Below, piece after piece: positions 1 to 64,000 of a stretch of 64,000 bases of DNA (the first letter of the stretch is position 1; each line of letters begins with the position of its first letter). The DNA comes from Bathymodiolus brooksi (taxonomy: Eukaryota > Mollusca > Bivalvia > Mytilida > Modiolidae). Under the pieces are notes generated by a model, which saw nothing but the letters and a program-made list of their open reading frames with translations, was not told where the DNA came from and made no database searches. The stretch spans positions 53,292,203-53,356,202 of the forward strand of contig OY804586.1 of assembly GCA_963680875.1 (NCBI GenBank), given 5' to 3'. Position numbers and translations under genes: made by a program.

Positions 1-324
1 ACCTATTTAAAAAATACCACTAAATATATCAATTTTAAAACCAACATGTAGGTCAATCTATAAAGACATTTTATGATAGCTTCAACATATAACATTTATA
101 CTCATATATTATAACTAACTACTAATCAAGGATAGAATTGTCAAGATTTTGGTTTGATCTATTGTATCATTACAATTGGCTGTTAGCCAAATGTTTAGTT
201 CAGATTTTAAAGTCTGTTTCCATATATTATATAGTAAAGTTTGATTGATATGAATTTTGTCATATTTAACTTTGTTTCTTGCCTTCCAAATAGACCACTT
301 AGATATAAAAATTAATGTATTTAA

Positions 325-690
325 TAGAACCTTAGTTCACCCCCGTTTTTTAGTGGGGTTCATGTTACTCGATCTTTAGTTTTTAGTGGGGTTCATGTTA
401 CTCGATCTTTAGTTTTTAGTGGGGTTCATGTTACTCGATCTTTAGTTTTTAGTGGGGTTCATGTTACTCGATCTTTAGTTTTTAGTGGGGTTCATGTTAC
501 TCCATCTTTAGTTTTTAGTGGGGTTCATGTTAATCGATCTTTAGTTTTTAGTGGGGTTCATGTTACTCGATCTTTAGTTTTCTTTGTACTGTTTTATTGA
601 TCATTGTTTATCATGTTGTTCTTTTTCCATTTACGGATTCTGATTACCTCCCTTTGGTATCTTCAAACTCTTCTTATACTAAGCAAGAGA
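325..690 (+). repeat. Mussel-like dispersed repeat, locus 1
   Basis: This is a copy of a dispersed repeat also seen at 7380-7450, 22638-22725, 28846-29035, 43467-43645 and 60595-62100. Seen here: the TTCACCCC box, the GGGGTTCATGTTACTCGATC box (expanded into a tandem array) and the 3' part ending near CTTTGGTATCTTCAAACTC. I recognise the same wording from mussel genomes, which is one reason to suggest a bivalve. No coding capacity is visible. Confidence 0.7.
346..582 (+). repeat. 33-bp tandem array, about 7 copies
   Basis: The unit AGTGGGGTTCATGTTACTCG plus ATCTTTAGTTTTT recurs at 352, 385, 418, 451, 484, 517 and 550. Copies are nearly identical, with single changes such as CTCCATC at about 502 and TAATCG near 531. 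The array is an internal expansion of one box of the surrounding dispersed repeat. Confidence 0.95.
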
Positions 691-809
691 AATCGTGTGA
701 GTATTTCAAATCTCCCATTACAGTACAGTCAGATTAATCACTTTGACAGACGTATCGCTCATCTTTGTGATATATTCGCCTCAAGTTCAGTAGATTTTGG
801 GGTCGCGAC

Positions 810-1140
810 CCAGTGAGGTCAAACCAAAGGTTACTGTAAATAATTGGTATTTGTACTAAGGATTAAGAGCAAAGACTGGTTGGCTTGGATTCAGAATAAT
901 TTGACTGGTGAGTGGAGAGACATGTCTACCAGCAGACTGCTGTTTTAATGACCTAGCACTATAACTATCCAACTAATCATGTTGATCTGGTACAAAGCAG
1001 ACATCATCAACAGCATCTCATCAAAATATAACTTGTTCTCGCCATGATATAGCTGAAAATTGCTGAGTTGGCATGAAACAATAATCACTGACTCTAGCAC
1101 TCTGGGATATACATATTTTGTTTGTATCTTTTGTTCTGTT
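810..1140 (+). mobile_element. SINE-1 copy, tRNA head lost
   Basis: The body and tail match the other SINE-1 copies: TAAGAGCAAAGACTGGTTGGC, GACATGTCTACC, the CTAGCACTATA box, ACAAAGCAGACATCATC, and the tail GATATAGCTGAAAATTGCT followed by ATGAAACAATAATCACTGACTC. The tRNA-like head with A and B boxes is missing or eroded, so this copy is probably 5'-truncated and inactive. Confidence 0.8.
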
Positions 1141-1221
1141 GAATATATCTTCAAAATATTCTTTTGTATTTAGTGTGTTACCTGTTATCTCCCAGGAAGT
1201 AGGGGGGATTCCATAGGATTG

Positions 1222-1352
1222 TGGTGTTTAAAGCCACTTTCAAAAATATTTCAGTTATATTGTAGGGGGTCAGTTTTATTGGTGAAGTCACTGACAAACT
1301 TATCACATAATGTTTGTATCGAGTACACCCCACCACGAGTGGGATTCAAACC
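1222..1352 (-). mobile_element. SINE-2 fragment
   Basis: Reverse-strand copy of the second SINE family: GTGTTTAAAGCCACTTTCAA, AATATTTCAGTTATATTGT, CAGTTTTATTGGTG, then GTCACTGACAAACTTATCAC and the GAGTGGGATTCAAACC box, which is the reverse complement of a pol III B box. It lies in the intron before the first visible TTC23-like exon. Confidence 0.75.
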
Positions 1353-1487
1353 ATAAGAAATTAAGAAAATAGCTTAAATTAAGCTTAAGACTACTACAAA
1401 CGGAGATTATTTTTTACTTCCAAGTTTTCCAAGAGATTATGATAATGATGTTCAATTGTATTAATAAAACATGTGATTTATCTACAG

Positions 1488-1701
1488 TTATCGTGAGGGT
1501 AGTACTAAGATGGTAGATACAGGACTAGCTTTAGCTCGTGCTTATATCGCTACTGGTAAAGAAGAGGCCGAGAATTTATCAGAGAAATATCTAAACGAGT
1601 GTCTGGTGACTTGTCAAACAGGATATGGTCCTCAGCATAAAAAGACAATTGAAGTACAGGATGAATTGGCACGGTTATTAATCAGAACAGATAGACAAGA
1701 A
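1488..1701 (+). CDS. TTC23: TTC23-like exon A
   Basis: The acceptor TTTATCTACAG ends at 1487 and the donor GTATAT starts at 1702. The first base completes a codon from the previous exon; the frame then reads [20 protein letters not shown] and ends LLIRTDRQE in phase 0. Beyond the donor the open frame only reads through into intron and a SINE, so those residues are not part of the protein. An A-helix/B-helix TPR pair is visible around [22 protein letters not shown]. Confidence 0.85.
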
Positions 1702-4700
1702 GTATATATTTATCTTTATTTGGGGGAGGGGGACGTGGTAGTTTTTATGCCCCCACAGCTAGGCATGATGACTGGTTTGGTTTGTTTTATTGTGTTTCAC
1801 GCCACTTTCAACAATATTTCAGTTATATCGTTGTGGTCCGTTTTATTGGTGGAGGAAAATGGAGTACCCGGAGAAAACCACCGACCTGTCGCAAGTCACT
1901 GACAAACTTTATCTCCTAATGTTGAGGACTGGGTTGCACAAACATCAATTAAATTTAAGCCTTAATTAAACCTTAAGTGTAGATTAATTTCATATACATT
2001 TCAAATAATGTGTCAATTAAGATTTAACTAATGTGTGTGCAACCCAGTCCTGGTCATTAAGTTTTACCTTTGTCAGTACTTGCGTACGTCCATTTCTCTA
2101 TTCAATAATTTAAGTCAAATCATTTCAAATTTATACACAAGATCAAAGATCATAAAAGGCAGTCTAATTTCGAGTTCCTTGTTGTGATGTCCATTACGAT
2201 TTCTGCATAAAAACAATATTCAGTTCATCTTTACCTTCAGTTGTTTGTAGGAGGACGCATGTCTTATTTACGTTATTTGTGTTTGTTTGTGTATAGTGGT
2301 GTCCAACACATATTGTAATGTATTTTTCTTTGTCTTGTGTACCCAATGTTGCCAGTTTCTCAGGATTGGCCTTTTTTGATTGCCCCTTCGATATTCTCTA
2401 ATGTTTATTATTGAATCGGGACTTCACACCACTTTTCCATTTGGAGTTATTGCCCCTTTCATGCCAAAAATACAAATTTGAGTTTCCTCTCAATAACTTA
2501 AGTTCCCCTGAAGTAAATCGTTTCAAATTTATACACAAGGTTAGGGACTATAGAATGCAGCCTAACCTTGATTACAATGTTATATATGTTCCATTCTATA
2601 ATTTTGCCCCTGTATACTAGCTGGAGCCAGGGCATTCGAGTGCTATGTACACTTTCTTCCACTTTTTTGCCTTGAAATTAAGAGCAGTTTGAGATAACAA
2701 GGTTCAATTGTATGCATTTGTGAAAGCGCATCGGTGGTGTAATGGTTAGCATGCTCGCCTCGAGTGAGTGAGATCGTGGGTTCGAGCGCACTAAGATTGG
2801 TGTTTTCTGCTTCTGTTTTAAGGAGTAAGATCAAATACTGGTTGGCTCCGTATTATGTTAATGTGCCCAAGAACTGTTGTTTTAAGTGAACTAGCACTAT
2901 ACAGATCCAACTATTAAAGCATGTTGGTCTATTACAAAGCAGACATCATCATCATCATCTTCGAATCCAATGTAACTTGTTCTAGTCATTGATATAGCTT
3001 AAATATTATTCATTTGGCGTTAAACAACAATCACTCACTCACTATATATTTGTATTTGTAGGATGGGTTGGAGCTTCTGAGATCAACTTTACCAGATAAG
3101 TGTGAGAACTACGGTGATTATTCTGAACCTGTCTCAGATACACATAAACTCATTGCATCAGTTCATCTATCACAAGGAAATTTAGAAAAATCTCTTAGAG
3201 CTTATAAAAAAGTAAGTGAGCTTACATTTACGAAAAACTTTGACAGAAAATACTGTTTAGTTACGGTTAAGTTCATTTCAAATAAACCGCCGTTGTGGTG
3301 TAATGGATAGCATACTGGTGTCAAGTAAGGAAGATTGTCGTTTCGATCCTGGTCTCACGGTTATAAAACTTTTCAATAATGATTTTGTACTCGTATTCGA
3401 AAAACTGCCAATCTGCTAACTGTATCTAGTATATACATCATTCTGATTGGATGATTTGGCAGTATGAGTACGAAGCTCAAATTCGACGTTTTATAAACAT
3501 AAAGTCAGGTCAGGTTAAACCAAGTGCTTTTCTGCTGACCACTCATTATCAAGGTATAATTAAAATGAGATTGGTTGACTTGGAAACAGGATAATGCATC
3601 CTTATTTAGCAACATGATGTATACATTCATATTGTTATTACAGTGACTTATTAAACTCCAGCACATTGTTTTAGCCTACATGTAGTTTATTGCTGACATC
3701 ATCATCTCTTCAACAGTAACTTTTTCTTGTTATAATATGGCTGAAAAATTGCTCACTTGCCATTAAACGTGAATAATTCACTCACTCAATTCAAGTATGC
3801 ATAGCCATTTAACATAGATAAAATGTAAAGCGAAAAATGTCAAACTGTCGAGACAATTCCAAAATCCAATTGAAAAATCGTTACTCCTCACCACACACAT
3901 AGACATGACTGGTCACTTCCCTTGTTAAATCGTTACTCCTCACTACACACATAGACATGACCGGTCACTTCTCTGGTTTGGAACAGGCACTTCAATAAAA
4001 AAAAAAAAAAATCTTCTGTCTCTCTACAGATCCAGCCTTGCAATTTTACAACTTTTTTAGGTCAAATTTTGTTCTCATACTAAAAAAAAAAATGACGAGT
4101 CAGAACAATATATCAAATACTGAGAAATAATTTATATGCATGTATCCCAATATTCCTGGATTGCTAATAAAAGATGGATTACAAATATGCAACCAGTGCC
4201 TATCACCTGTAATGTTGTGAGTTCGAATCCCAGTCATGACGAGGTGTACTCGATACAACTTTATGTGATCAAGTTTGTCAGTGATTTGCGGCAGGTCGGT
4301 GGTTTTCTCTGAGTACTCTGGTTTCCTCCATCAATAAATCTGACTGCTACAATATAACTGAAATATTGTTGCAAGTGTCATTAAACACCATAACTCTAAC
4401 CCCTCGATTCTAAATCACTGCCCTTATAATAATAAGAAAGAAATTTAAGATGTTATTCATTAGTTCTGATCCCATAAATGAACAGAAAATGTTACACATT
4501 TATTGCTCTGTTTCATTCTTCATTTCATGGATTTTTTTAACCATGAAAACCAAATAAATTGGTTCCGCACAAGCAGCATATATACTGTGTTCTGGTTGGA
4601 TGAATTCGAGTACAAGTTTGAAGTCCAGATTCATGAATTTAATGCCTCCGATTATAAATTACAGCTACGAATTGGACTGAAAATGCATTTTCTGAAATTT

Positions 4701-6605
4701 CCATTTTCAAATTTCTGTTTCAGTGTTTGAATATAGAACAAATAGTCCTGGGTAAAAATCATAGAAAAACTAAAGACACAGAGAGAACTATTGATATTTT
4801 AATGGCGTAAGTATTATTTAAGTTGTTATTGTTCAACACGTACAATAATATTTTTCTTAATTTATGTAAGAGGCCTTGTCCACATTCAGATTGTAGTTGG
4901 ATTTGTATCTACATACCTATACAATCAGTGCCTATCGCCACCAAACTGAAGTTTGGAGTTTAATTCCTGCCATGGAATGGGATTAGCTCTCATGGTAAAA
5001 ATATTCCAAAAATTAGGAGTTTGATTACTGCCATGACATGGGGTTAGCTCTCATGGTAAACATTTTCCAAACATTGGGAATTTGTTTCCTGTCGTGGCAT
5101 GGAGTTAGCACTCATGGTAAACATTGTCCAAACATTGTGAGTTTGTTTCCTGTCGTGGCATGGGGTTAGTTGTCATGGTAAAAAGTGTGCAAACGTTAGG
5201 AGTTTGTTTCCTGCTGTGGCATGGGGTTAGTTGTCATGGTTAAAAAATTTCCAGACGTTGGGAATTTGTTTCCTGCTGTGACATGGGGTTAGCTGTCATG
5301 GTAAAAAAATTTCCAACAGGTTTGGATACAGGAAAAATGGAAAAAGCCGGAGACAACAGAACCATTCAAATAAATTTAATCTGGACGATAGGTTAGATCA
5401 ATTTATAGAGCCTAGTATATATAAAATATACTTATAGTATAACTACTCATGCAAATCAAAAATAAATTGTGAGTAACACAAAATGTTAGCACCTGAGTAA
5501 ATTATCATGGTTGATCGGTCATGGGTGATTTATTTATTATCTTAGGAATGCATCAGTTGTTATCCTGTTTATTACATAGGTTGTACGCTTTTGTTTGCAT
5601 GATTAAAATTTTTCAAAAAAGGACCTTGTGTTTCATTGTCGCACACTGAATGATATATTTTACTGGGACGTTGTTGCTAATGTGATGTCATACAGTTATA
5701 AATAGGGATGGTCGTGATCGTATGGTAGTTGGATTTATAACTACCTATGGTATCAGTGTCTATCACCGCTAACGTTGTGAATTCGAACCACCCTCCAGCA
5801 AGGTGTAATTGATACAACTTTGTGTGATAAAGTTTGTCAGTGACTTGTGGCAGGTTGGTGGTTTTCTCCGGATACTCTGGTTTCCTCCACCAATAAAACT
5901 GACAATATAACTGAAATATTGTTGAAAGTGGCATTACACATCTTAACCCTACAGTTATAAATAGACGTTGTTATTTCATTAGGTGAAACATCCGCTTTTC
6001 TTTCTCTGGAAAATCTCAGTATTTCACATAATTTTATATAATAATTAAATTTATTCAGATTGAAAATTTCTAAAGGTAAAATAATAGAAAATAGCAACTG
6101 CATTGGTATCGTAATGATAATCATGCTCGTCTAGAGTACAGTAGTTTGTGCCTTGGTCAGATCAAACCAAAGCCTTTGAAAATTGGTATGTGTTGCTTCT
6201 CCGTTAGGCATGCAGCATTATGGAGTAATAGTGGTTGGCTTGGAATCAGGATAGTGTGTCCAATTGGGGTGACATGTCTATCCACAGACTGTTGGTTCAG
6301 TGAGCCAGCACTATAAAAATCCAACTTATCATGTTTGTCTAGTACAATGCGAACATCATCATCTATTAATTTGAAACGTAACTTGTTCTCGTTATGATAT
6401 AGATGAAAAATTACTCATTTGACATTAAACAACAATTATTTTACTCACTCAGAAATAACATTTAACAATTTTCTATTGCAGAAGTCCAGGACTGTCAAAT
6501 AGATTTGTATTGAGTAAAGAAGATGAATTAAAGAAAAGGCCAAAGTTTAACACCATGGTTACGACAAAACAAAGTTTAGGAGGATTTAAATCCTCAGGAT
6601 TTTAG
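1488..6605 (+). CDS. TTC23: TTC23-like tetratricopeptide protein, 3' part (four exons)
   Basis: Four coding exons join in phase with consensus GT-AG borders and end in TAG: 1488-1701, 3062-3211, 4724-4806 and 6482-6605, about 190 codons in all. The translation has TPR-type helices ([20 protein letters not shown], then [17 protein letters not shown]) and ends [12 protein letters not shown]. The wording fits the C-terminal half of TTC23/TTC23L, a roughly 450-residue TPR protein of cilia reported with the EvC Hedgehog-signalling zone; that role comes from the family, not from this sequence. Earlier exons lie before base 1. The introns are full of SINEs. Assignment to TTC23 rather than a paralogue such as TTC23L is from memory of the family and is not certain. 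Confidence 0.75.
1777..1925 (-). mobile_element. SINE-2 fragment
   Basis: Reverse copy with TTGTGTTTCACGCCACTTTC, CAACAATATTTCAGTTATATC, TTTATTGGTGGAGGAAAATG and CGGAGAAAACCACCGACCTG. It sits 75 bases downstream of the exon A donor, and the open frame over it is read-through. Confidence 0.85.
2728..3048 (+). mobile_element. SINE-1, nearly full length, with tRNA-like head
   Basis: The head carries a pol III A box (GGTGTAATGGTTAGCATGC, 2734-2752) and a B box (GGGTTCGAGC, about 2778-2787). The body has TAAGGAGTAAGATCAAATAC, CTGGTTGGCTC, CTAGCACTATA and ACAAAGCAGACATCATCATC, and the tail is GATATAGCTTAAATATTATTC … GGCGTTAAACAACAATC … ACTCACTCAC. It lies in the TTC23-like intron just before the next exon's acceptor. 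The head is too degenerate and the body too SINE-like for a real tRNA gene. Confidence 0.9.
3062..3211 (+). CDS. TTC23: TTC23-like exon B
   Basis: The acceptor TTTGTATTTGTAG ends at 3061; the donor GTAAGT starts at 3212. The exon is 150 bp, phase 0 at both ends, and reads [20 protein letters not shown] … [18 protein letters not shown]. The last helix pair is a clear TPR half ([17 protein letters not shown]). Confidence 0.85.
3289..3785 (+). mobile_element. SINE-1 interrupted by a small foldback element
   Basis: The tRNA-like head (GTTGTGGTGTAATGGATAGC, then CGTTTCGATCC) is separated from the body (GTCAGGTTAAACCAAGTG onward) by the foldback element at 3360-3498. The body has the TGGTTGACTTGG box, TGACATCATCATCTC, the GATATAGCTGAAAA-like tail and AATAATTCACTCACTC. 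Confidence 0.8.
3360..3498 (+). mobile_element. Short inverted-repeat (MITE-like) insert in SINE-1
   Basis: Terminal inverted repeats GTTATAAAAC / GTTTTATAAAC enclose a second inner inverted pair, TTGTACTCGTATTCG … ACTGCCAATC against GATTTGGCAGT … GAGTACGAAG. The insert lies inside the SINE right after its B box, so it is younger than the SINE. No ORF. Confidence 0.7.
3875..3980. repeat. 52-bp direct duplication
   Basis: AAATCGTTACTCCTCAC(C/T)ACAC … CATAGACATGAC(T/C)GGTCAC occurs twice with a 52-bp period, starting at 3875 and 3927. Confidence 0.9.
4180..4393 (+). mobile_element. SINE-2 copy
   Basis: Forward copy: the B-box-like GTGAGTTCGAATCCCAG, TGTACTCGATACAAC, AAGTTTGTCAGTGATTTGCG, GGTGGTTTTCTCTGAG, then GAAATATTGTTGCAAGTG and CATTAAACACC at the tail. 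It lies in the intron between TTC23-like exons B and C. Confidence 0.85.
4724..4806 (+). CDS. TTC23: TTC23-like exon C
   Basis: The acceptor TTCTGTTTCAG ends at 4723; the donor GTAAGT starts at 4807. It enters in phase 0 and leaves after two bases of a codon. It reads [20 protein letters not shown] … ILMA, including the G-x-x-H-x-K-T pattern common in kinesin-light-chain-type TPR proteins. Its short length is supported by the phase match to both neighbours. Confidence 0.85.
4957..5320. repeat. 61-bp tandem array, 6 copies
   Basis: The unit GAGTTTG(A/T)TTCCTGC … TGGCATGGGGTTAGCTGTCA TGGTAAAAA … CCAAAC starts at about 4957, 5017, 5078, 5139, 5200 and 5262. Copies differ by single bases and 1-2 base indels. 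It lies in the TTC23-like intron between exons C and D. Confidence 0.93.
5705..5946 (+). mobile_element. SINE-2, nearly full length
   Basis: Forward copy with the head GATGGTCGTGATCGTATGG TAGTTGGATTTATAAC, the B-box-like GTGAATTCGAACC, GATACAACTTTGTGTGATAA, GTCAGTGACTTGTGGCAGG, TTCTCCGGATACTCTGG, TTTCCTCCACCAATAAAAC and the tail GAAATATTGTTGAAAGTGGC. It is the best copy here for defining the family's 5' end. Confidence 0.88.
6098..6450 (+). mobile_element. SINE-1 copy
   Basis: A degenerate A box (GCATTGGTATCGTAATGATAA), the AGATCAAACCAAAG motif, GCTTCTCCGTTAGGCATGC, TGGTTGGCTTGGAATCAGG, GACATGTCTATCC, CCAGCACTATA, and the tail GATATAGATGAAAAATTACTC … CATTAAACAACAATTATTT … ACTCACTC. It lies 30 bases before the last TTC23-like exon. 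Confidence 0.85.
6482..6605 (+). CDS. TTC23: TTC23-like terminal coding exon D
   Basis: The acceptor TTTTCTATTGCAG ends at 6481. The first base completes the codon left open by exon C (GC+A = Ala); the frame reads [20 protein letters not shown] … GGFKSSGF and stops at TAG 6603-6605. This Ser/Lys-rich tail after the TPRs fits a C-terminus. The 3'UTR follows. Confidence 0.85.
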
Positions 6606-7379
6606 ATAAATTGCAAAAAAATGACATATATATAAAAGCACATAGTAGATTAAAAAAACTTACTTTCCATGACTTGCTCAGTTTTTATATAATTAAAGTG
6701 ATAGGATCTACGATTTTCGTTTAAAAATGCATTTCACTTTTATCAGGGAAATATACCTTCAGTAATTAAATTAGAAAAAATATATGATTTTATATCAAAC
6801 GTACCCCCTTGTCAATGATTCTTTACTTGAAACAAGAGTTCGTGAATTTTTGTTGGTGTGACAAAAAATTGATTTCTAACCGCGATTCATACAGACGATA
6901 CAAAGCAATCAACTTTACTCTGTTAATTACGTTGATTAAAGTTACAAAATTGACATTTTAAGCATTTTTTAGTTCATACCTAGGGACTGGCCGTTAGATC
7001 ACCGTTTTACCGATTTTAATATTAAACACGAAAATTTTATTAGATCCTATGTCTTTAACCCTACTAGCCTGTTGTTCTACTTAATAAAAGACTAGTGGCA
7101 TTGTTTCTTGTAAACATATACTGTTTACATGGGTTGTAAACATAGACTCTTTGACCTGGTCGAGCAATCTATTTTGTTCTGTATCATTAATTATTTTAGA
7201 AAGTACCATATTTCATATCTATATTTTTTTATTTATTTTGTTTAGAGATTCCATTTGTCTGTGATATATTTAAATTATGACTTATATGAAATAAATGTAG
7301 ATAATAATGTATGTTGACTTTTCTATCAGTCTTTAGCTTATTTGACTCAAAGAGTTATTGTCATGACAACTTCATAATA
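6606..7379 (+). other. 3' flank of the TTC23-like gene
   Basis: AT-rich sequence with no ORF or recognised repeat. AATAAA hexamers at about 7083-7088 and 7290-7295 are candidate poly(A) signals; the second is followed by TG-containing sequence. Which one is used cannot be told from sequence alone. Confidence 0.45.
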
Positions 7380-7450
7380 TTGGCACATGATTTCACCCCC
7401 TGAGTTGTTTAGTGAGGTTTTTGTTGCTCAATATTTAGTTTTATCCTGCA
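7380..7450 (+). repeat. Fragment of the mussel-like dispersed repeat
   Basis: TTCACCCCCTGAGTTGTTTA GTGAGG … GTTGCTCAATATTTAGTTTT matches the box expanded at 346-582, with several changes. Confidence 0.6.
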
Positions 7451-7641
7451 ATGACAGCATTTACCGACCAATATAGCCTGCCCAATATTTTTTTTTATAT
7501 TGGTCAGTTATAAATAGAACATACAAATGTAAAACGGGGCACATCGGGGGATATTGTTTTCAAATACATACACAAAATTATTTCAAATACTTTTATCATC
7601 GTCCAGTAAGCGTTTATTTACGATTTAAAATTGCAGGATAA

Positions 7642-7786
7642 ATACAATACATGTGCACTGTCGAAGCATATAGGTAAATATGTGTATTCGGCGGGAAAAG
7701 GCTCGGCAATGCCTCGCCTTTTCCCCCGTTTCTAAGCCTTGTACACATATTTACCTATATGCTTCGACAGTGCACATGTATTGTAT
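7642..7786. mobile_element. Small foldback element with nested hairpin
   Basis: Arms of about 45 bp, starting ATACAATACATGTGCACTGT and closing with the exact reverse complement, enclose a loop that itself folds (GGGAAAAGGC … GCCTTTTCCC around 7693-7725). The arms are perfect or nearly so, implying recent origin or constraint. No coding capacity. Confidence 0.9.
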
Positions 7787-7875
7787 ATTTGTGCATAGTG
7801 TATTTACTACCATTATTTGTGTTTTAAATTTGTGCTTTTACTTTTGGTCGTTCTATTGTCTATCGTTCTTTGATA

Positions 7876-8062
7876 TACCATTCGAACATTGTGAGTTCAA
7901 ATCCCACTCAGGTGATACAACAATATGTGATAAAGTTTGTCTGTGACTTGCTGCAGGTTGGTGGTTTTCTCCGGATACTCTGGTTTCCTCCACCAATAAA
8001 ACTTGTCGCCACGATATAGCTGAAATATTGTTGAAAGTGGCGTTAAATACCATAAAACCAAA
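7876..8062 (+). mobile_element. SINE-2 copy
   Basis: Forward copy: the B-box-like GTGAGTTCAAATCCCAC, GATAAAGTTTGTCTGTGACT, GGTTGGTGGTTTTCTCCGG, CCTCCACCAATAAAACTTG and the tail CGATATAGCTGAAATATTGT TGAAAGTGGCGTTAAATACC. Confidence 0.88.
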
Positions 8063-8110
8063 CCTGGAACATCTTCTACCAAACTTGGCAGCAAGTTTTC
8101 ATAAATGGTA

Positions 8111-8310
8111 TACAGTCCAACCTGTATGAAGAGGTCATCTTTGGGACAAAGAAAATATGGCTTTATAATACAGGTGACCTCTTAAAAGAGGTTCAAATCA
8201 TATGAAACTTTCTATGATAGGGCAAGAAAAAGGTGACCTTTTAATACAGGTGACTTCTTAATAGAGGTGACTGCTTAATACAGGTGATCGTATGGGATGG
8301 CTTGACTGTA
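8111..8310. mobile_element. Tc1/mariner-type MITE, 200 bp
   Basis: It starts TACAGTCCAACC and ends GGCTTGACTGTA, with TA on both outer sides, as expected for Tc1/mariner superfamily ends. The interior is repeated AATACAGGTGACCTCTTAA-type sequence. There is no transposase, so it is non-autonomous. Confidence 0.75.
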
Positions 8311-9305
8311 TATTGCAATTTGTGCTTTTAGTACAGTTCAAGAATCAGATTATCTATAAAAAAAAAAATAAGATCTTGGTGGCTCTGTATTCTCGAGAAT
8401 GGTATTTGGAATTTTTTATCATGGCCTCTTGTTCCAGTATAAAAGATTATTTATTAGTGAGAAGGGTTACATGAATTTCATTAGCTATAGGTCAAAATGA
8501 GTTTGTTTTAGAACTTGTAAACCAGCTAAAACAGCAGTGATCAACAATTACAACAATATCAACAACAGGAACAATCAATGGCCTCTCATCTCAAATCACT
8601 ACACAAAAAAGACAACGAAATATGACATTGGAAATCAAGGTCCTGGCTTGGGTTTTGGCACGGGGGGAAGGGGGGTCACTTCCTATATACTTGCATATAC
8701 AGACGTGCCGCTTGATTGGGTGGTTTTTTGAGCTGTCAAATATGACGTGGAAAATTTGCATTAGGATATGTCAATGGGTGGTAATTGGTAAGCAAATAAT
8801 ATATGAATGGGTCTTATCTTTAATACATTAATACACAGATAAATTCCTATGTCTGATCATTACGATCTGCAGTCGATGTCCTGCGAGGAATCTGACATTT
8901 AATCCTCCGATAATTGAATAATCAAGTGTCAAATTAATATATTACAGGATGTCTCTTATCTGGACTATGTCTGTACAAACAATTAATAATTAGCTGCTGA
9001 AACATTTATTGATTTATCACCTAATTACCCTTTTAACTGTTTAAGCTTAGGCCAAAAAAAAATATATGTGTGTTTACTGTCACATGTCAAAAAAATCTAG
9101 GGTCGGTCGGTCGGCATGAATTTTTTTTTTTTTTTATAACTATCAGCAAAACCGGAAATAGTCGTTCCCGGTTCCGGAATCTGATTCCGGTATTTCATTT
9201 TCGAAATTTCCGGTAAGCCGTCATTTGTTTTGAATGAATCTTACGGGAGTGCAAACTCCGGACAGTTTTCGTATCCGCTACCGAACATGGTTCATCCGCT
9301 GGATA
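8311..9305. other. No gene recognised
   Basis: AT-rich sequence with a T-run near 9120 and a short GGTCGGTCGGTCGG motif at about 9101. Bases 9240-9314 (AAACTCCGGACAGTT … ATCACTG) are the left flank of the next element and resemble the complement of 15815-15900. Open frames here are short and overlap without codon character. Confidence 0.5.
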
Positions 9306-9744
9306 CAATCACTGAATGCCGGACAACTCGGCCCGCGGACAACTCGGCCCGCGGACAACTCGGACCGAGACAAGTCGGCCCGTAAGTGAGGACAAGTCGG
9401 CGCGTAAGTGAGAACAAGTCGGCCCGTAAGCGAGGACTAGTCGGCCCGTATGATAAGACAACTCGGACCGTATTATTGTTTTATAATATTGTTCAATATT
9501 TATATGTGTATAATTATTGCTTTATTTAAAAGACAATTATTTTCTTTTAGTGAAAATGAATTATTTATTAAATGATAATATTAAGTGACCAAAAATGTGA
9601 TTAGGACGTGATTTTGTTCTCATAACATGGTCTATTACGTATCATTTACAGGAATAAAGTTAATATAAAAAATTTAAAATAAATAATTTAAGAAAAAAAT
9701 ATTTAGAGCTTATAAATTATGAAATTTCATATAAGCATTATGTA

Positions 9745-10206
9745 TTATTTTTTGTTTGTATAAGCTTCATGGTTGTTGGAAACACCTTGTGAATCAAGAG
9801 ATTTTGAAAGTTCAAAAGCTTCTTTCAATAATGGATTTAAATTGTCAGTATGTAGTCTGGCAAGATATAAAATTGCTTGCGAATTTATCAAATTTTCAAC
9901 AGGAAATCTACCAAGTTCTGCTCTCACTCCTATATTTGAGGAAGTCTTCTTTGTTCCCATGAGATGCTTACAAAAAATCAAGTGAACTTTTTCGAAGGGG
10001 GTTCTATCAATAAAAGTGAAATGGTCCATGTTACCATTTCTTAGTATAGCTCTTTGCTTTGCCCTATGGTAAAGAAGAAAATAATCCATAAAAGATATTT
10101 CAGAATTGTAGGTCAAAATAGGTCTAACCAAACATATTAAGTTTATTAACACTAGACTATCTATCACAATCCTTGAAATGAAGTTGCACATACAGTCATC
10201 TGTCAA
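9745..10206 (-). pseudogene. LINE reverse-transcriptase ORF, C-terminal fragment (cargo of element A)
   Basis: The 153-residue open frame contains LTYNSEISFMDYF, RAKQRAILRNGN, FEKVHLIFCKHLMGTKK, VRAELGRFPVE and LYLARLHTDNLNPLLKEAF. This wording is typical of the region after the RT domain in metazoan non-LTR retrotransposons. The last ten residues come from the host element's own sequence, shared with copy B near 26881, so the LINE part joins abruptly. The catalytic RT motifs are absent; it is a fragment, not an active protein. Confidence 0.8.
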
Positions 10207-10663
10207 AAGTTTTTGGAAACGTAAAAAAAACCATATTTTATCAAAAAATTATTGTGAAGTCATTTCTGGATAGATTTTAACAAATTTTACACCAAAACAT
10301 TTGGAATTATCTATATTTTGTTTGTTTATTTGCTCATTATGTTTATATGAGCGTTTTTTATTTGTACATAATTTTTCCATTATTGTCAATTTTTAGGATT
10401 TATCTTTAGTTGAAATAAATAGGAAAATCAAATTTTATTTGTTGTGTTTAAATTATGTACAAATAAAAATCACTCATAACAACATAATGAGTAAATAACC
10501 AATCAAAATATATAGACAATTCCGAATGTTTTGGTGTAACATTTGTAAAAATCTATCCAGAAATGACTTCACAATAATTTTTTGAAAAAAATATGGTTTT
10601 GGTTGATTATATAGGGATTTTTTTTTTACATTTCCCAAAACTTTTGACAGATGTCAGACTGTA
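10191..10663. mobile_element. Long palindromic MITE with Tc1/mariner-like ends
   Basis: The ends are TACAGTCATCTGTCAAAAG and, inverted, CTTTTGACAGATGTCAGACTGTA. The two halves (about 10205-10395 and 10440-10650) are inverted copies over almost their full length, including CACCAAAACATTTGGAATT and GTACATAATTT blocks. The loop is about 45 bp. Copy B keeps only one end of this palindrome (about 26190-26250). Confidence 0.8.
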
Positions 10664-11136
10664 TCTTTATGATTTCCGTCAATTTTATTAAAAAAAAAAA
10701 GTAAGACAACAATAATTATTGATGGTCCGAGTAGTCTTTTCATACGGTCCGAGTTGTCTTAACATACGGGCCGACTAGTTCTCGCTTACGGGCCGACTTG
10801 TCCTCGCTTACGGGCCGACTTGCCGTTTTCGTTTTCAGGTAATTTCCTCCATAAGCTGGAGCACTCCAATTTCCATTGGATAAAAGCACAATGATTTTAA
10901 AAAGACGTAAAATAGTTCAGTATATCACAAAAGTTCATTTTCTGACCTTATAAAAGCGTCTAGTTAAAAGTTTCTGTGTAGCACATAAAAACACAATTTA
11001 CATATGTCTATATATACTTCAGGAGTTAAAATATAAAAGATGGATCCTGTAGTGATAAACGACGTCCAAGTTTGTCTCTATGTTTGTCTCGGTCCGAGTT
11101 GTCCGCGGGCCGAGTTGTCTGGTACCCCAATCACTG

Positions 11137-12884
11137 CCACCGGCTTGGCCAAAATTTTCCTGATTTCGTAGGGATTAATACACCAGAATAGTAGATTGTA
11201 TTTGAAAATATTTTACATCTTATGATGTTGAAAAATTATTATTAAATATGTATTTAGCTTAAAATCCATGTTTTGTCCTGGATTTGATCAACAACTGATC
11301 AATATTTATAGGGATTAATTTTAAAGTAGTGATTTGTCCTCCGATTCCCACCATAAACAAACAACATGGAAGTGGAAGAAATCATGTAAGTTTACAAACA
11401 TAAACCAAAGATAGACTAAATCGAAGCATTAGGATATTTAACTGGTTTAGAAAAATTCAGTGGGTTATGCCACAGTCACTTGAAGTTTCAAAAATAAAAA
11501 AAAATAAGAAAAACTTCGAAAAATTTTGGTCCCTTACTTATTATAGATGACCAAAAAGTGACTGTGGTTATGCCAACTTATGGGAAAAGTCTGGTATACC
11601 AAATATTTCCCTTCATTCATGAGGTGGTAATGAACTGAAGGAAAAAGTTTGTTCCTTTGTAATTTAAACGCCTCTCAATATTACACAAACCGATCAGATG
11701 GCTCCTTGTGGAATAGGTAAAGATAATAATGGTACAATGTTGTCGGCTAATTAGACTCGCCTAAGGGTTTTAACTGCTCTATGCATTCATAGTCATTGAA
11801 GAAATAAACTTGTAATGGATTTTTAGAAGGGTGGAGAATAACATCTTATATCAGATGATCTATATTTTGTTCTGAAGAATATGGCAATGATTCCCTAATT
11901 AATTGTCAAAATGACCAACCCCTCCCTCTCCTTTATAACTGTAGAAAGATATTTTCATCTCTAATTTATCAAATAAAATGCACGTTAACAAAACTTCATA
12001 GAGGGCAGCCAATCCAATGGCAATGTAAAAAAAGGAATGGGTTTATTTTTTGTGAACAGATTTACTTGACAACAGAGACTAATAACCAGTTAACATGTAA
12101 AAATGTCACCCAGTCACCAATTGACATTTTCCAATTACTTTGTTACCAATTGTCTCATTTTTTATATACAGTTTTTTTGTATAAGGTTTGATTTTTTTCA
12201 AATTTATTTTACATGTGTGGATAGGGTATAACATAGATTACATTGTATTTGGTTTATTTTTGTAAATATTTGCATTTAGTGAAAATCATATGAAATTTGT
12301 AAGTACAGAGGTGCTCGATGCCTTTCTAAACATTTTTCTTTTAATTTTGAAAGATAGATACCTAAAGATTAATAATATATGTGGAAAGAATAATAATAAA
12401 GGAGTAGAGTATAGACATGATAAAAAGAAATATTTTGATATAATATGACGATATTCACTGTAAAAGCTATTTTTTTAAATCCAGAGATTTTGAGAAACTG
12501 CTAATCTCTTGTTTTATAAGTCCCTATTGGCAATTGCTGTATTTGTGGATGCAGGACTACCTAATGATTTAGCAGCCATATGATCTTGTACCAGTCTGAA
12601 TGTAATGCTTAGTTAACTTATATTTTCCAGAATTTACAAATTTGTTTTGATGTTTATCTCTCTCTCTTGTATCTTTGTTTATTTAAATTTTCAAATTTAG
12701 CCTTTTACACTTGGTAGACAATTCTGATATTAATTTTATATATCCACTGGTGCAAGAACTATACTCTTATAATGTGGAAGTCAATTAACTGTGTGTTCAA
12801 TGGCATTCAAACTGAACATATTGCTGTGCTGTGTGCTTTCATATATATGTGCAATGCTTTATTAACACTAACATTATAATTATA
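11137..12884. other. No gene recognised
   Basis: AT-rich sequence. Bases 11137-11170 (CCACCGGCTTGGCC) continue the flank of element A. Nothing else is recognised as coding, tandem or inverted. Confidence 0.5.
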
Positions 12885-13310
12885 CCCCCACTCCCCGAAG
12901 GGGGAGGGGGGTATACTGTTTTACCTCTGTCCGTCCGTCCGTCCAAGATATTTTTTGTCGCATTTTTCTCAGTAACTGTTGATGGCAGAAATCTGATATT
13001 TGGTCACAAGCGTCATATAGGTATACCATATTGTGGGTAGTGTTGTTGGACCCATCAGATTCCTACTTCCTGTTTGCCGACTTAGTTGGTTTTTATACAC
13101 ATTGAACATACATTTTGTATATGCCCATTTTAGTCGCATTTTTCTCAGCAACTATTGATGGCAGAAATCTGATATTTGGTCACAAGCTTTATATAGGTAC
13201 CCCATATCGTGGGAAGCGTTTTATGATCCGTCAGATTCCTACTTCCTGTTTGCCGAAGAGCGGGGGTACATGTATCATAAGTGAGCATTAGCTCACAGTT
13301 CATCTTGTTC
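12885..13310. mobile_element. Dispersed repeat with CCGTCCGTCC motif, copy 1
   Basis: It begins with a C-run/G-run hairpin (CCCCCACTCCCCGAAGGGGG), then TATACTG … GTCCGTCCGTCCGTCC. An inner block (TTTTCTCAGTAACTGTTGAT GGCAGAAATCTGATATTTGG TCACAAGC) is present twice, near 12964 and 13140. It ends near GGGGGTACATGTATCATAAG. Similar openings occur at 13636 and 31470. Non-coding, of unknown class. Confidence 0.7.
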
Positions 13311-13635
13311 TTGCTGTTGTATATATGTGTTTACATTTTGAAAAGCTTCTGTTGTATAAAGTATTACATCTAGTTACAAACTAGAAGATGTTAGTTCAAG
13401 TCTAACCAGAAGCAGGAAAAAAGTGTTGCTTTGCAGACTGCCTGTGCACTTTCATATGCTTAACACTAAATAACATTGACATACTTTCTCTTGTGTTTCA
13501 TATGTTGAAGAGCTTCTGTTACATAAATATTATATATGTACAATGTATTGTCAAAAAATAACAATTTATTTGTACATGTACTAGCTTTAGAAATGTGGAG
13601 AAAAGTAAGTCCAACGTTAATTTAAAGTTCTTTTT

Positions 13636-13720
13636 TATACCCCCCGCAAACAAAGTTTGGGGGGGTATATAGGAATCACCCTGTCCGTCCGTCCATGTAC
13701 CTTGTAAGCGCAACTCCTCC
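13636..13720. mobile_element. Dispersed repeat with CCGTCCGTCC motif, copy 2
   Basis: TATACCCCCCGCAAACAAAG TTTGGGGGGGTATATAGGAA TCACCCTGTCCGTCCGTCC forms a short hairpin start almost identical to 31476-31550. The 3' extent is unclear. Confidence 0.65.
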
Positions 13721-14071
13721 TAAACCACTAATTGGATTTTTATGAAACTTTACACATTTGTAGTACACTACCTGCAGATGTGCATGAAGGAATATGGTTG
13801 TTATCCAAAATTTAAAAGGGGAAATAATTCAACTTATACTTTCACGAAAAGGGGGGGCATGTACCTTATAAGCGCAACTAGCATAGTCGACAAACGCAGG
13901 TGTCAAGTGATCCTATATTTTCAAGATTTTGCTATATTTCATATATTACATCCCAAAATCCTATATTTTTCCAAAACTATGAGAAGAAAAGTTGAATCTT
14001 TAATATTTAGTGGAAATTTCATATAAACACAACACTAGGCTATACAAGATATTAATGCTGATACTTCTCTA

Positions 14072-14385
14072 GTTATGTCTCCCCTTCGAACGAAGGGAGA
14101 CATATTGTTTTAGTCTGATTTTTTCTTCCGCTTCTTCTCAGCGAAGCTTGTCCGGACCATAACTTTTTTGTCTTTCCAGATAAGTCAATTATATTTGGTA
14201 TGTGGGTGCATGACCATAAGGCGGTGTAGCATACCATAATGACCTTTGTGGGACCTTGACCTTTGACCTCAAGGTCAAATAATTGTTTTTTAAATAGTAT
14301 CATTCAACTCATAATGTGTAACTTATTGTTGTACAGATGGCCGCATTAAGGGGAGACATAAGTTTTAGGTATCTAAAATAGTTCT
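14072..14385. mobile_element. TGTCTCCCCTT inverted-repeat element with DR1-like motif, copy 1
   Basis: ATGTCTCCCCTTCGAACGAA at the left and AAGGGGAGACATAAG at the right are inverted; the right flank AGTTTTAGGTATCTAAAAT also recurs after copy 2 (45325-45822), so the true right end may lie near 14390. The inside has GTCCGGACCATAACTTTTTT, GGTATGTGGGTGCATGACC, and, at 14257-14277, nuclear-receptor-like half-sites: on the minus strand AGGTCA-A-AGGTCA (a DR1) with an added inverted half-site. No ORF. Confidence 0.75.
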
Positions 14386-14389
14386 TCCT

Positions 14390-15250
14390 AGTTTTCAGTT
14401 GATCTTGTACATTCATGTGACTTTTCTATTTTATTGTACATGTCCAGTTTTATAGTGGTCTGCTATTCAGGACCAGTTCCCTGGTTTAGAATAAGTTTAA
14501 TGGTTTATGAAATAGACAATGCCAAGTTAACTCTCAGGGATTTTGGACAAACCCAGTTTATTACATGTATCTTTTGAAAGTCATTGAAAAAAATATGAAC
14601 AAAGCATTTATTCCAACAAACTTTGTAAAGTTGAATAGGTACCTTTTTCTGCACAAAAATATTATCTATATTTTCGAAGACATTATATAAAAATTAGTCC
14701 TTTAAAGTGTTAAAGGAGTTGTCATATTCAGTCCTTTGAAAAGACAGATGTTGATTTTTTTTCACTGTCTGATTTTTATTTATTTTGTAAAAAGAGCAAT
14801 AGGAAACTAATTTAATAATACTGCATGTTTTTGTCTTCATATGTCAGTAAAAAGGAGGTGCTGCATGGCTACAGGGGAGGTGATGGTCATGTATTTTTTG
14901 CTAAATGTACCATAAATTTAGCCTATAGATATTTATCCTATAAAATTCTTATTATACAAATCATTACTTAGCTTCCAGTCAGATTCGAACTGACATCTTT
15001 CCAACATTATTGAAATGTACTACCTTGTACTATAGAAGCAATAAGCACTAATGATTGTAATGTTACACAAAGTACACATTCAAATAAGTACTTCAAAAGC
15101 ATCTCTTGTACAAAGCCAAAGGACAATCCTTTAGTTTACTACATTTTCATTTTATATTTAATATTTTAACTACAGATGTGCATGTATTTTAATCTTCACC
15201 ATGAGATGGTTAAATTTTTTAAATTGTGTAATTATTGACACTGATTACAT
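14390..15250. other. No gene recognised
   Basis: AT-rich; no repeat or ORF stood out. A tRNA-like word (CAGATTCGAACTGACA, near 14981) lacks a foldable tRNA around it. Confidence 0.45.
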
Positions 15251-15254
15251 CGAA

Positions 15255-15412
15255 TCCTAGACATCTCGGTACATGGACAACTCGGTACCTGAACATTTCG
15301 GTACTGACTTGGACATTTCGGTACTGACCTGGACATCTCGGTACTCAGTACTGGACAGTTCGGGACTTGGATGAGACAATATTCGGTACTGACCACAATT
15401 GTTTGGTACTTA
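15255..15412. repeat. GGACAWYTCGGTAC tandem units, single-arm remnant
   Basis: Units of about 20-30 bp (GACATCTCGGTAC, GGACAACTCGGTACC, GAACATTTCGGTACTG, GGACATTTCGGTACTG, GGACATCTCGGTACTC, GGACAGTTCGGGAC) share the core GGACAACTCGG with the arms of the foldback-like elements at 9315 and 26036. No matching inverted arm is seen nearby, so it looks like half an element. Confidence 0.8.
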
Positions 15413-15419
15413 TTAATTG

Positions 15420-15884
15420 TCAATATTTTTCTTCGTCTCTTTGATCATGTGTAAGAATAGTAAAACTTGCCAAAAGGACATACATAAGGTCAATAAAGGT
15501 GTAAAGAATTGTTGGTCTGATAACAGTTGTTTTAATGTGTCATAATAAAAAAGTGAAAAAAAGAACACCCACCCCCCTTTTCCGAGTCAAATGCTTGGTT
15601 TTTCATTTCGTATTTCTTGGTATTCATTCATATATCTTGGTATTTAAAAACTTAATATAATTCATTGATTTGGATTTGTTTTATCCATATGTATATCGTG
15701 AAATGTATCAAAATACCATAAATTATCTTTTGAAGTGCTTTTCCGTGACCGCCATTTGCATTCCATATTTTTTTTAAAACGAAAGGTCAATGGGGTCAAA
15801 CCCTATGAAGATCCGGAGAAACGGAAAAAGCCGGTGGCAGTGACTAGTGGAGGGTAGTGTGCGGACCGGAGCTGGTAACTGTCC
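15420..15884. other. No gene recognised
   Basis: Contains a C-run near 15573. Bases 15815-15900, read on the minus strand, resemble the flanks of element A joined without the element (AAACTCCGGACAGTT … CACTGCCACCGGCT). Confidence 0.45.
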
Positions 15885-16106
15885 GGAGTTTGGTAAAAGT
15901 GGTAACCAGGGCCCGGGTTCGGTTCCAAAAACCCGGGCCCAAATTCGCATTTTCTTTATTACATCTTTGTTAAGGCATTAATTTTAATAAAATTTGAACA
16001 TAATGCATAAAATTATGTATTTTATCACATTTTTTAAACAAATATAAAAAAAAATAGTCTTTATACGAAATATCGGCAATATAAGTTTTCCAAGTTAGTA
16101 AAAGTT
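15885..16106. repeat. Segment repeated in inverted orientation at 24860-25062
   Basis: From GGTAAAAGTGGTAACC through GGGCCCGGGTTCGG, TTAATTTTAATAAAATTTG, ATAATGCATAAAATTATG and CGAAATATCGGCAATATAAG to AGTTAGTAAAAG; all blocks recur in reverse complement and order at 24860-25062. It is probably one transposable family whose ends carry the GTAACCCGGGCC motif. Confidence 0.85.
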
Positions 16107-16351
16107 TGTCGTACCGAGTGCAAATATATATTAGACACGCGAGTGTAGGGATGCGTGTAAATATGTAATACTAACCTAGAAATAATAAATATTCCAGGTC
16201 AGGAAACAATCGTACAAATTACAATGAAATGTGGACAATCATGCAATGGATACACGTGGTTGAAGACGGCAAGAAGTGACGTCACATAGATCTGTCTATA
16301 GATGGCTTCCGTGTAATACTCCATAAATGGTGCACCTCCGTATGCACCACA
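16107..16351. repeat. 245-bp direct duplicate, copy 1 (carries CRE-like TGACGTCA)
   Basis: TGTCGTACCGAGTGCAAATA … CCTCCGTATGCACCACA is repeated in the same orientation at 23903-24147 with only about three changes. It contains a perfect CRE palindrome (GTGACGTCAC, 16276-16285) and CACGTG near 16254. On the minus strand it is open over part of its length and continues into a 113-codon frame with a hydrophobic N-terminus (16540 to 16199); I do not regard that as established coding. Confidence 0.88.
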
Positions 16352-16593
16352 CTCCTCCCTCCCTGTAGAAGCTATCCTACACCTAGATAACATGTTCATC
16401 AACACGAACAAAAAAGAAATAATAATAAAAAAAAAAAATCCAGAGCTACTAGACCAATAATTTAAATGCAAGATACTTTCGCTGCATCCCAAATAAACAA
16501 AGGAGAGGATAAATAAAAAAAACAGCAATCTTAACCTCATTTGTACAATAAAGAGTGATTATGTACAACAAAACACACCATTTCACATCAGTA

Positions 16594-17965
16594 CAGCACG
16601 CACAGCGCGTTTTAGCAAGAAATCACCTTGGTCGGTGTTTTTTCGCGGTGAAATGTCGGTGATATGTCATAAAATCACCGTAAAATGTCGTTGAAATCAC
16701 GGTGAAACTTTCACCGCAAAAATTAACAAATTAGGACCTAAATGTCGGTGAAATATTTTAATTGCCGGTGACAACACCGCGGCGAAAATCATACGTGTAT
16801 ACACGTACATGTAACTGTACTTCATGTGTTCTTTTGTTTTTTGTTGCTTAGTTTTGATTTTTTACTATTTCGTACTTTATATTTCAATTTGATACCGGGT
16901 TTTTTTTCAGGGATGCCAGCATAGCATACATTTTATTTATAGGATTTATGAGGCTGAGCACGCATCTTGTTTTGCGTATATTATCTAATCCAGGGATATA
17001 TATAGTAGTCCTACTATATAAATCCTTGTCTAATCCCAACATTTCGATTGGTTTATATCGATGTTATTTTTTTTAATCACCTGTGTTTTATCAATGTACG
17101 GATGTGTCTATTTTTATGTAGTACACACATTGAACTAGGTCACTAAAAGGTCAAATACACAGTTACCTGAGGCTGCGGGATTGATTTAAAAACACACCGA
17201 GAATGATTGAAAAAAAAAATCGATGTAATTTTTTATCTAAAGCAAATGTGCTTTTTCGTATTTGTATGTCGTTAATCCCCTTTTGCAAGCCACGTGTTAT
17301 TTTACCTTTAATAAAAGTTCCATTTCTGATTTGTACACATATTTTTCACGTGAACGTAAATCTAGAAAGGTTTCCACATGCTATCGATCAAAGCGTGCTT
17401 TTGGGGATCTAGAAACTTTTGTAACAGGTGAACTTAAGTCACGTGCCAAGTCGACCATTAATTGAACACCCGAAAGCAAATTAACTCGGGATACCAAGCT
17501 TGCATTCAAAAGATCAAGTTTATTTTAATTAACAAAATAATACAACACAAGCTTATAAATGGTAATGATCACATAATACTAAACGTTTTTACCGGCATTG
17601 TTTTCTTAACATAATAGATTAAAACAAAAGCAAATATCAGAATTAAAGAACGAAAAATGATCACATAGCTTGCACACCTGAAAAAGAAAATAAGTATTTG
17701 CTATGAATCATTTATATTATCAAAAATGAGTCTCAAGAACATACAAATGTACAAATAAAGGTTAAAATCCCATTTCTTTATTTCGCGGCGTTTAATCGTC
17801 AATGTCGGTGTTTTGTCGGTGTTTTATAGTAAATCACCGTGTTCGATTTTTCTCGGACATTTCGCGGTGTCAACACCGACTTTTTTTTTAATTTCTCCGA
17901 CATTTTCTTGATTTCACCGACGTCGGACCTGAGTGATTTCTTGCTAAATCGCGCTGTGCGTGCTG
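16594..17965. mobile_element. 1.37-kb TIR element with CAGCACGCACAGCGCG ends
   Basis: Terminal inverted repeats of about 33 bp differ at one base: CAGCACGCACAGCGCG followed by (T/A)TTTAGCAAGAAATCAC at the left, its complement at 17933-17965. TA lies immediately outside both ends. Subterminal sequence is packed with CGGTGA/TCACCG words in both orientations (16634-16790 and 17785-17930), as seen for transposase-binding regions. The interior has no transposase-like ORF, so it is non-autonomous. Superfamily not assigned. Confidence 0.85.
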
Positions 17966-18240
17966 TATATAAGAAATAAAGACAACTATCGGTTAACTTG
18001 AGGCGAAGCTGCATGCCCCAGCACTCCTGTTAACAATAAACTCAAATGAAACAGTATTACTCCACTGGTACCAGATAAAAGAAGCTATCGTTTACTGTCC
18101 AACCCATAGAATTGTATGGTATTCTGGTTGATGGCCGTCATGAGCATACTAAGGGGAACATTCCTGCGGTTCCATAACTGCAATTACAGATTAAGACGGA
18201 TTATCAATAACTATTTACACCCTATATATGTATGCCTCTT
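17966..18240. other. Downstream flank of the gag-like ORF
   Basis: On the minus strand this follows the ORF stop. I looked for a long terminal repeat shared with 20240-21060 and did not find one. Confidence 0.4.
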
Positions 18241-20238
18241 CTAAGACACATAATCTCTCAGATGGGAAGGCTTCCGTATTGTCTTTCTCTTGGTAGACAC
18301 ACCGACAGTGTCCCCATCTTGTACCTTTTTCGGGTTTCGCTCTGGTGTACTGTCTCTATCTGAAAAGGAGACTTGTCTGTGAGCATAACTGTGGCTTGTC
18401 CAGACTCCAAATATGGCACGCTGGTTAGCTATGTATGTCTTGACCATTTTCACAGCCTGAGTAATGGAAGACAGGTCTTTTTCAAGAACACTTCTTGCAG
18501 CTTCTTTGTCTCTGCACCCACGAAGGAATGCTTCTGTGTACTCTAATGCGGAATCTGTTAAGCAGTCTAATAATTTGCATGTTTTCGTTTCTCCAGTCCA
18601 CCCTTTGCGACCTGCAGTTCGTTCGAATTGATACATGAATGCTTCAAAAGTAGGTTTTCCTGAGCCACTAAACAGTGGCATCTTGGGTGGTTGTGGACTT
18701 TTACTCTTGGCTCGAGTTCTAGCATATTCTGACCAGCGTGAGTATTCTTGATCAAAAGACTCATCATCAGACGAATCTATGTCTTTTCTACGGCCTCTTT
18801 CTCTTTTCCTTCCTCGAGACTGTCCACTTACTTTTTGTCCTCCACTGTCTGCAATGATATGCGGAGCTTCACACCCCAGCGGTGCACTAGCAGACTGCTG
18901 CCCAGTAGCAACTGTGGTAAGAGGCGTGCTTGTTGTTACTATATTTGCCCCTATTCGAGGAGGAAATTCTTGATTCATTATATTTGACCATTGGTAATTC
19001 GGATTCGTTGGGATTAGGCTACTGGCTTGAATCAGGTCACCTGACGGACCCTGGACAAATTGCGGAGTACTAAACCCCAGCAAGGGCGGTGGTGGTACCT
19101 GAAACATCTGATTGTACAGTTGTGAACCAGAAACTGGTATGCTCTGTGTACTGGCTAAAGGAGGTGTAACATTATTTCCATATGATTCTGATACATGTTG
19201 TACTGGCATATTTGTGCCACTGACTGTGGGGAGTCTTTCAGTTGGTCCATGGGTACTTGGTGGGTGTACGTATGATCCACCAGTCATGGGCATGTTCCCA
19301 TATGATCCCTGCATGTTTGGTAACAGTGTCTTCTGATCACCCATTGTTGGAATATTGCCAAGCTGTCCTGGCATATTAGGTGGAGGCAACCCTGGAACAC
19401 CACCGACCATGGGCAAGTTCCCAAACTGTCCTTGTATAGATGGCGGAGCAATCTGCCCCAGCGGAAGTACTGGACTGTTTGTGGATATCATGTTTACCTG
19501 ATTAGTTGGCGGACTGATATGCGCCGGTTCAGGTGCAACAGTATTTTGGTTTTGTGGCGGTGGCATACCATGTATGTTGTTGACCCCAGTTGTAGCTTTT
19601 GGCAATACAGATGGCAGTGTTAAATGATTTTGAATGGGGGATACCAATGGCTGTGTGACAAAATCAGAAGTAGCAAGGTTATCATGTATAGGTGTGCTAG
19701 CTGTTGGATGTTGCTTTTCCATTTTTTTATCTTCTGTCTTATATGCTGGTATTCCATATATCTTAGGCTTTGCCCCTTTTTCTTCAAAGTCTTTGACTAC
19801 ATCCATTGTTTTGCTGATGAATTCTTTCTGTTTTTGTATTTCTTCTTGATGTGGTCCTTTTAACTCTATTAAGCTGTCATCAAAATGGTGTTTCTTTGCC
19901 CCTGGGTCCCCTAGTATAGTTTTGCCGGCACCTTTAATCGATTTCTTGGGTTCTAGATTTGAGGGTGAAGCTGCACTCAAAAATAGTTCACTCTTTTTCT
20001 TTTCCTCCAATAGTTGCTTATTCTGTTGTATGATTTCATTCAACAGTGGCGACAAAGTAGATGAGAATGCTTCTGCAAGGGCTGAAGCAATGGCCTTTGT
20101 TTGGTCTCCACTTGCTTGCATAGGTGGTTGATCCTGCGGTTCTGTAACTGTTAAGTTCAGTTCTTGATTCTCAGAAGTGTCAACCTCCTGCAACCCTAGG
20201 GCTCCTTTATCAGTGCCAGCTTCCAAATCAGACATCAT
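18241..20238 (-). CDS. Retrotransposon gag-like protein, 665 aa, intact frame
   Basis: The frame opens MMSDLEAGTDKG. Residues 1-90 are acidic with a predicted helix (AIASALAEAFSSTLSPLLNE, then a Glu/Lys stretch); 180-450 are Pro/Gly/Met/Asn-rich low-complexity sequence; 470-520 are basic and Arg/Ser-rich (RGRKRERGRRK). Residues 525-615 match the capsid style of metazoan Ty3-like Gag: PPKMPLFSGSGKPTFEAF, QFERTAGRKGW, LLDCLTDSALEY, EAFLRGCRDKEAA, YIANQRAIFG. The link from ALEY to TEAFLRGC looks shortened against usual Gags, so part of the capsid may be missing. The end, RKPSHLRDYVS, resembles the C-terminus of Ty3-type Pol. No protease, RT, integrase, zinc knuckle or LTR is seen. Likely a deleted, non-autonomous element or a domesticated gag; a host gene is less likely. 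Confidence 0.65.
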   Translation of the reverse strand: MMSDLEAGTDKGALGLQEVDTSENQELNLTVTEPQDQPPMQASGDQTKAIASALAEAFSSTLSPLLNEIIQQNKQLLEEKKKSELFLSAASPSNLEPKKSIKGAGKTILGDPGAKKHHFDDSLIELKGPHQEEIQKQKEFISKTMDVVKDFEEKGAKPKIYGIPAYKTEDKKMEKQHPTASTPIHDNLATSDFVTQPLVSPIQNHLTLPSVLPKATTGVNNIHGMPPPQNQNTVAPEPAHISPPTNQVNMISTNSPVLPLGQIAPPSIQGQFGNLPMVGGVPGLPPPNMPGQLGNIPTMGDQKTLLPNMQGSYGNMPMTGGSYVHPPSTHGPTERLPTVSGTNMPVQHVSESYGNNVTPPLASTQSIPVSGSQLYNQMFQVPPPPLLGFSTPQFVQGPSGDLIQASSLIPTNPNYQWSNIMNQEFPPRIGANIVTTSTPLTTVATGQQSASAPLGCEAPHIIADSGGQKVSGQSRGRKRERGRRKDIDSSDDESFDQEYSRWSEYARTRAKSKSPQPPKMPLFSGSGKPTFEAFMYQFERTAGRKGWTGETKTCKLLDCLTDSALEYTEAFLRGCRDKEAARSVLEKDLSSITQAVKMVKTYIANQRAIFGVWTSHSYAHRQVSFSDRDSTPERNPKKVQDGDTVGVSTKRKTIRKPSHLRDYVS

Positions 20239-20344
20239 TTAACACTGATTTTCAAGGCTCAAAAATTGTATGTAAAATACTAGTAAGGTTTATTTATTAT
20301 TATATCCTATTTGTTTGTGTGTATGTGTGTATCACAGTGTAAAC

Positions 20345-20432
20345 ATGAATAGGTATGCAGATACCCTATGTATGTATGTATGTAGGTACGTATGTGTATG
20401 TATGTATATGTGTATATGTATGTATATGTGTG
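20345..20432. repeat. TATG-rich microsatellite
   Basis: Interrupted TATG/TGTA repeats, mainly 20368-20430, in the upstream flank of the gag-like ORF. Confidence 0.9.
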
Positions 20433-21378
20433 ACTTGAGTCAAAGTACAAACTATCTCAAATCACAGTAACAAATATCTCAGATCACAATTTGTTTTGCG
20501 ACCAAAGAAAATACAACAATATATCTCAAGTTAACATCAACCCAAGACAATACACAATCAATTAATAAAGGACAAAGTCCTTCTAACGGTGAGCTCTCCG
20601 ATTTTTCCTTCTATATTGATAGCCAAAAATCTGCTCACCGGAAGTTTAAAAAATAGATCAATTGATAATTTAGAAACGCAAAAGAAATCTATTTCAATGA
20701 AAAATTCCCAATTCTTTGATTATTTACTCTATGCAAAATCGAAATAAACTTTTATTAAAATTCTAATAAAAAAATCTCTTTCTACGAAACTCCCGATGGA
20801 ATAGACTGACTCAATCTGTCTCAATCTAGCTGAGATACGAGCCAGGGGACAGAACTCGTCAGTTTACCGATGGAAGAGCGGCGTAGGTAAAATGAACGCC
20901 ATAACAAATCGGCTACACAATTCATTCAAAATAAAAGATAATAGCCTCACCGGACGCAATTACGATCGAAATAAAAAGTATGTCCCTTAATTGTTCCTTC
21001 AAAACATGAATTAAAAAAATGCTTTTATAAATAGATACAACGCTAAATTACTCGTGTTTTGGGAGAAAATTATTCATTATTCATGCGCAGTTGTTGAATG
21101 TTGCAGACGACGGGTTTTCATATTTGTAAACAGAAAACGATCGACAATTGCACTTGGAATCTATCGCTAAAATTCATTGAGGTTCGCATATTTTGTTATC
21201 TTATGCCTGTAATTGAAAAGAATATGATCTCCTGGTTCTATGCATATGTAGAACACATTGAAATTAAAACAAAAACAGTCAATATAATACATTTTCCTTA
21301 CCTTGATCTATGTCAAAATCCGTGATGTACCTTATTCATTGAAGAGTCCAAGGAATTCCGAATGCAAACTGGCACACA
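20433..21378. other. Upstream flank of the gag-like ORF
   Basis: AT-rich; TGACTCAATCTGTCTCAATC near 20807 is the only local repetition noted. No primer-binding site or LTR is recognised. No coding exon is seen. Confidence 0.4.
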
Positions 21379-21383
21379 TTTAT

Positions 21384-22879
21384 GCAGGGGTCGACGTAAC
21401 CGCTGGCCCGTGGCCAGTATATTTACGGTCGGGCCAGTTAAACTGAACAAAGATCGGCCTGCTGGGCCAGTTGATATTCTCGGCCACTTGGGCCAGCAAC
21501 TTTCATTTCTTCCGTGTCATTCAATATCGACTGATAACAGACTAATGAAATTTCCTGATAAAACGTTAAAATTCAACTTCAATCACTCGCCGAAAGCTAT
21601 AAATAGCCTAATCACACAATCAGCATGTGTTTACCTTGATCTGTTACCGCACGTTAAACGAATGTTGACAGAAATATATGCTGGGAACCAGTACTTCATA
21701 ATTCAATAATTTTCAAAATCACGATTATTTATTTATAAAACTGAAAGATTAAAACGGTATATTCTATAGTAAGCAATTTTAAATATTTAATATAAATAAG
21801 AAATAAACCCAAATAAACCAAACAACAATAATAAATCATCACGTGAACATCTTACCTGTAAAAAAAATGGCGGATACACAATAACGCTAATCGTGACTTC
21901 ATTTAATATGAAAAATCTATTATTATGAACTAGTAACAGGTATGGACTCAGTCAGTAGATCATGCCGATATCAGCAAGAGGGATATTGGCAACAATCGCT
22001 GCATCAGCTGGGCAAAACGGAAAATTTTCCAAAGTCGGGACTGTGTTTGTTTATTTATTATCTAACTTCCGGTTTGATAATAATCTTCTAATAGTCGTTA
22101 TATGAAGGATTTTTACCCAAAGAACATGGTCGTTAGTCGCGTTAGACAGTGGGTCGTTATATAAAGGTCGAATGCACGGGAAAACGCTGGGGAGGAATAA
22201 ATAAGATTGGCTAAAAAAGGAAGCCGTTATACAGAGGGGGTCGCTGAGACTTCTTCTTCTTCTTTATATTTCTGGCCGTCCTTCACTACTGAAGATTATT
22301 GGTCGAGCGCCGTATTAAATTTAGTAATACATAAGTTAACATATATACAATAAACAATGAATGAAAGGTTAAAACTATATACTTTTGATAACAAGTTTGA
22401 CTATCTATATGTACTTGTGTTTATTGTTATACAAAAACCGAATTCAAATAAAGTTTTCTTATGTAGATTGTTTGATTATCTTCTAACCATACCTGTTAAT
22501 TGTAATGCATGTATGGGAAAATGTCATGAACTTTACCCTTGTTTAAAGCAAGTACAACATTCATTCATAGAATACAAAAACTATATGTACATGTTTAAAT
22601 CACTGACAGTCAATTTAATTATTTGCGGATGCCACTAGTGGAGCAGGAACTGCTTATCCTTCCGGAGAAAATGAGTTCACCCAAGGTTTTAATGGGGTTC
22701 GTATTGCTCGATCTTTAGACTCCTGTTTCTTGGGGGGGGGGGGGGGGGGGCAAATCCCCCCTTTTATATCGGTCGTGGACCGATATTTCTCGGGCCAGTG
22801 GAATTTTGAAGGGGCCAGTTGTTCAAAAATTTTACTGGCCCTCTGGGCCAGTTAATTTTTTTTCTTAAGTCGACCCCTG
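21384..22879. mobile_element. 1.5-kb TIR element with GGGCCAGT subterminal repeats
   Basis: The ends are CAGGGGTCGAC and GTCGACCCCTG; TTATG lies directly outside both (21379-21383 and 22880-22884), a probable 5-bp target duplication. Both subterminal regions are filled with GGGCCAGT/ACTGGCCC words (21400-21495 and 22790-22855). The interior holds short frames only, plus a fragment of the mussel-like repeat and a G-run. The CAGGGG start recalls hAT ends, but those make 8-bp duplications, so the class is open. Confidence 0.75.
22638..22752 (+). repeat. Mussel-like repeat fragment plus poly-G run
   Basis: GTGGAGCAGGAACTGCTTAT CCTTCCGGAG … GAGTTCACCCAAGG … GGGGTTCGTATTGCTCGATC is the 5' part of the dispersed repeat. 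It ends in a G-run of about 19 bases starting near 22732, inside the TIR element above. Confidence 0.75.
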
Positions 22880-22884
22880 TTATG

Positions 22885-23902
22885 GTATGAATAAAGGAAA
22901 GGTTTTTATGTCATGTGTATTATATACAAATAGATATGTGAACGTAAATGAATGAATGCTCTTTCAATTTTAATAGTTGTCATTAAATAATTTACACTAG
23001 AAAGGTTATTATGATGTCGTTCGAAATTGTGTCCGGATCTAGGTCACAGAGTGACTAGAACGGGGTCATGAAAATCTGTTCCAAGTTAAAACCTGTAACA
23101 ATGCATTGAATAATATATGGGCTATGATTCAAAAGGAATATTGGTGTTTAATCTGAAATATGAACATGCAATCAGCTTCATCAATTTGGTCAAATTTATA
23201 AATTATTATCAACTGCCACGGTCAATAACATCGAAATTGTTCGCAATTGCATCCGGATCATCGTATTATTGAAATTTTAGGACTTCGTCCTTCAAACAGG
23301 TTGCCTGTCTCATATTAATCAAATATCTCAAATCAAAGTATGCTCTGACCCAAGACGAAATATAATATGTATGTATGTATGCTGGTGTAATGTTTTGTTG
23401 TTGTTTGTTTGTTTGTTTGTTGTTGTTTTTTTTTTTTTTTTTATGTTTTGTTTGTTGTCTCTTAAAAATAACAAACAGATTTAATTTTCACTGTAAATCA
23501 ATTTATATGACAGCAAAAATATTAAATTTCAATTCAAAAATATTAAATGTAAACATACCTTACGTATGTCAACACAAAACAGCTGATTCAAATTTGTTTA
23601 CATACGGGAGTCAGTTCCCCGGATGTTACTTCTGATTATCACTTCCTGCAAGAAGCCCTTAATGGCCGACTTCAGAAATTTCTAGTCTACGACACATATA
23701 CACAAATTTATTTCTCGAAAATGAGGGTATTTTAGCATGAAAATTTCATCAAAATCAATGTGTATCGCGATTCTGTGTATTTTTATATGTGATGGCACAC
23801 GTAAATCCTAAAAATAAAAGTTTTACAAAAATTTGAAAAAATTCGAAAGCGGGAAAATTGTGAAGTTGAAATATCAGATTTGAATCCTGTCGACGACGCC
23901 AA
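22885..23902. other. No gene recognised
   Basis: A GTTT/TTG-rich run and T-run lie at 23395-23445. Short frames here are low-complexity translation. Confidence 0.45.
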
Positions 23903-24147
23903 TGTCGTACCGAGTGCAAATATATATTAGACACGCGAGTGTAGGGATGCGTGTAAATATGTAATACTAACCTATAAATAATAAATATTCCAGGTCAGGA
24001 AACAATCATACAAATTACAATGAAATGTGGACAATCATGCAATGGATACACGTGGTTGAAGACGGAAAGAAGTGACGTCACATAGATCTGTCTATAGATG
24101 GCTTCCGTGTAATACTCCATAAATGGTGCACCTCCGTATGCACCACA
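23903..24147. repeat. 245-bp direct duplicate, copy 2
   Basis: Nearly identical to 16107-16351, including the CRE palindrome at 24072-24081. Here it ends directly against an AGTTGTAACCCGGGCC inverted-repeat end, while copy 1 begins directly after an AGTAAAAGTT sequence of the same family. Its edges therefore coincide with transposon ends at both loci. Confidence 0.88.
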
Positions 24148-24862
24148 AGTTGTAACCCGGGCCAAGACGAAATTTTCAGTTAATCAATGATTTCACCTGT
24201 ATTACTTCTTTAAAATTCTTGAAATTTTGTAAAAACATACTTCAATACAACAACAACAAATATATTTTATCAATTTAAACAAAAAAGTTTTCTTTTTTCT
24301 CCACGATGCAATATTAATATATTAAGATTTGTAAACAAAGACTGGTCACGTGGGTGTACAGGTAACTGGGTGTACAGGTAAATATTGATACTAATACACA
24401 ATATTTTTTTTTATTTTTTTATTTTTTTGTAAAGTATATACTGATATCTCAAGATGACCAAAATTTGAATCGATTATATTGAGTAGTAAAAAAGATATAG
24501 ACGATCATATCTTTTCAAGTCAATTTTCAAGTACCCTCAAAACATAGCTGCGGAACCGTAGCCCTTTATGGTCCTTTATATGGTCCGCAAAAAAAAATAT
24601 ACATATATAAAGGACCATAAAGGGCTACGGTTCCGCAGCTACCTCAAAACAATGCATCACTTCCGGCCCGGGTTACAACTTTTATCAGAATCTAAAATGC
24701 TCCCATAATGACAAAAGAGAACATTACCATTGAATTTAAAATATTTTTTACATTTCTTTAATACTGGAAAATGTTCATTCTGAATATTGTGAAGTTTTAA
24801 CGAGAAATAAAGGTGTAATCATCGATTAATAGAAAATTTTGCCTTGGCCCGGGTTACAACTT
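24148..24862. mobile_element. TIR element with GTTGTAACCCGGGCC ends
   Basis: Left end AGTTGTAACCCGGGCCAAG … GAAATTTTC; right end GAAAATTTTGCCTTGGCCCG followed by GGTTACAACTTT. Another copy of the same end motif lies inside at about 24660. No ORF. A 97-bp foldback element is nested at 24545-24641. Confidence 0.7.
24545..24641. mobile_element. 97-bp foldback element with 10-bp target duplication
   Basis: The arms begin TAGCTGCGGAACCGTAGCCC and close with the exact complement; the pairing continues through TTTATGGTCCTTTATAT, leaving a loop of about 20 bases. CCTCAAAACA is present on both sides (24535-24544, 24642-24651). It is nested in the element at 24148-24862. Confidence 0.92.
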
Positions 24863-25062
24863 TTACTAACTTCGAAAACTTGTATTGCCGATATTTCGTA
24901 TAAAAACTATTTTTTTTTATATTTGTTTAAAAAATGTGATAAAATACATAATTTTATGCATTATGTTCAAATTTTATTAAAATTAATGCCTTAATAAAGA
25001 TGTAATAAAGAAAATACGAATTTGGAACCGGGCCCGGGTTACCACTTTTACTAACCACCATA
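24860..25062. repeat. Inverted partner of 15885-16106
   Basis: Reverse-complement copy of the earlier segment, ending GGGCCCGGGTTACCACTTTT ACTAACC. Several small differences show the two copies are not recent twins. Confidence 0.85.
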
Positions 25063-25064
25063 TT

Positions 25065-26035
25065 TAATACTTTTCAATACAAATCACACAGAATGATTTG
25101 CCTTGGTCTTCTTGTATGATAAGCTGATTCATCTGTACTCCCAAGCCCTAGCAGTTTTACGTCGGCGGCATAGAAGTGTTTCCATGCGAGGTATAGAAAA
25201 AATGTACGGTGCGTATATTTAACTTTATTCTGTTTGAAATTTGGGGATTTCTGTAATTCGAGGTACCGGTTAATTGTTTATTGCATGTCTTGTTTGGTTA
25301 TGTGGCAATAAAATTAATTATCATTATAAATATAATTTAAAGAAAAACAGTAAATGCAATTTTTATATTTTTATTTTGAGTAGTATTCGTATGTCGATTC
25401 TACTAGTATATGGGAAGCTGTGCATCTCTTAAAATGTGGACTCTATTGGGGTTTGTTTGTAAACATTTGTTTTATTAATAACTCCTTTTCAGTGAACGCA
25501 TTGATTCTAGACGAAGGAAACCTTGAAGATACAGGCAAACGACAAGAGTAACCAGAAGGTCGTATACCAACGAATGTTATAAAGAAATATAGTGGCCAAA
25601 TAAAACAACAACAACAACAAACAAGTGTCCACTTTTGTGAAACACGAACCCTTATCAAATTTTGTACTGAACTTGTTAGTTACATGAAAGTTTGATAAAG
25701 TTATATTTTAAACAATTTTCTATATTTCAATTCAAGTTTTAATTAGTTTTGCATGATTAGATTTTACTTAGTATGTCTTCCATATTGGATTTTCGTGGAC
25801 TATATTTGTGTGCGGCTTAACTTAGCTTAACTTCCGGCAAACAATTTAAGAAGAATTTCTACTATGTACGTACGTAACCCGAATAATCCAGTCGTTATAT
25901 TACTCTCCCGCTAGTCTCAGCGATAGTGCCGATAGAGGGTGCAGTATTATTCGAGTTAGTACGTACGAGGTTATTTGCAGGGTAGCGAGAATGGCCGAGT
26001 AGTTACGATTGGTCCCACAGCACAGTCGTGGTGTT
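25065..26035. other. No gene recognised
   Basis: AT-rich; a CAA-repeat (about 25605-25622). No element ends recognised. Confidence 0.45.
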
Positions 26036-27547
26036 GGGTACCAGACAACTCGGCCCGCGGACAACTCGGACCGAGACAAGTCGGCCCGTATGTTAAGACA
26101 ACTCGGACCATATGAAAAGACTACGCAGACCATCAATAATTATTGTTGTTTTGTTTTGTTTTTTTAATAAAATTGACGGAAATCATAAAGAAAAGTATTG
26201 GGAAATGTTAAAAAAAAAATCCCTATATAATCAACCAAAACCATATTTCATTTCAGTAATTTATGGTCTCAGTTTGCAATTGCAATATGGAAAACTTGAG
26301 AAATCTTTAAAATGTCAAAAAGTGTGGTATGACTTCTTTGGAATTTTTGTGTTTCCTGTCTGTGTATAATTGAGCAATAGTGGCCATCTGGTCGTTGCTA
26401 TTTGTTAACAAATATTCCCCATTAGTAGGTGTGTATTAAATTGGTAATAAAACATTGATGAGTTAATTATAATGACAATAACTAATGTTTCAACTGATGA
26501 TCTGTTCGATGGAACTTTCCAACAAAAAATCCTAGTTGTGGATTAAATGATTTTCAAAACAAAAATTAAATTAGAAAATTAATGAACCGAATTTTAAATA
26601 AATAATTAAGAATATCTTAAAATATCCTTTCAGCAACTAAAAATAATTTGACAGGCATGTATTTAAAAGAAATTATGTAGCCGCGAAAATACAATGCATA
26701 AAAAATTAAACTTTGAAACAATGGACAACAAAACCCAATTTTGACAAAATCCTGTTAACAGTTTAATTTTTTTAATTTTTTATATTTATCAAAGACAACT
26801 TGATATTACATATTGTCATCTTTAAGATATAATTTTTTTTTAATTTATGTTTTGTTTAATGACACCCATTTGCAACTTATCCAACAACCATGAAACTTAT
26901 ACAAACAAAAATAATACATAATGCTTATATGAAATTTCATAATTAATAAGCTCTAAATAATTTTTTCTTAAATTATTTATTTTTAATTTTTGATATTAAT
27001 TTTATTCCTGTAAATGATACGTAGTAGACCATGTTATGAGAACAAAATCACGTCCTAATCACATTTTTGGTCACAAGTAATATTATCATTTAATAAATAA
27101 TTCATTTTCACTAAAAGATAATAATTGTCTTTTAAATAAATAAATAATTATACACTATACAATTATAGTATTTTGTTGAGGTCAATACGAGTTTTTATGA
27201 ACCTTAAAAACGATATTCACCGAAGCCTTTAACTGAGGTGAATATTGATTTCTAAGGTCCATAAAAACTCGTATTGACCGATACAAAAGACTGTAATTGT
27301 TTTATTACATTAATCGAAAACGAAAGTCAATACGAGTTTTAATCAAACAATATCAAATTTTACGGAATGTCAGGTGACAGCATGATAGCCAATACAATTG
27401 TTTGAATAAAATCATTATGTAATAAATATAGATATTGAACAATATTATAAAGCAATAATACGGTCCGAGTTGTCTTAACATACGGGCTGACTAGTCCTCG
27501 CTTACTGGCCGACTTGTCCTCGCTTATGGTCCGAGTTGTCTGGCATC
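26036..27547. mobile_element. Foldback-like element, copy B
   Basis: Inverted relative to copy A. The left end GGGTACCAGACAACTCGGCC … matches copy A's right end; the right arm (27463-27545) with GGTCCGAGTTGTC and GGGCTGACTAGTCC units matches copy A's left arm. Subterminal DNA is shared (26130-26245 and about 26881-27140, including CCAACAACCATGAA and CACGTCCTAATCACATTTTT). The middle (26250-26880) does not match copy A, where a LINE fragment sits. No 9-bp duplication is visible at its borders. A hairpin insert lies at 27159-27300. No transposase. Confidence 0.78.
27159..27300. repeat. Hairpin insert inside copy B
   Basis: ACAATTATAGT … ACTGTAATTGT at the ends; inner arms GTCAATACGAGTTTTTATG … and its complement, then ATATTCACC / GGTGAATAT. 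A palindrome of about 142 bp, absent from copy A. Confidence 0.85.
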
Positions 27548-27609
27548 CAGTTAAATGCACATATTCCAAAGCCAGCAGTTTAAAGCAAATCTAAAACAAT
27601 TATCACAGT

Positions 27610-28743
27610 TTATTGTAATGGATTCTTGGGCAATCCCCGAACGGCTCCCCCTCCCCCTTTTCGCAGTGTTAGGTCCGTTTCTTCATTGTTGTCTGTATTT
27701 TGTCTCTCACTCTCCAGAAGCTTCGTTCTCTTAATATGCAATTTGAACATTAATCTCCTTGATAGACTTTCGAGTCTGGCTACGCTGGCTGAGTTTTTCT
27801 TGGTAGGTTTCACGTTGATTGTATTGTCCATTAGCAGTTGTAGTTGGTCAACTTCGCTCAAGTTAAAATTTTCATTATTTTGGAACTCATTTTGCCATAT
27901 AGCGTTGATCTCGGACAGTAAAGCTACTCTCTCCGACAGTAGTTTTTCACATTGGAGAATGAAGTGCAGTACATTCTCTTCAGCTGCTCCGCATAGTAGG
28001 CATGTTGGGTCAGTTTCATTTCTGTAGTACTTAATGCGTTTTGTTTGCAGCACGTATGTCCCGGTGACGAGTCTTAATTTTACTGGAATTCTACTGATGT
28101 CTAATGATGAGTAGCATCTGTGCTTCAAAATAAGATGTATTTTGCACTTGCTCGGGTTGTGGTTACTAAGATATTGCAGCCCTTTGTAGAGTTGTGCTAG
28201 AGTTGTTAGCTGGGTACACCAGTGTTCATTCACTCTTGATTTCACCAACGAGATCCATCGTGATTTTTTGATAGGATTGTCCAAATAGTTGTACGCCTCT
28301 TTCAGGTCGTATTTTCGTAGTATTTTGTTGACACATATAAACCAGCTGTTACTAGATTCCTCCTTCACGGTTAGTTGTCTTCTTGCAAGCTTTTTCTCAG
28401 TGTTTTTTTCGCCCTGATGACAGACGTTATTGAAGAATGTGACGGCTTTTATATGAATTGGTGCTTCTATTGGTAGAATTCCAGTTAGTATAGAAACGAC
28501 TGGGTCCGGACAGCTCATCGGTAATGACAGGATATGTTTTAGTATCCTTTTCTGGAAGAATTCTAGTTGTTCAAGAGGTTTTGAGGACGGTAATAATAGC
28601 TCCATACCGTAAAGCAATACTGGTGTTATGTAGGTTTTGTAGATGTGTAGTAGTGACTCGGGATCCAGGCCGTTGTGTCCATGAAATCCACATCCGAATA
28701 GACTGTATGCACTAAGTCTTGCTTTAGTTATACATATGTATTT
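27610..28743 (-). pseudogene. Non-LTR retrotransposon, post-RT C-terminal region
   Basis: The frame is open from about 28743 (no start codon; TKARLSAYSLFGCGFHGHNG, LDPESLLHIYKTYITPVLLY) to 27610. It contains GMELLLPSS, the CCHC-like CLLCGAAEENVLHFILQC and a basic end. This is the region after the RT domain in a LINE family common in bivalves and cnidarians. RT and endonuclease are absent upstream, so the copy is 5'-truncated, although this part keeps more than 370 open codons. Confidence 0.85.
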
Positions 28744-28776
28744 TCATCAACATTGGTTTGGATATTGTGTTTCAGG

Positions 28777-28830
28777 GGTCCGACCTATAATCCGATAGTC
28801 CGACGGTCCGATAGTCCGATAGTCCGACAA
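28777..28830. repeat. Short TCCGATAG tandem repeat
   Basis: GTCCGACC … AATCCGATAGTCCGACGGTC CGATAGTCCGATAGTCCGAC: 8-10 bp units. Confidence 0.85.
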
Positions 28831-28845
28831 ATGCTTTATTTCTTT

Positions 28846-29035
28846 GAAAGTTAACACTATAACATGTGTAATATGGGGTCAGAAACCGAACCGTTTACTC
28901 ACCAACGAAAGGTCCAGAACATCGGAAACACGATATCATAGACGGACAAACAATTGGCAGGGCCACACAAGAACTCAAAAAAACACATATATGAACAACA
29001 CGGACTCCATAAAAACCTGGATCCAGTCGTGATGA
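28846..29035 (-). repeat. Mussel-like dispersed repeat, diverged reverse copy
   Basis: ACGGACAAACAATTGGCAGG, GAACTCAAAAAAACAC, GAACAACACGGACTCCATAA AAACC resemble, more loosely, the reverse-strand units at 60.6-62.1 kb. Confidence 0.45.
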
Positions 29036-29128
29036 ACCGGTAGTGTAAGTATCCCGTATATTTTTTAGTAGCGACTACTTCAGGCTTTATTCAAGTAGCG
29101 TGTAGCCGAGTCCAGCCAAGAAAAGTCA

Positions 29129-29460
29129 CTATTGAAAAAAAGATGAAATAAATGAATACAAAAAGAAGAAATAAAAAAAAAGGAAAAGATAAAAAGAAGA
29201 GCGTACCAGTGTCCCCCGCCCTTTAACTTTGTCGAATGCAGTTTTTGCATCGAGAAGTACAAGATGTCCATTTTGCTTTTCGTCGGTTAATATTCTGTAT
29301 GCTTCTTCGACAGGTAGATCAGCATTCATGGGGGACGATCCTTTCGTAAACCCTCTTTGCGTTGGATTTTGCATATTATGGATCAATGGTTGTAGTCTAT
29401 CTCTGATCACTGCTTCGACGATCTTACTAATTACAGGCAGAACTGTTATTCCTCAATAGT
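29129..29460 (-). pseudogene. LINE reverse-transcriptase fragment (N-terminal RT motifs)
   Basis: The frame reads AINY-stop-GITVLPVIS … AVIRDRLQPLIHNMQN, PTQRGFTKGSSPMNADLPVE and HLVLLDAKTAFDKV (motif A with its Asp). Homology ends at FDKV; the frame then runs into low-complexity sequence. A stop replaces the Arg usual in NYRGI. Decayed, 3'-broken fragment; its clade may be the one at 27610. Confidence 0.85.
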
Positions 29461-29816
29461 TGATGGCATCGTTTTTGCTTCCGACGTCAAACGCTGCACA
29501 CTTTCATATTTTGCGAGTGTTTCATCAAGTGAAACAATGGATCGGTGAGGCTGACAATATGGAAGCAAAAGATTGGGGATGGTCTATTGAACACAACATG
29601 TGCGTGCCAATCAGATCGAGTTTGCCACCCGCTCCAGATGAACTTCTAAAAACCATATATTGCAGATGTAAGACAAACTGTGATTCAAAACGCTGTAATT
29701 GTAGAAAGCATGGTCTGGAATGTTCTGTCGCTTGCACTGAATGCCGAGGGAATACATGTAGCAACATGTCTGCATGCGAAGATCAGGACTATGATTCAGA
29801 CGAAGTTTATGCCTAA
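29460..29816 (+). CDS. CXC (tesmin/TSO1-like) cysteine-rich ORF, 118 aa, probably a transposon fragment
   Basis: Residues 1-45 read LLPTSNAAHFHILRVFHQVK … DWGW. Residues 58-102 hold nine Cys (68, 70, 74, 79, 81, 88, 92, 95, 100) spaced as CxCx3Cx4CxCx6Cx3Cx2Cx4C, preceded by PPAPDELLKTI. Then an acidic tail, DQDYDSDEVYA. I have seen the same block order (PPTS..A..H..R..QVQ.W, then WGW, then CXC) at the C-terminus of multicopy, mobile-element-like proteins in invertebrates. The N-terminus here is abrupt, abutting the LINE fragment that runs the other way. No promoter or intron seen. Metal or DNA binding is inferred from the domain. Confidence 0.6.
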   Translation: MMASFLLPTSNAAHFHILRVFHQVKQWIGEADNMEAKDWGWSIEHNMCVPIRSSLPPAPDELLKTIYCRCKTNCDSKRCNCRKHGLECSVACTECRGNTCSNMSACEDQDYDSDEVYA

Positions 29817-29945
29817 TGTTGATATTTGAAAGGTACATGTATTGCTAACTTATACGATATCAGAACTTTCATTTAATTTTTTTGGTGGGGATTTTTGGTG
29901 AATTTTGAAATTTTCCATTTTCGTTCATTATGTATGTATGTATGT

Positions 29946-30100
29946 ATGTATGTTTATGGTGTTTAGCCCCACTTTCAACAATATTTCAGTTATATAGTCG
30001 CTGTCAGTTTTATTGGTGGAGGAAACCGGAGTACCCGGAGAAAACCACCGACCTGTCACAAGTCACTGACAAACTTTATCACATAATGTCGTTAATCTAG
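29946..30100 (-). mobile_element. SINE-2 fragment beside a TATG microsatellite
   Basis: GTGTTTAGCCCCACTTTCAA, CAATATTTCAGTTATATAGT, TTTATTGGTGGAGGAAACCG, GAGAAAACCACCGACCTGTC, ACAAGTCACTGACAAAC. A TATG repeat (about 29930-29956) abuts it. Confidence 0.88.
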
Positions 30101-30104
30101 GGAA

Positions 30105-30877
30105 GGAAAATAAGATGTTTCTATTTTTTTTCATTAAACAAACACCAACTGATTGTTAACAATTGACATTTAATTATATTTCAAAACATTCTTTATTAAT
30201 CTGTACCGAAACAGTCATGATTTAATTTATTCTGCCACGGAAAATATAATTTTTTCAAAATTTCAGTTTTCAGCATTTTTTTTTTTAATGAAATTTTACC
30301 AAAAAAATAGCCACCTGGGGAGAATATGGATAGATTTTTTTTATTTTGTTTGAAAGAATATTCAATAATAACAAGATATTTCTAGAGAAATTGGTAATAT
30401 TCTGCAAAGTAGAGTGAACATGTGAAATTTCCAGTTTTCAGCGATTTTTCTTCAAAATCCCTTGTGTATACCCCAAAAATTGCAAGAAGGCAACTTGGGA
30501 TTTTCGGCGACTTTTAATATGTTAATGGAGACACTCCCAGCTTCAAGATGAGCCCAAGAAACCTTCTGTTGCAATTTGTTCTAGGTCACGCCTTTTCTGG
30601 CGTATGTAGACTGGACTAGTTGGGTCACCCCTTGAGCATGGTTGGATCGCAATTGACGCTACAGTTCCCCGAGTACTGAATTTTTTCTCTTTGGTGCTTT
30701 ACTGTCTCACTGTACTTTCTCTTTGTACTGGAGTATTGAGTTGCTTAGGCTCAGGATCAGGGTACAGGGCTTGCTAGTTCTGGGAAGCGCCCTGTACTGT
30801 TGATGAATTCCTCCAAGAATGTTAATTTCTTTTGTTGTTTCTCTTTATTGGAGTCTCTAGTCAGGAGATGAAGTAGG
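30105..30877. other. No coding recognised; probable LINE 3' flank
   Basis: 30105-30480 is AT-rich with two ATTTTCAGTTTTCAG-type words. 30540-30877 has higher GC and lies just 3' of the LINE fragment at 30878 on its coding strand, so part may be its 3'UTR. Confidence 0.4.
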
Positions 30878-31470
30878 TCAAAACTCTGCCAGCAGTGTGG
30901 ATCCTCTTTGCGCTACCGGTCTCTTGAGGCTGATTCCTTCGTTGTCACCTGGATATAGCACTGCTCCAGATCCACAGGGTCCAGGGTTACCCTGACATGA
31001 GCCATCTGTAAAAGCGACTATTGTGGTGTCTGTTGGGTCTCCAATAAGATCTGTTACCACCTCTTTGCTTTCCTCAGTCTGTTCAGCTGTTCTGTTTTTT
31101 GAGCCACCTAATTGGCTCCTGTAGCTTGGCGCTCTCATCATCATGACATCCACCCCTGCCTTGTATGTGACTTTTGGCTCTATGAGTTTAATGTCTACTT
31201 TTGTTGCTTTGAACATGTCTACTGATTGGTTGATTGCCTTCCCAAATGGTGATTCTTATTCATATATATCATCCCTGCTGAAATATTCCTCCAATTGTTG
31301 TTTTACTGGTTCAGCAATGTTTTTTGACTGGATCTTGGCAATTTCTCTTACTGCTATTTCTTCTATTCTTAGGTCAACTGGTAGTATGTTGCCTTCTACT
31401 TCCATTGCCTCTCTTCCTGATGTTGCTGGTAACCCCAAGCATATTGATAATCTTTTCTCTGGATCGCTTC
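30878..31470 (-). pseudogene. Non-LTR retrotransposon: RT end plus RNase H domain
   Basis: The frame reads LSICLGLPATSGREAMEVEG NILPVDLRIEEIAVREIAKI (post-RT region), has one in-frame TAA near 31253, then an RNase H domain with FTDGSCQGNPGPCGSGAVLY (first catalytic Asp) and STLLAEF (Glu position). RNase H after RT points to the I/Ingi-like group. It ends soon after the Glu, so the domain is incomplete. The 5' side is cut by the C-run repeat at 31470. Confidence 0.85.
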
Positions 31471-31920
31471 TAAGTATACCCCCCCCCCCCCCCGCAAGCA
31501 AAGTTTGGGGGGTATATAGGAATCACCCTGTCCGTCCGTCCGTCCGTTCGTCCGTCCGGATATATATACATGGATTGTCCGGCTATCTCCTCCTACAGTT
31601 TTGGAGCTACAGCTTTAGTATTGTGTAGGATGTTTATACACATAATGGAAGTGTGCATGTCCACAGGATTTTGATTTTCATCAAATATTCTCAAAATGAC
31701 AGGTAGTTGGACTTCATTTCCTTCTTACTAGCTACATAATGGAAACATGGTTTGTATGGCTCCTCCTACAGTTTTTGACTTGTTTTTAATTTCTTATGGT
31801 CGGGCGGGGGCATCATTTGTGTCTTACAGATACACTTAATTATTTTCATACTAGCTGCATAGAGGGAACATGGATTGTCCGGCTATCTCCTCCTACAGTA
31901 TTAGAGCTACAGCTTTAATA
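31470..31920. mobile_element. Dispersed repeat with CCGTCCGTCC motif, copy 3
   Basis: A C-run (31477-31493) followed by CGCAAGCAAAGTTTGGGGGG TATATAGGAATCACCC and (CCGT)n. Downstream a block, CATGGATTGTCCGGCTATCT CCTCCTACAG … ATGTTTATACACATAATGGA, occurs twice (31569-31710 and 31870-31975). It interrupts the LINE frame. Confidence 0.75.
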
Positions 31921-31975
31921 TTTTGCAGGATGTTTATACACATAATGGAGGTGTGCATATCCACAGGATTTTGAT

Positions 31976-32394
31976 GGTCAGGCGGGGGCATCATTTGTGT
32001 CTTACAGACACACTTCATTTTTAAAAAATCACTCCTAACAAAACAACTTTGTCCATAATTATCAAGTGCGGGGGCATACTTCTTTTCTAGTTTATGTTCT
32101 GTCTGCAGGCAGACATGACGCTCCACTCTGACACGTTAACCGGTGCTTGCTAACTGCCGAAGCAGCTGATATCAAGTTTATAGTCGTTGGTGTGACCTGT
32201 CTGGGGTTCGTAAGAAGATAATATTGACACAAATATTTACATTAAGTTGAAGTGGTCTGACTCCACAAAGATCAGATAGTCTCTTATGTTAAGTGTAGAT
32301 CTATCATTACTACATTAATATGACAAAAACAGGTCAAATTCAATATTAACAAGTTCAGTTGTATGTAATGCATTCTTCTACATATTTTCCCGTT
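31976..32394. other. No gene recognised
   Basis: Includes the second half of the duplicated GGGCGGGGGCATCATTTGTG TCTTACAGA block near 31980 (first copy at 31802). Otherwise nothing recognised. Confidence 0.4.
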
Positions 32395-32622
32395 GTTTTG
32401 TTAACAGGTAGATATGGCACATGTTTATTCCCATTGTTTTTTTAGCAGGTAGATATGACACATGTTTATTCCCGTTGGTTTTTTTACAGGTAGATATGAC
32501 ACATGTTTATTCCCATTGGTTTTTTAACAGGTAGATATGACACATGTTTATCATTCCCATTGTTTTTTTTAACAGGTAGATATGACACATGTTTATTCCC
32601 ATTGTTTTTTTAACAGGTAGAT

Positions 32623-33065
32623 CATCGTCGGTAACCCACCGTTGATTCCGATACGTTCCTCTCTCTCCATCACCCGTTGGTCAAATCGCTTGTAAACATT
32701 CGTACTCATGAATAATTCATAAGTCTTCGCATTACAAACTTCAAATGCGATTCAACCAATCAAATCGTTCCTTTCATAATGAGTTTGGTTAAAAGTTAAA
32801 AATGTCGGACCTGTTGCAAAAATTTGGAGTGAAAGAATTGAGGGACTTTCAACAAGAATCTGTAGACAATTTGCTTGAGGGAAAGGATGTTTATTTGTCA
32901 GATTTTTACCTCCGATACCAAAGAGTTTCACTTTCATAAACGTGATTTTGATTGGTTAATTCGAAACTTTGAATATTCATGAGTACGAATGTTTACAAGC
33001 GATTTGACCCACGGGTGATGGAGAGAGAGGAACGTATCGGAATCAACCGTGGGTTACCGACGATG
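32623..33065. mobile_element. 443-bp TIR element with 9-bp target duplication and captured coding start
   Basis: Inverted ends of about 92 bp (CATCGTCGGTAACCCAC … ATTCGTACTCATGAATA) differ at only a few bases. CAGGTAGAT, a word of the host array, is duplicated exactly at 32614-32622 and 33066-33074. Long TIRs with a 9-bp duplication fit Mutator-like elements; so does the short captured reading frame (Pack-MULE style). No transposase. Insertion into a tandem array makes the event easy to read. Confidence 0.88.
32802..32939 (+). pseudogene. RecQ-like helicase N-terminal fragment inside the TIR element
   Basis: The 45-codon frame starts MSDLLQKFGVKELRDFQQES and continues VDNLLEGKDVYLS, then unrelated DFYLRYQRVSLS and a stop. 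F-G-x-K-x-L-R-x-F-Q-x-E … L-L-x-G-K-D-V is the start of a RecQ-type helicase core; the Walker A motif that should follow VYLS is missing. Thus the piece ends just before the ATP-binding loop. Most likely a captured 5' exon or a deletion derivative of a larger helicase-carrying element; no helicase activity is possible. Confidence 0.65.
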
Positions 33066-33264
33066 CAGGTAGATATGACACATGTTTATTCCCATTGTTT
33101 TTTTAACAGGTAGATATGACACATGTTTATTCCCATTGTTTTGTTAACAGGTAGATATGACACATGTTTATTCCCATTGGTTTTTTTAACAGGTAGATAT
33201 GACACATGTTTATTCCCATTGTTTTTTTAACAGGTAGATATGACACATGTTTATTCCCATTTTC

Positions 33265-34483
33265 TTTATATACTATCTGCCATATCGTCCGTGCGGAAAG
33301 GAATTCAATACTACAGCCTTAGCTAATTTGCATATATATAACGTTTATGTAAAACATTATACTGTGAAGAAATTTAACAACAGTAAGGAAATAAGTAAGG
33401 TTGACACAGAGTGATACAAAAAAGGGAGCTAATAAGTCTTCTACCCTTCACAGCAAAACAAAAAACAAAAATTAAAAGATATGACCCAAAAATGAAAAAA
33501 GAAATTGGACAAGTACAAGAAAAGAAAAGAAATTGTTACCACAATATATTATCACTTGAATCATTGTTTATGTCATAATATATCAATATCTATTGTCAGG
33601 AGTGCAACATTTTTTGCAAAAAAAACCAATGATATTTAGACCAGTATGTTTAAAATTCAAAGTTGTCCAAACAATTTCTTAGTATTTTTCTAGTTTCTAT
33701 AGATATTGCATTCAAAGTTAAACCCTTTTCATCACATTTTAATAAGTTTTTGAATAACAAAATTATATGTCATAAAAACTAATAATCAAGACAAAATTTG
33801 GGACAAAATTGGCAGGTATTTAGCATTATAGATACCATATTATATTTTTCAAATGCCCATATCTTGCATTATATTTTGTTCATTTTTTTTAAGTTATGCA
33901 TCATTGTCAGGAGTGCAACACCAGACAAAAATATTTTGGGATCATTGATTATTTAATTGTATGTCTATATTCAACTCCATCCTTTTTTTTATCACCAGAC
34001 TGTGTCAAATTTTGAAAATTTGGTAGTATTTTGCCTTAATTTTATTTGTTCATTAAAAAAAAATAAACTTTTTGAGACAAGGTTTGAAAATGGCATCAAT
34101 TTTCAACAAAAAAGGCACATTTTTCTAAAAATAAAATAAAATATTAACTTCTTATGCATTTTTTTTCTGCTACATAAATTATATGATGCACTTCTCATTT
34201 ATTGATAATGAAAAGAAAAATATAATTTCAACAGAAATATATTTTATAGCTTAAGATTATAAGAATTTGCTGTTATTTTTTGAGGGGTTTATTTTCCTCT
34301 AAATAAAATGTTCTTACATTTATTGTTTGTTTATTTGAAAAATCCTGTTGGTTTTACACACTTCAATGTGTATTAGACTACATATGATAAAAAAAAATCC
34401 CATTTAGAAGTAACTTTAATTTTCACTTTTTGTTTCATTTCTTTGCCGTTTTTTTTTAAACAGCTCCTTTCCGCTAAGAACAT
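33265..34483. other. No gene recognised
   Basis: Very AT-rich. The phrase TTGTCAGGAGTGCAACA occurs at about 33594 and 33903. No element ends or convincing exons. Confidence 0.45.
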
Positions 34484-34730
34484 GGTATTAAGGAGTAAGA
34501 GCAAAGACTGGTTGGCCCGGGATCAGAATAATGTGTCCGAATGAGTGGCATGCATACCCGCGGACAATTGTTTCAGTGAGCTATCACTATATAAAGATCC
34601 AACTCAGCGTGTTGGTCAATTACAAAGCGTACATCGTCATCATGTCATCAAATGTAACTTATTCTAGCTCCATGATATAGCTAAAAAAAAAATGCCCATT
34701 TTGGCGTTAAACGATAATCACTCGCTCATA
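34484..34730 (+). mobile_element. SINE-1 copy, head lost
   Basis: ATTAAGGAGTAAGAGCAAAG ACTGGTTGGCCCGGG, ATAATGTGTCCGAATGAGTG, the CTATCACTATATAAAGATCC box, TTACAAAGCGTACATCGTCA, GATATAGCTAAAAA, then GGCGTTAAACGATAATCACT CGCTC. Confidence 0.85.
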
Positions 34731-34896
34731 TTTCCTACACTTGAGCAAGAGAAAGTTAGAATTAGATTAATCAAAATTTAAGGGAAAAAAGGAAATATCC
34801 CCATAGTCCATGCCATTCAGACCCTAGCTACGACACTGATCCTCCAATGAGTGTTGTGGAGTTGATAAATATTTTAGGTTTGCTCAGTGTCGTCTT

Positions 34897-35865
34897 TAGG
34901 GACGGATCCAGGATTTGTGGTTAGGGGGGAGCGTGAGTATGCGAGGGTTCTGGGGACCGCTTAAGGTCCCCAGCGGGTCCAAGGCAGAGCCCTGGTAGGG
35001 GACCAGGGGGGCGAAGCCCCCCGGAAGCTCTGGGGTTTGAGGAATTACAGACGTTTATTTGAACGACAATTTTGAACCAACCACACCATTTTTATCAGAC
35101 CAAAAAAACTTGACTTTGAGTCTTAATTTTGTCGGATAATTGTTAACAGTATGTTTTTGTCAGATTATAAGAAGGCATGCCTTATAAGAACCTAAAGTAC
35201 AAATTTTCTTTAACATCCGTGATGTGAATTGTTCAACTCATGACTGCCGATCGATCACGATATTTTAACCATTGGTTTAGTTTTAACGCGTTCCTCATTT
35301 CACTAATTGATCTGTACTTTCGGTGCTTGTCCTTTCGGGTAGTTCTAGTTAATGCTGCCCGTCTGGATGGAGCTTTTTTTTCCGTCGTTTGATTCATTCA
35401 TTGAAAACGTATGATTCGACCGTTCTTGTTTATAGACAAACAAAAGCGGAAATTGTCAATACATGAACTTGTTGTAGATTTCTGATAAGCTAACGTAACT
35501 AAATTAGATAATCAGAATCGTTTCATGCAGCATTAATGTTAACATATTAGCCTTTGTTTGTCTATAAACAAGAACGAATCATACGTTTTCAATGAATGAA
35601 CCAACGGCAAAACGAAAAGCTTCATCCGGACGGACAGTATATACTGATCATTTATCAATGGGTAGAGCTTTTTAGAATGATATCCCAAATTTACTCCTAA
35701 TATCATTACTATTCATTTTGACTTACAGCTCACGAGTTAACCATTCATGAAAAAGTTGTTTGTTGAACTGCTTAATTAACGTTGTATAACATATGCTTTG
35801 CGAATTTTAGGGGGGGGGGGGGGGGGGGTGCACGCCTCGCACGCCCCCCTCTAAATCCGCCTCTG
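34897..35865. mobile_element. TIR element, ends AGGGACGGATCC / AATCCGCCTCTG, with nested MITE
   Basis: Imperfect inverted ends (TAGGGACGGATCCAGG and, complemented, CAGAGGCGGATTTAGAG) are followed inward by G-runs/C-runs. GTCTT lies outside both ends (34892-34896, 35866-35870), a possible 5-bp target duplication. A second inverted-repeat element is nested at 35355-35637. No ORF. Confidence 0.6.
35355..35637. mobile_element. 283-bp MITE with about 85-bp inverted arms
   Basis: Left CTGCCCGTCTGGATGGAGCT … TTCATTCATTGAAAACGTAT GATTCG … GTTCTTGTTTATAGACAAAC; the right arm is its complement, ending GACGGACAG at 35637. Nested in the previous element. Confidence 0.85.
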
Positions 35866-35869
35866 GTCT

Positions 35870-36735
35870 TAATAGCATCATAGGCCCCCGGGCAAAGCAA
35901 TGCACTGTCGAAATATCTAGATCGGAAAACCATATATATTTTCATTAATTAATACATAATTATATTTCAGTTATCATTTATTTTTTTACATTTGCGAAAT
36001 CAATCATTGGTATTTAAGGCAAGTGTTTAAATAACCTTCATATTTCTCGGGAATAGACTGCAAGCACGTTTTTGACGAGCGTTACTGTATACAGGTAACA
36101 TGTAAATGTGTGGATAGTATTTGGCACTGGACGGTGACACAGGCGTTCGTGTTCGAACAAGATGAAATAAGGAAAAAGAGATGAAATAATAAAAAAAAAT
36201 CATTGAAAATAAATTTGTTAACATTTTCGTGCCACGAGCGCCTGTGGACGGCGAGATGTTGGTAATACAAAGTACACATATTAAGGTGATTCGGGATTGT
36301 CATGGACATGGAATCGGATTTAGCTATTGTATATAACTCGGGTAAGGAGAATTTTATTTTTTTCTCGGGAATTCACTTGATGAAATTGGTTCATTCATAG
36401 CAAATCTCATCACTGAAAATAACAAATAATTGTTCAACATAGCACACAGTCAGACGTCTCATAAATTTCATTAATTAAAGGTTCTTTGGAGCGACCATTT
36501 TTAATAATTTGCACTGTCGCAATATTGGCGCAGTAAAAGAGTATATTTTTCCTTGACAACTGTTTTCCCCACAAAACAGTAGAAACTACTATAGGACTGA
36601 TACAGTTCTAGAAAAGCAATAGAAGCAGGGACGTCTTGACAGTATTATAGTCGGCACAGCCCACTTGGGTATCATAAAAAAAATTAGCATTCTTCTTCTT
36701 CTTCTTCCAATTTAGGAACCGGATTCACACGTGAA
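35870..36735. other. No gene recognised
   Basis: Frames on the minus strand at 36027-36309 are short and hydrophobic without family signal. A CTT repeat lies near 36690. Confidence 0.45.
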
Positions 36736-36739
36736 TGTA

Positions 36740-37345
36740 TAAGGTTCCGCGAAAACTTTGCGCAGTGTCGGGCAACACAGCAGCCTTCTTCCGAATATTT
36801 ACAGGTAAAAACGATATACAGGTGGGCGCTGGTCTAGTTGCTGTCAGGACGCGCCTTGAGGGCGCTCCTGAATCCCTCTACTGTGTTGGCCGAAGTTGTA
36901 TTCGCTGGCAAGTTGGTTCCAGTCCCTGATGGTCCTGGGGAAGAACAAATTACCGAAGGCCTTACTGCTCGTTCTTTCTTGATAAAGGCGATCTTTACCT
37001 CTAGTCCTGCTGTCGTTGGATTGGATATATTGGTGGCTGTCTATATCAATTAATCCATTTTTGATTTTATACAGCATGCATAGTCTCTTAGTCTTTCTTC
37101 TTCTAATTTTTCCCACTTCATCCACTTCAAGGATTCTACCATTTTAGTAACACAGCCAGGTGTTCGGTCTGTAAGTGTTGAAAACGAATCTTGCGGCTCT
37201 TTTTTGTACTTTTTCAAGGTTGCTAATCTTTTCCCGGTTTGTCGGGTCCCATACTGAGCTTGCATACTCCATTGTTGGTCTCACCATGGATGTATATGCT
37301 GCTGATTTCACTGGTTTGGTGCAGTCTTTTAGCATTAATTTTGTT
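36740..37345 (-). pseudogene. LINE 3' end, CR1/Jockey-like post-RT region
   Basis: In two frames: KSAAYTSMVRPTMEYASSVW DPTNREKISNLEKVQKRAAR FVFNTYRPNT (37335-37144) and, after a shift near 37140, MDEVGKIRRRKTKRLCMLYK, LFFPRTIRDWNQLASEY (37125-36844). The Y-x-x-x-V-R-P-x-x-E-Y-A-x-x-x-W and FFPRTIxxWN motifs are typical of the C-terminus of many metazoan LINEs. Truncated at 5' and frameshifted. Confidence 0.85.
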
Positions 37346-37349
37346 CATT

Positions 37350-37969
37350 ATCTATAGTAAAAAATATTGATATATTGAAGTTGAAAGTTTACAACCCTAA
37401 AATATACATGTATTTGAAATATATTTGAAAGTTTAGCAAGTCCAGCGGTACGTAGACATAAATTATATATACTTTATATAGGAAGTGGTCCCCGTGATCC
37501 ATGATAAAGGGCTTGCCACGACAGATTTAGGAAAAAATCTAATAAAAACCCCATGATTTACTACACCTAAAAAGGTTAGCTCCTTTCTGCCGCCAACTCA
37601 TGTTGTAGATGAGATTGGGGTCTTAATTAATATATTTAAGTGGAAAATTTACGATCCAATCGTATATTAGAGAACTGAACATGTCTACCCATTTCAGCAG
37701 CACGTGGACATGCATATACAAAATGTACTTTTAAATAGAAAATGACTCCTCCCCCTCCGTGATGAAAGGCAATTCTACCTCACCATTTATACATTGGAAG
37801 TGTAATGCTACCAACGTAAAGTTTTTATTTTTATTTTAAGAATAAAATATGAATTTGTATAATTAGTTTATGTATTCAAAAACATAATTTGTTTGTTTGA
37901 TGTCTATTGGAGTAAAGTATTCACTATTTTTTCCCTTGGTATTTGTAAAGCACGCGCAAGAATTTTCGT
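37350..37969. other. No gene recognised; upstream of candidate promoter
   Basis: AT-rich, no repeats recognised. Confidence 0.4.
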
Positions 37970-37992
37970 CACGTGTTTTGTCCCTATATAAG
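37970..37992 (+). promoter_or_regulatory. Candidate core promoter: E-box and TATA box
   Basis: CACGTG (37970-37975) precedes TATATAAG (37985-37992). A start of transcription about 25-30 bases downstream would leave a 5'UTR of roughly 50 bases before the ATG at 38071. The match could be chance in AT-rich DNA. Confidence 0.4.
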
Positions 37993-38070
37993 AAAAAGTT
38001 TTCTAAACGCGCTAAATCTTTTTTCAAACAAACCATATTAATATCTCTATTATATATTGTAGAAATCAGA

Positions 38071-38132
38071 ATGTCCAATTGTGTAGAAATGGCGAATCAA
38101 GTTGTTGTCAAGAGGAAAGCTCTTCCCAAACA
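38071..38132 (+). CDS. Candidate first coding exon of an unknown gene
   Basis: ATG at 38071 begins MSNCVEMANQVVVKRKALPK, followed by CA and then a donor GTAAGT at 38133. The exon ends after two bases of a codon. The acceptor at 56409 (a long T-run then CAG) leads into an exon whose first base, G, completes Gln and continues VKPVRQGERRSRRKLGL: basic like the end of this exon. That match of phase and composition is the only link across 18 kb. The product is not recognised. Confidence 0.35.
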
Positions 38133-38134
38133 GT

Positions 38135-38558
38135 AAGTCAATTTATTAATAATCAGTAAGTTGCCGAATTTTAAAATAAATAAATAAAATAATCGCAGAT
38201 ATTTAAAAATTTTGTATTTAGAATAAATATTTTCACCTAAATTACATTATTTAGTCCTCAAGTGTAACTCAATTACCTTAATCATAAAATCAACATTTTT
38301 TACTAACCAAAGACAACAAATCTAAAATCATAAACACTCAGAACCCTCCCCCTTTTTGCAATATGATTGATTGATCAGTGATTGGGAAAGGCAGGAGCCA
38401 TGGGCCGTTTGATACATACAGTTTTGTAATTCTGTGTAGATGCCCCATACAAAAATTAAAAGGCCCTTAAAATATTTTAGTTTTTACAAAGACTACACTG
38501 AAATGGCCCATTGAATGTTGTGATGGGGCCGCAATGGCCCATAATCGTTTCCTCTTTC
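38135..38558. other. No gene recognised
   Basis: AT-rich; no repeat recognised. Confidence 0.4.
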
Positions 38559-38559
38559 C

Positions 38560-39060
38560 TGATCACTGATTGATTGATTGATGTTTAACGTCCAGCGAGC
38601 AATTTTTCAGCTATATTCAGGACGAGAACATGTTTACAATAAATCAATATGTAGGTTGAAAATGGGGAACGGATAGGCCAATGGGCAAACAAACATTTAA
38701 ACGCCATGGGACTCGAAACAAGGAAAGGTGATGGTAGGGACGGAGAATTTAGCCAGTGCAACAGGTCTCCTATGGACCACTGTTACACTGGGTTCTTTAA
38801 CGTGCAAAGAGGGTGGCAATCTCTCAACACGGGACCTCAGTTTTATTTACGTCTCATCCGAAGGACAGGTTGGTTGTGAATTTATACATCCTGCACAACC
38901 GACAGACTCCCCTTCAAGCCGAAGAAGCTCTTGGTCCCATTTCTATACCCTGGGGTTCCCGCGGGGTTAACCCCTTTTAGAGGACTAGTGCCTCTAGGAC
39001 GGAGAAACCTGGTGCCTATTCTACCCCCGGCACACTCTCTGGGAGGGGGTCCTTTTTGCA
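38560..39060 (+). repeat. Dispersed repeat with GTTTAACGTCCAGCGAGCAA start
   Basis: TGATTGATTGATGTTTAACG TCC … TTTTTCAGCTATATTCAGGA, CTTTAACGTGCAAAGAGGGT, AACACGGGACCTC … TCATCCGAAGGACAGG, and the GC-rich end CCCGGCACACTCTCTGGGAG. The ACACGGGACCTC … TCCGAAGGAC block is one I recognise as widespread in invertebrate genomes. The open frame 38728-38970 is incidental. A fragment of the start lies at 41250-41300. Confidence 0.7.
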
Positions 39061-39224
39061 ATAAAAATAAATAATTCTTAGATTAACAATTGACGATTAA
39101 ATGTATTTTAAGTGAAAATTAAGACTATTAGTTACTAAAAATTAAATAAACAAAACGGGGAAAGCGTTATTTCCTCACAAATGTCTGTGTGGGGGGTAGG
39201 GGGAAATGGGGCAATTTACTCCCC

Positions 39225-40575
39225 ATCTAGCCTCTTTCTATGACATATCCTATCTGGAGCGAAGTCCCATCTGATTGGAGACAGGCCAATGTCATCTCTG
39301 TCTTTAAGAAGGGCGAGAAATACCTTGCAAGCAACTATAGGCCCATATCTTTGACTTGCATCTGCTACAAGGTATTAGAACACATAGTTAAATATGTATG
39401 TCCAACATGGTGAAACATCTTGAAATTCATGACATCTTAAGTGAACTACCAAGAGAAGCTGTGAGACACAATTAATCTCCCTTACACAGGAGATAACCAA
39501 CCATTTCCACTATGGAATACAAAATGACTTATTAATTCTTGACTTTTCTAAAGCCTTTGATAAAGTGTCCCACAAGAAACTACTATTCAAACTTGATAAT
39601 TATGGCATAAGAGATACTACCATAATATGGATAGGATCCTTCTTAAACAACAATGCAGCAGGCTGTTCTTGATGGGGAGTCATCCAGCTAACTTCCAGTT
39701 GTCAGTGGGGTACCACATGGTCTGTCCTGGGACCCCTTCTCTTTCTCACGTTTATAAATGACCTACCAGCAGCTGTATCACAAACTCGTCTCTTTCCTGA
39801 TGACTATATTCTGTATAGACCAATTAGGCACTTCTCCAACTGAAACACTGCAAAATGACTTGGATAAGCTAGCACAATGAGGCATGTAATTCCACCCTTG
39901 CAAATGTAACTCTATAGTCTGTCACACGATCTAAAACACCTTTCAAATACAACTACATCTTAGAAGGACACATTCTTGAATCAGTAGATACAACAACATA
40001 CCTTGGAATCGCGATCTCGTCCAACATGACCTGGAATGCACTGTCCACATAAACAACATAGAATCAAAAGCACAGAAATTATTAGGATTTTTTTAGAAGA
40101 AACCTCCAAATAAAGAATGAGCATACTAAGAGCATGACACATAAATCCTTAGTTAGCTCAAACCTGGAATACTACTCAACCATTTCGCCACACTAAAAAA
40201 CAGAAAAGCAAAATATGAAAGATTCAACGCAGAGCAACCAGTTACACAACAGGTAGATTCCGTGACATCTATGCTGGACCCCCTAGAATGGAATTCCCTA
40301 GAAACATGCAGAAACATTGCCAAAGTCTCTATGCTATACATAATTACACACAATCTGGTTGCCATCAATCCAGACTTCTATATCTCTTCTCAGACATCAC
40401 TCACACGACACAGTCAGTCTTCGATACAAGTCCTTTAGCACATCCACTGACTACTTCAAATTCAGCTTCTTCCCTCATACAGTTGTCCTTTGGAATGCAT
40501 TACCACCTGATAGTGTCTCTGCTTCTTCTTTGGATCAGTTTAAATCACAGATCCAAACCCACTACAACTAAACAG
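39225..40575 (+). pseudogene. Decayed CR1/Jockey-like LINE, RT to C-terminus
   Basis: Readable in several frames: SEVPSDWRQANVISVFKKGE, NYRPISLTCICYKVLEHIV, LLILDFSKAFDKVSHKKLL (motif A), GPLLFLTFINDLPAAV (motif B end), FPDDYILY where F/YADD is expected, then YFKFSFFPHTVVLWNALP … SLDQFKSQIQTHYN and a stop near 40569. Many stops and shifts and loss of the Ala in the catalytic box show it is dead. Confidence 0.85.
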
Positions 40576-40579
40576 TTTT

Positions 40580-41249
40580 CCATTATATATGTAAATAGGT
40601 TGCTTTTTTAAAATTATTTATTAATTGTAAATATATGGTCTGTTCACGCCGATGCATAGTCGTCACAGTTGACGGAGCATTGTATGATGTAGATGTAGAT
40701 CTTTGTGAAATATTTTACCAGTGACAAATTGATTTATGTGACAGCGATTGTCCAAGTTAAAATCTCCATATACCTGATTAAAATATGTTTACACTAAGTG
40801 GAAATGACCGATTTAGGTTCATTTAAATATTTACTAAGGGAGCACTTAATGTCCTATATTTTACTTGAAGACAAATTGAATAAAAACAATTGAATACATT
40901 TAAGAAATAAATCATGGAAACCAGAAGAGTTTTAACATGGGTTGGCGAATATTAGTATTTTAAAACACATTCTGGCTTCCATGAATTATTTCGATTCTGC
41001 TGTCTAAAGAGTACAAATACGGCAGTATACTTTGATTGGAAGACGGTAATTTATATTTACGTTTGCGGACAATGTCGCACACAATTTATGCTGCCAAATT
41101 CAGGCAGACGATAGTTCATCAACATGTACATTTACGACGCGAAAGTCAGTCACATGCACCGGCACATGTGCTAATGAGATTATACCCAATCGATAAATCG
41201 CTCGTTTGTTTACAAAGCGAAAGAAAAAGACGTGTTAGAATTTATTTGT
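40580..41249. other. No gene recognised
   Basis: The LINE's 3'UTR may extend into this stretch. The 94-codon frame at 41036 runs into a repeat and has no family signal. Confidence 0.4.
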
Positions 41250-41300
41250 TGATTGATTGTGCCTTAACGTCCAGCGAGCAGTATTTCAGCTATGTTAATA
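41250..41300 (+). repeat. Fragment of the GTCCAGCGAGC repeat
   Basis: TTGATTGATTGTGCCTTAAC GTCCAGCGAGCAGTATTTCA GCTATGTTA matches 38566-38625. Confidence 0.75.
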
Positions 41301-41341
41301 ATAAAATAAAAACTATTTAGAAATGAAGGAATGGAGGGTAT

Positions 41342-41825
41342 TAGAGTTATGGTGTTTAATACCACGTTCAACAATATATCAGTTATATCGTGGCGGTCAG
41401 TTTTATTGGTGGAGAAAACCACTAACAATTTAAACTTTATTACATAACATTGTGGTTTATGGTGTTTTAATGCCACTTTTAACAATATTTCAGTTGTATA
41501 ATGGCAGTCAATTTTATTGGTAGAGGAAACTGACAAACCAGAGTATCCTGAGAAAACCACCGACCTATCGCAAGTCACTGACAAACTTTATCACATAGTG
41601 TTGTACCGAGCAAACCTAGCCAGTGCAGGATTCGAACTCGCAACATTAATGGTGATGGGCACTGATGGCATAAGTAGTTGTAAATCCAACTACCATACGA
41701 TTACGACCATGACGACCCCTTATAGCATTGTATTGAGTACACCTTGCCATGAGCAGGATGCGAACTCGCAATGTTAGTGGTGATAGGTACTGAATCCAAC
41801 TACCATACGATCATGACCATCTGCA
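41342..41825 (-). mobile_element. Three SINE-2 pieces in tandem
   Basis: Reverse copies at about 41342-41445 (truncated), 41455-41725 (nearly full: CAGGATTCGAACTCGCAACA is the reversed B box, then AAATCCAACTACCATACGAT) and 41728-41825 (5' part only). Adjacent same-strand copies suggest repeated insertion or local duplication. Confidence 0.88.
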
Positions 41826-41829
41826 ATGG

Positions 41830-43465
41830 TAGGGACTAAAAATTGAGTCTTTTGTTGTAGTTACAATTCCTAGACCATTTTTAAACCTTCACCAGTACCC
41901 TTAAAATACTTGCTGTCTATATTAGATACTGTTCTCAACACAACACACTCTACTGATAATTATTTGTTTTTGGTTTTTCATGCTGCAACATATTCTTTTT
42001 TTATGGAATCTTGATATTTTGTTTTAAGTAAAAAAATGAAAAAAATAAATAGCACAACATGTTTATGGTGTAAGTTATTTATATATATAAGGACTACCAG
42101 CATAAATACAGCATCATTAATTTGAAAATGCAGTAAAAGTACACCTGAACCTGAAAGCATTGTAAATTTGGCCCCTGTCCATTGTGATGTTTTAACCTGA
42201 CAACAACAACCCCCCCACCCCAAAATCAAGGGAGTATTCCTATCTGCATCAGATGGGAATGTGCTGGGCAGCTCTGTTAGGGATTAGCCTTTGGAACCAT
42301 TACTGAGTATCCATTTTTATTAAAAATGTTTAAAATGTAGGTTGCCATAGTTGTCAAGTTGAAGGTGCATAAATGCTGTCTTATAACCACAAGTACCCCA
42401 CTATTGTCACTTTAGACAGGAATTTCATCACCCCCTCTCCCTTCCAAACAATTAATAAAAAAAAATTTTAATTGAATCTTCTTTCTTGTAATTTTACCCA
42501 TATTTCATGTTTACTGCTTGTTAAACAATTTTATGTCACTCCAAGTGAATGCCTATCTTAATTAGAACTGGATGTTTGTTGGATCTTGTTAAATTTTTTC
42601 CGTTGGTGATACATGCATATTTAACAACATTCTGTTAGGATCGTGATACATCTATGACCATCCAATCATATAAATATATTTGAACAATTGAACAACAGAT
42701 CATGGCATGTACTAACTAGTATTTGATTTTGATAACTAAAGATTTATTAGCCTCATCACTGATTGATCTGTTTAAAAGTATGAACCCACACTGGATGTTC
42801 ACATATAATTAAGGGGCATATATCTCAGAAACTACAAATGTCTGATATCTCAAATTCAGACTTGTATTTTATCCCTTTAAACCTAGTTTTAAAGTTTTAT
42901 GTCTGTATAATATATTTAGAAAATAAATGTAAAAACAATGATGACTGCATCATAAAAAATCATCCAGCTGATTCACAAATTGTTTTTTATATACATTAAT
43001 TTCTAAACAACCCTGCATACCTTAGGGGTCAGCTTCATGACCTTCCTTGCAACCCAGTTGTTAATTTCTTTTTGCATATGAAACAATGTTGATGAAAAAT
43101 TTCATTTCTTTTTCTTTTTCCGATGCAAAAGAAACTGAAGTCGGAAGAAAATACTATTTATCTGTTTGATTTTGAACCCAACATTAGAGATTTTCAAGAA
43201 TCAATATAATATTTGCTGCAAAGCATCATTATGACATGTAGATTTAGATGGTTAAAAAATCGCCCCAGGATCTGTGGTTGAAAATTGAACATGGGGGGGG
43301 GGAAGAAAAAAAAATGTGTACCAGTAATTGAATACAAATCTATATGCACAAATAAAGACTACCGGTACTAACTGGGTCTGTAAGGTCCCAGCTGTTAAGT
43401 CCAAAGTTTGTGATGGGCTGTATTAGAATAAAGTTTAAAATAGAATTCCAAAGAAATAGAAATGA
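41830..43465. other. No gene recognised
   Basis: AT-rich; G-run near 43290. No element ends or exons recognised. Confidence 0.45.
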
Positions 43466-43466
43466 A

Positions 43467-43645
43467 CGTGTGGAGCAGGAACTGCTCACCCTTCCAGAGC
43501 ACCTGAGTTCACCCTCAGTTTTAAGTGGTGTTCTGTTACTAGATCTTAAGGTTTATGTGTAATGTTTTGTAGTTTGTTGTTTGTCCTGTTGTCTATTTTT
43601 ATTTCGCCATTGTGTTGTCTGTGCTTCGATTTACAAATCTTCAAA
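43467..43645 (+). repeat. Mussel-like dispersed repeat, locus with intact 5' end
   Basis: GTGTGGAGCAGGAACTGCTC ACCCTTCCAGAGCACCTGAG TTCACCCTCAGTTTTAAGTG GTG … GTTTGTTGTTTGTCCTGTTG … TTCGATTTACAAATCTTCAA. The best copy here for the family's 5' half. Confidence 0.8.
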
Positions 43646-43649
43646 CTCT

Positions 43650-45324
43650 TCTTGCAATTGTAGTTGGCATGAAATATCCTTGTGATATGTAGATATACAA
43701 ACTTGCACAAATGAAGACCTCTGTCTGTGGGGTCCGAGCCTTTGGGGTCCAAAGTACATGTATATATAGGCTACATTAGAATAAATTTTATTATTGCATA
43801 TCAGAATAAAAATCATACATTTAATTGGCTGAACGCTCTCCATGTGACTTTCACTATTCCGCGAAATAGATTGGAATGCTGATATAGACCGGTCCAAAAA
43901 CCGTGTATAGACTGGTACTACTGGTCTATACACAGATATTTGTTTGTTTATGTTTTAATAAATTTTAATTTTACTTATAATCTTATTTTATTTCTCATTA
44001 TAAGTTGAACACCATTCAAACAATTGTAGTCAATTCAATTTAGGTAACAACGATGGTGATAACGCCAAGGGAAACCTTCAATGATCCTGATTAAAAATTT
44101 CTATGCATTTATATTGTATGTATCAGATTCTGGTCTTCAATGCAATAAACACAATAATTACTGATATGGAGTGCAATATCAGTAACTATTATATAAATAT
44201 AGTATTCCCCAGAACTAGAAATGACATGTAATTGTAAATTGCATGACATTTGATTTACAAATGGAGATTCAATCTAGTACAAAAGAAGGCACGATGGTCT
44301 TTAGGTTCCTTTTCTAAGCAAATTAGGTTTATTCTATCAAAACCACATTTAAATTTTATCTATAAATTTATTTATGGTATATATAGAAGGTCATTGTTAC
44401 AAATCAGTAATGGTCAAGGGGAGATAACTCCATTCTACTTTCAAAAGTGTTGGCCCATGCACAGAATCACTTGATTCTCTTATGCAATTCGTGCTCGGCC
44501 ACTAAATATCAAAGGATACTTTGGGATAATTTATCCTACAACCATCAAAAAGCACAACATCCATCAATGATTAAGACATAACCATTATTTTGAAAATCTT
44601 CTGGCGACCGTTTCACTAAAGGTCATAAGTCGTAAAGATAGACCTAAGTGTACTCGAGTTACAACCGTTTCACTAATAGGTAGGATTTACGACTTATGAT
44701 AAAAAGTGATCGCAAAATTAAGTGGTGGTAGATGAGATACTTGTAAGTCGTAAATCGTAAACGTAAACCTATGTGCATGTAGCAAAGATGACCACGTTGT
44801 TCGTATCTTTTTTTCAGAAATAGAGACATGTTAGATAAGACATTGCGGATTTTTCGCGATAAACTCGATCCAATTTTATTTACTAGCACAGGGCAACAAA
44901 TAAATAGAACCTGTATCAAATCATTTTTTAAACCTAGTTCTGTAATTCTTTTATACTTTAAATAATTTCTTGGAGAATTATTAAACGGTTCTCATGAAAT
45001 TGTTGAATGCGAAGTTTATGATAAATTACAACTTTCATAGGCAACAATGCAACCATTTTATAACAGAGGGAGGAGGTTGCTGGGATTTTCATGCTTGATA
45101 GATTTTTTTTTCATGTCAGTAGAAAACCATTTTTTTCACACATCGGATAGATCAAATTTTTTTGTACATACATGAGGCAAAATCAATTTTTCAAAGATTT
45201 TTTTTACAAAAGATTTGCTAGTAAATTCAAGCACATATTTATCAAAAGACGCCTTGTAGGGCTCCAACTTTACAAAAAGAGATGAGAAGTCTGCATACAT
45301 TAATCAGAACGACCAGAACATTTA
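43650..45324. other. No gene recognised
   Basis: 44600-44760 holds an imperfect local repetition (ACCGTTTCACTAA; GTCGTAAA). 44250-44470 has a 74-codon frame with no recognised family. Confidence 0.4.
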
Positions 45325-45822
45325 TTATGTCTCCCCTTCGAACGAAGGGAGTCATATTGTTTTAGTCTGATTTTTTTCTTCCATTCCTTCTGCTTCTTCT
45401 CAGCGAAGCTTGTCCGGACCATAACTTTTTTGTCTTTCCAGATAGGTCAATTATATTTGGTATGTGGGTGCATGACCACAAGTCGGTGTGTCGCATACCA
45501 TAATGACCTTCGTGGGACCTTGACCTTTGACCTCAAGGTCAAGTAATTGTTTTTTAAATAGTATTTTCTTGTCCAGGCCATAACATTTTTGTCTTTCGAG
45601 ATAGGTCAATGATATTTGGTATGTGGGTGCATGACCATAAGGCGGTGTGTCACATACCGTAATGATCTTCATGGGACCTTGACCTTTGACCTCAAGGTCA
45701 AATAATTGTTTTTTTAAATAGTATCGTTCAACTCATAATGTGTAACTTATTGTTGTACAGATGGCCACATTAAGGGGAGACATAAGTTTTAGGTATCTAA
45801 AACAGTTCTTCCTAGTTTACCC
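45325..45822. mobile_element. TGTCTCCCCTT element with DR1-like motif, copy 2, internally duplicated
   Basis: Same ends and right flank as 14072-14385. The CCATAACTTTTTTGTCTTTC … AGGTCAAGTAATTGTTTTTT AAATAGTAT block is present twice, so two DR1-like motifs occur (45521-45541 and 45680-45700), both identical to the one in copy 1. Confidence 0.82.
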
Positions 45823-45919
45823 CGATTTTGTGTGTTGCTTAGAAACAAATTTTCTAAACTTAATGAGCTTTTCTGTAACTACAAAGAGACGGTTTATGTT
45901 TTAGTCACAAATCACAAGT

Positions 45920-46520
45920 CAAAAACTGCTGTTACTGAAAATAGAAATTTCTTCAATTGTCCATTGCTGCTTTAGTATAAGTCAAAATGAGCTCAACTTT
46001 TAACTGCAGCTACATGACAAGGAGTAGTTTAACATATATTGTGGGTTTTTCTGTAAAAATTTTCTTTCAGCCGATTTATATACCGATTATGTAAATTAGG
46101 CATATTTTGATAAAAGATCACATTTAAATCTTCTCCTCTGAAACAGCTGAACCAAATTAAAACAAATTTAGCTGGGATGGTCCTTGGGTGGTCCCCTTTC
46201 AATATTGTGTCCGACAGCCCCGCCCTCCATTCAAAATGGCTGCTGTTACTAAAAATAGAAATTTCTTCAATTGTCCATTGCTGCATTAGTATAAGTCAAA
46301 ATAAGCTCAAATTTCAACTGCAGCTACATGGCAATGAGTAGTTTAACATATATTCTGGGTTTTTCTGTGAGATTTTTTCAGCCAGTTTATTCCATTTAGG
46401 AATATTACGAGATAAAATCACATCTAAATCATTTGCTCAGAAATTTGAGTTGAAATGATCTTTGGGTGGCCCACTTTCAAAATTATGTGTAACACCCCCA
46501 TTTTCTATCAACTTTAGATG
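45920..46520. repeat. About 318-bp tandem duplication
   Basis: CTGCTGTTACTGAAAATAGA AATTTCTTCAATTGTCCATT GCTGC … starts at 45922 and again at 46240, followed in both by CTGCAGCTACATG and GAGTAGTTTAACATATATT. Second copy shorter and diverged. Confidence 0.85.
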
Positions 46521-46559
46521 TCAAATTGAAAACCAGGCGAGCGATTACAGGCTCCTGGG

Positions 46560-46800
46560 AGCCTCTAGTTGGTTGAAAAATCACCAATTTTGAGAATTGT
46601 ATCTTTCTTTACACAATAACTTTAGTAAACATGGATAGATTTAAATAATTGTTTGCATGTGGCTTGTAATTATCATTATCTTGGATGTGTTCTTACATGG
46701 AAATATTTGAAAAAGGTTTTGGGGGAAAATCTTAGATTTGGTTAAAAAATCACCAATTTTGAGAATCGTGTCTTTGTTTTCGTGATAACTTTAGTAAACA
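46560..46800. repeat. Dispersed repeat split by the L1 insertion (left part)
   Basis: TTGGTTGAAAAATCACCAAT TTTGAGAATTGT … ATAACTTTAGTAAACATGGA … CTTGGATGTGTTCTTACATG G … twice over. The same words resume at 51863-52015 and recur at 52500-52805, so the L1 landed inside a pre-existing repeat array. Confidence 0.85.
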
Positions 46801-47063
46801 TTTTTTTTTTTTTTTAAAGTTATTTAATAAGCAAAATATGACATGAGTAAATAAATCAGTTGAGACACATTCATTCTTTCACATACTCTCTCTCCCTTTC
46901 ATAAGCAAAACACCCATTCCTTTACAATATCTGTCTTCTATTATTTTGTGACTTTAGTAACTTACTCCTAATTGATACAAATAGATACATAAACATAAAT
47001 AACGTAGTATACCCAGGTACCTATCCGTAGGTAAAAATCTGGAAAAACATGTTTCACTGGGGT

Positions 47064-48360
47064 CTAGTATTTTTCAAAACCCAAGTTGTTGTTCTTTATG
47101 GCTATATATTGTTCAAGTGAATAGTAATTTTTAATTCGATACTTCAATTTTATGATATTTGGAATTTTTTCTTTTAGTTTACATTTATATATATAATTTT
47201 TAGCTATAAGGATCAGCAGGTTAAGAGTTAAACTTTCTTCTTTAAATCCATGCAAAAATTGTTCTTTGTGAAATTCAATATTGTGAAAATAGTGTTTAAG
47301 ACAGTCATAGAAAGCTCTCAGGAAAGGAAATATCAAAGGACAATTAAAAAATAAATGTTCAACCATTTCATCTTCAACATTACAAAAGGAGCACAATTTT
47401 GTGTCTTTAATATGAATTTTAAATAAAAAGGTATTAGTAGGTATAACTCTATGTAAAAACTTATACTGAAAATTGATCAGATATGTATCCCTACAACACT
47501 TTTTAAGAATTCGAAAATATATAGACCAGTCTGCAATGTCAATCCCAAGTATTTCTTCCCATTTCAAAAATTTTTGAATGGGAAGATGAGTTAATGTCTT
47601 CAGTAAAGTAATATATACAAACTTTAAACTTTTTGTATTTATTAGTCTGTCTAAAAAGTCATCTTTTGGATGAAAATTTTCTGTATTGATATTATCAATG
47701 TTATCCTTTTAACACTTTAATATCAGTAGGAATGTTTGAGATTAATGTGTAATATCGAATGAAGTTGTTACTTTTAATTAATGTTTTAATCTTTTCAAAA
47801 GTCCAGAAATTTTTTGTAACAGTATCCATGATATGATTTAAGCTTGTTACACCTGCATTTCCCCATCTCATATTAAAAAGGGAAATCATCAATTGATACA
47901 AAGTTAAGTAGATCAAGAGATAAACACTCCTTTATATTCAATTTTACAAGTGGCTTTGCTAAATACAAGCTATAAAAGACATCTTTCCAAAATGTAAGGA
48001 AAAAATTCTTTCACCCCCATAATATTTTATATTCGTTGCCATGATTTTTTGCCAGCCACCTTTCAAATTGGAAAAGAATCTTTTTATCCAGCTTATTTTG
48101 AGATAGGCATTGAACTGTTGTAAATGTATCATTTTTAACCCTCCATCTTCAAAATCAGCTATGAGTGTATTTCGTTTGATTTTTTTCTGGTTTTTCCATC
48201 CCATATAAAATTAAAAAATATTTTATTTAGATCATTAAACAGTGATTGTTTTAAATTTGGCAGTGAGGTAAGTAAATGAATAAGTTTTGGAAGTGCAAGT
48301 GTTTTTATCACGGTTACCTTCCCAAGAAGGGTGAGCTTTCTATGTTGCCAGCTTTTTAAT
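47064..48360 (-). pseudogene. L1-type ORF2, C-terminal part
   Basis: Pieces in shifted frames: GWKNQKKIKRNTLIADFEDG GLKMIHLQQFNAYLKISWIK (48204-47959); MISLFNMRWGNAGVTSLNHI (47916-47701); WEEILGIDIADWSIYFRILK … CSFCNVEDEMVEHLFFNCPL (47567-47064), a CCHC-like box of L1 ORF2 ends. Linking segments are broken by stops and shifts. Confidence 0.88.
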
Positions 48361-48365
48361 ATTTT

Positions 48366-49541
48366 TTAATATATTCCAAGTAGTTTGAAATTGGATACAG
48401 ACCAGTTCAATTTGAAATCTGGACAAAGAATTTGATTGGAATACCTCTTATTTCCCACCCACACTACCCTTGTTTTAGAAGTATTAATTTTCAGACCTGA
48501 AGCTTTAAAATAAAAGTTTTCAAAACAAATCAGGGTCTCCCTAAGTGATGTCTCACAACCATCAAGTACAAGGAATGTATCATCTGCATATTGACTAATA
48601 AGTGATTCAGTATCATTCACCAATGCTCCTTTTATTTTGGGATTTGATTTAATTTGTAAGGAAAGCAACTCAACACCAATAATAAATAAATAAGGAGATA
48701 GCGAATCGCCTTGACAACAGCCTCCTTCCAGATTGAAAAAGTTTGATATATGTCCATTATTTATCATACAACTTTTAGAGTCTACATAAAAAGTTTCAAA
48801 CCATTTGCAAATAGAAGGACCAAAATTAAAACTATTTAAAGCTTTCTGTAAAAATTTCCATTCAATAGAATCAAAAACTTTTTCGAAATCGATTAATAAT
48901 AATAAACCATCCATATCATTTTCTTCTAAATAGTGCATTAAGTCATAGAGAAAACGAGTATTTTCACCCATGAATCTGTCTTTTATAAAACCCTTTTGAG
49001 TATCACTAATAATACCACCTAAAACTTGTTTAAATCTATTTGCAATTGCTGCAGAAGCTATTTTTAAATCTGTATTTAGTAAACTGATTGGATGCCAGTT
49101 GCTCATATATCACCTATCTTTACTCTCCTTAGGAATACAAGTAATAACTCCTTGAGTCTGAAATTGAGAGAAATGGCCTGTTTCATAGCCAAAATATAAT
49201 GACCGAAAAACAAGAGCAACAATATCGTTCCAAAAGAATTTATAGAAATCTACTGTGAAACCATTTGACCCAGGGCTTTTTCCATTTTTCATTAATTTAA
49301 GAGATTCACCCCATTCCTCGAATGATAAATTCCCCTCCAAAGAGTTTTTTTGTTCATCACTTAATTTGACATCATGCTGGAAGAAAAATTCATTATCTAC
49401 ACATAAATGATTGAATGAATACAATTTCCTGTAATATTGTTCCTGTTCAAATAGAATTTTTGATTGTTCTGAAATATGATTACCTTTTTCATTGATAAGT
49501 TCAGAAATGGTTTTGTTGATAAGAGGACTTTTTTTCTAATT
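48366..49541 (-). pseudogene. L1-type ORF2, reverse-transcriptase domain
   Basis: Reads SPLINKTISELINEKGNHIS, then LKLMKNGKSPGSNGFTVDFY KFFW, a stop and shift at 49110, NWHPISLLNTDLKIASAAIA, GFIKDRFMGENTRFLYDLM, LLIDFEKVFDSIEWKFL (motif A), GGCCQGDSLSPYLFIIGVEL (motif B) and SQYADDTFLVLDG (motif C, catalytic YADD kept). The pattern is L1/Tx1. The stop between GVITCIPKESKDR and NWHPISLLN breaks the frame. Confidence 0.92.
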
Positions 49542-50633
49542 TACAAGTGTGGACACAGAAATGTGCTGTCCAAAAGGCAAGTGTGGATGTCAATATTTCA
49601 TATTATTAACTTGAGACATATTTCATATTATTAACTTTTAAAAAAAAAAATTCATGGACACAGGGTCCGGGATTTTTTTTAATAAAAAAACTAATCCTGG
49701 ATTATTATTTTTGCTTAAAATCCGGTCCTGTGTTTTTATTTCAAATTTTCATCATAGCCCCCCCCTCCCCCCTCGGATACAAAATTGTATCATTAATAAT
49801 AAATTAATAAATAATAAATTCAGATTTTCTATTTAAAATAAATCTCATTTACAAAACCACTGATATTTGTTCAATTTTTAACGCTGATTTAAGCTTTAGT
49901 CGCAACAAATTTTTATTTTTCTCTTTAAACTGTCGAAAACATAGCATTTATTTAACTGTAATATTCACAAATAAAATTCCCCCCCTTTTTTCCCTTTTTT
50001 CTTGTTTAAATCAATGATTAACAATATTCCAGAATCAAACAAATGAATAAATATAACAGATTTCTTTTACATACATCTTTTTACCATGCAGAGTCAGTGT
50101 GTTTTAAATCGGTCATCCAATCAGGACGCTCATTATTCTTGTCCAAGATAAAAATACATCGCTAAAGTAAATTTACCTGTGGTTTCAGAGTAGAAGATTT
50201 TTAGAAATCTAACATAAAATTTCCCCACTTCAACTCGTAAATTTACATAGAAATCGGAGATATTTCGTCATAAAACTTCACACATGGTTTTGTCTATCAT
50301 ATTTCTTGAAGACAAACAAAGTTATATTGCATTTATCAATATTTTATGAGTATCAACAGTTTTTTTCAACACCGTATCTGTTTCTCGATACAGCCGCAAC
50401 TTCATCTCGTAAATTTACATAGAAATCGTAGATATTTCGTCATAAAACTTCACACATGGTTTTGTCTATCATATTTCTTGAAGACAAACAAAAAAATTTA
50501 TTGCATTTATCAATATTTTATGAGTATCAACAGTTTTTTCAATACCGTATCTGTTTCTCGATACAGCTGCCCGATTACAGTGACCCGTGACCCAGATTAT
50601 CAGGTTCCAGCAGTTTTTTCTTAATACTGTCGT
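49542..50633. repeat. 1.1-kb insert that splits the L1 ORF2
   Basis: The endonuclease frame ends EYFC at 50634 and coding resumes as LEKKSPLIN at about 49541, just what joins in an uninterrupted L1. TTTA lies at both borders and may be a short target duplication. The insert has no recognised ORF or TIR but includes a 172-bp tandem duplication. Confidence 0.75.
50234..50577. repeat. 172-bp tandem duplication
   Basis: CTCGTAAATTTACATAGAAA TCG … CTTCACACATGGTTTTGTCT ATC … CAACACCGTATCTGTTTCTC GATACAGC occurs twice, starting 50234 and 50406. The copies differ by a few bases. It is inside the insert in the L1. Confidence 0.93.
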
Positions 50634-51803
50634 TTAACAAAAATATTCAGAGCATCTTTCCCCATTCTCATGCCAATTGGCCCGAGATCGAAGAAGTAAA
50701 CCCTCTACTATATCCTGCCTCCGATTTTCTAATTCCCCCTTTTTCTGATTCAAAGATGCCTGAATAAACTCAGTAGGATTCAAATTCATTTGATTTTCTA
50801 AAATTTGTATGTCATTCTCAAGTTTTAATGTTTTTCCTTTTTCATCTCGAGATTTTCTTATACTGTAGGTTATGGAAACACTTCTGATTTTCATTTTCAA
50901 TATTTCAAAAAACACCTGATCATTACATAATAATTCAACATGAAGAAAATCATCAATATTTCCACCTGAGTAGTATTCAGATAATGTATCTCTAATGCAT
51001 GTTTTAACTATATCAATATAATTTGAGTCCCTCAATAATTGGGAGTTAAATTTCCAGTAGCCCTTTCCCCGATTAGCAGGAGAGGCAGAAAAATTAAAAA
51101 CAATGGCAGAGTGGCCAGTTCTATAGCCTGGAATTATTTTGGTATACTCCATGAGAGAAAAAATATCTTCTGAGACGAGAAAGTAATCAATTCTGCTTTG
51201 TTTAGTAGGAGAGGTTTGACGCCATGTGAACTTTTTATCCACAGGATAACAAGTTCGCCAAGGATCTAATAATTCAAATGTTTCTTTAAGTTCCTCTATT
51301 TTCTTATGCGCATTTTGGTTTCTGTCATGTATTACATTATAAGTATCATCAGATTTATTCTGTACTACATTCCAGTCACCACAAAATAAAAAGCTAGTAT
51401 TAGCAAATCCTGCAGACTTTTGCAGTATTTCAGTAAACAATTCAGGTTTGTCAGTGTTGTAACCATATAAACAAACTAATGTTAAACGTTGTTCATAAAC
51501 AGTTAAATCTAAAATAATATAGCGACCATTCTGATCTAATATAGAATCATTAACCTTAAAATCAAAACCATTTCTGAACATAACACTTACTCCGACACTT
51601 TTACTATCACCATGACTAAAAAAGCATTTACTACCCCATTCGTCCTCCCATTTGACTGCTACATCTTTGGTACTGTGTGTCTCCTGAAAACAAACTATAG
51701 AGATTCTCCTTGCCTTGACCCAATTAAATACATCTGACCTCTTTTTAGTATTTGAAAAAAGACCCGTTACATTCATAGACAAAATTTGTATATGGTTATT
51801 CAT
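50634..51803 (-). pseudogene. L1-type ORF2, endonuclease domain and linker (389 aa open)
   Basis: APE-like endonuclease: MNVTGLFSNTKKR, VCFQETHS (metal-binding Glu), LVCLYGYNTD, FLFCGDWNVV, FTWRQTSPTKQSRIDYFLVS and GYRTGHSAIVF. In the last box most L1 endonucleases have SDH; here it is TGH, so a key Asp appears lost. The frame stays open to EYFC, where the 1.1-kb insert begins. The ATG at 51803 is the usual ORF2 start. Confidence 0.92.
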
Positions 51804-51862
51804 TATGTTATATTAACATGTAGATATACCAATAAGAGCAAGTTTAGTAACTTTAGTAAACA

Positions 51863-52805
51863 TGGATAGATTTGAATAATTTCTTGCATGTGGCTTGTAA
51901 TTATCCCCCGCGATAACAGTGAGGGATATAGTAATAACGGCTGTCCGTCCGTCACACTTTCTTGTTTACGTGATAACTTGAGTAAACATGGATGGATTTG
52001 AATAATTTTAGAGATGTCTGCCATTTTCAAAATGGCTGCCAAAACACGGCATAAAAAATGGGCGGTAAAAATTCAACATTGTCCGATATCATCAAAATTT
52101 TATGTGGGTAGATAATGATGTCCCGACATTGAAAAATTTCTACCGGTCGCCATATTCAAAATGGCCGCCACAATACCGCAAAAATTCAACATTGTCCGAT
52201 ATCATCAAAATTTGATATGTGGGTAGATAATGATGTCCCGACATTGAAAAATTTCTACTGGTCGCCATTTTCAAAATAGCTGCCACAATACCGCACAAAT
52301 TCAACATTGTCCGATTTCAACGCCATTTCATATGTGGGTAGATTATGATGTCCCGAATTGATTCCTGACATCGAAAAATTTCTACCGGTCTCCATTTTCA
52401 AAATGGCCACCACAATACCACAAAAATTCAACATTGTTCAATTTCAAAGGTAGCTTTTGATTTATTTTTTAAACCTGTTGTCAGTGGCTGGTTTGGGAGA
52501 CTCCATAATCGTTAGATTATAATCATATCTTGGATGGGTTCTTACATGGAAATATTTGAAGCAAGGGTTTTGGGGGGAAATCTTAGTTTTTGGTTGAAAA
52601 ATCACCGATTTTGAGAATTGTATCTTGTTTACGCGATAACTTTAGTAAACATGGATAGATTTGAATAATTTTTTGCATGTGGCTTGTAATTATCATTATC
52701 TTGGATGGGTTCTTACATGGAAATATTTGAAGCAAGGGTTTTGAGGGAAAATCTTAGTTTTTGGTTGAAAAATCACCAATGTGTCTTGTTTACGCGATAA
52801 CTTTA
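51863..52805. repeat. Dispersed repeat array after the L1, with 113-127 bp tandem units
   Basis: 51863-52020 continues the repeat cut by the L1, with a GTCCGTCCGTC motif. 52030-52445 has four units of ATTCAACATTGTCCGAT … TGATGTCCCGACATTGAAAA ATTTCTACCGGTCGCCAT, with the ATTCAACATT word at 52071, 52184, 52299 and 52426. 52500-52805 has two more units of the CTTGGATGGGTTCTTACATG G type. Confidence 0.88.
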
Positions 52806-52998
52806 CTCCATCCTTCAATAAAGTATGTTATACATTAAGACTGCAAGGCTGCTTTCTATAAATATATAAAACTAAATATTATGCAATTTGGGGGGATGCG
52901 TCGCGCTAGGCGGTTCTTTTATTTCTTTTTAAGGTACATTTGTGAATGGTGATGAAAAGAATGATCTAATTAGAAAATTTTGTATATTTGTTTAAAGA

Positions 52999-53986
52999 CA
53001 GAATTGATTTTTTTTGTTTATATTTAAAGTTGCCAATATTCGATGTTTTATTCTAATAAAACGTTCTGAACAAGAAGCCAGGTTTAAAAAATATGTTATA
53101 ATGTCGTAATTAGTGAAAAGAATTTGAATGTCTGTTGGTGAAATCGCCATTAACACACCTAATTATAAGTCAGCTTCTTTTCCGAAGTTTACCGGACACT
53201 GATAACTGCTATAAATAACCAGAAAGCATGCACAGGTAAATTTAAGAAATATATCTATGAAATTGGATCCCGGGGTAATCAGTTAATATTATATAATGGT
53301 ATATAATGGTAAGAATGACACTTAAAATCGAAAATGTGTGATAAAATCAATAAAAACAAACCCAAACTCTGCAAACTCTGATAAAGGGAAAATTGTAAAC
53401 AAATTGTATCGCATATTATTGACAACACTTGAGTTGTTTTGATTATATTTTTTTAGAAAGAAAACAGACATGAAGATCATTATTTTAGTTTCTAGTTTGA
53501 AAGAGATATCACCTAGCATTTAATCCTGGAAGAAGAATATATATAAAAAAAAAATACAATGCAATTCTACTGTTAAAATATGATTCGGCCGGGGAAAAAA
53601 TACTAAATTATGCTTATGTGTTGAAAAATGGAGTAGATCGGTATAACATCTTTTTTTAATTTTTACACAAAGCTGAATTATCCTATTTGTGTCGTTTTCG
53701 TCCATGTTTTATTCATTTCTATGATTCGATTCAGTGTGCCATGTGCTTCTTCGTCAACAATCAATTTCGCACATGCACAAACGCTTTCCCGAATGAATTC
53801 ACTGTCAGGTAGTATGAATATGCGCGGGTCAACATTGAATTCTTTGCGGGATGTAAGAAAATCAAAGAACGACGTATTTCCTTTGTTCTAGGCTATTTAC
53901 GTATGATATTATGAAAAATTTCAACTGCAATTAGTATAAAACATCGAATATTGGCAACTTTTAATATAAAAAAAAATCAATTCTGA
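52999..53986. repeat. Inverted repeat, 56-58 bp arms 870 bp apart
   Basis: CAGAATTGATTTTTTTTGTT … TTGCCAATATTCGATGTTTT ATTCTAA (52999-53056) is repeated in reverse complement at about 53931-53986. The space between has no recognised ORF. It may be a TIR element whose ends I cannot fix exactly. Confidence 0.8.
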
Positions 53987-53989
53987 CAG

Positions 53990-55464
53990 CCTTTAACTTT
54001 TTTTATTTGTTTTAGAAAACTAAAAATATAGTTTTTCAGATAACAGGGACAGAAATTAACAGGGCCCATGGCCCCTAGATTTTGGTATGGGCTACTAAAC
54101 TTTTTCCTATATAAATTTAGTTAAACATGTAGACATATTTTTTATCAAAAATCTTGTCTGGGCTACCAGCTTGAACTTCCCAATTTCTATTCCTGGATAA
54201 GCTTATTGGAGAAATTTTTTGAAAATTTGTTGACGTCTTTTGTTCAATTTACATAGTGTACAATGTGTGAGTGCTGGGATAGCTGATGTTTATTGATAAT
54301 ACTTGCAACTATTTTTGTTACTCTTGGTTTCTTTTGGATTTGACAGTTGTGACATCACGATGGGTGCTAATATAATGGAGCAGGACATGCTAATTCTTTC
54401 AAAGCATCTGGTCTCATGCCTGGTTTTTAGCATAATTTAGTGTTTTATCCTTATGCGTGTACTGTTATAATCAACTTTCTTAAAATTAAATATATACAAT
54501 ATGTATAAAATTAATTTCAATAAATAAAATCATTATAAGGGTTTGTATTAGAATATTAACATTTAAATAAAAAAAAAAATCATTTTGAATAAATGTTGAA
54601 ATAAATTGGACTAATATATTTATTTTAATATAAATTTAGCATATATATTTCTTTAATTTTGATATGAATTCAATTTTAATAAATACAATTATTTATATAC
54701 TTTTATAAAATATAAAGTATGGTTTTATATTAGAATTTGTATATTTAAGTGTAATATCAGAAAAAAGCCAATAATGTATCTTTGTGTTACTGATAATGAA
54801 TTGTGAGAACAGTGAAGTATTAAGTAATCAATTCTTTGATGGAGATAATGTTATCACCAAACAAATATGCTGGCCCCTTAATCCATTTTAATTACAGCTG
54901 TCAATGTCTTGATCTTTTTGAAAGTTTACCTTTGGGAAATCAGCCGTAATTATGTATCTGGATTGCTACTTAACATTCCTTTTGATTTGGATACCCTACA
55001 GTTAGAATCTCCTGGCCACATGATAGTATGTCCTGGACACATGCTAGTATCTTGTGGCCACGCATTGCACTAATGGCCATGTGATAAATATATATCTGCA
55101 TGACCCTTTCATGCTTCCATAGTAAACATTCGGAAGAAAAATAATGATAAAAAAGTAAAAATATTAATACAATTTGTAAGTTTTACTTGAATTTCAAAAA
55201 AAAATTAACACATTAGCAAAGACAGTTTGAATTCTTTTTTTTTATTTCATTATAAAAACTGATCTACAATGAGTTGAGTCCACTGCATCGCATGCCTTCA
55301 ATCAAGCAGCATCCCTTGACTTCAATAAACAGCATCACTTGACTTTAATCAAACGATCATTTGGTTTCCATATGCATTTCCTCTTTCAGATCATACAATC
55401 TGTTAAATATGGGGAGAGACACAATATCAAACATTACAATTTACATGATTTACAATGCATAGTT
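53990..55464. other. No gene recognised
   Basis: AT-rich; 54370-54445 carries a diverged piece of the mussel-like repeat (ATGGAGCAGGACATGCTAAT TC). 55010-55070 repeats CTGGCCACATG/CTGGACACATG words. No exon. Confidence 0.45.
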
Positions 55465-55560
55465 TGAATAGACTCATCATCATCACATTGAAAATTAACT
55501 TGTTCTTGCAATGATATAGCTGAAAAATTGGTGTTAAACAAAAATCACTCACTCACTCAC
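55465..55560 (+). mobile_element. SINE-1 tail fragment
   Basis: GACTCATCATCATCACATTG … AACTTGTTCTTGCAATGATA TAGCTGAAAAATTG … GTTAAACAAAAATCACTCAC TCACTCAC. Only the 3' third remains. Confidence 0.8.
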
Positions 55561-55564
55561 TAAA

Positions 55565-56409
55565 ATAGATTCATTTAGTAGGAAAAAAATGTTTCAAATA
55601 TATTTTCATTAGAATATTGGGTTTATTGACATTGGCTCAAATCTAGTTTTTAATGGCCCACTTTTTTAAGAGGAGGGGCCATTAGACAATTTTTCCAAAT
55701 CCCAGAATGAACTCCGTTAAAGCCATATACAACATCAATTTTTAGGGACAAAAATGCATATGTCTGGTGAACAGATGTATATCGAAGACAATTACTTCTT
55801 GTTTTATTATGTGCCTCGAAAATTATTTATGTATGGGTTAAACAAAGGCTGTCCATGTTTTATGCACATTTATAAACCAAAGCAAAGCTGAGGTCTTGAA
55901 ATGTTCATAATAAAGACATGGACAACTGTTGTTTGACCATGTTAGAACATAAACACTTCTCTGAGAATATTAGAGTACATTGAAGGTCAATAACACTTAG
56001 ATTTTTACTCTTAGAAATGGCTTAATATGTGTAGTAGTTAGACCAGCATTTTGACAAAAATTCCTAAAGTTTTTTTTTCAATTCCCTAGAGTTTAAAAAG
56101 GACAAAGAAACAATTATATCATTTCCTGCATATAGAGCATTTTATTTTCATTAAATCAAGATTTATCACTCTCCGCTCCCCCCACAAAATTTACAAAAAA
56201 ATACATAATGACATCAGTCAATGCTTTGTTCTTGGATGTGACAGCTGATATTGCTTCGTGTTAACAAATCTTTGTGTCAATTAGAAGTCTCAGAAGTCAT
56301 CAATTGTATCTTATTCTTATATGTAAATTTGATATATAAACTTTTAAATTCAATATCCATTTAATCTTCAGTTTGAGAGTTTCCTTAACAATTTTTTTTT
56401 TTTTTTCAG
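55565..56409. other. No gene recognised; ends in a strong acceptor
   Basis: AT-rich up to a T-run (about 56391-56406) and CAG at 56407-56409, the acceptor of the exon that follows. Confidence 0.45.
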
Positions 56410-56910
56410 GGTGAAGCCTGTACGTCAGGGCGAAAGACGCTCGAGGCGTAAGTTGGGTTTAGCCCCAGAGTATAAGGCCGAGGACCTTCCAGTTAGGACC
56501 AGGCGTCCCAGGGTTTTGGTACAAGCTCCCGAGCCTGTACCAGTGGTACAGACACCCGAGCCTGTACCAGTGGTACAGACACCCGTGTTTGTTCCAGTGG
56601 AGGCTATGCCCGCTGAATTACCACTGCAAATCCTGTGGTGGTTTCCCCTGTTGTCAGACTTGTTTTTTCGCCTACACCAGCTGTTAATTCAGCAGATGTA
56701 GACGATGAAGCAATGGCTGCTATAGGCCAGCGGGTTGTAGCTGAAGCACCCTGTGTAGCTTTGGAGGTGGTTGCAGAAGAGCAGGTTTTTGAGGCCATCC
56801 CAGTTGTTCCTATTGCCCCTGCTCCCCAGAGAGGTTGGACTCGGTGGTGTGTAAGGGCTGCTCTTGCTGTCGGCAATATGATTGTCAATGACGGGCATGT
56901 TTTCTTTTAA
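56410..56910 (+). CDS. Candidate terminal exon, Pro/Val-rich protein with apparent frameshift
   Basis: After the acceptor the frame reads VKPVRQGERRSRRKLGLAPE, EDLPVRTRRPRVLVQ and two PEPVPVVQT repeats, reaching MPAELPLQ near 56630. In that frame it would end at 56701 with a hydrophobic tail. One frame over, NPVVVSPVVRLVFSPTPAVN … RGWTRWCVRAALAVGNMIVN DGHVFF (stop 56908-56910) continues the same Val/Pro/Ala style, so a single-base indel, a sequence error or a ribosomal shift near 56630 is likely. GC content is clearly higher than the surroundings, which supports coding. No known domain. It could belong with the exon at 38071 or be the end of a mobile-element polyprotein. Confidence 0.5.
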
Positions 56911-56914
56911 GGGG

Positions 56915-57230
56915 CAAAATTTCTAATTTCAAAAAGGGGTTGCAATTTTGAAAACATTTCGGAAAGATCATGGTTCAGTCTGTTGTAGCAAAGATTTGGA
57001 ATTTCTCATCATTGTTATGTTTTTATAATGAAGGTTAAAAAAGGGGAGATAATTTTTTTTTTTAAATTGCTTCACAGAACTGATTTGATCTGATATTTAT
57101 TTAAATTGTCAAAATTTTGTTTTATTTAAAAAAAGATCATATTGTCTGTTGGTGGTTAAAGTTATGTTAAACATCTGATCATGGTACATTAGGTCAAATG
57201 TCACTGAGGAATTCCATTAGGTCAATTGGG
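56915..57230. other. 3' flank of the Pro/Val-rich exon
   Basis: Contains AAAAAAGGGGAGATAA near 57035 and TTAAACATCTGATCATGGT, the latter repeated near 57560 on the far side of a SINE. No coding. Confidence 0.4.
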
Positions 57231-57231
57231 T

Positions 57232-57350
57232 TAGAGTTTTGGTGTGTAATGCCACTTTCAACAATATATCAGTTATGGCGGTCAGCTATATTGGTGGAGG
57301 AAACCGATGTGTCCACAGAAAACCACTGACACTTTATCACATAAAGCCAT
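57232..57350 (-). mobile_element. SINE-2 fragment
   Basis: TTGGTGTGTAATGCCACTTT CAACAATATATCAGTTATGG, ATTGGTGGAGGAAACCG, CAGAAAACCACTGACACTTT ATCACATAA. It is inserted between two similar AAGCATCTGATCATGG-type sequences. Confidence 0.8.
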
Positions 57351-57354
57351 TATG

Positions 57355-58799
57355 TCGGTTGTCCTAATATTGAGCACAGATAAGTCGATGTAAGTTGTAA
57401 ATTTATGTCCCCACCCCACCCCACCCCACCCAAACACAGTTTCCAAGGCCTTTTAGTGTGTGTTAATCTACCCCGTCTTTTCCCAAACCAAGTTTCTAAG
57501 GTTCTTTGTTAAAGTTGTGTTAAAGCCCCCTCCCCACTTGTCTGTTCTTGTAAAATTGTGTTTAAGCATCTGATCATGGTGTCCCAGTGTCCAAGGTCTT
57601 ATACTCAGGTCTATGTATATATGTATAGTGTAAATATATTTTTGTATATACTGTAAATATGTAAATATGTTTTTAATCATTAATATCATGTATTTAGTAT
57701 GTGATATTGTTACATTTCTGTATGCATCATTAAGATATTGCAAACCTTCATTTGGAAAAGTGAAGGATGTCAACGTTTAAAATTAATTTTTTAATAAAAG
57801 CTATTATTCCTAGACTTTCGGTTAGTTCCAAGTGTAAAAAGTGATTTTTCTTTCTTGTGTTCATTAGATTCCACATCCCGTCTCGTGAAAATACTGATTT
57901 TCCGAGAATCTTTATGGGTAATTAATTACCCATACTCCCCCAGTATGAAATAGCTCAAAACAGATCGGTGTCAGTGTGAAGACGATCGATAACATCTTCT
58001 TAAAGATCTGGACAGCAGAACTCGTACCAAAAATAATGAGCATTTTGAATTAGAATTAGATTTATCATAGAATTATATATGTTCCCGAGATCATTTTATT
58101 TTTATGTACTTCAATAAAAATAAATTTTGATAATTAAATAAGGTTTATGAGTGAATGTTGCATGCTAGAAACGGGGGTATGCAAGGATGAATGATAGATA
58201 AAAACTCTTTCCCAGTTAGGTTTCACATTTAATAAAGGCACAACAGTGCCAAAAATACAATAATTTTTTATATCGTCAGTAATTAAATGGATTAAGTATT
58301 TTGAAGTACTAATGGAATGGATCTCAAATGTGTTAGTTCTTGAGAAACTAGTTCTAATTGAAAATGCATGATCAAGGAGAATAAAAAGGATGAAAGACTT
58401 AAAACGGCACAAACCAAGGTAATAAAGTTTATGTATCATGGACAACTGTACATGTAGGAATTTTTTTTTTGTCAACTGAACAATATATCTATCAAGGACA
58501 TGTGTGGTATCATTGTGGTTTACGTATCCTTAAGAGTTTGCTGTTTCTATACAATGATAAACATCTCGCACCTCAACATCCATGTGAGATAACCTGTTCC
58601 TTAAATTTGAAACTTTCAACTATATAAATGTATGTATGGTTTAAAATGTTATCAGCTATATCATGTACTACCTGTATGCAGGCTGTTTCCCATCAATAAT
58701 GTGTACTCCAGTATTTTTTTCAACTACATCATGATCTCCTGTAAAGATATGTGTATGGCAAGTGTTGGTTTGTGATGTTAGTATGATGTTCAACAGGAC
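57355..58799. other. No gene recognised
   Basis: A CCCCA repeat at 57409-57431; AATAAA at about 57794 and 58115. Minus-strand frames (57468-57773, 58134-58475) have no family signal. Confidence 0.4.
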
Positions 58800-58872
58800 T
58801 GCTTTTACAAAAAAAAAAAAAATGCATGGAAAAAAAAAAAAAAAAAATTGCATGAAAAAAAAAAAAAAAAAT
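58800..58872. repeat. A-runs separated by TGCATG
   Basis: Three A-runs of 13-19 bases separated by TGCATG(G/A). Prone to assembly or polymerase error. Confidence 0.9.
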
Positions 58873-58974
58873 GCATGTACTAATCAACTTTTGTTTTTCA
58901 GGTTTATTAATCTATTTTTATTTTTTCAGAAGTAAAAGTGGCCTACATCAATTCTTTTGACGGATTGTAAATAA

Positions 58975-60410
58975 GATTTTAATTAATATTTTTGTTTGTT
59001 TTGGATCTTTTGTAAATTTAATATAATTTTGAAAACAAATCTCATTTCTGGTGACTTTTTTTTAAAGTAATAGTTTTGGCGAAGTGCAAAATTGTTTAAA
59101 ATTAATATTTTTATTTGTTTCGAATCTGTTGTAAGTTTAATATAATTTTGAAAACAAATCTCATTTCTGGTGACTTTTTTTTTAAAAGTAATAGTTTTGG
59201 CGAATTGTAAAATTGTTTAAAATTAATATTTTTGTTTGTTTTGGGTTTTTTGTAAATTTAATATAATTTTGAAAACAAATCTCATTTCTGGTGACTTTTT
59301 TTTAAAAGTAATAGTTTTGGCGAAGTGCAAAATTGTTTAAAATTAATATTTTTATTTGTTTCGAATCTGTTGTAAGTTTAATATAATTTTGAAAACAAAT
59401 CTCATTTCTGGTGACTTTTTTTTTAAAAGTAATAGTTTTGGCGAATTGTTAAATTGTTTAAAATTAATATTTTTGTTTGTTTTGGGTTTTTTGTAAATTT
59501 AATATAATTTTGAAAACAAATCTCATTTCTGGTGACTTTTTTTTAAAGTAATAGTTTTGGCGAAGTGCAAAATTGTTTAAAATTAATATTTTTATTTGTT
59601 TCGAATCTGTTGTAAGTTTAATATAATTTTGAAAACAAATCTCATTTCTGGTGACTTTTTTTTTAAAAGTAATAGTTTTGGCGAATTGTAAAATTGTTTA
59701 AAATTAATATTTTTGTTTGTTTTGGGTTTTTTGTAAATTTAATATAATTTTGAAAACAAATCTCATTTTTGGTGACTTTTTTTTAAAGTAATAGTTTTGG
59801 CGAAGTGCAAAATTGTTTAAAATTAATATTTTTATTTGTTTCGAATCTGTTGTAAGTTTAATATAATTTTGAAAACAAATCTCATTTCTGGTGACTTTTT
59901 TTTTAAAAGTAATAGTTTTGGCGAATTGTAAAATTGTTTAAAATTAATATTTTTGTTTGTTTTGGGTTTTTTGTAAATTTAATATAATTTTGAAAACAAA
60001 TCTCATTTCTGGTGACTTTTTTTTTAAAAGTAATAGTTTTGGCGAATTGTAAAATTGTTTAAAATTAATATTTTTGTTTGTTTTGGGTTTTTTGTAAATT
60101 TAATATAATTTTGAAAACAAATCTCATTTCTGGTGACTTTTTTTAAAGTAATAGTTTTGGCAAAGTGCAAAAGTGTTTAAAATTAATATTTTTATTTGTT
60201 TCGAATCTGTTGTAAGTTTAATATAATTTTGAAAACAAATCTCATTTCTGGTGACTTTTTTTTTAAAAGTAATAGTTTTGGCGAATTGTAAAATTGTTTA
60301 AAATTAATATTTTTGTGTGTTTTGGGTTTTTTGTAAATTTAATATAATTTTGAAAACAAATCTCATTTCTGGTGACTAATTTTAAAGTAAATTTTTTATG
60401 AAGATTTGCT
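58975..60410. repeat. 120-bp satellite in A/B alternating order, 12 units
   Basis: CTCATTTCTGGTGACT recurs at 59041, 59161, 59281 … 60361 in 120-base steps. Two unit types alternate: type A with GTGCAAAATTG … TATTTGTTTCGAATCTGTTG TAAG, type B with ATTGTAAAATTG … TGTTTGTTTTGGGTTTTTTG TAAA. The order from the left is B A B A B A B A B B A B, with one break (B-B at 60001/60121). The repeat of the dimer as a unit marks a young higher-order array. Confidence 0.95.
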
Positions 60411-60594
60411 ATTAATGGCAATTTTAAAATAATTTTTAACAAAAAAGTTTTAATTTTTTTTGAATATCCATAAAAAATGTATTTTAAGATACACTCACGC
60501 AGACACCACAACCAATTGAAGATGGCATCAAAGCCACTGAAACTACAGTCAACAATACTTTTGGTAGGTTTAAAATTTAAGGGGCTTTAATAGG

Positions 60595-62240
60595 GACAAG
60601 AAGAGTTTGAAGATACCAAAGGGTAATCAGAATCCGTAAATTGAAGGACAGAATACACAATGACCAAAAGAAAAACAAAAACAATGATCTACAAAACACT
60701 ACAGAAAACGAACGATCAAGAACCACGAACCCCATAAAATCCGGGGTTGAGCTCAGATGCTCTAGAAGGGTAAGAAGAGTTTGGAGATACCAAAGGGATA
60801 ATCAGAATCCATAAATCGAAGAACAGACTACACAATGACCAAAGAAAAAAATACAAAAGGACAACGATCTACAAAACATGTATTTAAAACTAAAGATCGA
60901 GTAACATGAACCCTACTAAAAACCGGCTTTAAAAAGTTGAGGTAACTCTGTCGTGTATAAGTAGTTTAATAGTAATCAGAATCCATAAATCGAAAAACAG
61001 ACAACACAACGAACAAAGAAAAAAGTACAAAAGGACAAACAACGATCTACAAAACATACATATGAAACTAAAGATCGAGTAACATGAACCCTACTAAAAA
61101 CCGGCTTTAAAAAGTTGAGGTAACTCTGTCGTGCACAAGTAGTATAATAGTAATCAGAATCCGTAAATCGAAGAACAGACGACACAACGACCAAAGAAAA
61201 AAGTACAAAAGGCCGAACAACGATCTACAAAACGTACATATAAAACTAAAGATCGAGTAACAAGAACCCCACTAAAAACTGGCTTTAAAAAGTTGAGGTA
61301 ACTCTGTCGTGCACAAGTAGTTTAATAGTAATCAGAATCCGTAAATCTAAGAACAGACAACACAACGACCAAAGAAAAAAGTACAAAAGGACAAACAACG
61401 ATCTACAAAACATACATATAAAACTAAAGATCGAGTAACAAGAACCCCTGTTGTCATCAATTTTTCATTCATTTAATTTCCTTAAAAACTGCTTGTTTGT
61501 AAGATTTACTGTTGCTACCAAGCAGTTAGAAGAAAGAAGCATACAGCAGACGAATACCAAATCTTTATCCATGGCATACATGAGCTCAGATGCTCTGAAA
61601 GGGTAAGAAGAGTTTGGAGATACCAAAGGGGTAATCAGAATCCATAAATCGAAGAACAGACTACACAATGACCAAAGAAAAAAACACAAAAGGACAACGA
61701 TCTACAAAACATGTATTTAAAACTAAAGATCGAGTAACATGAACCCTACTAAAAACCGGCTTTAAAAAGTTGAGGTAACTCTGTCGTGCACAAGTACTTT
61801 AATAGTAATCAGAATCCGTAAATCGAAAAACAAGACAACACAACGAACAAAGAAAAAAGTACAAAAGGACAAACAACGATCTACAAAACATACATATGAA
61901 ACTAAAGATCGAGTAACATGAACCCTACTAAAAACCGGCTTTAAAAAGTTGAGGTAACTCTGTCATGCACAAGTAGTATAATAGTAATCAGAATCCGTAA
62001 ATCGAAGAACAGACGACACAACGACCAAAGAAAAAAGTACAAAAGGCCGAACAACGATCTACAAAACGTACATATAAAACTAAAGATCGAGTAACAAGAA
62101 CCCCTGTTGTCATCAATTTTTCATTCATTTAATTTCCTTAAAAACTGCTTGTTTGCAAGATTTACTGTTGCTACCAAGCAGTTAGAAGAAAGAAGCATAC
62201 AGCAGACGAATACCAAATCTTTATCCATGGCATACATGAG
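60595..62240 (-). repeat. Nested tandem copies of the mussel-like repeat
   Basis: Units of about 177 bp (ATCAGAATCCGTAAATCGAA GAACAGAC … ACAACGATCTACAAAAC … CTAAAGATCGAGTAACATGA ACCCTACTAAAAACCGGCTT TAAAAAGTTGAGG) start near 60624, 60797, 60973, 61150, 61328, then 61630, 61806 and 61985. A larger block of about 656 bp is duplicated: ACCCCTGTTGTCATCAATTT TTCATTC … GGCATACATGAG occurs at 61443 and 62099. The strand is opposite to locus 1 (325-690). Confidence 0.92.
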
Positions 62241-62244
62241 GTAT

Positions 62245-64000
62245 ATATTTTATTCTAGTAGACAATAACAAATTATTATTGTGTACAATATAACATACGG
62301 TAATGATGAAATGATAAAAAGTACAATTTACAAATTTATAACTAATATGAAATAAATGAAGTTTTCGTAATTTTTATCTGATAGTGTGAATTGATAATGT
62401 TATTTGTTGAATACCAATTTTCGTGGTTCCTGTTAGTATCATAAAACCATGAACTTTAATGAACCACGGAAAAGCATATGCAACAACTTGAACAAGAGAA
62501 GTTTGGAGTAAAGGTGCAGTCACACGATACAATTTCCTGTCTGGTTATTCTTTTCAACAGGCTTTAGCAAAAACATTTCAACATCAGTTGGTTTCCTATT
62601 TCCATCTGACATTTTGAGAAGAATTTTATTGTGAGAACAGTGAGAAAAAATAAGTCGTATCAGAATCAAATTTAAAAGTTAGACTGTGTGGACACTTGAC
62701 CATTCGACTTACCTGTGCCACAGATGCAGAATTGCTCGGAATTTAGACAGTTAATCATTACATGCGACCGCACCGTAGGTATCACAACTATGAATTCAAA
62801 TGTCAATGAATATCTCGCTATCCATTTATCTACGAAAATGAATGAAATCACAATAGTTATGAAATGCAGTTTTTGAAAAGTAAATGTACGAAATTAACAG
62901 AATTTTACCAAACTTAGAATAAATGAAGTTAAAGTTACATTACTATATCTAAAACTGCGAGTCTCACTGAAAATGTGCAAGATTTTACAGGATGGAACAT
63001 TCTTTGTCATATGTATAAATAAAAAAAAACTCAGCAAATTAAAAGTTGATCATAAAATTAAGATAATTCAGCAATTTTTTCTAATTATTTTATAGAATTA
63101 TTGCTGTAATTAATCTAATAATATACATTTATGGCCCTTGTTGTAGGGAGATACGAAGGTTTGTTTACCCTAAAAAGTCATATTTCTCGAGGGCAAAGCA
63201 CACACACAACAACAACATTTTTTTTAAACTAATTTAACATTTTATTCAATTTGTGTAGTTGTTTATGTTGATGGTTACATCGCAGTTATCCAAAAAATGA
63301 GGATTGAAACTAAACATTCCACAACATGAGAAATTTTCTTTTATGTCCATTTGTATGGTGTTGTCCGAATTAGTTTTTTTTTACGCTATCCAGGGGTCGC
63401 CATGGAGGCATGCGGCAGCGGGATACATGATTTTTATTTCCTTGGAGCATGCGGTCTAGGGATACATGAAGTTTTGTCTTCCTGACATGTGACGTTTTCT
63501 AACTAATCGCCGACTTTCTTATATCTATGAGGTATAATAAGAAGTATTGTCAAGGTCACCAAGAGATATACGGAATACATTTTCCAAACTTTTGAAAATC
63601 AATTGTTTAAATTAATAAATGCTGTATGATTTTACATTTCAAATTACCATTTATAAATTATGATTTTATAATTTTATTTAAGCACTGAAACATAATCCAA
63701 TCCCATACTCTCTCCCATGGAAAGTGGATGATGTCTAACCATGGTATTTATTCAGTAAGTATTGATAGTCATGATACAGATCCTTGTAATATTAAATATT
63801 TGCCATCATAGATTTCCACAAGTACATGTGATATTTACTGTCAGTGAAAAAAACCCAAAATACATGCATCGTAATTCGTTTTTCTTTTACCCTTTATAAA
63901 TAAGCTTGGCAAATTCTAGTTCACAACACAACATACTATGACAGGTGCTTGGCAGTACCAGATGAAGCCAGCATAACCAAATGTATGTTGTCTTGCCAAT
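62245..64000. other. No gene recognised
   Basis: AT-rich; 63391 has a CAGGGGTCGCCATGG word and a local repeat (GGCATGCGGCAGCGGGATAC ATGA / GAGCATGCGGTCTAGGGATA CATGA). No exon with family signal was found. Confidence 0.45.

Follow-up and report, generated by a model that had tools for sequence, protein, structure and literature searches.

A short inverted-repeat element in Bathymodiolus brooksi is probably an internally deleted relative of transposons that carry a RecQ-type helicase

A 443-bp element in a 64,000-nucleotide stretch of Bathymodiolus brooksi DNA (C15:53292203-53356202, hereafter the window) is very probably a non-autonomous MITE, formed by internal deletion of a terminal inverted repeat (TIR) DNA transposon in which a RecQ-type helicase is the left-hand gene. 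We favor internal deletion because derivatives with different junctions exist alongside helicase-carrying relatives of 14.7 and 18.7 kb that are bounded by target-site duplications (TSDs) of 9-10 bp. The initial annotation of the window had named a deletion derivative of a RecQ-encoding TIR element as one of two possible origins, and these junctions and long elements (F3 and F2long, below) support that option.

Results

The window element and its insertion site

The element occupies positions 32623-33065 of the window and is flanked on both sides by an exact 9-bp duplication, CAGGTAGAT. Its features, in window positions, are as follows:

32387 to 32622, no strand: left part of a 41-bp minisatellite, the insertion target
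32614 to 32622, no strand: left 9-bp TSD, CAGGTAGAT (9-bp TSDs are found at other copies too)
32623 to 32714, plus strand: left TIR, starting CATCGTCGGTAACCCAC, from comparison of the arms
32802 to 32939, plus strand: 45-codon frame to the stop, its first 33 residues read as the start of a RecQ-type helicase
32901 to 32902, plus strand: approximate internal-deletion junction, from comparison by eye of the L036 copy with the window copy
32974 to 33065, minus strand: right TIR, from comparison of the arms
33066 to 33074, no strand: right 9-bp TSD, CAGGTAGAT
33066 to 33261, no strand: right part of the 41-bp minisatellite

The TIR arms are 92 nt each and 98% complementary, with 2 mismatches (positions 18 and 56) when compared without gaps. 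Joining the two flanks of the element regains an intact 41-bp array unit. The length of the element, its arms, its exact duplication and its place within a tandem array were all as first annotated. A 17-base TIR string, allowed up to 3 mismatches, occurred at two places in the window, both of them the TIRs of the element, against a chance mean of 0.05. At 443 bp, multicopy, and with TIRs and 9-bp TSDs around an interior that holds no full transposase gene, the element has the characters of a MITE or non-autonomous TIR transposon. Because TIRs and TSDs are present, we rejected its identification as a Helitron.

The frame, MSDLLQKFGVKELRDFQQESVDNLLEGKDVYLSDFYLRYQRVSLS followed by a stop, opens at 32802 and encodes a 45-aa peptide, which on its own matched nothing in PDB, Pfam or NCBIfam.

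Elsewhere in the window, LINE-type frames with endonuclease, reverse transcriptase and zf-RVT lie on the minus strand at 47067-51812. Another minus-strand LINE-type frame, at 27610-28740, matches zf-RVT weakly, short of that profile's cut-off, and long tandem arrays with units of ~120 bp and ~178 bp occupy 58981-62103.

A homogeneous family of short copies

Searching the genome (2,002,413,471 bases in 136 contigs) placed the window element in a homogeneous MITE family, F1, with at least 40 copies; the count is a lower bound because 40 were scored among 214 first-look candidates. A TIR unique to this locus would have spoken against the initial annotation, and the TIR is instead multicopy. F1 copies are separated from a 20-copy consensus by 3-12 alignment positions, a low divergence such as a recent burst from a single master would leave, and the short frame is disrupted in some of them.

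Both copies of the window's TSD were present in 11 of the 40 scored F1 copies, the window copy included. The other 29 scored copies lack this duplication, and of the 20 that we fetched, 11 had an exact 9-bp TSD, six had one mismatch and two had two mismatches. The sole copy with no TSD among the 20, L012, has an altered end. The duplications of F1 are 9 bp long and varied in sequence, and the TTAA duplication of Kolobok elements is absent.

Flanking sequence is common to the window and seven further loci (L003, L005-L010), which share parts of the ~31.0-34.7 kb region at ~90-99% identity. The array-type copies are best read as a single insertion that was carried along by a larger dispersed repeat. 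This dispersed repeat, at ~31.0-34.7 kb of the window and seen at seven other loci compared, includes the minisatellite and its flanks. Four array-type copies, on C2, C10, C16 and C17, have a second F1 copy ~47-67 kb away, a spacing that may point to a far larger unit of duplication. At L010 (C2:31975982-31979442) two F1 copies, spaced 575 bp apart, sit in one array and both carry the window's TSD, as if the element had been duplicated along with array units.

Derivatives that retain more of a helicase

A protein search with the window peptide returned 30 proteins at E values up to 10, three of which were above 0.1. Many of these have the same N-terminus and depart from it at different points. 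The window-type frame departs from the helicase sequence after VYLS, before Walker A as first annotated, and longer derivatives retain Walker A. In P0014 and P0023 the helicase sequence extends past Walker A before it joins the element's own inner 3' portion, in P0009 and P0021 the frame reads into the 3' TIR, and P0020 reaches what we take to be the next helicase motif past Walker A.

Profile searches with the longer frames matched the RecQ family TIGR00614 through Walker A (P0020, E 1.1e-12; P0014, E 3.4e-10; P0023, E 6.1e-9), all far under the whole-protein cut-off because these frames are fragments. P0013 reached the RecQ profile at E 0.06 at best. P0020 also matched PDB chain 1oyw, a RecQ-type DNA helicase, with an E value of 5.4e-8. 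The RecQ relationship first suggested for the peptide is borne out by its longer derivatives and not by the window peptide alone, which matches no profile; judged from those derivatives at the level of sequence, the 45-aa frame is the start of a RecQ-type helicase.

One such derivative, L036, measures 436 bp, has the F1 TIRs and lies between two identical 9-bp duplications (GATTTAGCT); its frame is the version that retains Walker A, although part of the helicase N-terminus is missing. Comparison by eye showed that the window copy equals L036 up to the G at 32901, just after VYLS, and diverges beyond it.

With a padded P0020 query we retrieved 25 RecQ-type proteins of 251-800 aa (36-51% identity, including prokaryotic sources). 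A padded query for proteins of 83-262 aa gave 59, including bivalve relatives and longer F1-like frames. The contigs of P0056 and P0060 also contain helicase frames that resemble F1 and are longer. The nearest helicases with a named source were from Saccostrea, Argopecten and Crassostrea. In viral contigs the P0020 query gave 5 pattern matches, none of them confirmed, and two TIR strings and one coding string gave 0 matches each. A 19-base TIR string had 2 matches in prokaryote genome contigs, which we took as chance.

Long relatives with the helicase as left-hand gene

The initial annotation had asked for a long copy with a RecQ-like frame between the same TIRs and for a non-mobile parental gene. 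Among the 150 of 431 candidates scored, we found no long copy in the assembly with a RecQ-like frame between F1 (CATCGTCGG) TIRs and no non-mobile parental cellular gene for the helicase piece. Within the same 150 of 431, no full-span match came nearer to the F1 helicase than 49% identity, and that match itself lay inside a TIR element. A protein search of the genome with P0060 gave at least 29 matches, again with 150 of 431 candidates scored.

A second family of short elements, F2, is distinct from F1 and was found at eight of these loci (L032-L034, L037, L043, L044, L049 and L050). Because the flanks of L043 and L044 are 99.6% identical, the eight loci may stand for seven insertions. In 6/8 of the short elements we recovered TIRs of 69-72 bp, which start with CATCTTCGCTAGCC or a close variant. 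By eye, exact 9-bp TSDs flank L033, L037 and L049, and TSDs matching at 8/9 positions flank L032, L034, L043/L044 and L050 when end changes are allowed for. The least damaged copy, L032, has 144 helicase codons from the ATG to DEAHTVIQW, and the other copies are broken. The F2 short copies stop at the exon-1 boundary.

One long F2 element, F2long, spans 18,744 bp on C5. The alignment of its TIRs covers 73 columns and has 2 mismatches; the end base also differs. The flanks of the element, GTGTACCAC and GTGTACCCC, give a TSD matching at 8/9 positions. Helicase pieces, read from the left end, extend to late motifs, and a convergent exon matches DUF6589 (E 9.5e-7; 28.3 bits, cut-off 27), so that the C-terminal gene is recognised through a single exon. 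The copy appears damaged, the first helicase splice site included, and reverse-transcriptase-like frames inside it were taken as a nested LINE insertion. At their starts, the TIRs of F1 and F2long resemble each other with a score of 15, which 0 of 5000 shuffles reached; the best shuffle scored 14. F2long also contains, at ~5174-5243 of the L061 reverse complement, a miniature element of ~68 bp that runs from TIR to TIR; its ends are those of F2, and it appears to be flanked by a 9-bp duplication (8/9, by eye).

The third family, F3, shows its left end, TAACTCGAATAATTCAG, at nine loci, and its copies are ~94-99.5% identical to one another. The copy on C17 is 14,670 bp long with the TSD GTTCTTGTT; the helicase runs on the plus strand from the left end, and DUF6589 exons lie convergently on the minus strand. 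Two convergent frames match DUF6589 (E 2.5e-15 and 2.1e-7), and GTAAGT...ACAG follows immediately 3' of DEAHCITEW in the helicase. In four of six further copies the right end was at the predicted place, and in two it was not where expected. By eye, these four have 9-bp TSDs on C16 (ATAGCATTG) and C18 (AATTTTTGT) and 10-bp TSDs on C19 (CTATGTACGT) and C10 (GAAGGGTCCC). All four contain both DUF6589 exons at 97-100% amino-acid identity, so every F3 copy for which we located both ends (5/5) contains them. On C16 the DUF6589 exons and the right-most frame are broken, and the copy on C19 is 8 residues short.

The TIRs of F3 match over 17 bp only. They showed no kinship with those of F1 (3652 of 5000 shuffles were as good) and no likeness to those of F2long. 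Three loci, L045, L058 and L051, represent more helicase families near F3, with 66-68% amino-acid identity in exon 1 and F3-like left ends.

The helicase as a standing gene of the elements

In F1, F2 and F3 alike, the helicase sequence is the first after the left end, despite their different TIRs. A FastTree tree, small and built from short sequences, placed the helicases of F1-F3 in one clade (support 0.98) with 11 relatives from databases, of which three or more come from named bivalves; one copy from the host genome (L056) and four RecQ proteins from databases, presumed bacterial, fell outside it. Between families, dN/dS was 0.09 (L041 vs L045) and 0.20 (L032 vs L031), with three other pairs saturated, and among close copies it was 0.41-1.13, on few changes. 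This pattern fits a helicase that would be under selection in active masters and would decay in their copies.

The other origin offered in the initial annotation was a Pack-MULE-like capture, in which a Mutator-type element took up exon 1 of a cellular RecQ gene and the exon was idle in transposition. A 9-bp TSD and long TIRs are compatible with MULEs, which have duplications of 8-11 bp (PMC6446971). The exon-1 boundary is also the end of the F2 short copies, and an F1 parent was not found among the 150 of 431 candidates scored. However, in long F2 and F3 elements the helicase runs past exon 1 through later motifs with the intron in place, its position is constant across families with different TIRs, transposon and bivalve helicases form one clade (0.98), the between-family dN/dS values are 0.09 and 0.20, and Pfam gave 0 MULE matches in the 9 frames of F3 and F2long scanned. 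We therefore regard capture as highly improbable and retain internal deletion of a helicase-encoding transposon as the origin of the window element. The label "Mutator-like" is carried by TSD and TIR length, and Mutator membership is at most tentative, with no MULE match in those 9 frames and DUF6589 as the second gene there.

DUF6589 as a candidate transposase

Helicase and DUF6589 sequences occur together between TIRs with 9-10-bp duplications in F2long and in F3 (all five copies whose two ends were located). For F1, the observed likenesses are limited to the helicase start, the TIR likeness to F2long and the 9-bp TSD. In F3 the convergent frames open immediately inward of the right end and may together form a single long spliced gene. 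While this anatomy is observed, the catalytic role is inferred: the DUF6589 protein is most likely the transposase.

It may instead be that the helicase is a standing element gene, that DUF6589 is accessory and that the transposase is another, unrecognised gene of the element, which we think unlikely. Six further frames had no convincing Pfam match (four on the right side of F3, with a 102-aa F3 frame outside the scan, and two in F2long), 14.7 kb has space for more genes, and the DUF6589 piece had 0 matches among the solved structures of the PDB. Against this are the DUF6589 exons in F2long and in every F3 copy with both ends located, and convergent frames that begin just inside the right end and are possibly a single gene.

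We give a little more weight, still tentatively, to the possibility that F1-F3 diverged within a known DDE superfamily (Kolobok, MuDR, hAT or P), with a 9-10-bp duplication and DUF6589 as the transposase. RecQ helicases are carried by KolobokH, and that of Kolobok-1_CCri is on the complementary strand, as here (PMC9587614). ExxH also stands at matching places in the DUF6589 sequences of F3 and F2long, a weak likeness noted by eye. But the TTAA duplications described for Kolobok in the same source were not seen here, and Pfam matched no transposase family of Kolobok, MuDR, hAT or P in the 9 frames of F3 and F2long.

Discussion

RecQ helicases in DNA transposons are already known; the combination of RecQ with DUF6589 was not found in the literature searched. 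KolobokH, reported from fungi only, and Kolobok-1_CCri, from a rhodophyte, are TIR DNA transposons with a RecQ helicase (PMC9587614); the target duplication is TTAA, 4 bp. The complementary-strand RecQ of Kolobok-1_CCri resembles the arrangement in F2long and F3, whereas the duplications here are 9-10 bp and DUF6589 takes the place of a recognised Kolobok transposase. MULE/MuDR elements have 8-11-bp duplications, often long TIRs and frequent extra genes (PMC6446971). The duplications of F1 and F2 (9 bp) and F3 (9-10 bp) are MULE-like in length, but a match to MULE transposase is absent from the 9 frames scanned in F3 and F2long. The words "helicase" and "RecQ" have 0 occurrences in that paper. 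At the level of titles and abstract openings, the literature searched showed no comparable TIR element from an animal that carries RecQ, and the name DUF6589 (PF20231) was not found in the literature searched.

There is a fair chance that F1-F3 are a new superfamily. In its full form, with F1, F2 and F3 as branches of an undescribed animal DNA transposon superfamily that combines a RecQ-type helicase, a convergent DUF6589 transposase, varied TIRs and 9-10-bp duplications, we hold the proposal at about even odds.

Under the internal-deletion reading, the F1 parent would have carried the same two genes, helicase and DUF6589. As transposase, the DUF6589 protein would bind the TIRs, cut targets with a 9-bp stagger and mobilise the MITEs in trans. 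The helicase could aid strand processing or gap repair; it would be dispensable in cis, and derivatives would for that reason be able to lose it.

These results tie DUF6589 to long transposons with clean target duplications, an association that gives this domain a testable function. They also make a RecQ-type helicase a standing component of TIR transposons in an animal genome, which raises the question of the role of a repair helicase in DNA transposition. Database RecQ-like proteins from Saccostrea (P0059), Argopecten (P0063) and Crassostrea (P0086), labelled helicase or uncharacterised by their sources, fall in the same clade as the F1-F3 helicases (0.98), and several frames among P0057-P0066 and P0086 stop at the same DEAHTVxxW point. 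Judging from these sequences, P0057-P0066 and P0086 may be transposon genes, and transposons may account for RecQ-like annotations and apparent expansions of gene families in bivalves. If the superfamily proposal is true, DUF6589 would be a new transposase family and many bivalve "RecQ-like" genes would be transposon genes.
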